From contig JAIRSZ010000182.1 of the NCBI GenBank assembly GCA_031255195.1, positions 1 to 39,668 on the forward strand: DNA of 39,668 nt. The letters are read 5' to 3'. The stretch is from Prevotellaceae bacterium (GTDB lineage: Bacteria > Bacteroidota > Bacteroidia > Bacteroidales > UBA932). Both the position numbers and the translations under genes were made by a program. The stretch's first letter is position 1. The number at the start of each line of letters is the position of its first letter. The notes under the pieces were generated by a model, which was not told where the DNA came from, searched no databases, and worked only from the letters and a program-made list of their open reading frames with translations. This document shows, piece after piece, positions 1 to 39,668 of this stretch.

Positions 1-9
1 ATTCACTTA

Positions 10-1272
10 TTAAGCTGCCCTGCTGTCGAAGGATTGCGAGAGCTTGCTTTGGGCGTACTCTTTGGAGATGTGCAGCTGCGCTTTTGCCTTGCCTCCTTTT
101 TTGCCGTCGCTGTTGCTGGGAAGCTCATACATGGCGTCTATCATGAGCTCCTCGCAGATGGCGCGTAGCCCGCGCGCGCCGAGCTTGTGCTCAATGGCCT
201 TGTCAACAATGTAGTCCAGCACGTCGTCGTCAATGTCGAGCTGGATGTTGTCCAAGTCAAACAGCTTTTTGTACTGCTTCACGATAGCGTTTTGCGGCTC
301 GGTGAGGATTTTGCGCAGGGCGTCCCTGTCGAGTGGGTCGAGGTGGGTAATCACCGGCAGCCGCCCGATGATTTCGGGGATTAGGCCAAAGTGTCGCAGG
401 TCGGCTGGGGCAAGGAACTTGAGCAGCCTGCCCGGGGTAACCCGGCTGCGCTTTTCTGCGGCCTCAAAGCCAATCATGTTGGTGTTGATGCGGCGCGCAA
501 TAATTCTGTCTATTCCCTCGAAAGCGCCTCCGGCAATGAAGAGGATGTCCTTTGTGTTGACGGCTATCATTTTTTGGTCGGGGTGCTTGCGCCCACCCTG
601 CGGAGGAACATTAACCACCGTGCCTTCGAGGAGCTTGAGCAGCGCCTGCTGCACTCCTTCGCCCGACACGTCGCGCGTTATGGAGGGGTTGTCGCTTTTG
701 CGCGAAATCTTGTCAATTTCGTCGATGAAGACAATACCTTTTTCGGCGGCGGCCACGTTGTAGTTGGCCACCTGTAGCAGGCGGGTGAGGATGGTTTCCA
801 CGTCTTCGCCCACGTATCCGGCCTCCGTGAGGACGGTAGCGTCGACAATGGCAAAAGGCACTTTGAGTATGCGTGCAATGGTGCGCGCCAGGAGGGTTTT
901 GCCGGTTCCGGTTTCGCCCACCATGATGATGTTCGACTTGTCCAGCTCCACGTCCTCCGGCAGCGGCTTGCCCAGCCGTATGCGCTTGTAGTGGTTGTAC
1001 ACAGCCACGGAGAGGTACTTCTTAGCCTCGTCCTGCCCGATGACGTACTTGTCGAGAAACTGCTTGATAACCTGCGGCTTAGGCAGGCTCAGCGAGCTTG
1101 CGTTGAAGGTGTCGTGCCGACCTGTCTCCGGCGGGAGGCTATCATCCCCGTTTAGCGCCATGTAGGCATGTTGAACGCACCTGTCGCAGATGGTAACGGA
1201 AGTGCCGCCCTGGATGAGATGCTTTACCTGGTGGGCGGGTCGTCCGCAAAAAGAGCAACGCTTTTCTGCCAT
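10..1272 (-). CDS. clpX: ATP-dependent Clp protease ATP-binding subunit ClpX
   Basis: N-terminal zinc-binding CSFCGRP...CDRC, Walker A GETGTGKT, Walker [18 protein letters not shown]-like sensor region ([10 protein letters not shown]); adjacent to clpP. Confidence 0.97.
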
Positions 1273-1277
1273 ATATC

Positions 1278-1955
1278 TTACTTTTTCTTAGCCATTTTTA
1301 CCAAAATATTGTCGATGAGGCCGTAGTCCTTAGCTTCGGCGGCGCTCATCCAGTAGTCTCTGTCGCTATCCTTTTCGATTTGCTTCACGGGTTTGCCCGA
1401 GTGCTGCGCCATAAGGCTGTAGAGCTCGTGCTTGATTTTGATGATTTCCCTTGCGGCGATTTCGATGTCGGCGGCAGTACCCTCAGCGCCGCCCGCAGGC
1501 TGGTGTATCATAATGCGCGAGTGCGGAAGCGCCGTTCGCTTTCCGGGCGCGCCGGCGCAAAGCAGCACAGCGCCCATGGAGGCCGACATGCCGGTGCAGA
1601 TAGTGCCCACGTCGGAGCTAATGAGCTGCATGGTGTCGTAGATGCCCAACCCCGCCGAAACAGAGCCTCCCGGCGTGTTGAGGTACAGGCTGATGTCCTT
1701 GCCGGAATCGTTGTTGGAGTCGAGAAAGAGCAGCTGCGCCTGTATGATGTTGGCCACGTCGTCGTCAATGGGAACGCCAAGAAATACGATGCGCTCCATC
1801 ATCAGGCGCGAGAACACGTCCATGCTGGCTACGTTGAGCTGCCGCTCCTCTATGATGGTGGGGTTGATGTAGCTGCTGTAAATGCTGCTATAGCGGTGCA
1901 GGGTCATGCTGCTAACGCCGACATGTTTTACCGCGTACTTTTGAAAATCATTCAT
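1278..1955 (-). CDS. clpP: ATP-dependent Clp protease proteolytic subunit ClpP
   Basis: [11 protein letters not shown] catalytic Ser and [10 protein letters not shown] catalytic His motifs; upstream of clpX. Confidence 0.97.
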
Positions 1956-1991
1956 GGAAAAAATATTAAGGATTCAAAAAATGGTCAAAGC

Positions 1992-3347
1992 TTATGCGGG
2001 AGCGTGGAGCTTGTTGAACTGCTCGTTGCTCACCTCCTTGAGCTCAATGGTGGCGGCTTGCCGGGCGTACTCTATCACTCGCGATTCCAAAGCCTGCTCA
2101 ATGATGCGCTTGCGCTCGTCGGGGTCGTTGAGCGAATTCTGCGCAAATTCGGTCAAGCGGTCTTCGTTTATGGTATTAATTCCGTAGTACATGGCAAGCC
2201 GCTGTAGCAGCGTTTTTTTTGCGATGGTCAGCAGGTCGTCTTCCGTAACTTCAATGTTTTGCTGCTGCACGATGTGCTTCGATACGAGCTGCCAGCGCAG
2301 AGTGTCGGCAAAGTGGGGATAGTCAGCCTCAATGCTCTCCTCCGTCAGCGTACCTTTTCTCTCCTCATCCTCCTCGGTGGTTTGCAGCAGCCAGCGCTTC
2401 AGGAAGGCTTCGGGGAGCTCAATGGCTGCTTTTTCTATCAGCACGCTGCGAACGTCAAGGGCAAAGCGGTGTTCGCTCTTATTTGCCAGCTCCCTGCTGA
2501 GGTCGCTTTTTATCTTGTCGGCAAACTCCTCCTCAGTGGTTACCACATCTTTGCCGTACACAGCGTCAAAAAACTCCTGATTAACTTCGGCCTGCTGCAT
2601 GTTCGTAATTTCCCGAACGGTTACCGTAAAAACGGGGTTAATCTCCTCCAGCTGCGCCTTGGGAATTCTAAGGAGCGCAGCGCAGTCGGTATCGTTGACG
2701 AACATATTGCGCACGTTCACCTCTACGGAGTCGTCCACGGAAAGCCCTATCAGCGTCTGCTGCTCGGCCTCAGGAATAACCTTTAGCGAGAGCATGGCTC
2801 GCTCTACGTTAATCCCGTTCTGCCCATCCTGCGCGAGGTCTGCTATCACAAGGAAATCCTTTTCGATGCGCTCTGCGCTCACCGACTTGCCGTAGTACGC
2901 CCGGAAGTAGTCGATGCGGTGTTGCACATCCTCGTCTGTGACGGCAATGGTGTAGCAGGGGATTTGGAAGCTGCTGTCTACGGTCAGGTGCACCTCTGGA
3001 GCCAGGGCTACGTCGTAGATGAACTCAAAATCGCTCTGCGTGTCAATGTCGATGGCAGGATGATTCTTGCCGGGCAGCGGCTCGCCGAGTATGTTCAGGT
3101 TGTTGTCCCGAATGTAGCTGTTAATGCCGTCGGACATTTGCTTGAATACCTCGTTGGCCACAGCCGACTTCAGGTACATTTTTTTTATCATGCCCAGGGG
3201 CACCATACCCGGGCGAAATCCCGGCACTTGCGCTTTCCGGCGGTATGTGCGGAGCGTTGACTCAACATTGCTTTCGTAGTCGGCTTTTTCTACCTTCACG
3301 GTTAGCGTCACGTTAAGCGCATCTATATTTTCTCTTACGATATTCAT
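1992..3347 (-). CDS. tig: Trigger factor (peptidyl-prolyl isomerase/chaperone)
   Basis: RRKAQVPGFRPGMVP N-terminal ribosome-binding region; tig-clpP-clpX order. Confidence 0.92.
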   Translation of the reverse strand: MNIVRENIDALNVTLTVKVEKADYESNVESTLRTYRRKAQVPGFRPGMVPLGMIKKMYLKSAVANEVFKQMSDGINSYIRDNNLNILGEPLPGKNHPAIDIDTQSDFEFIYDVALAPEVHLTVDSSFQIPCYTIAVTDEDVQHRIDYFRAYYGKSVSAERIEKDFLVIADLAQDGQNGINVERAMLSLKVIPEAEQQTLIGLSVDDSVEVNVRNMFVNDTDCAALLRIPKAQLEEINPVFTVTVREITNMQQAEVNQEFFDAVYGKDVVTTEEEFADKIKSDLSRELANKSEHRFALDVRSVLIEKAAIELPEAFLKRWLLQTTEEDEERKGTLTEESIEADYPHFADTLRWQLVSKHIVQQQNIEVTEDDLLTIAKKTLLQRLAMYYGINTINEDRLTEFAQNSLNDPDERKRIIEQALESRVIEYARQAATIELKEVSNEQFNKLHAPA

Positions 3348-3393
3348 TCGGTTCGATAGTTATCCGTTTTTACTTGCTTGCTTAAATGAGCTG

Positions 3394-3424
3394 CAAAGGT
3401 AATATTTTTTGGACAATGCTCAAA
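3394..3424 (-). promoter_or_regulatory. Bacteroidetes-type promoter for tig-clpP-clpX
   Basis: Minus strand TTTG (3424-3421), 19-bp spacer, TACCTTTG (3401-3394). Confidence 0.6.
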
Positions 3425-3528
3425 GTGAAGAGAAGGATAATGCAATTTTGAACTTTAAGTATAGCTAATTAGGAAAAGTTGCGTGTTTTGGGCTGTTGCT
3501 GCGGCGCGGGCGGCAGGGGAGGGTAATA

Positions 3529-4209
3529 CTACAGCATCCCCTCGTCGGCGTAGCTGAAGTAGCCGCTGCCGGCTATGATGACATGGTCGGCCAGCTGGAT
3601 GTTTACTAAGGAGGTAACCTCCTTAATTCTTCTCGTAATGGAGTTGTCCTCTTCGCTGGGTTTGGCAATGCCCGACGGGTGGTTGTGCGCCACGGCTACC
3701 ACCGACGCCAGGTTTTCGATGCAGGGCTTCAGGAGTATGCGCATGTCCACATGCAGGCTGCCTACGCCGCCCTGCGCCACCTTTTGCGCTCCGATGATTT
3801 TGAGGTTTGCGTTGAGCATGAGTACCCATAGCTCCTCGTGCGGCAGGTCTGTCAGCTTGGGTATGAAGTAGCTGGCTATGTCGTGGCTGCACTGTAGCGA
3901 TATGCGCTCCGGCGCGTCGCTCTGCTTGCGCCGCCGCCCCAGCTCCAGCGCGGCTACTATGCCTATGGCCTTGGCCGTGCCAATGCCCTTGACCTGCTGC
4001 AAATCTTTTACGCTTAGCTTGCCCAGGTTGTTGAGGTTGTTGTCGGTGAGGGCGAGCACGCGCTTGGCCACCTCCACCGCCGTTTCATTTTGCGTGCCGG
4101 TGGCAATGAGTATGGCCAGCAGCTCGGCGTCGCTCAGGGCTGCAATGCCCTTTTGCATCAGCTTTTCGCGCGGGCGGTCTTCCTCTGCCCAGCTTTTGAT
4201 GGTAAGCAT
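3529..4209 (-). CDS. radC: RadC family JAB-domain protein
   Basis: HxHPSG metal-binding motif (AVAHNHPSGIAKPS), GIGTAKAIGIVAALELGRR HhH region. Confidence 0.92.
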   Translation of the reverse strand: MLTIKSWAEEDRPREKLMQKGIAALSDAELLAILIATGTQNETAVEVAKRVLALTDNNLNNLGKLSVKDLQQVKGIGTAKAIGIVAALELGRRRKQSDAPERISLQCSHDIASYFIPKLTDLPHEELWVLMLNANLKIIGAQKVAQGGVGSLHVDMRILLKPCIENLASVVAVAHNHPSGIAKPSEEDNSITRRIKEVTSLVNIQLADHVIIAGSGYFSYADEGML

Positions 4210-4292
4210 GGTTTGGATTCAAAAATTTCAGGTTTCAGCGGTTTCCTTTTCCCCCGTCGCCGGTGGCGCAGCAGCGGAAATAAAACATCAAA

Positions 4293-4331
4293 GCAGGCAA
4301 GGCAACCTTTTGAGGAAGCTGCTTTGCCTGC
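4293..4331 (-). terminator. Stem-loop downstream of the aldolase gene
   Basis: GCAGGCAAGGCA (4293-4304) pairs with TGCTTTGCCTGC (4320-4331); T-rich stretch follows on the minus strand. Confidence 0.5.
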
Positions 4332-4360
4332 AAAGCTCAGTATCGGACGGCGTATGCTAA

Positions 4361-5353
4361 CTACGCGCGGTTGTTGCTGCCAAGCACGTTTACAATTTTG
4401 TGCTTGTAGAGCTCCTTTAGCCCGTCGCGTGCCGGTCCCAGGTACTTGCGGGGGTCGAACTCAGAGGGCTTGGTGGCGAATACCTCGCGCACGGCGGCCG
4501 TCATAGCGATGCGCCCGTCGCTGTCGATGTTAATTTTGCACACCGCCGAGGTTGCCGCCCGCCGCAGCTGCTCTTCGGGGATACCCACGGCATCCTTCAT
4601 AGCGCCGCCGTACTTGTTGATCACCGCTATCAGGTCTTGCGGAACGCTCGATGCGCCGTGCAGCACGATGGGGAATCCGGGGATACGCTTTTCTATTGCC
4701 TCCAGAATGTCGAAGCGCAGGGGGGGCGGGATGAGTATGCCCTGCTCGTTGCGCTTGCACTGTTCGGGCTTGAACTTGTTTGCGCCGTGCGAAGTGCCAA
4801 TGGAGATGGCCAACGAGTCTACACCCGTTTTTTTCAGGAAGTCCTCCACCTCTTCGGGCTGGGTGTAGGTGTGGTGCTCGGCGGACACATCGTCCTCTAC
4901 GCCAGCCAGCACGCCCAGCTCGCCCTCCACCGTAACGTCGTACTTGTGGGCGTACTCCACCACCTTTGCGGTGAGCGCCACGTTTTCCTCGTAGGGGTGG
5001 TGCGATCCGTCGATCATCACGCTCGAGAAGCCGTATTCCACGCAGCTCTTGCAGAGCTCAAACGTATCGCCGTGGTCGAGGTGGAGCACAATGGGGATGT
5101 TTAGCCCCAGCTCTTTGGCGTACTCAACAGCTCCCTGCGCCATGTAGCGCAGTAGCGTTTGGTTGGCATACTTGCGGGCGCCGCTCGACACCTGCAGTAT
5201 TACCGGCGACTTTGTTTCGACGCACGCCTGAACAATGGCCTGCAGCTGCTCCATGTTGTTAAAGTTGAAGGCAGGGATGGCGTACTTGCCTTCCATCGCC
5301 TTCTTGAAGATGTCCCTTGAGTTGACAAGGCCTAAGTCTTTGTATGAAACCAT
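4361..5353 (-). CDS. fba: Class II fructose-bisphosphate aldolase
   Basis: HLDHGDTFE, GSHHPYEENV and LHGASS motifs; likely start is MVSYKDLG at 5353, not the first Met of the ORF. Confidence 0.93.
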   Translation of the reverse strand: MVSYKDLGLVNSRDIFKKAMEGKYAIPAFNFNNMEQLQAIVQACVETKSPVILQVSSGARKYANQTLLRYMAQGAVEYAKELGLNIPIVLHLDHGDTFELCKSCVEYGFSSVMIDGSHHPYEENVALTAKVVEYAHKYDVTVEGELGVLAGVEDDVSAEHHTYTQPEEVEDFLKKTGVDSLAISIGTSHGANKFKPEQCKRNEQGILIPPPLRFDILEAIEKRIPGFPIVLHGASSVPQDLIAVINKYGGAMKDAVGIPEEQLRRAATSAVCKINIDSDGRIAMTAAVREVFATKPSEFDPRKYLGPARDGLKELYKHKIVNVLGSNNRA

Positions 5354-5517
5354 ATCGAAAAAAATTAATAAGTTGGAAGAATTAAAAACTCCTGCAAAGG
5401 TAGAAAAATTTTGCAACTACGGCTCACAAAATCAGCAAAAAGATTTTTATGTGCGCGAGCAAACGCCGCGTTGCCGCTGCAATTTTACGGGTTTCCCAGC
5501 CCTGCCGTCGAAAATGC

Positions 5518-5547
5518 TTTGCCTTACGGGAAAAATGCGTATCTTTG
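5518..5547 (+). promoter_or_regulatory. Candidate promoter for the MATE gene
   Basis: TTTG-N18-TATCTTTG (5540-5547); spacer slightly short. Confidence 0.4.
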
Positions 5548-5587
5548 CCACCCCGCGCTTGTTGGGGATTTTTTTATTTGTGAGGTG

Positions 5588-6934
5588 ATGAAGAATTTTA
5601 CACAGGGCAAGATACTCCCGCAGCTCATTTCGCTGGCCTTGCCGATTATGGGCACCGGCCTGGCGCAATTGGCCTACAACTTTGCCGACATATTCTGGGT
5701 GGGGCGGCTGGACAGCAAGGCTGTTGCCGCCGTTTCCATTGCCGGCTTCATTGCGTGGATTACCTTTTCTGTTGCCTGCATTACCAAGGTAGGAGCAGAG
5801 GTGTGCATTGCGCAGGCCATTGGACAGCGAAAAATGGCGACGGCACGCCAGCTGGCGTCGCACGCCATTACCATGTCGACGCTTATATCGGTGGTGACGC
5901 TTACCTTTTTGCTCATATTCATGCGCAGCATTGTGGGGCTGTTTGGTTTGGATGCGGAAATTACCGAGCAGTGCATTGAGTACGTAAAAGTAATGGCCTA
6001 CTGTATGCCCCTGTGGTTTTTTGCCCCCACGTTTTCGGGCATATACAACGCCACGGGGAATAGCCGCACGCCTTTTATAGTGAGCACCATAGCTATTGTA
6101 ATCAACATTGCGCTCGACCCGTTTCTCATTTTCGGCATTGGTTTTTTTCCTGCGCTGGGCGTTCAGGGAGCGGCCATTGCCACCGCCATATCGCTGGTGA
6201 TTGAGTTTCTCATCTTTATGACGCTGCTCCTGCGCCCGTCTACCACTCCCATTGCAGGTTTCCGGTTTTTCACGCCGCTCAAGCGTCGCCTTTCGCTGCG
6301 GCTGCTCAAGGTTGGCGCTCCGGCGTCGCTGCAAAGCGTGCTGTTTGCAACGTTCTCCATGGTGCTCTCCACCATTGCCGCATCGGTAGGGGGGCACGTT
6401 GGGGTGGCGGTGCAGGGGGCAGGCTCGCAGATAGAGTCGCTCTCGTGGATTACGGCCAACGGCGTTGCGACGGCGCTGGGCGCATACATCGGGCAGAACT
6501 ACGGCGCACGGCATCTGGGGCGCGTGGCGAAAAGCTTTACCCTCGGCGTTGGCGTTGTGTCCGTTTACGGCGCGCTGGTGGGCGCGTGCTTCATGCTCTT
6601 TGGGCAGGAGATATTCAGGCTGTTTATTCCCAACGACAGCGTTGTGATTGAGGAGGGCGGACGTTACCTGTACGTCTTTGGCCTGTCGCAGATGTTTTTG
6701 TGCGCCGAGATTGCTGCGAGCGGCGCATTCAACGGGCTGGGCAGGAGCTACTACCCTGCCACCATTACCATTGTGTTCAACGCGCTGCGTATTCCTATGG
6801 CTATTATCCTGTCGCGCTACATGGGGCTTATGGGCGTGTGGTGGGCAATGTGCATCTCCACCGTCATCAAGGGGGTTATACTGTCGGCAACCTTCCCCGT
6901 TTTCATCCGAAAGATAAGGCAGCGGGCAGGCTAA
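5588..6934 (+). CDS. MATE family efflux transporter
   Basis: Multi-TM protein with LPIMGTGLAQLAYNFADIFWVGRLDSKAVAAVS; likely start MKNFTQGK at 5588. Confidence 0.9.
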   Translation: MKNFTQGKILPQLISLALPIMGTGLAQLAYNFADIFWVGRLDSKAVAAVSIAGFIAWITFSVACITKVGAEVCIAQAIGQRKMATARQLASHAITMSTLISVVTLTFLLIFMRSIVGLFGLDAEITEQCIEYVKVMAYCMPLWFFAPTFSGIYNATGNSRTPFIVSTIAIVINIALDPFLIFGIGFFPALGVQGAAIATAISLVIEFLIFMTLLLRPSTTPIAGFRFFTPLKRRLSLRLLKVGAPASLQSVLFATFSMVLSTIAASVGGHVGVAVQGAGSQIESLSWITANGVATALGAYIGQNYGARHLGRVAKSFTLGVGVVSVYGALVGACFMLFGQEIFRLFIPNDSVVIEEGGRYLYVFGLSQMFLCAEIAASGAFNGLGRSYYPATITIVFNALRIPMAIILSRYMGLMGVWWAMCISTVIKGVILSATFPVFIRKIRQRAG

Positions 6935-6986
6935 AAAAATCAGGCTAAAGAATAGGGTGGTGGTGGGTCTCCGGTTTCTGCGGCGT

Positions 6987-7739
6987 TCAGATTTTTTTTC
7001 GGGCGGTGTGGCCATCCTCCTTCAGCGTTTGCACCATGCTGGCGGCGAAGCCTTTTCTTATTTCGCTGGCGTCTTCGTTGCCCGCCACCTTTTCGTACCA
7101 GAACAGCGCCGCATTTTCGTTTCTTTTCAGGATGCTGTCAATGCCAAAATAGTACGCGGCAGCCAGCGCGTACTGAGCGCCTTCGTTGCCGGCCAGCGCA
7201 GCCTTTCGGTACCAGCTTAGCGCTTTGCGTTCGCTTGGGTCTACGCCTATCCCGTACTCGTAGCACAGCCCCACGTGCCACTGCGCGTGCGCAACGCCCT
7301 GCTTGGCCGCTTTTTTGTACCAGTAGGCGGCTAACCTGAAGTTCTTGGGTACGCCTTCGCCCAGCTCGTACATGATGCCCAGCCTCGTTTGCGCTATTTC
7401 GTCGCCCTGCTCGGCCGCCTTTTTCATCCAGTAGAACGCTTGCTTGAAGTTTTCCTTCACGCCCTGACCATTGTAAAAGCACTCGCTCAGGAGAAATTGC
7501 GCTCCGGCGTGACCATCCTTGGCCGCCTGCTTGAGCAGGCGAACGGCAACCGTGTAGTCTCCCTTTTCGTAGCGCTTTGCGCCGTCGTAGAACAGCTTAG
7601 CTGCTTGAGGCTGCTCCTGCTCCTTTCTTGCAAAAATTTTGGAATTTCTTGACTGTAAGTCATTTGAAAATCGTTTTATAGTATAAAACAGCATCATTTT
7701 TTCCACGCACACAAACACAATTAAATGGTTTCCCCTCAT
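6987..7739 (-). CDS. Sel1-like repeat (tetratricopeptide-like) protein
   Basis: Repeated units such as A.FLLSECFYNGQGVKENFKQAFYWMKKAAEQGD and A.TRLGIMYELGEGVPKNFRLAAYWYKKAAKQG. Confidence 0.88.
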   Translation of the reverse strand: MRGNHLIVFVCVEKMMLFYTIKRFSNDLQSRNSKIFARKEQEQPQAAKLFYDGAKRYEKGDYTVAVRLLKQAAKDGHAGAQFLLSECFYNGQGVKENFKQAFYWMKKAAEQGDEIAQTRLGIMYELGEGVPKNFRLAAYWYKKAAKQGVAHAQWHVGLCYEYGIGVDPSERKALSWYRKAALAGNEGAQYALAAAYYFGIDSILKRNENAALFWYEKVAGNEDASEIRKGFAASMVQTLKEDGHTARKKI

Positions 7740-7772
7740 TCAATCCCCAAAATGAGAATTTATAAAAATAAA

Positions 7773-7933
7773 AAAGCGTGGGACTATTAACCTACATGCT
7801 TCTGAGGTCTTAGGATACCATAGGTGCAAATAAGTAAGCCCACGCCGGTTGTGACGTGAGCGTTGAACTACTTACCCTTTGCACCCAATGAAATATCCTA
7901 AGTTTCAGAAGCAAGAATAAAAGCTAACGCTTT
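7773..7933 (-). ncRNA. Structured RNA candidate, 6S-like (closing stem, central bubble, long terminal hairpin)
   Basis: AAAGCGT (7773-7779)/ACGCTTT (7927-7933) closing stem; GCTTCTGA...CTTAGGATA (7798-7817) pairs with TATCCTAAG..TCAGAAGC (7894-7912); GGTGCAAA (7823-7830)/TTTGCACC (7878-7885); GTAAG/CTTAC; CACG/CGTG apical stem. Minus strand preferred because CCCACGC is followed by TTTTTTATTTTTA. Confidence 0.55.
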
Positions 7934-8014
7934 CTATATGAAAAAATTCGTTTTACTACATTCTAAATTTGTCGCTATTGTGAGTTGTTATTAACATGTT
8001 TTCCGCGAGTAATT

Positions 8015-8046
8015 TTGAGCCATGCCCTGTTGAGGACATGGCTCAA
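8015..8046. repeat. 10-bp perfect inverted repeat (stem-loop) in intergenic DNA
   Basis: TTGAGCCATG (8015-8024) / CATGGCTCAA (8037-8046). Confidence 0.7.
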
Positions 8047-8140
8047 TGCCAAATAGAAAAAGCTACATTTCCACCTCTCTTTTAGCCTGTGGAGACTTAC
8101 CTGTTTCAGGCGCACTCTGCCGTGCCGGTTGCCAAATTCC

Positions 8141-8187
8141 CGCAGGGATGCAAGAAAGCAGATGGCATAGCGTGTTGCATCCCTGCG
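8141..8187. repeat. 13-bp perfect inverted repeat in intergenic DNA
   Basis: CGCAGGGATGCAA (8141-8153) / TTGCATCCCTGCG (8175-8187). Confidence 0.75.
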
Positions 8188-8690
8188 AGAATGTATGTTA
8201 TGTGGATAAAAGTGTGGACAAAGATAATGTTTTTTCTTAAAGGTCTATTCATTCCGGCCTGTTGCCGCTACAACAGATTGTATATTCTACATTGTTTAAC
8301 AAAGATCAGTCGACGCGTAGCTTCGCGCCATTTGACCGTTTTATAATGCTAAGCTGCGCTACCAACGCTACTTGCAGGGTACGCCACAGCACATTGTTAT
8401 GCGTGGCTTTCGGCTATGGATATACCATAAAAAGAATTAGTCAAGAAATACGCACTGTTCCGCCTGCGGTGATTTGCAGGCATCGCTCCTGCGGGGTGGG
8501 TAGCTGTGCGCATGGCTGGAGATTTTTTGCTGCGTTGACGGCAGCCTGCTGTTCGTGAATTGCTCTTCAAACCCTACTGATTCACGCCTCCATTCAAGGC
8601 TATTTCAGAAAAAAATTATCCGCAACAATTATACAAATAGCTGATAGCAAGATGTTTGTAGAATAGCCCATGAGAAGTTCAGCAATATTT

Positions 8691-8722
8691 TTTGCCGGTA
8701 TAAAAATTTTTATCTACCTTTG
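8691..8722 (+). promoter_or_regulatory. Bacteroidetes-type promoter for rpsO
   Basis: TTTG (8691-8694)-N20-TACCTTTG (8715-8722), 37 bp before the rpsO ATG. Confidence 0.7.
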
Positions 8723-8758
8723 TGGGCTTTTTAAACAATTTATATCATAAATAATTTC

Positions 8759-9028
8759 ATGTACTTAACAGCAGAAAAAAAGCAGGAAATTTTCGCACAG
8801 TACGGGAAGTCTAATACGGACACAGGCTCGTCAGAAGGCCAGATTGCCCTATTTTCCTACCGTATCAACCACCTTACCAACCACCTGAAATCCCATAAAA
8901 AGGATTTTGGTACGGAGCGTGCGCTCTTAGGTTTGGTAGGCAAGCGGCGCAGGCTGCTTGATTACCTAAAAAAGGTTGATATAGAAAGATATAGAGCAAT
9001 TATTAAGGCGCTCGACTTACGAAAGTAA
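8759..9028 (+). CDS. rpsO: 30S ribosomal protein S15
   Basis: [52 protein letters not shown]. Confidence 0.97.
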
Positions 9029-9035
9029 ACAGGGG

Positions 9036-9060
9036 AAAGGCAATTGTAGCAATTGCCTTT
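9036..9060 (+). terminator. Rho-independent terminator after rpsO
   Basis: AAAGGCAATTG-tag-CAATTGCCTTT followed by CTTTCTTT. Confidence 0.8.
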
Positions 9061-9153
9061 CTTTCTTTGCTAAGTAAAATGAGTAGCTGTAGTCGCGATT
9101 GTGCTGCTGCTAATGCTGTTGAGCACGCGAAACTTTTTAGAATTAAAAAAACT

Positions 9154-9672
9154 ATGGACTTTAACCAATACCTCCGCCTCATTCCTGATTACCCAAAACA
9201 GGGGATTGTTTTTCAGGATATTACCACACTTTTGGGCAATAGCGAAGTGTTTCACGCTGCCGTGCAGCGCGTGGCCGACCACTACCGCGACAAGGGCATT
9301 ACCAAGGTGGTGGGCATCGAATCGCGCGGATTTATTCTGGGCGCGGCCGTTGCATACGAGCTGGGCGTGGGGTTAGTGCCTATGCGCAAGAAGGGCAAGC
9401 TGCCGTGGAAAACCTACTCGCTGGAGTACTCGCTGGAGTACGGTACAGACACCATCGAAATTCACCAGGACGCACTGAGCGCTACAGACAGGGCGCTCAT
9501 TACCGACGACATTATAGCCACAGGCGGCACTGCCTACGCCTCGCTGGAGCTGGTGCGCAAGTTCAACATCCCCGCAGATAACATTTTTATCTGCTTCCTG
9601 CTCGACATCCACGACGTGCCGGGAAAGGAAAAGGAATTGCTCAAAAAACATGGATATTTTTCGCTGATATGA
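9154..9672 (+). CDS. apt: Adenine phosphoribosyltransferase
   Basis: GIESRGFILGAAVAYELG, PRPP motif ALITDDIIATGGTA; start MDFNQYLRLIPDYPKQG. Confidence 0.95.
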   Translation: MDFNQYLRLIPDYPKQGIVFQDITTLLGNSEVFHAAVQRVADHYRDKGITKVVGIESRGFILGAAVAYELGVGLVPMRKKGKLPWKTYSLEYSLEYGTDTIEIHQDALSATDRALITDDIIATGGTAYASLELVRKFNIPADNIFICFLLDIHDVPGKEKELLKKHGYFSLI

Positions 9673-9732
9673 TTAAATAATAAACCCGCTCTCGTGAAAA
9701 AGCTGAAGCGAGGGCACAAATGAACAAACTAA

Positions 9733-11982
9733 ATGCTGTACAATGCAATAAAAAAAACAATTGAGCTGGGCGATGGCCGCACCATCGAAGTGGAAACAGG
9801 CAAGCTGGCCAAGCAAGCCGACGGCGCTGTGGTGGTAAAAATGGGCAACACCATGCTGCTCGCCGCCGTAACCTGCGCCCCCGAAGCCAAAGAGGATACC
9901 GATTTTATGCCCCTTTCGGTAGAATACAAAGAAAAATACGCCGCCGCAGGACGCTATCCGGGCGGATTTCTTAAGCGCGAAGCACGCCCCAATGACCACG
10001 AAATCTTGACTTCGCGTCTCATTGACCGTGCGTTGCGTCCGCTTTTCCCCGACGACTTTCACGCTGAGGTTTTTGTTACCGTTAACCTCATCTCTGCCGA
10101 CAACGAAATTATCCCCGATGCGCTGGCAGGCCTTGCGGCGTCGGCTGCGCTGGCAGTTTCCGATATTCCGTTCAACGGGCCTATCTCTGAGGTGCGCGTT
10201 GCGCGGATAGACGGCGGCTGGAAAATTAATCCAACCTTCTTGGAGCTGGAAAAAGCCGACATAGACATCATGGTGGGCGCTACCGAAGAAAATATTCTGA
10301 TGGTGGAGGGCGAAATGAAGGAGGTGTCGGAGGCCGAAATGCTCGAGGCCATCAAGGTTGCCCACACCGAAATCAAAAAGCACTGCCGTATGCAAAAGGA
10401 GCTCGAGGCGGAGGTGGGAAAGCAAACCAAGCGCACCTACTGCCACGAGGACAACGACGAAGAGCTGCGCAAGCAGGTGTACGACGCCTGCTACGCCAAA
10501 GCCTACGAGGTGGCAAAAAAGATGACTTCAAAGCAGGAGCGTACCACCCTGTTTGCTCAGGTAGAGGAGGAATTTATTGCAACCCTGCCCGACGACGAAG
10601 AGAAGGAGCGCAAGGCTAAGCTGGTGAAGCGCTACTACCACGACGACGTGCTCAAAAAGGCCATGCGCAACATGGTTTTAGACGAGGGTATTCGCCTCGA
10701 CGGGCGCAAGACCAACGAAATCCGCCCCATCTGGAGCGAGGTGGACTACCTGCCCGCCGCCCACGGCTCGGCCATCTTTACGCGCGGCGAAACGCAGTCG
10801 CTCACTACCGTGACACTCGGCACTAAGCTCGACCAGAAGGAGGTGGACGAGGTGCTCATTCAGGGCAGCGAGCAGTTTGTGCTGCACTACAACTTCCCCC
10901 CGTTCTCCACCGGCGAGGCAAAGCCTGTCCGCAGCACAAGCCGCCGCGAGATTGGGCACGGCAACCTTGCGCACCGCGCGCTCAAAAGGCAGGTCCCGCT
11001 TGGCGAGGAAAACCCATACGCCGTGCGCGTTGTGTCGGACATTTTGGAGTCGAACGGCTCATCATCAATGGCCACCGTGTGCGCCGGAACGCTCGCCCTC
11101 ATGGATGCGGGTATTCAGCTCAAGAAGCCGGTGTCGGGCATTGCCATGGGGCTGATTAGCGAGAGCAACGCAACCAAGTTTGCCATCCTCTCCGACATCC
11201 TCGGCGACGAAGACCACCTTGGCGACATGGACTTTAAGGTGACGGGAACTAAAGACGGTATCACCGCCACGCAAATGGACATCAAGGTGGACGGGCTGCC
11301 CTACGAGGTGCTGGAGCAGGCGCTGGAGCAGGCGCGCCAGGGTCGCCTGCACATCCTGAACGAGATGATGAAAACGCTGAGCACACCGCGACCGGAGCTC
11401 AAACCTCACGTGCCGCGCATTGAGCAGATAGTTATCGACAAGGACTTTATCGGAGCGGTAATTGGGCCGGGCGGAAAGATTATTCAGGAAATACAGAAGC
11501 TCACCAACTCCACCATCACCATCACCGAGGTTGGCGATAAGGGATTTGTGGACGTATTTGCCTCCAACAGAGAGGACATTCACGCGGCAATAGCCCGCAT
11601 CAAGGCAATTGTGGCAGTGCCGGAGATTGGCACGGTGTACAATGGCAAGATTGTGTCAATCCTGGAGTTTGGTGCATTTGTGGAGATACTGCCGGGCAAG
11701 GACGGGCTGCTGCACATCTCGGAGATAGCCTACGAGCGGGTCAACAAGGTGGAGGATTTCTACAAGGAAGGCGACGAGATTGAGGTGAAGCTCATAGAAA
11801 TTGAGAAGAACGGCAAGCTGCGCCTCTCGCGCCGCGCCCTGCTTCCCCAGCCCGAAGGGTGGGTTGAGCCTGAGCGCGCGCCGCGCCCGGAACGCAGAGA
11901 CGGCGACCGCCGAGGCAGTCGTGGCGGCGGCGACCGTCGCGATGGCCGCAGAGGTGGCGGTGGCGGCGATAGAAGAAGGTAG
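9733..11982 (+). CDS. pnp: Polyribonucleotide nucleotidyltransferase (PNPase)
   Basis: Two RNase PH domains, KH motif [16 protein letters not shown]1 domain [34 protein letters not shown]. Confidence 0.97.
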
Positions 11983-12009
11983 GTATTAAGTACTCTTCAG
12001 GTAAGAATT

Positions 12010-12065
12010 AAGAGTTGAAATTTAGAGAGAATCATCTTTTTAATTTTCAACTCTTAGTTTTTTTT
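12010..12065 (+). terminator. Rho-independent terminator after pnp
   Basis: AAGAGTTGAAATT / AATTTTCAACTCTT stem followed by an 8-nt T-run. Confidence 0.7.
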
Positions 12066-12408
12066 ACCCTTGACATAACCTCAACAGGCTAATTTACAAA
12101 CGCTAATCTCGCAAAAAATGAATAAAAATTACTCTTACCAACAACAACCATAAGCTTACTCTTGCCGACTCCACGCTCTTTGGGAGACAACGCTGCACCG
12201 GAAAAACCAAATGCTATGCGGAAAAAAGTTGAGAGAGTTTTGTCGCCAAGCCCCAACCCTCCAATAATAGCGAGGCAAAACAATATTCGGAGAGCGTGCA
12301 GTACGGAAATCTGTAGGAAAAATTTACACATGGAATAGTGGTATACCGCCCGACGATTGTCTTAATCATAGAGGCAGTAAATTTTTAAAACGAAAAGGCT
12401 CGAAAAGT

Positions 12409-12929
12409 ATGAACAAGCTTAGAAAATATTTGCTTGCCGTCGCGCTGGCGACAGCCGCCACGGGCGCGTGGGCGCAGCTGACCCAAGTGGTTCGCGGCAG
12501 GATTGTCGACAAAAATACCCTGCTACCCATTGCAGGCGTGATGGTTACGGTTAATGTGGGCGACAAACTCCTGCACGCTTCCTCTAACGAGAAGGGGGAG
12601 TTTTGCGTGGAAAAAGTGCCCGTTGGCCGGTACAGCCTGACCGCCGCCATGATGGGGCTATCGCCGTTTGTGGCGAGCAACATACTCGTCAACTCCGGCA
12701 AGGAGGCTTACGTGGAGATAACTATGGAGGAGCTTGTGACCCAGCTGGACGATATTGTGGTACACCCGAAGTGGACAAAGACCAGCCTCTCAACAAAATG
12801 GCAACAGTAAGCGCCCGCATGTTGAGCAGCGAAGAGGCCAACCGCTACGCAGGCTCGTGGAGCGACCCCGCCCGGCTGCCTTTTTTGGGGCGGCATGGAT
12901 TGCTCTTTTGCGCAGCTTACCCTGCGTGA
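12409..12929 (+). pseudogene. N-terminal remnant of a TonB-dependent receptor (carboxypeptidase regulatory-like domain plus start of the plug), frameshifted and truncated
   Basis: Frame 1 gives signal peptide + GRIVDKNTLLPIAGVMVTV...GKEAYVEITMEELVTQLDDIVV; the continuation PEVDKDQPLNKMATVSARMLSSEEANRYAGSWSDPAR is in another frame; similarity to receptors stops after DPAR (~12875). Confidence 0.8.
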
Positions 12930-13117
12930 TTTACAGCCGAAAACTTTCACTCTTAGCTATTAACTCTTAGCGCTTTCTCATTTATTCATAATTTGTCGTA
13001 ATTCGCAATCCATAGTTCTCAATTTATTTTGTACTTTCGCAGCCAGACATTTTTTGAAATTCTTCAAATCATGTTTAAATCATATAGTTATAATTTTTAA
13101 ACTTTTCTTTACTTCTT

Positions 13118-15322
13118 ATGGATTACTTATTCTGGATTGTTCCCGCAGCCTCTTTGCTGGCGTTAGGGTTCGCCTGTTACTTCTTCAGGCAGATGATGAA
13201 AGAAGACGAGGGTACTACCCTCATGAAAGAAATTGCCCTGCACGTGCGCAAGGGCGCTATGGCCTACCTCAAGCAGCAGTACAAGGTGGTGGGTATTGTA
13301 TTTATCGTGCTGGTGGCGTTTTTTTCCGTGCTGGCGTATGGCTTTGGCGTGCAAAACGGCTGGGTGCCTTTTGCGTTCCTCACAGGCGGGCTTTTCTCCG
13401 GCTTGGCAGGCTTCATTGGCATGAGAACTGCCACCTACGCCTCGGCACGCACGGCCAACGCTGCCCGCCGCTCGCTCAACGCAGGGCTGCGCGTGGCCTT
13501 CCGTTCGGGAGCGGTGATGGGGCTAACTGTGGTCGGGCTGGGGCTGCTCGACATATCGCTATGGTTTTTGGTGCTCAACGCAGCTTATGACGTTAGCGAG
13601 GCGCAAAATGTAGTCATCATCACCACCACCATGCTAACCTTTGGCATGGGCGCTTCCACGCAGGCGCTGTTTGCCCGCGTGGGCGGCGGTATCTACACCA
13701 AGGCGGCCGACGTGGGCGCTGACCTCGTGGGGAAGGTCGAGGCCGGCATACCGGAGGACGACCCGCGAAACCCCGCCACCATTGCCGACAACGTGGGCGA
13801 CAACGTGGGCGATGTTGCCGGAATGGGCGCAGACCTCTACGAGAGCTACTGCGGCTCTATCCTTGCCACCGCTGCGCTGGGCGCTTCGGCGTTTTACCTC
13901 ATGCCAGAGCTGCAGCTCAAGGCTGTCTTTGCGCCCATGATTATTGCGGCGGTGGGCATCGTGCTTTCCATTCTGGGGATATTCTTAGTGAAGACTAAGG
14001 AGGGCGCGTCCATGAAAAATCTGCTCAGCGCGCTCGGAAAGGGCGTAAACGTAAGCTCGCTGCTCATTGCCGCGGCAGCCTTCGCCACCCTTTACATTCT
14101 GGAGATACCCAACTGGGTGGGGCTTTCGTGCTCGGTTGTCAGCGGGTTGCTGGCAGGCATCATCATTGGTCAGGCCACCGAGTACTACACCTCGCACTCC
14201 TACAAGCCTACGCAGCGCGTGGCGCGTAGCGGACAGACAGGCCCCGCCACCGTCATCATCTCAGGGCTGGGGTTGGGTATGCTCTCAACCGCCATCCCCG
14301 TGCTGACCATCGGCTTGGCCATCGTCATGGCGTTCCTGTGCGCTATCAACTTTGACGTGGCCAACATGCTTACGGCGCAAAACCTCAGCTTGGGGCTATA
14401 CGGCATTGGCATTGCCGCCGTGGGAATGCTCTCAACGCTGGGCATTACGCTTGCCACCGACGCTTACGGTCCTATTGCCGACAACGCTGGCGGCAACGCC
14501 GAAATGAGTAAGCTCGGCAAGGAGGTGCGCCAGCGCACCGATGCGCTCGACGCGCTCGGCAACACCACTGCCGCCACAGGAAAAGGCTTTGCCATTGGCT
14601 CGGCCGCGCTCACGGCGCTAGCGCTGCTTGCCTCTTACTTAGAGGAGGTGAAGATAGGCTTGCAGCACATCGGGCAGACCGTTATCACCTTTGCCAACGG
14701 CGAATCCGTTAAGGTTGCCGAAGCCTCCATCTTAGACTTCATGAACTACTACCAGGTGACGCTGATGAATCCCAAGGTGCTGATTGGCGTATTTATTGGC
14801 TCAATGATGACGTTCATGTTCTGCGGGCTGACGATGAATGCCGTGGGGCGTGCCGCGCAAAGCATGGTGGAGGAGGTGCGTCGGCAGTTCCGCGAAATTA
14901 AGGGTATACTTACCGGCGAAGGAACACCGGACTACGCCCGCTGCGTGGCCATCTCCACCAAAGGGGCGCAGCGCGAAATGCTGCTGCCATCCATTCTGGC
15001 TATACTTACCCCCATCGCTACGGGGATTATCTTTGGCGTGGCTGGCGTAATGGGGCTGCTGGTAGGCGGACTTGGCGCAGGGTTTGTGCTGGCCATTTTC
15101 ATGGCAAATGCGGGCGGTGCATGGGACAACGCGAAAAAGTACGTCGAGGAGGGTAACTTTGGCGGAAAAGGCTCGGATACCCACAAGGCTACCGTAACCG
15201 GCGACACGGTGGGCGACCCCTTCAAGGATACGTCAGGGCCTTCGCTCAACATTCTGATTAAGCTCATGAGCATGGTTGCCATCGTTATGGCGGGGCTTAC
15301 CGTTGCATGGAGTCTGCTGTAG
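13118..15322 (+). CDS. hppA: Membrane-bound ion-translocating pyrophosphatase
   Basis: [70 protein letters not shown]. Confidence 0.96.
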
Positions 15323-15337
15323 AAAAATGGCGTACCT

Positions 15338-15383
15338 CTACTTCCTCCGTTATTCCCCGCTGGGGGGAATAGCGGAGAAGTAG
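15338..15383 (+). terminator. Long GC-rich hairpin downstream of hppA (terminator or extragenic palindrome)
   Basis: CTACTTC(c)TCCGTTATTCCCC-gctggg-GGGGAATAGCGGAGAAGTAG, about 20 pairs with one bulge and one G-T; no strong T-run. Confidence 0.55.
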
Positions 15384-15509
15384 GGTGAATGTCCTGCGGA
15401 CAATGCGTAAAACAAGGAAGTTCATAGCGTAAATTAAATATCCTGAGCATTTTACAAGATAGTATTAATAAATTTAGTTTTTTATTCTTACTAAAAGCAT
15501 GAAGTAGCT

Positions 15510-16286
15510 ATGAAAAAAATTGCCTTTTTATTCGTTTTAGCGGTAGCGCCTGCCGGACAAGTTGCCATGTCCCAAAATACAGACCATGTAGAAGGCGGAC
15601 ATTTTTTAAAGAGGGTAGAGTACAACGTGGTCATGCGGGGGGTGACAGAAGCCGACAACTGCTACAATCTTGACGGCAAATCAATAATCGACAGGATACT
15701 TTTTGGCAGCATTAATTCTCCCGTAGAATTTGTGTTTGAAGGTTCATCCGAAGGTGACGACGAGGTGACGGCATTTCGTATTGTCAGGGATTTACAGACG
15801 AATTTGTATCGGTTGGAAGTTATGCGGATGCCCGATACGGAGAAGGTGTATAGCGTGGTAGGACAATTATCGGCAGCGGTAAGTGGACTTGTCATTCCTC
15901 CGGTGCAAGCCTTGTCGTTGAAAGAAAAAGCGCTGATTACTGAGCACAACAGAGTTCACCGTGCCAAGTTTGAAGATGTGCTGTATAAACCTTATCACCC
16001 TGATAGCAAAACGGTTAAGATTAGTGATGAATTTGCAGAAAAGTTGCATAGCGTTGTTTCAAAGGCAATTGGCAGCTTCAAGGCCAGAGGAATTCCGCCA
16101 ATAATGGGTGACGGCTATCGCTTTACCTTTCGCTGCGTTGTAGAAGATGAGGTATGGACGTTGACCGTCCACGAGCCAAGAGGACGCACGGGAGAGCTGG
16201 CAAGCTTACTCAAACAGCTGGCGCGGGACGCGGAAGCGGGCAGCTTGGACGAGCAAAAATACGCTGCATTGCTGAAGAATTTTTAG
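15510..16286 (+). CDS. Hypothetical secreted protein
   Basis: N-terminal signal sequence MKKIAFLFVLAVAPAGQVAMSQ; no recognised family. Confidence 0.65.
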   Translation: MKKIAFLFVLAVAPAGQVAMSQNTDHVEGGHFLKRVEYNVVMRGVTEADNCYNLDGKSIIDRILFGSINSPVEFVFEGSSEGDDEVTAFRIVRDLQTNLYRLEVMRMPDTEKVYSVVGQLSAAVSGLVIPPVQALSLKEKALITEHNRVHRAKFEDVLYKPYHPDSKTVKISDEFAEKLHSVVSKAIGSFKARGIPPIMGDGYRFTFRCVVEDEVWTLTVHEPRGRTGELASLLKQLARDAEAGSLDEQKYAALLKNF

Positions 16287-16333
16287 CCTTTGGCATTGTA
16301 GATTGTTTTTACTAATATTTGTAAAGGGTAATT

Positions 16334-17239
16334 ATGTATCGCAAATGGTTATTGTCGGCGTGTTTGTTCATAACAGCCGTCGGCGTATTTTCGCAGGAGA
16401 AAATGCAAGAAAAGCATGATTTCGTATATAAAACGGTTGCCGGACATAACATTATGGCCACAGCTTATTTACCCGAGTCGAACGGAAAACTTCCGGTTTT
16501 GATTTATTTTCACGGAGGCGGATTCATGTTCGGAAACAGGGTGCAGGGATTGGAAGAAACGTTGAAGGAAAAGTTATTGGCAGCCGGAATAGCCGTTGTA
16601 TCGGCAGATTACCGCTTGGCGCCGGAAACCAAATTGGAAGAAATACTCAGGGATGCAAGCGATGCAGTCCGGTGGGTAAAAACCTATGGGAACAGGAAAT
16701 TTAACATTGACACAAACAGAATTGCCGTAGCGGGCGGCTCGGCAGGCGGTTACCTGGCACTTTCAACCGGCTTAGATCCGCAGTTTACGCCCAATGCCAT
16801 TGTTGTCGTTTCGTCGCCCACAGAATTTTCAACGACGGGTATTCAAACAGGTAATCTGAGGCTGTTGCAGCATATCAAAAAAGATTCCGTCGTTTCACAT
16901 GGCGATTATGGAAGCCGTATGGATTTGTGGCGCTATCTCGGAAAAAACGGATTGGCGTTGTACGAAATCTTTGGCTTCGATCCCGTCAAGGAGCCTCGAA
17001 AGTTGGAACGCTACCTCTTAACCCACCGTATAAAATCGGGGTATCCTCCCACGCTGATTGTCCACGCAAAGAACGATCACCTGGTTAAATTTGACGAGGC
17101 GAAGGCATTTTATTCATTCCTGCAGGAGAAAGAAATCCCGTCGAAACTGTATGCAGTTGAAAACGGCCACAGCTCCGATCTAATCAACCGGTATCCCGAT
17201 GCGGTAGATGCAATTATTGCTTTTTTAACCAGCCTGTAA
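16334..17239 (+). CDS. Alpha/beta hydrolase (HSL-like esterase/lipase), probably secreted
   Basis: HGGGFMFG oxyanion motif, GGSAGGYLAL nucleophile elbow, late Asp (HAKNDHLVKF) and His (ENGHSSD); signal peptide. Confidence 0.88.
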   Translation: MYRKWLLSACLFITAVGVFSQEKMQEKHDFVYKTVAGHNIMATAYLPESNGKLPVLIYFHGGGFMFGNRVQGLEETLKEKLLAAGIAVVSADYRLAPETKLEEILRDASDAVRWVKTYGNRKFNIDTNRIAVAGGSAGGYLALSTGLDPQFTPNAIVVVSSPTEFSTTGIQTGNLRLLQHIKKDSVVSHGDYGSRMDLWRYLGKNGLALYEIFGFDPVKEPRKLERYLLTHRIKSGYPPTLIVHAKNDHLVKFDEAKAFYSFLQEKEIPSKLYAVENGHSSDLINRYPDAVDAIIAFLTSL

Positions 17240-17611
17240 TTAACCTCTTTTCCCTAAAGGCAAGACTTTTATTTATATTGCCTGTTGCCTGACAGTACCG
17301 TCGCTTTTGAAAAAAACTGTCGCAAACACGTACCACTGCCTGAAAAGTCAGTACCGTTTTGTCAAGTCCTGCCTTTCATGCAGTGAGACTGTCAGATGAT
17401 TTCCACAGGTCGTTGACCTGCGGTGACGAAAATTGCGTCTTTTCGGGACAATCGGAAGCAGGATATGTTCGGGATACTGTTTCTGATGTTCATACTCTTT
17501 TGAATTTTGGTGGTGAATAGCAGCAAAGTTGTGAAGAATTACTGTCAGATTATCATGCAGTTAAATTGATGGCTGGGGTTGGCTTTCAATCGGAGGCGGA
17601 TTATTCTCAGC

Positions 17612-17642
17612 TTGGCAATTTCAGCTATTATTCATAACTTTG
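17612..17642 (+). promoter_or_regulatory. Bacteroidetes-type promoter immediately upstream of the methylase ATG
   Basis: TTG (17612-17614)-N20-TAACTTTG (17635-17642); ATG at 17647. Confidence 0.7.
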
Positions 17643-17646
17643 TCCC

Positions 17647-19233
17647 ATGAATATCAAGGATACCGGACATATTACGCCCATTGACGACGAGCAGCCAAGC
17701 AGCTATGCTGACAGGTTGGGTGCAGGTTATGCAGTCTCCGTATCCCAAGGCTTTAAAAAGGACAATGGGCAATTTTTTACTCCGAAAAAGATAGCCGATT
17801 TTATGGGAAGTTTGGCTTCTACCGGTAAAAAGCAAATTGATATTTTAGATCCGGGTTGTGGTACTGCAATATTAACCTGTTCATTGATAGAAAGTATTGT
17901 TAAACGGCATCCCCAAATAGAGGATATTCACTTGGTAGCCTACGAAACGGACTGCAATCTAATCTCATTATCAGAGAAATCATTATCCTATCTAAAAGAT
18001 TGGCTATCAAAAAAAGGAATATATTTTCAATATATTATCCATATTCAAGATTTCATTCTGGATAATTACGGCTGCCTGAACCGGTCAAGCTGTTTTTCTT
18101 TTGAATCGAAGCAAAACTTTGACTTCATTATATCCAATCCTCCCTATTTCAAGCTATCAAAAGAGGATGACAGAGTAAAAGCGGCTAAGGTTGTTATTAA
18201 CGGACAACCCAATATCTATTCATTATTTCTTGCCTTAGCTTCCCGCATGTTGAAAGATGACGGTGAGATGATTTTTATTGTTCCCCGCAGCTTTACTTCG
18301 GGAAGATATTTTAACCTATTCCGCAATTACTTTTTTCAGTATGTCCGAATGAACTTTATTCATCTGTTTGATTCACGGAAAGATACTTTTGCAAAAGATC
18401 ATGTTTTACAGGAAACATTGATTCTCAGGGCAATAAAAAAACGCAGTTCCGACCCCAAAATAATCGTGTCAACTTGTGACGGGCTGCATGATATAGAACA
18501 ATCGAAAGAAAAAAAATATTTGCAAAAAGATTTGATAGATTATCAGTCGAAAGAAAAAATCATCCACTTGCCGACAAGCAATAAAGACGAACTGATTATT
18601 GACCTGTTCAAAGCTTGGAGCGGCAGCTTAAACAGGTATGATATACAGATTTCCACAGGGCCGGTGGTTGCATTCAGGACACAGGAATACATTCGGGAAA
18701 TATACGAAAATGGGAGTGTTTTTTTAGCGCCGTTGTATTGGTTGCACAATGTAGCAAAAATGGAAGTTATTTATCCGTTGTCCAAAGCAGGAAAAGGTCA
18801 ATATATTCAGATATGCGACCGTACCAGAGCATATCTTATTCCAAACCGCAATTACGTTTTTTTACGCAGATTCAGCTCCAAAGATGATAAAAGCCGGTTA
18901 GTTGCCGCACCCTATTTTTCAACTCCCAATAATCCGTATTGTATTGGTGTTGAAAACAAGTTGAATTACATCTATCGCCCGAAAGGTCATTTGGAGAGGA
19001 CGGAAGTGATGGGGGTTGCCGCCCTCTTAAACAGCAATCTTTTCGACGCCTATTTTCGCACATTTAATGGAAATGTCAATGTGAGTGCAACCGAATTAAG
19101 AGCCATGCCTATGCCGCCGCTGGAAATAATAAAAAAAATAGGCAAAGAGCTGATTCAACTCAATAATTTTTCTTTGGAAAATATAAACAAAGTGGTAAAT
19201 GATTTTTTTGAACTTGAGGAAATTACCGTATAA
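17647..19233 (+). CDS. N6-adenine DNA methyltransferase of a BsuBI/PstI-like type II R-M system
   Basis: GQFFTPKKIADFM, DPGCGTAIL SAM-binding motif, catalytic SNPPYF; directly followed by a BsuBI/PstI-like endonuclease. Confidence 0.9.
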   Translation: MNIKDTGHITPIDDEQPSSYADRLGAGYAVSVSQGFKKDNGQFFTPKKIADFMGSLASTGKKQIDILDPGCGTAILTCSLIESIVKRHPQIEDIHLVAYETDCNLISLSEKSLSYLKDWLSKKGIYFQYIIHIQDFILDNYGCLNRSSCFSFESKQNFDFIISNPPYFKLSKEDDRVKAAKVVINGQPNIYSLFLALASRMLKDDGEMIFIVPRSFTSGRYFNLFRNYFFQYVRMNFIHLFDSRKDTFAKDHVLQETLILRAIKKRSSDPKIIVSTCDGLHDIEQSKEKKYLQKDLIDYQSKEKIIHLPTSNKDELIIDLFKAWSGSLNRYDIQISTGPVVAFRTQEYIREIYENGSVFLAPLYWLHNVAKMEVIYPLSKAGKGQYIQICDRTRAYLIPNRNYVFLRRFSSKDDKSRLVAAPYFSTPNNPYCIGVENKLNYIYRPKGHLERTEVMGVAALLNSNLFDAYFRTFNGNVNVSATELRAMPMPPLEIIKKIGKELIQLNNFSLENINKVVNDFFELEEITV

Positions 19234-20166
19234 ATGAGTAAAATAGAAGACGCGCAGGAAATATTGAAAGCATTGGGATTGCCGACAGCACAACAAAATG
19301 AAATGTCGGCTTTAACGCTGCTTGCATTGTGCGGTATAAAGGAAACCGACAATTGGGCAGATGCGAGCCGTCAAAGCTTAGGTGTAACAAAAGGTATAAT
19401 GACTTTTGTAGCAGATACTTATAACAAAAACTATGCGCCCAATACGCGAGAAACTTTCAGGCGGCAAGTGTTGCATCAGCTTGTTCAGGGAAGGATTGTG
19501 GATTATAATCCGGACGAACCTGATTTACCGGTAAACAGCCCTAAAGCGCATTACGCTGTTTCAGCGGCAGCTTTATCTGTAATACGGAAATATGGAATCG
19601 CTGAATGGGAAGGTGCGGTAGCCGATTTCAAGAAAAAAGTTGTAATATTGACCGAAGCCTACGAAAAGGAACGTTCCATGACTTTGATTCCGGTAACGCT
19701 TGAAGGAGAAGAAATCAAACTTTCAGCCGGAAAACATAATGAAGTACAGGCGGCAGTTATTGAACAATTTGCACCCCGCTTTGCAAGCGGAGCAAAAGTG
19801 CTGTATTTGGGAGACGCTGCCAATAAAGACCTTTATGTTGATAAGGAAAGACTTGCAAAAATCGGTATTCCAATTACAGAACACAGTAAGCTACCGGATA
19901 TTGTTATCTATGATGAACCAAAAGAATGGCTGTTTTTAATAGAAGCAGTTACATCGCATGGACCTGTGTCACCGAAGCGTATTCTTGAGCTGGAAGATTT
20001 TTTGAGAGATTCAAAAGTCGGGAAAATCTATGTAACAGCCTTTCCTGATAAAGCTGAATTTCGAAAGCATGTTGCCGATATAGCATGGGAAACAGAGGTG
20101 TGGATAGCCGATAATCCCGACCACATGATTCATTTTAATGGAGATAAATTTATAGGGCCAAGATAG
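19234..20166 (+). CDS. BsuBI/PstI family type II restriction endonuclease
   Basis: VLYLGDAANKDLYVDKERLAKIGI..HSKLPDIVIYDEPKEWLFLIEAVTSHGPVSPKRILEL; TAA of the methylase abuts this ATG. Confidence 0.88.
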   Translation: MSKIEDAQEILKALGLPTAQQNEMSALTLLALCGIKETDNWADASRQSLGVTKGIMTFVADTYNKNYAPNTRETFRRQVLHQLVQGRIVDYNPDEPDLPVNSPKAHYAVSAAALSVIRKYGIAEWEGAVADFKKKVVILTEAYEKERSMTLIPVTLEGEEIKLSAGKHNEVQAAVIEQFAPRFASGAKVLYLGDAANKDLYVDKERLAKIGIPITEHSKLPDIVIYDEPKEWLFLIEAVTSHGPVSPKRILELEDFLRDSKVGKIYVTAFPDKAEFRKHVADIAWETEVWIADNPDHMIHFNGDKFIGPR

Positions 20167-20217
20167 CTCCAAGTTCACACAAAAAAAATTTTTTTTTGAG
20201 ATGCAATAACAAAGTCA

Positions 20218-20265
20218 GGAGGGAGGAGTTGAGCAGGGGCGCGCCCCTGCCCAACTCCTCCCTCC
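20218..20265. repeat. 48-nt near-perfect palindrome between convergent genes (possible bidirectional terminator)
   Basis: GGAGGGAGGAGTTGAGCAGGGGCG|CGCCCCTGCCCAACTCCTCCCTCC; 23 of 24 positions pair. Confidence 0.85.
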
Positions 20266-20285
20266 AACTACAAAACTCTTATCCG

Positions 20286-21029
20286 CTACCTTAGCGGGAG
20301 CAAATCCACCGATTTGTAGAATATTTCGGCGCCTTCCAGCTGAAGGAGTATCTTTCCTTCGGTAACCGAAAGGTTGTAAGCTTCGTTTACCTTTTTTCCG
20401 TTTACGTAGTGCTCGGAGGCGTTGCCTGTGCAGATAATTTCGATGGTGTTCCACTCCGGCGCGGGTTTTTCAAAGTTAGCGGTGCGCACCACCCTGTAGG
20501 GCTGACCTTCGGGGCGGATGTTGGGCGATTCGAGCGATGTTTCCCCCACTAAGTAGTAGTCGCCGCAATCGTTCTCCTGCACCTGGCACTCAATGGACAA
20601 AGGCCAAACGTTGTCCGGCGCTGAGTCGGGAAAGTGGTAGAGTATGCCACTGTCGCGCGGTTGGTTTGTGCGGGGGGCATACTTTTTTTCGCCCCACCGG
20701 AACACTACGCGCAGGTAGTAGTCCTTGAACGAGTCGGTGGTACAGAGATAGCCCATGCTTTCACCGGCAAAGTGCAGCACGCCGTCCTCTACCGTGAAGG
20801 CATTTTCCACATCGTTGTTTTGCCCCCAAGTCTGGGTGTAGGTGTACCAGCCGTCCAAATCTGTCCCGTTGAAGAGCGGTTGAAGCTGAGACGTTTTGTC
20901 GTTTACCTTTGTAAACGAGGCTTTATCCTTGTGCGCTGCCACGATTTCCGGCAGGCTTTGCGCGCTTCCGCACGAGGTGAGCGCAATGCCCGAAAGCATT
21001 GCCGCAATGAGAGTATACGTTTTTCTCAT
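20286..21029 (-). CDS. DUF1080 / 3-keto-disaccharide hydrolase-like lipoprotein
   Basis: Lipobox LTSC; QPLFNGTDLDGWYTY...DSGILYHF..W.LSIECQVQENDCGDYYLVG; ...EWNTIEIICTGNASEHYVNGKKVNEAYNL. Confidence 0.88.
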   Translation of the reverse strand: MRKTYTLIAAMLSGIALTSCGSAQSLPEIVAAHKDKASFTKVNDKTSQLQPLFNGTDLDGWYTYTQTWGQNNDVENAFTVEDGVLHFAGESMGYLCTTDSFKDYYLRVVFRWGEKKYAPRTNQPRDSGILYHFPDSAPDNVWPLSIECQVQENDCGDYYLVGETSLESPNIRPEGQPYRVVRTANFEKPAPEWNTIEIICTGNASEHYVNGKKVNEAYNLSVTEGKILLQLEGAEIFYKSVDLLPLR

Positions 21030-21103
21030 GTTCTTTTGTTCTTTTTTTGTTTTAAAATTATGTTCACCAATGAGTTGATAAATTTCATGTGGGCTACTTG
21101 CCG

Positions 21104-21967
21104 CTACTTTACCAGCGGGCAGCTCAGCAGGTAGTCTAAGCTTCGCTTAACGCTTTCGGCGGGTGGGCAGGAGTACTGCTCCACCTCCACAATCAGGTGC
21201 TTTGTACCCGCCTTGTCGAGATTTTTGAAGATAGCGTCAAAGCCCACCATGCCGCTTTCCCCCAGCTCCCTGTGATCTTTGATGTGGAGCAGGGTAAAAC
21301 GTCCCGGATACTTTTGGAAGTAGTCCACCGGGCTTTGCCGCCCCATCACCGTCCAGTACACGTCCATTTGGAAGAAAACCAGCTCGGGGTTGGTGTGCTC
21401 CAGCATGTAGTCGTACATCACCACGTCCTCTACCCTGTCAAACTCGTGCGCGTGGTTGTGGTAGCCGAACGACAGTCCTTTTTCTCTGCACTTTTGCCCG
21501 ACGGCGTTGTAGTAGTCGCAGTAGGTTTGCAGGTCGGCAAGGCTTTTGGGAACGTCCATCCACGGGGCAACAATGTACTGCATACCGGCAGCGTGGTGCG
21601 CCGCAATTGTTTCGTCCCACCACGCCAGCGATTCGGAGAAATCTTTTTCGCTCAGCTCCTTTTCCGACAGGGTTTTCGTGGTGTGCGACGATAGCGCTAC
21701 CATTCCTTCGGCTTCCACGGCGGCTTTAAACTCCTCCGGCGTTTTGCCGTAGAACTTCCCGCTGCCGTAGCTGGCAGCCTCTACAGCGGCGTAGCCCGCT
21801 TCTTTTGTTGCTTTGATGGCGGCGTCAAAATCGTTTTTGAAGTCATCGCGCAGCGAGTAGAGTTGCAGGGCGATGTTTTTCTTTGTCGAGGGCTGGCTGC
21901 CCGTTTTTGCTGTACATGCAAGCATGAATGGCAGCGCAGCAATAGAAAGTAAAAATAGCTTTTTCAT
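21104..21967 (-). CDS. Sugar phosphate isomerase/epimerase family (xylose isomerase-like TIM barrel) lipoprotein
   Basis: Lipobox MLAC; IALQLYSLRDDFKNDFDAAIKATKEAGYAAVE; YHNHAHEF; HIKDHRELGESGMVGF; start MKKLFLLS at 21967. Confidence 0.88.
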   Translation of the reverse strand: MKKLFLLSIAALPFMLACTAKTGSQPSTKKNIALQLYSLRDDFKNDFDAAIKATKEAGYAAVEAASYGSGKFYGKTPEEFKAAVEAEGMVALSSHTTKTLSEKELSEKDFSESLAWWDETIAAHHAAGMQYIVAPWMDVPKSLADLQTYCDYYNAVGQKCREKGLSFGYHNHAHEFDRVEDVVMYDYMLEHTNPELVFFQMDVYWTVMGRQSPVDYFQKYPGRFTLLHIKDHRELGESGMVGFDAIFKNLDKAGTKHLIVEVEQYSCPPAESVKRSLDYLLSCPLVK

Positions 21968-22078
21968 TTTGATTGATTTTTTACAGATTTTTTTGTTTTG
22001 TTTTTGTCCGCAGGTTGCGCTGAATTTCGCAGGCTCAACCCTGCGCAAGACAGAACAAGTTGACGGACAGCTTTTTCG

Positions 22079-23194
22079 TTAAGATTTTCCGGCAGCGTCG
22101 CGCTTGTCAACAATCTGCCACAGCGGTAGCCCGTATCCCTGCTTCATGGTTCTGCGGCGGGCAAGGATTTCGTCCATTTCCTCTGGTTTCCCGATGCAGG
22201 GCGCGCCGTTTTTGACGGCGTCGTTAAACATTTTCCAGGCCATATCGGAGGCAATCACGCTGTCCTCTACGGTAGGGTAGCCCAAATTTTTTCCGGCCAT
22301 CACCGATTTAGCGAATACATCCACCAGAATGTCAATTTTTTTGTCGTTAAAGTTGTCTGTTTTTGTAACGGTGTTGTTCACGCCGTGCAGCTCCACCGTG
22401 GCAGTTTTGAAGTCGTAGGTCAGGCGGGCTATTCCCTTTGTGCCGATTACGTCCACGTAGCAGCAGTGCGTCTGCACCTGCGCCATGTGCCCGTAGACAA
22501 ATCCCTGCGTAATGTCGAAAACTACGCCGTTTTTGAACGTGCCGTGCGCCTGCACCCACCACGGGTCAACGTAGCTCCACATCCGCACGCCCTGCGCGTG
22601 GCAGGTAGCGTAATCGCTGTTGGCGTACCATCGGGCAACATCCACGTAGTGCATACCGCAGTCGTGAAAGCAGGGGCCTTCCGGCCCGTGCCCTTCCTGC
22701 GGCATGTGCCCGGGCGTCATGTGGGCAATCCGCACAATGGCCAGCTCGCCAATTTCTCCCGACCGTATAAAGTCAACTATCATCTTATGATACCAGGCAT
22801 TGCGGTTGAACATGTTCACGGCCACCATCCGGTCTGATTTTGCCACAGCAGCAGCTATATCCCACTCCGTTTTGACGTCGCCGGCTACCGGTTTTTCCGC
22901 CAGCACATGCTTGCCTGCCTTTAGCGCCTTGTACAGGTGGGCAGGCCTCGAATCGGCCAGCGTAAACAGCCCGACAACGTCCAGCGTTGAGTCGGCAAAC
23001 AGCACGTTTTCGTCGCCTGTAACGGTAGCGCCGGTTGCCATAGCCACAGCCGCGCTTTGGGCTTCCGCGCTAACGTCGCAGATGTAGGCCAGCTCCCACA
23101 GCGGGCTTTTCAGCAGCTCCTTGCCGTAGAGCTGCCCCATCCGCCCAAATCCTATAATTCCTATCCTAAGTTTTTTCTTTACTTCTTCTGCCAT
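22079..23194 (-). CDS. Gfo/Idh/MocA family oxidoreductase (no signal peptide)
   Basis: GIIGFGRMGQLYGKELLKS Rossmann motif, AGKHVLAEKPVAGDV; start MAEEVKKK at 23194. Confidence 0.9.
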   Translation of the reverse strand: MAEEVKKKLRIGIIGFGRMGQLYGKELLKSPLWELAYICDVSAEAQSAAVAMATGATVTGDENVLFADSTLDVVGLFTLADSRPAHLYKALKAGKHVLAEKPVAGDVKTEWDIAAAVAKSDRMVAVNMFNRNAWYHKMIVDFIRSGEIGELAIVRIAHMTPGHMPQEGHGPEGPCFHDCGMHYVDVARWYANSDYATCHAQGVRMWSYVDPWWVQAHGTFKNGVVFDITQGFVYGHMAQVQTHCCYVDVIGTKGIARLTYDFKTATVELHGVNNTVTKTDNFNDKKIDILVDVFAKSVMAGKNLGYPTVEDSVIASDMAWKMFNDAVKNGAPCIGKPEEMDEILARRRTMKQGYGLPLWQIVDKRDAAGKS

Positions 23195-23206
23195 GCTGTG
23201 TTGAGT

Positions 23207-23257
23207 TAAAAAAAAGATCAAGGCGCAAGGTGGCTGTTGACCTCCTTACGCCTTGAT
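23207..23257 (-). terminator. Rho-independent terminator/attenuator inside the sugar cluster
   Basis: ATCAAGGCGcAAGG...CCTTaCGCCTTGAT hairpin (23217-23257) followed on the minus strand by CTTTTTTTTT, ending about 12 nt before the next ATG. Confidence 0.75.
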
Positions 23258-23267
23258 GCCGTAAGCG

Positions 23268-24098
23268 TTAGTCCAATAATTTTATGCGAATGTTGCGAAA
23301 CCAGATGTCGTTTCCGTGGTCTTGCAGCCCAAAGAAACCTTCGCGGTTTTCGCCGCCGCACTTGTTGAGCAGCTCAAAGGCCAAAGGCCAGCCCTTTTCG
23401 CTAAACTTGCTGGCTTGCAACATTTCTGTCCACTTGGGCGTCCACAGGTGATATTCCAGCACGTTCTCGCCGTTTTGCCCGTGCACCACCGTACCCTGGT
23501 AAACCATGATTTTTGCCAAATTCCACTCACCGGCAGGTTTTGCGTTTTGCGGAACGGCCGGAATCATGTCGTACAGCGATGCCGCCTGCCGGTTGTTGTC
23601 CTTGCCCAGCTTTGCGTCGGGGTGGTTTTCGTTGTCCAGCAGCTGAAATTCGGGCGATGAGATATAGATGGGCTCAAGGACAGCCTTGCCGTCCTTGTCT
23701 TTTGTCTCCACCTCCTGCGCCAAGTAAAGGATGCCGGAGTTTCCGCCTTTGGAGATTTTCCACTCGAGCAGCAGCTCAAAGTTTTTGAACTTGTGGTTGA
23801 AGATGAGGTCGCCGCCGTCGGTTTCCTGCGCTTCGCCGCCGCCAGAGCCGTTGAACTTGATGCAGCTGTCTTCTATCACCCACTTGCCCGGCACGTTGTC
23901 CTTTCCGTAGCCGCGCCAGCCGTTGAAGGTTTGCCCGTCGAAGAGCACGATGTAGCCTTCTTCGTCTACGGGAAATGTTGAAAGGTCAGCTGCCGGCTTG
24001 TCCAAAACGGTGTAGGCCGGCGTTTTTGCGCTGCCTCCGCAGGAGGCAAGCGCGATGGCTGCGGCAATGCAGCCCACGGATAAAGTTGTTCTTTTCAT
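23268..24098 (-). CDS. DUF1080 / 3-keto-disaccharide hydrolase-like lipoprotein
   Basis: Lipobox LASC; YIVLFDGQTFNGWRGYGKD...NFELLLEWKISKGGNSGILYLAQE...GNDIWFRNIRIKLL. Confidence 0.92.
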   Translation of the reverse strand: MKRTTLSVGCIAAAIALASCGGSAKTPAYTVLDKPAADLSTFPVDEEGYIVLFDGQTFNGWRGYGKDNVPGKWVIEDSCIKFNGSGGGEAQETDGGDLIFNHKFKNFELLLEWKISKGGNSGILYLAQEVETKDKDGKAVLEPIYISSPEFQLLDNENHPDAKLGKDNNRQAASLYDMIPAVPQNAKPAGEWNLAKIMVYQGTVVHGQNGENVLEYHLWTPKWTEMLQASKFSEKGWPLAFELLNKCGGENREGFFGLQDHGNDIWFRNIRIKLLD

Positions 24099-24157
24099 TT
24101 TACTTGTGTTTTTAAGTTTGCGATTTAATGTTACGTTGTTTAAATATTAAGGTTCAA

Positions 24158-25645
24158 CTAATTTGGCATATCCGGCAGCGACCAGCCTTTGCGGTAGGTG
24201 TGCTTTATCATTTCGTTGGCAAAACTTACGGCGTTCTGCGGCTCAGTTTCGGTTGGATTCCATGTTGGATGCCCGTCTTTTATGCTGAATCCGTCGCTAA
24301 TTTTCATTTTTATCGTTTCTTCGGGGGCGATATTGGTAAACCGCATATTTTTGCCGTCCCAATGCAGCTCCTTGTTCAAGGCTTGCAGCCGCACGGCCAG
24401 CACGCCCATCACCACCATTTCGTTGAACGGCCCTGCCTCCGAAAAATCGGATGCCGGTTTCACGCGGTTGTCGGCGCTTTCCTTGCAGGCGCGCACCCAA
24501 TCCATTTCGTGGCTTTCCGTTACGCGGCGGCAAACTTTCGGCGCGCTCGGCTTTCGTCCTGATAGCAACCACGGGTTTGCGCCGTAGCAGTTGCAAATCA
24601 ACGTGTCTTTTGTCCCGTGGAAGATAGCCAGCCCACCTTCGTCTCCCATCAGCCGCTTGCCTTCGGGGAATCCAACAGGACGGTTAGGCATCATGCCGCC
24701 GTCGTACCAATGTATCACCACTTCGGGCATGGCTACCTTTGGCCGGTTGTCGCGGGCGGGGAACGTCAGCTTGACGTGCTGCGCCTGCGGAGCGCAATCC
24801 TTCAGCAGCTGGGTAGAGGAGGCTTCGGCTTTGATGGGGTAGCCCAGATTTAGCGCCTTGAACACCGGATGCAGGATGTGGCAGGCCATGTCGCCCAGCG
24901 CACCTGTTCCGTAAAGCCACCATCCGCGCCAATTCCACGGGTGGTAGATGGCGTTGTACGGGCGCACTTCGGCTGGCCCCGAGAACAAATCCCAATTCAA
25001 GGTGGAAGGAATTTTGTCTACCTTAGTGGGCGTTTCCAACCCCTGAGGCCAGATGGGGCGGTCGGTTGCGGCTTCCACCTTTACGACTTCGCCTATTTCG
25101 CCGTTCCAAATCCACTCGCAGGCCAGGTTAACGCCTTCTCCTGACGCCCCCTGGTTGCCCATTTGGGTTGCCACGTTGTACTTGGCGGCCAGCTTGGTTA
25201 GCAGCCTCGACTCGTACACCGTATGCGTCAGCGGTTTTTCGACGTATACATGCTTGCCCAGCGTCATGGCGGTGGCCGCAATGATGGCGTGGGTGTGGTC
25301 GGCGGTGGCCACCACCACTGCGTCGGCCTCCTTGCCGAGCTCGTCGAACATTTTCCGGTAGTCGTAGTAGCGCTTTGCCTTCGGGTAGCGCTCGAATGTT
25401 TTGCCCGCATACTTCCAATCCACATCGCAAAGCCCAATGATATTTTGGCTTTCGATGGCTTTCAGCACGCCAGCCCCGCGTCCGCCGACGCCAACGCCCA
25501 GAACGTTCAGCTTGTCGCTTGGAGGTATATGTCCGTGGCTTTTGCCCATCACCACGTTGGGTACAATAGTGGGCGCCATAGCCAGCCCCAATGCAGCTCC
25601 GGCGCCTGTTTTGAGGAATTTCCTCCTTGAAATGTTTGTTGCCAT
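24158..25645 (-). CDS. Gfo/Idh/MocA family oxidoreductase with Tat signal peptide
   Basis: NISRRKFLKTGAGAALGLAMAPTIVP twin-Arg signal; GVGVGGRGAGVLKAI; GKHVYVEKPLTHTVYE. Confidence 0.93.
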   Translation of the reverse strand: MATNISRRKFLKTGAGAALGLAMAPTIVPNVVMGKSHGHIPPSDKLNVLGVGVGGRGAGVLKAIESQNIIGLCDVDWKYAGKTFERYPKAKRYYDYRKMFDELGKEADAVVVATADHTHAIIAATAMTLGKHVYVEKPLTHTVYESRLLTKLAAKYNVATQMGNQGASGEGVNLACEWIWNGEIGEVVKVEAATDRPIWPQGLETPTKVDKIPSTLNWDLFSGPAEVRPYNAIYHPWNWRGWWLYGTGALGDMACHILHPVFKALNLGYPIKAEASSTQLLKDCAPQAQHVKLTFPARDNRPKVAMPEVVIHWYDGGMMPNRPVGFPEGKRLMGDEGGLAIFHGTKDTLICNCYGANPWLLSGRKPSAPKVCRRVTESHEMDWVRACKESADNRVKPASDFSEAGPFNEMVVMGVLAVRLQALNKELHWDGKNMRFTNIAPEETIKMKISDGFSIKDGHPTWNPTETEPQNAVSFANEMIKHTYRKGWSLPDMPN

Positions 25646-25692
25646 AAAAACTGTTGGTTTTTTTAGTTAGATTTATTAAATATAATCTGCTG

Positions 25693-25723
25693 CAAATGTA
25701 TGAAAATATTGATGGAAAAGCAA
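25693..25723 (-). promoter_or_regulatory. Bacteroidetes-type promoter for the sugar-oxidation cluster
   Basis: Minus strand TTG (25723-25721)-N20-TACATTTG (25700-25693). Confidence 0.6.
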
Positions 25724-25905
25724 GAAAAAAATGTTTCCGGCAGTAAACCATAACTTTAGATGTCGCTGCAAAAAAAGTAAATTTGTCAAATGGTTGATGC
25801 TGTGCAGATAATTTGGCTTCTCCGGCAATACAGTCAGGATAATAAAACGCTACCTGTGCAAATTTTTCTTACCTTAGCGGAAATTATTATTGAAAAAACA
25901 AAGCT

Positions 25906-27378
25906 ATGAAACAGAATATTTTTTTGGCATTTGACTTTGGCGCTACCAGCGGACGTTGCTATGCAGGTACGCTGGAGAATGGTAAAGTGCAGATGCAGGA
26001 GCTTATGCGATTTTCCAACGATGTGGTCTTTGCATACAACCACTACTTTTGGGACATGCCGTCAATTTACGCAGAGATGGCCACCGGCTTTACCGCCTGC
26101 GTCAACGCAAAAATCACTCCAACCTCGGTGGGTATTGATACGTGGGGGGTAGACTTTGGGTTCTTCAACCGCATTGGCCACCTGGCCACCTCCGCCTTTG
26201 CCTACCGCGACCCGCACACCAACGGTATGCCCGAAAAGTTCTTTGAACTTATCCCGCGCCGCGAGGTTTACGAGGCAACCGGTATTCAGGTGATGAACAT
26301 CAACTCGCTCTACCAGCTTTTTGCCATAAAGCAAAAAGAGCCGCACCTGTTTAGCGATGTTCGCAAGCTGCTTTTTATACCGGACATTTTGGCCTACACG
26401 CTGACGAAGGAAATGCAAACCGAGTTCACCATTGCCACCACATCGCAGCTCTTCAACCCGCGCACAATGCAGTGGGAAAAAAGGTTTTTCGAGGCAATGG
26501 GAATTCCAGAGGAGCTTATGGCGCCCATAGTGATGCCGGGCAACTCGATGGGCGTAATTAAAGAGCCTACCATCCTGCGAAAGGGAATACCCCCCGTTCC
26601 GGTGATTGCCGTGGGAACGCACGATACCGCCTCGGCTGTGGCTGCTGTGCCTGCGTCGGACAAGAATTTCGCCTACCTGAGCTCCGGCACGTGGTCGCTC
26701 ATGGGAATCGAGGTGAAAGAGCCTATTATAAACGACGAATCGTACAGCCAAAACTTTACAAACGAAGGCGGCATTGGCGGCACTTTCCGGTTTTTGAAAA
26801 ACATCACGGGCATGTGGCTGCTCGAGCGATGCAAGGCCGAGTGGGAAGCGCGCAGCAACAGAAAGTACGAGTACGGCGAGCTGGTGGGCATGGCCAACGC
26901 CGAGCAGCCCTTCCGCTTCCTGATAGACCCCGACGCTCCCGACTTTGCCAACCCTGAGGTCATGACCAAAGCTATTGCCGACTACTGCACAAAGCGGGGA
27001 CAAACGCCGCCCTCCACTGAGGCCGAATTTGTGCGCTGCATTTTCGACAGCTTGGCCATGAAGTACCGCTACACGCTGGACAGGCTCAAAAAATTTTCAC
27101 CTCATCCCATCGAAAAGCTGCATGTGATAGGCGGCGGCGCAAAAAATCCGCTGCTCAACCAGCTTACGGCTAACGCTATCGGGCTGCCCGTAGTGGCAGG
27201 ACCATCGGAGGCTACGGCCATTGGCAACGTCATGGTGCAGGCCATTGCCGCAGGATGCGTAAAGTCGATAGATGAAGCCCGCGCCATAGTCCGCAACTCG
27301 GTGCAGCTTGATGTGTACGAGCCGAAGGATTCCGCCATCTGGAACGACGCTTTTGGAAAGTTCAAAGTCGAAAGCTGA
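25906..27378 (+). CDS. rhaB: FGGY-family carbohydrate kinase, rhamnulokinase-like
   Basis: FLAFDFGATSGRCYAGTLENGKVQMQELMRFSN, GIDTWGVDFG, GTHDTASAVAAVP, GGGAKNPLLNQLTANA. Confidence 0.85.
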   Translation: MKQNIFLAFDFGATSGRCYAGTLENGKVQMQELMRFSNDVVFAYNHYFWDMPSIYAEMATGFTACVNAKITPTSVGIDTWGVDFGFFNRIGHLATSAFAYRDPHTNGMPEKFFELIPRREVYEATGIQVMNINSLYQLFAIKQKEPHLFSDVRKLLFIPDILAYTLTKEMQTEFTIATTSQLFNPRTMQWEKRFFEAMGIPEELMAPIVMPGNSMGVIKEPTILRKGIPPVPVIAVGTHDTASAVAAVPASDKNFAYLSSGTWSLMGIEVKEPIINDESYSQNFTNEGGIGGTFRFLKNITGMWLLERCKAEWEARSNRKYEYGELVGMANAEQPFRFLIDPDAPDFANPEVMTKAIADYCTKRGQTPPSTEAEFVRCIFDSLAMKYRYTLDRLKKFSPHPIEKLHVIGGGAKNPLLNQLTANAIGLPVVAGPSEATAIGNVMVQAIAAGCVKSIDEARAIVRNSVQLDVYEPKDSAIWNDAFGKFKVES

Positions 27379-27616
27379 GCATCGCCCGATTTTAAGGATT
27401 GCGCACCAGCAAAATGTTTCCGTTTCAACAAACCTTAACTTTTTTTGCAGTACATTCTACATCAACGAATTGCAAAGATTGTTCAAAACTAAGGTGAAGA
27501 CAAATCCGCATAATTGCTAATTTTGCACGTCAAAAAATGTTACCAAACGACAAACCCTGCATTGCCATTACATCTGCAATGCGCAGGGCTTTTGATGATT
27601 AAATTGTAGCAAAACC

Positions 27617-29494
27617 ATGATGGATTCAGCAGCGCTCGCAAACTATAGCGACGACAACGTTATAACCCTCGATTGGCAGGAGCACATCCGGCGCAGGCCG
27701 GGCATGTACGTCGGCAAGCTGGGCGACGGCGCCTCGCCCGACGACGGCATATATATTCTACTCAAAGAGGTGATAGACAACTCCGTCGACGAGTACGCTA
27801 TGGGCTTTGGAAAGCGCATTGACATTACCATTGACGAGAACGGCGCGGTGAGCGTGCGCGACTTCGGCCGCGGTATTCCCCTGGGAAAGGTAATTGACGT
27901 GTCCAGCAAAATGAACACCGGCGCAAAGTACGACAGCAAGGCGTTCAAAAAATCGGTGGGACTCAACGGCGTGGGCATCAAGGCAGTGAACGCGCTTTCG
28001 TCCCAATTTGAAGTCCGCTCCTTTCGCGAGGGTAAAATGGCCGGAGGACATTGGTGCAAGGGCGTGATGCACACCGAGCATAAGCTTGCGCCAAGCACAG
28101 AGCCAAACGGCACCATGACCTCGTTTGTCCCCGACGACGAGCTGTTTGGCGCTTTCAAGTTCAACGCAGAGTACGTGGAAACCATGCTGCGCAACTACAC
28201 GTACCTCAACGCAGGCCTCGTTATTTCGCTGAACGGAGTGGAGTTTGTTTCGCAAAACGGGTTGCTCGACCTGCTCAACGAAAACCTCGGCGAAAGCCCG
28301 CTGTACGCCCCCATCCACCTCAAGGGCAACGACATCGAAATTGCCCTTACGCACGGTACGGACTACGGCGAAACCCACTTCTCATTCGTCAACGGGCAGC
28401 ACACCACGCAGGGTGGCACGCACCTCGCCGCATTTCGCGAGGCGATTGTGCGCACCATCAAAGATTTTTTCAAAAAAGATTTTGACCCGTCCGATGTGCG
28501 CTCGTCTGTGGTGGCGGCCGTCAGCGTAAAAGTCGAAGAGCCTGTGTTCGAGAGCCAAACCAAAACCAAACTTGGCTCGCGCGACATGACGCCGGGCGGC
28601 ATAACGGTGCGAAACTTCGTGCTCGATTTTGTGCAGGAAACGCTCAACAATTTTCTGCACAAGCATCAGGAGATTGCCGATGCAATGCTCAAAAAAATTG
28701 TGGAAAATGAGAAAGACCGCAAGGCGATTTCGGGCATCCAAAAGTTGGCGCGCGAGCGCGCAAAAAAAGCCAACCTCCACAACCGCAAGCTGCGCGACTG
28801 TCGCATACACTACACCGACAGCAAAAATGAAGCCTCCGAAAAGTCAACGCTCTTCATCACCGAGGGCGACTCGGCAAGCGGCTCCATCACCAAAAGCCGC
28901 AACGTGAATACCCAAGCCGTATTCAGCCTCAGAGGAAAACCCCTCAACTGCTTTGGAATGACAAAAAAGGTGGTGTACCAAAACGAGGAATTCAACCTGC
29001 TACAGGCCGCGCTGGACATAGAGGAAAGCCTCGACGGGCTGCGCTACAACAAGGTGGTCATCGCCACCGACGCCGACGTGGACGGTATGCACATACGCCT
29101 GCTGCTCATTACGTTTTTTCTGCAATTTTTCCCCGACCTCATTCGGCAAAACCACCTCTACATTCTGCAAACGCCGCTGTTTCGTGTGCGCAATAAGAAG
29201 GAAACTATCTACTGCTACAGCGAGGAGGAAAAGAATAAGGCCATCAAAAAGCTGGGGGCAAAGCCGGAGATTACCCGCTTCAAAGGGCTTGGCGAAATCT
29301 CGCCCGACGAGTTCTCCGGTTTTATTGGCGACGAGCGGATACGCTTAGACCCCGTGCGCCTCACAAAAGACGACGTGGTGCACGACCTGCTGGAGTTCTA
29401 CATGGGCAAAAATACGCAAGACCGGCAGCTGTTCATTATCGATAACCTGCGGCAGGAGGAGGCGCTGGAGGCCGAAATATCGGATGTCGCGTAA
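27617..29494 (+). CDS. parE: DNA topoisomerase IV subunit B (GyrB/ParE family)
   Basis: [47 protein letters not shown], Toprim [10 protein letters not shown]; paired with a ParC-like protein. Confidence 0.92.
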
Positions 29495-29499
29495 AGATA

Positions 29500-29531
29500 T
29501 TGCAGCCTGTAAAATACAGGCTGCAATTTTT
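29500..29531 (+). terminator. Rho-independent terminator after parE
   Basis: TTGCAGCCTGTA-aaa-TACAGGCTGCAA followed by TTTTT. Confidence 0.85.
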
Positions 29532-29555
29532 CAATTTTTCAATTTTTCAATTTTC
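29524..29555. repeat. Short 8-nt tandem repeat (CAATTTTT)x4
   Basis: caattttt caattttt caattttt caatttt. Confidence 0.9.
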
Positions 29556-29574
29556 TAAAATCTAAATTCGCATC

Positions 29575-30204
29575 ATGAAAAAATTTAACATCTACCAAAT
29601 TTCAACGCTCGTGTTGGGCGCAGCATTTATCGTTTTGGCATACACCAAAACATCATCCGAAAAAGAAGCTATGGGAACAAGTAAAAAAGAGGCGGTGATT
29701 GAGAATATTCATAGCCGCAAGAGCGTGCGCAAGTACGTTGTAGACCGTCCGGTGAGCAAGGAGGATTTGCGCACCTTAGTTAAGGCAGGCATGGCTGCGC
29801 CGAGCGCAAAGAACGTGCAGCCGTGGGCATTTGTGGCGCTCTCGGAGCGCGCCACGCTCGACAGGCTTGCCGACGAGCTGCCTTACGCAAAGATGCTCAA
29901 GTCTGCTCCGTCCGCCATTGTTGTGTGCGGACGTTTGGACAAGGACGCAAGCGGAGACTTCTGGCCGCTGGACTGCTCGGCCGCAACGCAAAACATACTG
30001 CTCGCCGCCGAAGCTATGGGGCTGGGCGCAGTGTGGACTGCCGCTTACCCCTACAAGGACAGAATGGAGGCTGTGGTTGCAGCGGTTGACCTGCCGCCGC
30101 ACATTGTTCCGCTATGCGTAATTCCGGTAGGATACCCCGGCGGCAACGAAACTCCAAAAGATAAGTGGAAGGAGGAAAATTTGAAGTGGGAAAAGTGGGA
30201 TTAA
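29575..30204 (+). CDS. Nitroreductase family protein with N-terminal hydrophobic segment
   Basis: IHSRKSVRKYVVDRPVSKEDLRTLVKAGMAAPSAKNVQPWAFV; GLGAVWTAAYP; VIPVGYPGG. Confidence 0.92.
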   Translation: MKKFNIYQISTLVLGAAFIVLAYTKTSSEKEAMGTSKKEAVIENIHSRKSVRKYVVDRPVSKEDLRTLVKAGMAAPSAKNVQPWAFVALSERATLDRLADELPYAKMLKSAPSAIVVCGRLDKDASGDFWPLDCSAATQNILLAAEAMGLGAVWTAAYPYKDRMEAVVAAVDLPPHIVPLCVIPVGYPGGNETPKDKWKEENLKWEKWD

Positions 30205-30300
30205 CGCTCTGAATACCGGCAGTCCCAAACAACGCTTACTTAAAACAACGCGCTTTGCAACCACAAGTAAAGCCTTCGAGAGCGAATAAACATTTGAAGC

Positions 30301-33000
30301 ATGTCAGCAGATAATACAGATAATATCAACGAACAGGAAGATCAGGAGCAGGAAGAAGAAGCCGTGCAGAGCTCCGACAGCAAAGACCATGAGCGCTTTG
30401 CCAAGCTTACCGGCATAGACGAGAGCAAAAAGTTTCGCCTTACGGGCATGTACAAGGATTGGTTTTTGGACTACGCCTCTTACGTGATTCTGGAGCGTGC
30501 CGTGCCACACCTCAACGACGGTCTAAAACCCGTGCAGCGGCGCATACTGCACGTCATGAAGGAGGTAGACGACGGGCGGTTCAACAAGGTGGCCAACGTC
30601 ATTGGGCTTACCATGCTCTACCACCCCCACGGCGACGCCTCCATTGGCGATGCGCTGGTGCAGCTGGGACAAAAGGACATGCTCGTTGAAACGCAGGGCA
30701 ATTGGGGCAATATCTTCACCGGCGACAGCGCAGCCGCACCGCGTTACATCGAGGCAAGGCTTTCGCGCTTTGCGCTCGACGTTGCTTTCAACGGCAAGAC
30801 AACCAAGTGGATGGCTTCCTACGACGGGCGTAAGCAGGAACCTGTAACGCTGCCCATGAAGTTTCCGCTTCTGCTGGCGCAGGGTGTAGAGGGTATTGCG
30901 GTAGGTTTAGCCTCAAAAATTCTTCCACACAACTTCAACGAGCTGATAGACGCGGCTATTGCCTGCCTCAACGGAAAAAGTTTTGAAATTTTTCCCGACT
31001 TTCCCACGGGGGGTATGGCCGACGTGTCGCGGTACAACGACGGGCTGCGCGGCGGTGCAGTGAAGGTGCGCGCGCGCATCGTCAAGCGTGACAGCAAAAC
31101 GCTTGCCATTGTTGACGTTCCCTTCGGAAAAACGAGCGTCACGCTCATCGAAAGCATCCTCAAGGCTAACGAGCGGGGCAAAATCAAGGTGCGCAAGGTG
31201 GACGACAACACCGCCGCCGAAGTAGAAATTTTGGTGCACCTGCACAACGACGTCTCGGCCGACAAAACCATTGATGCGCTCTACGCCTTTACCGACTGCG
31301 AAGTTTCCATATCGCCCAACGCCTGCGTCATCGTTGATGAAAAACCCGTATTTATTGGCGTAAGCGAAATACTGCGCAACAACGTGGAGCGCACCAAATT
31401 CCTGCTGCAACAGGAGCTGCAAATACGCATGAGCGAGCTGGAGGCGGATTGGCACTACTCGTCGCTCGAAAAAATATTCTTTGAGCAGCGCATCTACAAG
31501 GAGCTGGAAAAGGACAGCGCAACGTGGGAGGCGCAGCTAAAGGCTATTGAGGCGGCGTTGAACAAGTTCCGCAAGCTGCTCAAACGCGACATTTCGCCGG
31601 ACGACGTTATCAGGCTTTGCGAAAAACCGGTGCGCAAAATCTCCAAGTTCGACATCAAAGCTGCCGACGAGCACATCAAGTCGGTGGAGGCGGAAATGGA
31701 GGAGGTGAAAAACCACCTCGCCAACATAGTGAGCTACGCTATTGCCTACTTTAGGCAGATACAGAAGAAGTACGGCAAGGGGCGCACCCGAAAAACGCAG
31801 CTCGGCAGCTTCGAGGTCATAGAAGCCACGCAGGTGGCCGTTGCCAACGCCAAGCTTTACGCCAACAAAAAGGAAGGATTTGTGGGCATGGACTTGAAGC
31901 GCGACGAGCTGGCGGAGTTCGTGGGCGAGTGCTCGGACATCGACGACGTAATTGTTTTCCTCAAGAACGGCAAGTACGTGGTGTCTAAGGTTACCGACAA
32001 ATCCTTCTTCGGCAAGGACATTCTGCACGTGGGCGTTTTCAAGAAAAACGATGTGCGCACCGTATACAACGTGGCCTACCGCGACGGTCGCGCGGGTCCC
32101 ATCATGTATAAACGCTTCTCGGTAACCGGCGTTATTCGCGACAAGGAGTACGACATGACCAAGGGCGAGGAGGGGTCGGAAATCCTCTGGTTTTCGGCCA
32201 ACCGCAACGGCGAAGCCGAAAAGCTGCGCATATACCTCAAGCCGCGTCCCCGCCTGCGCAACCTCATCCTCGACCTCGACTTTAGCCAGATAGACATTAA
32301 GGGGCGGCAGTCGCATGGCAACATTTTCACCCGCTACGCCATCCACAAAATTCAGCTCAAGGAGAAGGGCGTGTCAACGCTAGGCGGGCAAAAAACGTGG
32401 TTTGATCCGGTCAGCAAGCGGCTGAACACGGAGGAGCGCGGCATTTGGCTGGGCGAATTTTTTGAGGGCGACAAGCTCCTCGCCATGACCAAATCGGGGA
32501 CATTCTACACCACCAACTTCGACCTCGTAAACCACTACGACGAGGATTTGGGCTACATCAAAAAGTTCGACCCGCACCAAATCTTTACCGTAGCCTACTT
32601 CGACGCCGACCAGAAGTTGTACTACGTGAAGCGTTTCACGCTGGAAACCTCCATAAATTCGCAGAGCTTTATAGACGAAGATAACAAGGATTCGCACCTG
32701 GTGGCGCTCAGCATCGACGAATTTCCACAGCTGGAGGTCATCTTTGGCGGAAAGCACGCCAAGCGCGAGCCTGAATACATCGACGTGGAGAATTTTATCG
32801 GGGTAAAAAGTTTCCGCGCCAAAGGGAAACGTCTCACCACCTTTGAGGTGAAAAAAATACAGTTCGTAGAGCCGCTCGTAAGGCAGCCGGAAACAGAGCC
32901 GGAGCCGGAGGTTGACGATAGCGACGGCAGCGATTTTGACGAAGATATTTCGGCAGACAGCGCCGACGGTAGCAAGGCCGTGCAGGGCGATTTATTTTAG
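30301..33000 (+). CDS. parC: DNA topoisomerase IV subunit A (GyrA/ParC family)
   Basis: YVILERAVPHLNDGLKPVQRRIL, YHPHGDASIGDALVQLGQ, catalytic Tyr region SAAAPRYIEARLS. Confidence 0.93.
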   Translation: MSADNTDNINEQEDQEQEEEAVQSSDSKDHERFAKLTGIDESKKFRLTGMYKDWFLDYASYVILERAVPHLNDGLKPVQRRILHVMKEVDDGRFNKVANVIGLTMLYHPHGDASIGDALVQLGQKDMLVETQGNWGNIFTGDSAAAPRYIEARLSRFALDVAFNGKTTKWMASYDGRKQEPVTLPMKFPLLLAQGVEGIAVGLASKILPHNFNELIDAAIACLNGKSFEIFPDFPTGGMADVSRYNDGLRGGAVKVRARIVKRDSKTLAIVDVPFGKTSVTLIESILKANERGKIKVRKVDDNTAAEVEILVHLHNDVSADKTIDALYAFTDCEVSISPNACVIVDEKPVFIGVSEILRNNVERTKFLLQQELQIRMSELEADWHYSSLEKIFFEQRIYKELEKDSATWEAQLKAIEAALNKFRKLLKRDISPDDVIRLCEKPVRKISKFDIKAADEHIKSVEAEMEEVKNHLANIVSYAIAYFRQIQKKYGKGRTRKTQLGSFEVIEATQVAVANAKLYANKKEGFVGMDLKRDELAEFVGECSDIDDVIVFLKNGKYVVSKVTDKSFFGKDILHVGVFKKNDVRTVYNVAYRDGRAGPIMYKRFSVTGVIRDKEYDMTKGEEGSEILWFSANRNGEAEKLRIYLKPRPRLRNLILDLDFSQIDIKGRQSHGNIFTRYAIHKIQLKEKGVSTLGGQKTWFDPVSKRLNTEERGIWLGEFFEGDKLLAMTKSGTFYTTNFDLVNHYDEDLGYIKKFDPHQIFTVAYFDADQKLYYVKRFTLETSINSQSFIDEDNKDSHLVALSIDEFPQLEVIFGGKHAKREPEYIDVENFIGVKSFRAKGKRLTTFEVKKIQFVEPLVRQPETEPEPEVDDSDGSDFDEDISADSADGSKAVQGDLF

Positions 33001-33012
33001 ACCAAAAGCATC

Positions 33013-33729
33013 ATGATACTCATCACATCCGACATCAAGCTTGCCGATGCAATCCACAGCAACTACCTGCTCATACCGGTGGTTACGCGGTTTGGCATCA
33101 GGCTGGGCTTTGGCGACAAAACGGTAAAGACAGTGTGCGAGGAGCACGGCGTGGACGTGGAGTTTTTCACCACCATCCTCAACGTGTTTAGCCACGAAAG
33201 CTACTTCCCGCAGGAGCGCCTGCTCCGCTTTGACGTAATTCAGCTGGTAGGATACCTCAAAAAAACGCACAGCTACTACCGCGCCGTTCTCATCCCCATG
33301 CTGGACAAGAACATGGAGACATTCGTCCAGAGCGCCTCCAAGTCAAGCGAGTCGGAGGTGCTGCTCATCAAAAACTTTTTTGCGCAGTACAAGGCCGAGC
33401 TGATGGCTCACCTGAAGCGCGAAGAAACCATCACCTTTCCGTACATTGCAGAGCTGGTGAAAAAGGGAAACACAAGGCAGCTCCACGAAAAATACTCTAT
33501 GAAGGTATTTGAATCGGAGCACGACAACGTGGACGAAAAGCTCTACGACCTGAAAAATATTTTGATAAAATACTTGCAGGGCGACTACAACGAAGGAGCA
33601 CGCAACACGCTAATATTTAACATATTCAGGCTCGAAAAAGATTTGAAGGATCACACCCGCATAGAGGATAAAATCTTGACGCCTATGGTAAAACAAATGG
33701 AGCAAGCGCTCTTTGAAAGCAATGCTTAG
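33013..33729 (+). CDS. Hemerythrin-domain protein (DUF542/ScdA-Ric-like N-terminus)
   Basis: Spaced His/Glu residues KKTHSYYRAVLIPML, MAHLKREETITFPYI, ESEHDNVDEKLYDL, DLKDHTRIEDKILTPM. Confidence 0.82.
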   Translation: MILITSDIKLADAIHSNYLLIPVVTRFGIRLGFGDKTVKTVCEEHGVDVEFFTTILNVFSHESYFPQERLLRFDVIQLVGYLKKTHSYYRAVLIPMLDKNMETFVQSASKSSESEVLLIKNFFAQYKAELMAHLKREETITFPYIAELVKKGNTRQLHEKYSMKVFESEHDNVDEKLYDLKNILIKYLQGDYNEGARNTLIFNIFRLEKDLKDHTRIEDKILTPMVKQMEQALFESNA

Positions 33730-34297
33730 CAAGCAGAACATAGCCATCATTTCGGGCGACTTTCTATCGGGATACGGGTTGAAGTCGCTGCTCTGCGAGT
33801 ACTTTAACCCGGCGGAGGTCAGCGTATTTGCCACCTTTAGCGAGTACCACGCCCGCCGGAGCGTCTACCAGCTGTTAGCGCTTTCGGCCGTCGACTACCT
33901 GGCGCACGCCGACCACCTCTCGGACAAGAGCACGATAGTAATCGTAGCCGCCGCACCACAGCCAGCCCCGCAAGGGCTGGTGTCACGACTCTACACGCTT
34001 TGCAGCGAGCAGAAGACAGTAGAGCAGCTGCAAAGCATCCTAACGAACTTTGCCACACCGCAGTCCGCCGAGGTTGCCAGGAACGAGCTGAGCGAGCGCG
34101 AGCGCGAGGTGCTGACCAAAGTTGCGCTGGGCGCCATCAACAAAGAAATTGCCGACAGCCTCAACATTAGCCTCAACACAGTCATCACTCATCGTAAAAA
34201 CATTACGGCTAAACTTGGCATCAAAACTATCTCTGGACTAACTGTTTACGCAATTATTAACGGTATTATCTCCAGCAAAGACCTCCCCACGCAGTAG
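33722..34297 (+). CDS. LuxR/NarL-type HTH transcriptional regulator
   Basis: LSEREREVLTKVALGAINKEIADSLNISLNTVITHRKNITAKLGIKTISGLTVYAI; start overlaps the hemerythrin gene by 8 nt. Confidence 0.9.
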   Translation: MLSKQNIAIISGDFLSGYGLKSLLCEYFNPAEVSVFATFSEYHARRSVYQLLALSAVDYLAHADHLSDKSTIVIVAAAPQPAPQGLVSRLYTLCSEQKTVEQLQSILTNFATPQSAEVARNELSEREREVLTKVALGAINKEIADSLNISLNTVITHRKNITAKLGIKTISGLTVYAIINGIISSKDLPTQ

Positions 34298-34320
34298 CGA
34301 AAAATACCAACAAATGGGGA

Positions 34321-34351
34321 TTGCGCAGCGCTTTTATTCGATGTATCTTTG
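34321..34351 (+). promoter_or_regulatory. Bacteroidetes-type promoter with no downstream ORF (sRNA promoter candidate)
   Basis: TTG (34321-34323)-N20-TATCTTTG (34344-34351). Confidence 0.65.
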
Positions 34352-34355
34352 CACC

Positions 34356-34440
34356 GTAACAAAAGTTGGTTTTTCGCCATTCCGACGGTTTGGTTACTCC
34401 AAAAAAATCTCCGTAATCATAGCGACGGGGATTTTTTTGT
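34356..34440 (+). ncRNA. Candidate small RNA (~85 nt)
   Basis: Starts just after the TTG-N20-TATCTTTG promoter; GTAAC (34356-34360)/GTTAC (34393-34397) stem; ends in a terminator hairpin; no credible ORF. Confidence 0.5.
34401..34438 (+). terminator. Rho-independent terminator
   Basis: AAAAAAATCTCCGT (34401-34414) / ACGGGGATTTTTTT (34425-34438), 14 pairs, 10-nt loop, T7 end. Confidence 0.8.
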
Positions 34441-34488
34441 TGCATATACAACGCAAGCCTAAAGTTACGGTACTTGAGAGGTGTTATT

Positions 34489-34662
34489 GGGCTACCATAC
34501 GTTTTCCTGACTTTGATACTTGGGTGTCGCAAGGCGTTTTTTAACGTTGAGAATCGCCCATTCGCCATATTTTTTTATCTTGATTTCCAAATACTCAATT
34601 CTAATGAGGTTAAATTCATTTTGGGTGTCGCATTGTCAAAGTCAGGGGCTACCATACGTTTT
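34489..34662. repeat. Shuffled repeat modules A-B'-C ... C-B-A
   Basis: A = GGGCTACCATACGTTTT at 34489-34505 and 34646-34662; B' = CTGACTTTGA at 34507-34516 and its inverse TCAAAGTCAG at 34636-34645; C = TTGGGTGTCGCA at 34520-34531 and 34621-34632. Confidence 0.85.
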
Positions 34663-34763
34663 TTCTGTGGAATACTGCACGGCAAAAATATGGGTTGAGA
34701 TTCCTCGCGGAAACCACCTCTGAGTTTTAATGGAGAAAACTTTGGAAAAAGCGCACGAGGTTT

Positions 34764-35363
34764 TCAATATCTTTTTTCTCTACTCTCAAACAGCTTAACT
34801 CCTGTGGCTTCCAGAAAACTCACGCTTAAAGATTGAAAAGCAGTATCTCTTTGCGGGTATGTATCGGGAGTTGCAACAAATGCCTCCAACTCCAATCCTG
34901 AGTAGTCTTTACTCAATATCTTGTCAAAATAGCGCAGCGTGCTTTTCAGCTGCTCAATGGCTTTTACTCTATTGTTTCTGATAGTTAAATCGTTAGTTGA
35001 AGTTGCGTTTAGCTTCAACTCAACCAAGCAGAAATTAGTATCATTGAAAAAAACAAAGTCACAGCAACGGCTTTTGAGCAAACCTCTGCCGTCTGTCGGG
35101 ATAAAACCGATTTCGCTCGAATTGTAGATTGTAAAAATTTTGTCCTTGCTAAATGTGACAAGTTCAGGTGTTTTTCCCCGACCTCTCCGAACTTCGATAG
35201 CGCCGGTTTTAGTGTTCCAATCAGCGTTTTTGAGTATGTAAGAAGTGCCGTTTGCACTGTATTCTGCAATGTAAATTTCGCTTGAGGAAAATTTTTCAAG
35301 AAAATCGGAGAGGTTATCTATTTTTGAATGAAGTACCTTTGTCAAAACATCGCTTTTTGTCAT
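34764..35363 (-). CDS. Small protein with PD-(D/E)XK nuclease-like core, partner of the upstream ATPase
   Basis: D102-x12-E115-x-K117 in SRCCDFVFFNDTNFCLVELKLNA, then helix with Q138 (KAIEQLKSTLRYF); ATGA overlap with the ATPase gene. Confidence 0.6.
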   Translation of the reverse strand: MTKSDVLTKVLHSKIDNLSDFLEKFSSSEIYIAEYSANGTSYILKNADWNTKTGAIEVRRGRGKTPELVTFSKDKIFTIYNSSEIGFIPTDGRGLLKSRCCDFVFFNDTNFCLVELKLNATSTNDLTIRNNRVKAIEQLKSTLRYFDKILSKDYSGLELEAFVATPDTYPQRDTAFQSLSVSFLEATGVKLFESREKRY

Positions 35364-36565
35364 CTTCTAAAACTTTTGGCGTGAAGATTATACAATGCAT
35401 TAAACTCATTACCCAGAATTTCAGAAGCCGTATCCAGATAATTTTGCGCTATCATTCCTGTTGTTTCATCAACTATTGATTTGACAATGTGTCCATTGCT
35501 ACCATCTTTTGTTACAGCGTAAGCCGAAAAGTCATCGGATTTCAGGCGTATTTCTTTCCCTGCTATTTGGGAGGCTTCTGCTTCTATTTCACCGTTCTTT
35601 TCTACCGCTCTCTGTGCAAAGAGCAGGTTGTTAAAAATGGTCAGCACGTAAGGGCTGTGCGTGGAAATTACCAGCTTGTTGTGATCGTTACTGTTGCAAA
35701 TTTGAATCAAACTTTTTACCACTTGTACCTGCGATACAGGGAACAGATTCTGCTCCGGCTCTTCAACAATATTGATAAATGCTTTTTTGTTGAATTTACC
35801 CGAAAGCGCAGAAATTGCTATTTGCTTTTGTTTCTCCGACAGGTTTTCGTTGTTTAATATCTCATTTATCTCTTTCTGAAATTTCCTGATGCTGCCGCTT
35901 GTCATTGCTTCGCTGTGGCCGTTGTTTTGCACTATTTTTGACAAATAGTCCGACACTATGTATAATGGCGCAGACGATTGCAACCCGCTCGCAGCTTCCG
36001 TGATTTTAATCTTATGGTCTTTATCTCTTACGTATAGCATCTCGTGCCTTTTGCTATACTCTATTTCAAACCCTCCTATTGGCAAAGTTAACGCTCCATT
36101 TAAGCTACTTGATGCATTAAAAAGTTCTCTTTCAAAATCTTGCAACGCTCCTTCTGATTTTAGATCATTGGTACTTCTCAAGTATGTGAGAAAGTTTCTT
36201 TCGGCAGGAACATACATTATTTGCGGTAGCTGGTAGGTGTGTTTTTTCTTTGGCTCAATGGAGATTTTCTCGTTGTTGTACCTGATGTTGTATGCAACGC
36301 CATAGTACTCTATGTCAGATGTGGAATTAAGATAATTTTCTATCCTGTGGTACGGCAGGAAAAATGTTTTTAACCGGTTCTGCTTCTCGAACCATTTTTC
36401 TTCGGAGCCGCGAAACAACGCTTTTTCAATCCATAGAAATGTGGAAATCAACTTTATAATTGTACTTTTTCCGGTAGCATTATCGCCAATTAAGGCAACA
36501 ACTTTTTTTATTTCTATTTCGGCGTTTGAGATGGGGCCAAAATTTTTAATCGCTATTTTCTGCAT
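35360..36565 (-). CDS. AAA15/OLD-like (ABC-type) ATPase
   Basis: Start MQKIAIKNFGPIS; Walker A GDNATGKST; SGLQS signature-like; Walker B FINIVEEPEQNLFP; ISTHSPYVL switch His. Confidence 0.85.
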   Translation of the reverse strand: MQKIAIKNFGPISNAEIEIKKVVALIGDNATGKSTIIKLISTFLWIEKALFRGSEEKWFEKQNRLKTFFLPYHRIENYLNSTSDIEYYGVAYNIRYNNEKISIEPKKKHTYQLPQIMYVPAERNFLTYLRSTNDLKSEGALQDFERELFNASSSLNGALTLPIGGFEIEYSKRHEMLYVRDKDHKIKITEAASGLQSSAPLYIVSDYLSKIVQNNGHSEAMTSGSIRKFQKEINEILNNENLSEKQKQIAISALSGKFNKKAFINIVEEPEQNLFPVSQVQVVKSLIQICNSNDHNKLVISTHSPYVLTIFNNLLFAQRAVEKNGEIEAEASQIAGKEIRLKSDDFSAYAVTKDGSNGHIVKSIVDETTGMIAQNYLDTASEILGNEFNALYNLHAKSFRR

Positions 36566-36585
36566 AATTAGCCGCATTATTTTTG

Positions 36586-36593
36586 CAAAGTTA
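36586..36593 (-). promoter_or_regulatory. -7 element for the ATPase/nuclease-like operon
   Basis: Minus strand TAACTTTG about 20 nt upstream of MQKIAIKNFG; upstream -33 element weak. Confidence 0.45.
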
Positions 36594-36745
36594 CAGCTTT
36601 TTTTTCTTCTAAAAAAGTAAATCCTGTCCAATGTCGAAATTTGCTCTGCCTGCACTTTTGCGCAATGTATTAACTATGTATAGCTGCAACTGTTTGTGCT
36701 GCCAAAGTTGGCTTTCCGGTAGCGCAAAAAAACTTCTCATGACTG

Positions 36746-36776
36746 TTTGCGCGTTCAGGAATTCTCCGTATTTTTG
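36746..36776 (+). promoter_or_regulatory. Bacteroidetes-type promoter for pdxST
   Basis: TTTG (36746-36749)-N19-TATTTTTG (36769-36776). Confidence 0.6.
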
Positions 36777-36860
36777 CCCTCCAAAAATATGCGCCTCCGG
36801 TGCGGGAGCGTCGGAAGGTAGCAATAAGCTATGTTTAATCCTACTTATAGTAAAAAAATT

Positions 36861-37757
36861 ATGCCGGAAGTAAAAAAGGAAACGGGAACATTTGCCGTTA
36901 AGAAAGGCCTCGCAGAGATGCTCAAGGGCGGGGTAATTATGGACGTTGTCAACCCGGAGCAGGCAAAAATTGCGGAGGAGGCGGGCGCGGTTGCCGTAAT
37001 GGCGCTGGAACGCGTACCCTCGGATATTCGGGCGCAGGGCGGCGTGGCGCGCATGTCCGACCCGGAGATGATTGGCGGTATTCAGCAGGCCGTTTCTATT
37101 CCCGTGATGGCAAAGGCGCGCATTGGCCACATCGTGGAGGCGCGCGTGCTGGAGGCGCTGGATATTGACTTCATCGACGAAAGCGAGGTGCTAACGCCTG
37201 CCGACGATGTGTACCACATCCTGAAGTCGGAGTTTAAAGCGCCGTTTGTTTGCGGCGCCCGCAACCTCGGCGAGGCGCTCCGTCGCGTGGGCGAGGGGGC
37301 GGCGATGATACGCACCAAGGGCGAAGCCGGTACGGGCGACGTGGTAGAGGCCGTGCGGCACATTCGCCAGGTGAACAGCGACATACAGCGCGTTGTGAGC
37401 GCATCGCCCATGGAGCTGATGACCATTGCCAAGGAAATGGGCGCTCCCTACGAGCTGGTGCTACAGGTCAAGGAGTTGGGGCGGCTGCCGGTGGTGAACT
37501 TCGCCGCCGGTGGAATAGCAACGCCCGCCGACGCCGCCCTGATGATGGTGTTGGGGTGCGACGGCGTATTCGTGGGGTCGGGCATCTTCAAGTCGGACAA
37601 TCCGGCCAAGCGCGCCAAGGCCATTGTGGAGGCGGTGGCTCACTACCAGGACGCCAAGCTGGTGGCCGAAGTATCCAAAGGGTTGGGCGAGGCCATGCGA
37701 GGTCAAAGCGTAGCCCAAATGGAGGATAAGGAAAAAATTGCAGGACGCGGCTGGTAG
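36861..37757 (+). CDS. pdxS: Pyridoxal 5'-phosphate synthase lyase subunit PdxS
   Basis: [55 protein letters not shown]; start may be 36831 or 36861. Confidence 0.97.
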
Positions 37758-37764
37758 GTAGCGT

Positions 37765-38346
37765 ATGAGAATTGGTATTTTAGCCTTGCAGGGAGCGGTC
37801 AGGGAGCACCGCGATATGCTGCGCTGCTTAGGGGTTGAAACAGCCGATGTTCTGACTTCGGAGGATTTGCGCGGGATAAGCGGCCTCGTGCTGCCTGGGG
37901 GCGAAAGCACCACCGTGGGCAAGCTCATGGCGCGCTACGGGCTGCTGGAGCCTGTAGCTGAGGTCGGACGTGCGGGGCTGCCGATTTTTGGGACATGCAC
38001 GGGGCTGATACTCCTGTCCAAGCACATCAACAACAGCAGCCAGCGCCGTCTGGGTTTAATGGATACCTGCGTAGAGCGAAACGCCTTTGGCCGTCAGCTG
38101 GCCAGCTTTGAGGCGGACATGCCCATCCCCGCGCTGGGGAGCAAGCCTTTCCACACCGTTTTTATCCGCGCTCCCTACATCGAAAAGGCTGGCAGTGGCG
38201 TTACGACGCTGCTCTGCCACGAGGGTAAGACGCTCTTTGCGCAGCAGGGCAACCTTCTTGCCGCTGCTTTCCACCCCGAGCTCACGGACGATACCCGCGT
38301 TCACGAATACTTTTTGCGCATTGTGGCCGCATCGCGCCAAGCGTAA
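37765..38346 (+). CDS. pdxT: Pyridoxal 5'-phosphate synthase glutaminase subunit PdxT
   Basis: [39 protein letters not shown]. Confidence 0.96.
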
Positions 38347-38418
38347 TTGCTTCACCTTGTGGCCGTCCTCCTGCCAGACGGTGAGGATTTCGGCCGCAGC
38401 TTTCCATCACCACTCCCT

Positions 38419-38442
38419 CCCAGCCGGAAAATTCCGGCTGGG
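38419..38442. terminator. Bidirectional terminator between pdxT and fabI
   Basis: CCCAGCCGGAAAATTCCGGCTGGG between convergent genes. Confidence 0.7.
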
Positions 38443-38459
38443 TAAAATACCGGAGTAGC

Positions 38460-39317
38460 TCATCGCCGCCTTGTTTTATCATCCTTTACGTCTCTGTACT
38501 CCAGCCCCTCGTTGTACACCTTCATGGCGCGGAAGCTCATGCCCATGCTCGCGTAGCCGCCGTCGTGGAAGAGGTTTTGCATGGTAACCTTGCGGGTGAG
38601 GTCGGAGAATAGCGTAATAACGTAGTCGGCGCAGTCGGAGCTGTCGGCGTTGCCGAGCGGCGACATGCGGTCGGCAAAGTCCACGAGGTTGTCAAAGCCC
38701 ATGATGCCGCTGCCGGCGGTGGTCAGCGTGGGCGACTGCGAAACAGTGTTGATGCGGATTTTCTTTTCGCGCCCGTAGATGTACCCAAAGCTGCGGGCTA
38801 TGGATTCGAGCATGGCCTTGGCGTCGGCCATATCGTTGTAGCCGTACAGCGTGCGCTGCGCCGCAATGTACGACAGCGCCACCACCGACCCCCACTCGCT
38901 GATGGCGTCGGCCTTGCGGCACACCTGTAGCACCTTGTGGAACGAGATGGCCGAAATGTCCAGCGTTTGCTGGAGGTAGGCGTAGTCGAGGTCGTCGTAG
39001 GTTCTTCCCTTGCGCACGTTGGGCGACATGCCGATGGAGTGCAGCACAAAGTCAAATTGCCCCCCGATGTGCTCCATACCCTTTTGCACCAGCTGCTCCA
39101 AATCCTCCACCTTGGTGGCGTCGGCAGGAATAACGATTGTGTTGAGCCGATTTGCCAGCTCGTTGATGCTGCCAAATCGCATGGAAACCGGCGTGTTGGT
39201 GAGCACAATCTGCGCCCCCTCTTCACATGCGCGCTCAGCCACCTTCCATGCAATAGATTTTTCGTTGAGCGCTCCAAATATAAGGCCTTTCTTGCCTTTT
39301 AGTAAACCGTATGTCAT
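38460..39317 (-). CDS. fabI: Enoyl-[acyl-carrier-protein] reductase (NADH) FabI
   Basis: GLIFGALNEKSIAWKVAERACEEGA, HSIGMSPN, GYNDMADAKAMLESIARSF. Confidence 0.95.
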   Translation of the reverse strand: MTYGLLKGKKGLIFGALNEKSIAWKVAERACEEGAQIVLTNTPVSMRFGSINELANRLNTIVIPADATKVEDLEQLVQKGMEHIGGQFDFVLHSIGMSPNVRKGRTYDDLDYAYLQQTLDISAISFHKVLQVCRKADAISEWGSVVALSYIAAQRTLYGYNDMADAKAMLESIARSFGYIYGREKKIRINTVSQSPTLTTAGSGIMGFDNLVDFADRMSPLGNADSSDCADYVITLFSDLTRKVTMQNLFHDGGYASMGMSFRAMKVYNEGLEYRDVKDDKTRRR

Positions 39318-39668
39318 TTCAAATGTTATCTTTTCAATTTAATTGCGCTACCTGACCGGCAAAAAAACGTAGAGAACGGCACATTTTGTTGCGCAGGTAA
39401 TAGATAGCTTATTGGGACAAAATTAGATGAAAAACCTCATCTTTCCAAGCGCGTGCGAATGAAAAAAAAATTTTACGGAGGAAAAGACTCCTCCGCTCCG
39501 CACGCTCAAGCCTCGCGTGCTCCGTTCGGTACAACGCATCGTTTAATAAATCACTACTGTCCGGTAAAAAACAGTAAATTTATTTGCATAAGATTAAGAT
39601 AATTCATGTATCAATTTTGACCCTTTAAACCTTCTGAGAATTGCATAAAACATTTTGATTCAAAATCA

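What the first reader, a model, noticed from the sequence alone, without database searches (positions are those of the whole stretch)
34764..36593. Two-gene ATPase + PD-(D/E)XK-like operon: candidate undescribed defence/toxin system
Seen: an AT-rich block between pdxS and the hemerythrin/LuxR genes. An ABC-type ATPase (GDNATGKST, VEEPEQNLFP, STHSPYVL) shares an ATGA stop/start overlap (35360-35363) with a 199-aa protein carrying D102-x12-E115-L-K117 plus a following Gln-containing helix, the layout of PD-(D/E)XK nucleases. Established: AAA15/OLD-type ATPases paired with a nuclease effector occur in PARIS (TOPRIM/DUF4435 AriB), Septu (HNH PtuB) and Gabija. Inference: here the effector looks like a PD-(D/E)XK enzyme, a different pairing, with the ATPase perhaps gating the nuclease.
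Basis: partly seen in the sequence, partly recalled or inferred. Interest (0 to 1): 0.8.

Follow-up and report, generated by a model that had tools for sequence, protein, structure and literature searches.

The report
Mosaic ATPase–nuclease phage-defence operon
This is a two-gene, probably anti-phage, operon of an ATPase sensor and a small nuclease; the kind is already catalogued as a defence candidate and resembles the tested WonAB system, but this copy is a mosaic in which the ATPase's tail and the nuclease appear to have been swapped together onto a different ATPase body, pointing to a plug-in effector module.

Summary
An AT-rich two-gene operon encodes a 401-aa AAA15/OLD-type ATPase (A) overlapping by ATGA a 199-aa protein (B). 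AlphaFold (pLDDT 88) and 102 deduplicated homologous pairs support a PD-(D/E)XK fold for B: E115 and K117 in 101/102, D102 as D/E in 100/102, Q138 in 95/102. A and B are tightly linked across several phyla: every B ORF extracted with a B profile has A beside it, and about 71-72 of 80 A loci have B next door.

The "undescribed" part fails. A matches PADLOC candidate PDC-M29A (5e-117) and B weakly matches its partner PDC-M29B (1e-4). A functionally tested system of the same layout, WonAB, was published in 2025.

What is new is the anatomy. The window ATPase is a mosaic: residues 1-285 are 70% identical to L078, but its C-terminal tail and B belong with L036/L037, whose ATPase bodies are AriA-like. 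A second swap (L029/L118/L035) shows the same pattern, and across 102 pairs the tail tracks B far better than the body does. The tail is therefore the likely docking module, and tail+B behaves as an exchangeable effector cassette. Homologue neighbourhoods are rich in defence genes. Defence activity and substrate are untested here.

The parts
35360..36565 (-). Gene A: 401-aa AAA15/OLD-type ABC ATPase, PDC-M29A-type body
   Evidence: Pfam AAA_15 1.5e-17; PADLOC PDC-M29A 5.1e-117; AF2 pLDDT 89.3; best PDB folds PtuA/Septu, retron PtuA, GajA
36467..36469 (-). Walker A Lys33 codon of A
   Evidence: K33 in 100 of 102 homologues
35759..35764 (-). Walker B E268/E269 codons of A (VEEPE)
   Evidence: 102 of 102
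35657..35659 (-). H-loop His303 codon of A (STHSPY)
   Evidence: 102 of 102
34764..35650 (-). Inferred exchangeable effector cassette: C-terminal tail of A (residues 306-401) plus gene B
   Evidence: Tail+B group with L036/L037 while the body groups with L078; AU tests
34764..35363 (-). Gene B: 199-aa PD-(D/E)XK nuclease-like effector, diverged PDC-M29B
   Evidence: PDC-M29B 1.1e-4; AF2 pLDDT 87.9, pTM 0.86; PDB hits led by PD-(D/E)XK enzymes
35058..35060 (-). D102 codon of B, first catalytic acid
   Evidence: D in 89, E in 11 of 102
35013..35021 (-). E115-L-K117 codons of B, (D/E)XK motif
   Evidence: E 101/102, K 101/102
34950..34952 (-). Q138 codon of B, in the helix after the catalytic hairpin
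   Evidence: Q in 95 of 102; helix 125-150
35360..35363 (-). ATGA stop/start overlap of A and B
   Evidence: the same 4-base overlap recurs in many homologous pairs

Best explanation
A two-component anti-phage system of the PDC-M29/WonAB kind. The ATPase A probably dimerises through its ATP sites, with the body (including the insert between Walker A and Walker B) sensing infection. The C-terminal tail (about residues 306-401) docks nuclease B, a PD-(D/E)XK enzyme. On sensing, ATP-dependent rearrangement of A activates B, which cuts nucleic acid (by analogy with WonB, possibly tRNA or rRNA) and stops growth, aborting infection. Tail+B move as one cassette between different ATPase bodies, letting one effector be wired to different sensors. 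Shown here: conserved operon, predicted fold and catalytic residues, defence neighbourhood, tail-B co-inheritance, mosaic origin. Inferred: dimerisation, docking, sensing, activation, substrate, abortive outcome.
For: PDC-M29A 5e-117 and weak PDC-M29B hits. PD-(D/E)XK topology with E115/K117/Q138 in place; the top PDB matches BsoBI, EcoT38I, Nt.BspD6I, Hjc and Hef are of that superfamily. 29 of 29 B ORFs recovered with a B profile have A immediately upstream; about 71-72 of 80 A loci have B beside or just downstream. Neighbours of the homologues hit 113 PADLOC families at 1e-20 (type I RM, CBASS NucC/HORMA/TRIP13, Septu, Lamassu, AbiLi, type IV REase; by my reading at least 12 of 111 proteins) against 1 family and 1 of 97 proteins in control stretches. 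Tail-B partial rank correlation 0.58 against a permutation maximum of 0.18, persisting at 0.50 without the window's clade; two tail+B swaps with AU support; 0 of 469 close-B pairs have a distant tail. Literature: WonB needs WonA and its ATPase activity for toxicity, is predicted to dock on the dimerised C-terminal extensions of WonA, and shuts down translation without DNA loss (PMC12137116).
Against: No phage challenge of PDC-M29 was found in anything read here. WonA/WonB sequences were not compared directly. PDB matches for B are weak (best E 4.7e-3, TM scores below 0.4). B's PADLOC hit is only 20 bits. The window copy itself lies between pdxS and a LuxR gene, not in a visible defence island. 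The clades for the AU tests were chosen after seeing the identities.
Confidence: 0.72

Rival explanations
1. B cuts phage or plasmid DNA directly (restriction-like, as in Gabija or Septu), with A as a DNA-bound, ATP-regulated sensor.
For: A's best fold matches are PtuA of Septu and retrons and GajA; B's best fold matches are DNA restriction and structure-specific nucleases.
Against: WonB, the nearest tested analogue, leaves chromosomal DNA intact and stops translation (PMC12137116); fold similarity does not fix the substrate.
Confidence: 0.3
2. A toxin-antitoxin pair: B is the toxin, A merely sequesters it.
For: Strict linkage, overlapping genes, small nuclease partner, low-GC acquired block.
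Against: A's ATPase residues are nearly invariant; in the analogous WonAB, WonB is non-toxic without WonA, which excludes simple sequestration there.
Confidence: 0.1
3. A cellular repair or housekeeping pair (RecF/SMC-like ATPase with a repair nuclease), not defence.
For: The ATPase superfamily includes RecF and SMC; Hjc and XPF are among B's fold matches.
Against: Patchy distribution (19 of 396 phylum genomes at 1e-60), defence-rich neighbourhoods, occurrence on plasmids and in viral contigs, module swapping.
Confidence: 0.05

Closest known systems
PADLOC candidate system PDC-M29 (PDC-M29A + PDC-M29B)
   Same: Same gene order, ATPase family (389.6 bits) and small partner with the same C-D/E...ELK...Q pattern
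   Different: Window B is far from the model (20.3 bits) and its ATPase tail is of another lineage; I found no experimental test of PDC-M29 in the papers searched
WonAB (V. cholerae WASA-1 prophage; PMC12137116)
   Same: ABC ATPase related to OLD-type ATPases plus small PD-(D/E)xK nuclease; nuclease predicted to dock on the ATPase C-terminal extension. Viral-contig pairs recognised by my profiles have B proteins of WonB's size (L168: 16.1 kDa, ELK lysine at 71)
   Different: WonB is about 140 aa (16.1 kDa), window B 199 aa; WonA and WonB sequences were not compared
PARIS (AriA/AriB)
   Same: AAA15-type ATPase sensor with separate nuclease effector; ATPases of L036 and L046, which carry tail+B of the window's type or near it, score best to AriA
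   Different: AriB is a TOPRIM/DUF4435 nuclease; B is PD-(D/E)XK-like and does not hit AriB
PD-T4-4
   Same: ATPase plus nuclease operon listed as related to WonAB; window A hits PD-T4-4_A at 1e-16
   Different: Window B has no hit to PD-T4-4_B
Septu (PtuAB) and retron PtuAB effectors
   Same: Best solved folds for A
   Different: PtuB is an HNH nuclease; B is not

Membership tests
PDC-M29 (PADLOC candidate) | ATPase matching PDC-M29A | tested here: met
   5.1e-117, residues 1-394
PDC-M29 (PADLOC candidate) | Adjacent partner matching PDC-M29B | tested here: inconclusive
   1.1e-4, 20.3 bits; its nearest relatives L036, L037, L046 hit at 3e-9, 4e-8 and 2e-17; PADLOC's own cut-offs were not available
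PDC-M29 (PADLOC candidate) | Demonstrated phage defence | not testable with these tools
   No paper found naming PDC-M29
PD-(D/E)XK superfamily | Alpha-beta core with D...(D/E)XK on a hairpin, then helix and strand | tested here: met
   AF2 order E103-106, E110-116, H125-150, E158-164, H174-187, E190-193; residue conservation; top PDB hits, though weak
PD-(D/E)XK superfamily | Metal-dependent nuclease activity | not testable with these tools
   No assay
WonAB | ABC ATPase with C-terminal extension plus small PD-(D/E)xK nuclease in one operon | tested here: met
   layout as described in PMC12137116
WonAB | Sequence homology to WonA/WonB | not tested
   WonAB sequences were not fetched; only size and residue positions compared
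PARIS | AriB TOPRIM/DUF4435 effector | tested here: not met
   B has no Pfam or AriB hit and a different fold
Septu | PtuB HNH nuclease partner | tested here: not met
   No PtuB hit for B; PD-(D/E)XK-like fold
Gabija | ATPase fused to TOPRIM plus UvrD-like GajB | tested here: not met
   A is 401 aa with no C-terminal TOPRIM hit; B is not a helicase

The most novel reading that the evidence does not exclude
The ATPase tail plus nuclease gene is a portable effector cassette that recombines at the conserved H-loop region onto different OLD/AAA15 sensor bodies (PDC-M29A-type and AriA-like), so sensor specificity and effector output of this defence superfamily evolve as separable plug-ins, and functional chimeras can be predicted.
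Probability: 0.6. Interest if true: 0.65.

Novelty: new variant of a known kind. Interest (0 to 1): 0.5.

Why it matters
ABC-ATPase/nuclease pairs are a large and mostly untested class of bacterial immunity, and how the ATPase controls the nuclease is open. Natural mosaics that carry the tail and nuclease together onto foreign ATPase bodies point to the interface and make it testable by tail swaps in laboratory strains. They also warn that naming such systems from the ATPase body alone can mislead about the effector.

Tried and rejected
Direct search of the species-genome collection with B alone gave nothing, as did plasmids with B: B diverges too fast, so profiles and the ATPase were used. 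Rejected: PARIS, Septu, Gabija membership (effector mismatch). The A-proximal ORF in L157 looks acetyltransferase-like by eye, not B. L107's 871-aa 'fusion' is B running in frame into what looks like glyS, not an effector fusion. An empty-site comparison failed: the five same-family genomes have no pdxS match.

Full report
Observation. The block is 38-42% GC between flanks of 51-63%, which suggests acquisition from elsewhere.

What A is. Pfam AAA_15 (1.5e-17). PADLOC PDC-M29A over residues 1-394 at 5e-117, far ahead of AriA (5e-20), PD-T4-4_A (1e-16) and PtuA (5e-14). AlphaFold2 on a 33-row alignment gives pLDDT 89, and the best solved folds are PtuA of Septu and of retrons, then GajA. G27, G32, K33, E268, E269, E271 and H303 are nearly or fully invariant.

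What B is. No Pfam family, a weak PDC-M29B match (1.1e-4). AlphaFold2 on 35 homologues gives pLDDT 87.9 and pTM 0.86, with the order strand 103-106, strand 110-116, helix 125-150, strand 158-164, helix 174-187, strand 190-193: the PD-(D/E)XK core. The best PDB matches are BsoBI, EcoT38I, Nt.BspD6I, Hjc and Hef/XPF, all of that superfamily by general knowledge, although none reaches 1e-3 and TM-scores are below 0.4. In 102 deduplicated pairs E115 and K117 are kept in 101, D102 is D in 89 and E in 11, D91 in 100, C101 in 99, Q138 in 95, T142 in 92.

Linkage and spread. A at 1e-60 occurs in 19 of 396 genomes of the phylum, and a search with the window protein at 1e-25 found it in 23 of 295 genomes of the order. 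Named loci include Bacteroidota, Chlorobiaceae, Pseudomonas, Zoogloea, Alysiella, Desulfobacterales, Spirochaetaceae, Fibrobacterales and Cyanobacteria. A B profile finds B in 31 of 396 genomes; all 29 B ORFs then extracted have A immediately upstream. Of 80 A loci, about 71-72 have B adjacent or just downstream in fragmented or complete form; the rest are broken or have something else. The pair is thus a genuine unit.

Defence context. Up to five neighbouring ORFs each from 23 homologous loci (111 proteins in all) matched 113 PADLOC families at 1e-20, among them type I restriction-modification, CBASS (NucC, HORMA, TRIP13), Septu, Lamassu LmuB, AbiLi and type IV restriction. Counting only functions that cannot be one protein, I read this as at least 12 of 111. 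97 ORFs from control stretches of genomes of the same phylum matched one family, in one protein. The control is not organism-matched, so the size of the enrichment is rough.

The mosaic. Against L078 (soil Bacteroidetes MAG) the window ATPase is 70% identical over residues 1-285 but 31% in the tail, and B is 20% identical. Against L036 and L037 the body is 28% and 26%, the tail 54% and 52%, B 46-47%. Sliding identity puts the change-over near residues 285-305, at the conserved H-loop. L036 and L046 have ATPases that score best to AriA. Trees of body and of tail+B disagree. AU tests reject {W, L036, L037} on the body (p 9e-8), {W, L078} on tail+B (6e-57) and {W, L078, L111} on tail+B (5e-4), where W is the window. 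An independent case: L029 and L118 share a body (71%) but not tail (23%) or B (14%), while L029 shares tail and B with L035 (51%, 38%); AU p 5e-47 and 1e-3. The clades were named after seeing identities, so the p values are descriptive, but they are extreme.

The tail rule. Over 102 pairs, distance of the tail (309-401) predicts distance of B after removing the body (partial rank correlation 0.58; 300 permutations, maximum 0.18; 0.50 without the window's clade), whereas the body given the tail gives 0.27. In 469 pairs with B above 45% identity, none has a tail below 30%; the reverse does occur (29 pairs with close tails but distant B). These pairs are not independent of each other. B thus does not appear to move without its tail. 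The simplest reading is that the tail is B's docking and coupling surface.

Known systems. WonAB (PMC12137116) is an ABC ATPase plus a PD-(D/E)xK nuclease. Both activities are needed for defence, WonB is predicted to bind the dimerised C-terminal extensions of WonA, toxicity of WonB needs WonA, and activation stops translation with intact DNA. That paper also points to PD-T4-4 and an 'OLD-ABC ATPase + novel REase' operon and to variation in C-terminal extensions. In viral contigs my profiles find ATPase pairs with B of 139-145 aa; L168's B is 16.1 kDa with its ELK lysine at 71, the same as the values printed for WonB. This is suggestive, not a homology test. L078's B is of the same short type by eye.

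Mechanism, in order of support. Shown: conserved operon, predicted fold and catalytic residues, defence neighbourhood, co-inheritance of tail and B. Inferred from relatives: ATP-dependent activation of B by A, and abortive infection. Open: trigger, substrate. I put about 0.7 on a WonAB-like nuclease-effector system, and 0.3 on DNA rather than RNA as main substrate (the two readings overlap).

Novelty. The kind is known; the member is new and chimeric. The cassette behaviour was not described in the papers I could read, but the Payne et al. preprint and the Krishnan et al. survey were not held, so priority is not established.

Noticed in passing
L192 (Microcystis phage Mic1, MN013189.1, 16586-17824): A phage carries a lone PDC-M29A-like ATPase (35.7% over residues 1-355) with no B beside it and none found elsewhere in the phage by the B profile. 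Its tail resembles the common tail type by eye, so a decoy or counter-defence role is possible.
   Followed up: partly
window 34489-34505 and 34646-34662: A 17-base repeat GGGCTACCATACGTTTT occurs twice just downstream of the operon, with three near copies on other contigs of the genome and none for the reversed control.
   Followed up: partly
L161, L163, L164, L166, L168, L170, L175 (viral contigs): Virus- or prophage-borne ATPase plus about 139-163-aa B pairs with a DGC...CD...ELKG pattern, several WonB-sized.
   Followed up: partly
L093 11249-13193: In a gammaproteobacterial MAG the M29A-like ATPase is followed not by B but by a second AAA-type ATPase (427 aa) and a 218-aa protein.
   Followed up: no
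L044, L045: Distant ATPase relatives with adjoining 173-175-aa partners that lack the ELK motif: another effector on a related ATPase.
   Followed up: no
L107 11271-13886 (Alysiella crassa): B runs in frame into what looks like glyS, giving an 871-aa ORF; a lost stop or an assembly error.
   Followed up: no
window 36831-37757: pdxS, next to the operon, had no match at 1e-60 in five genomes of the same family, so this neighbourhood is variable.
   Followed up: no
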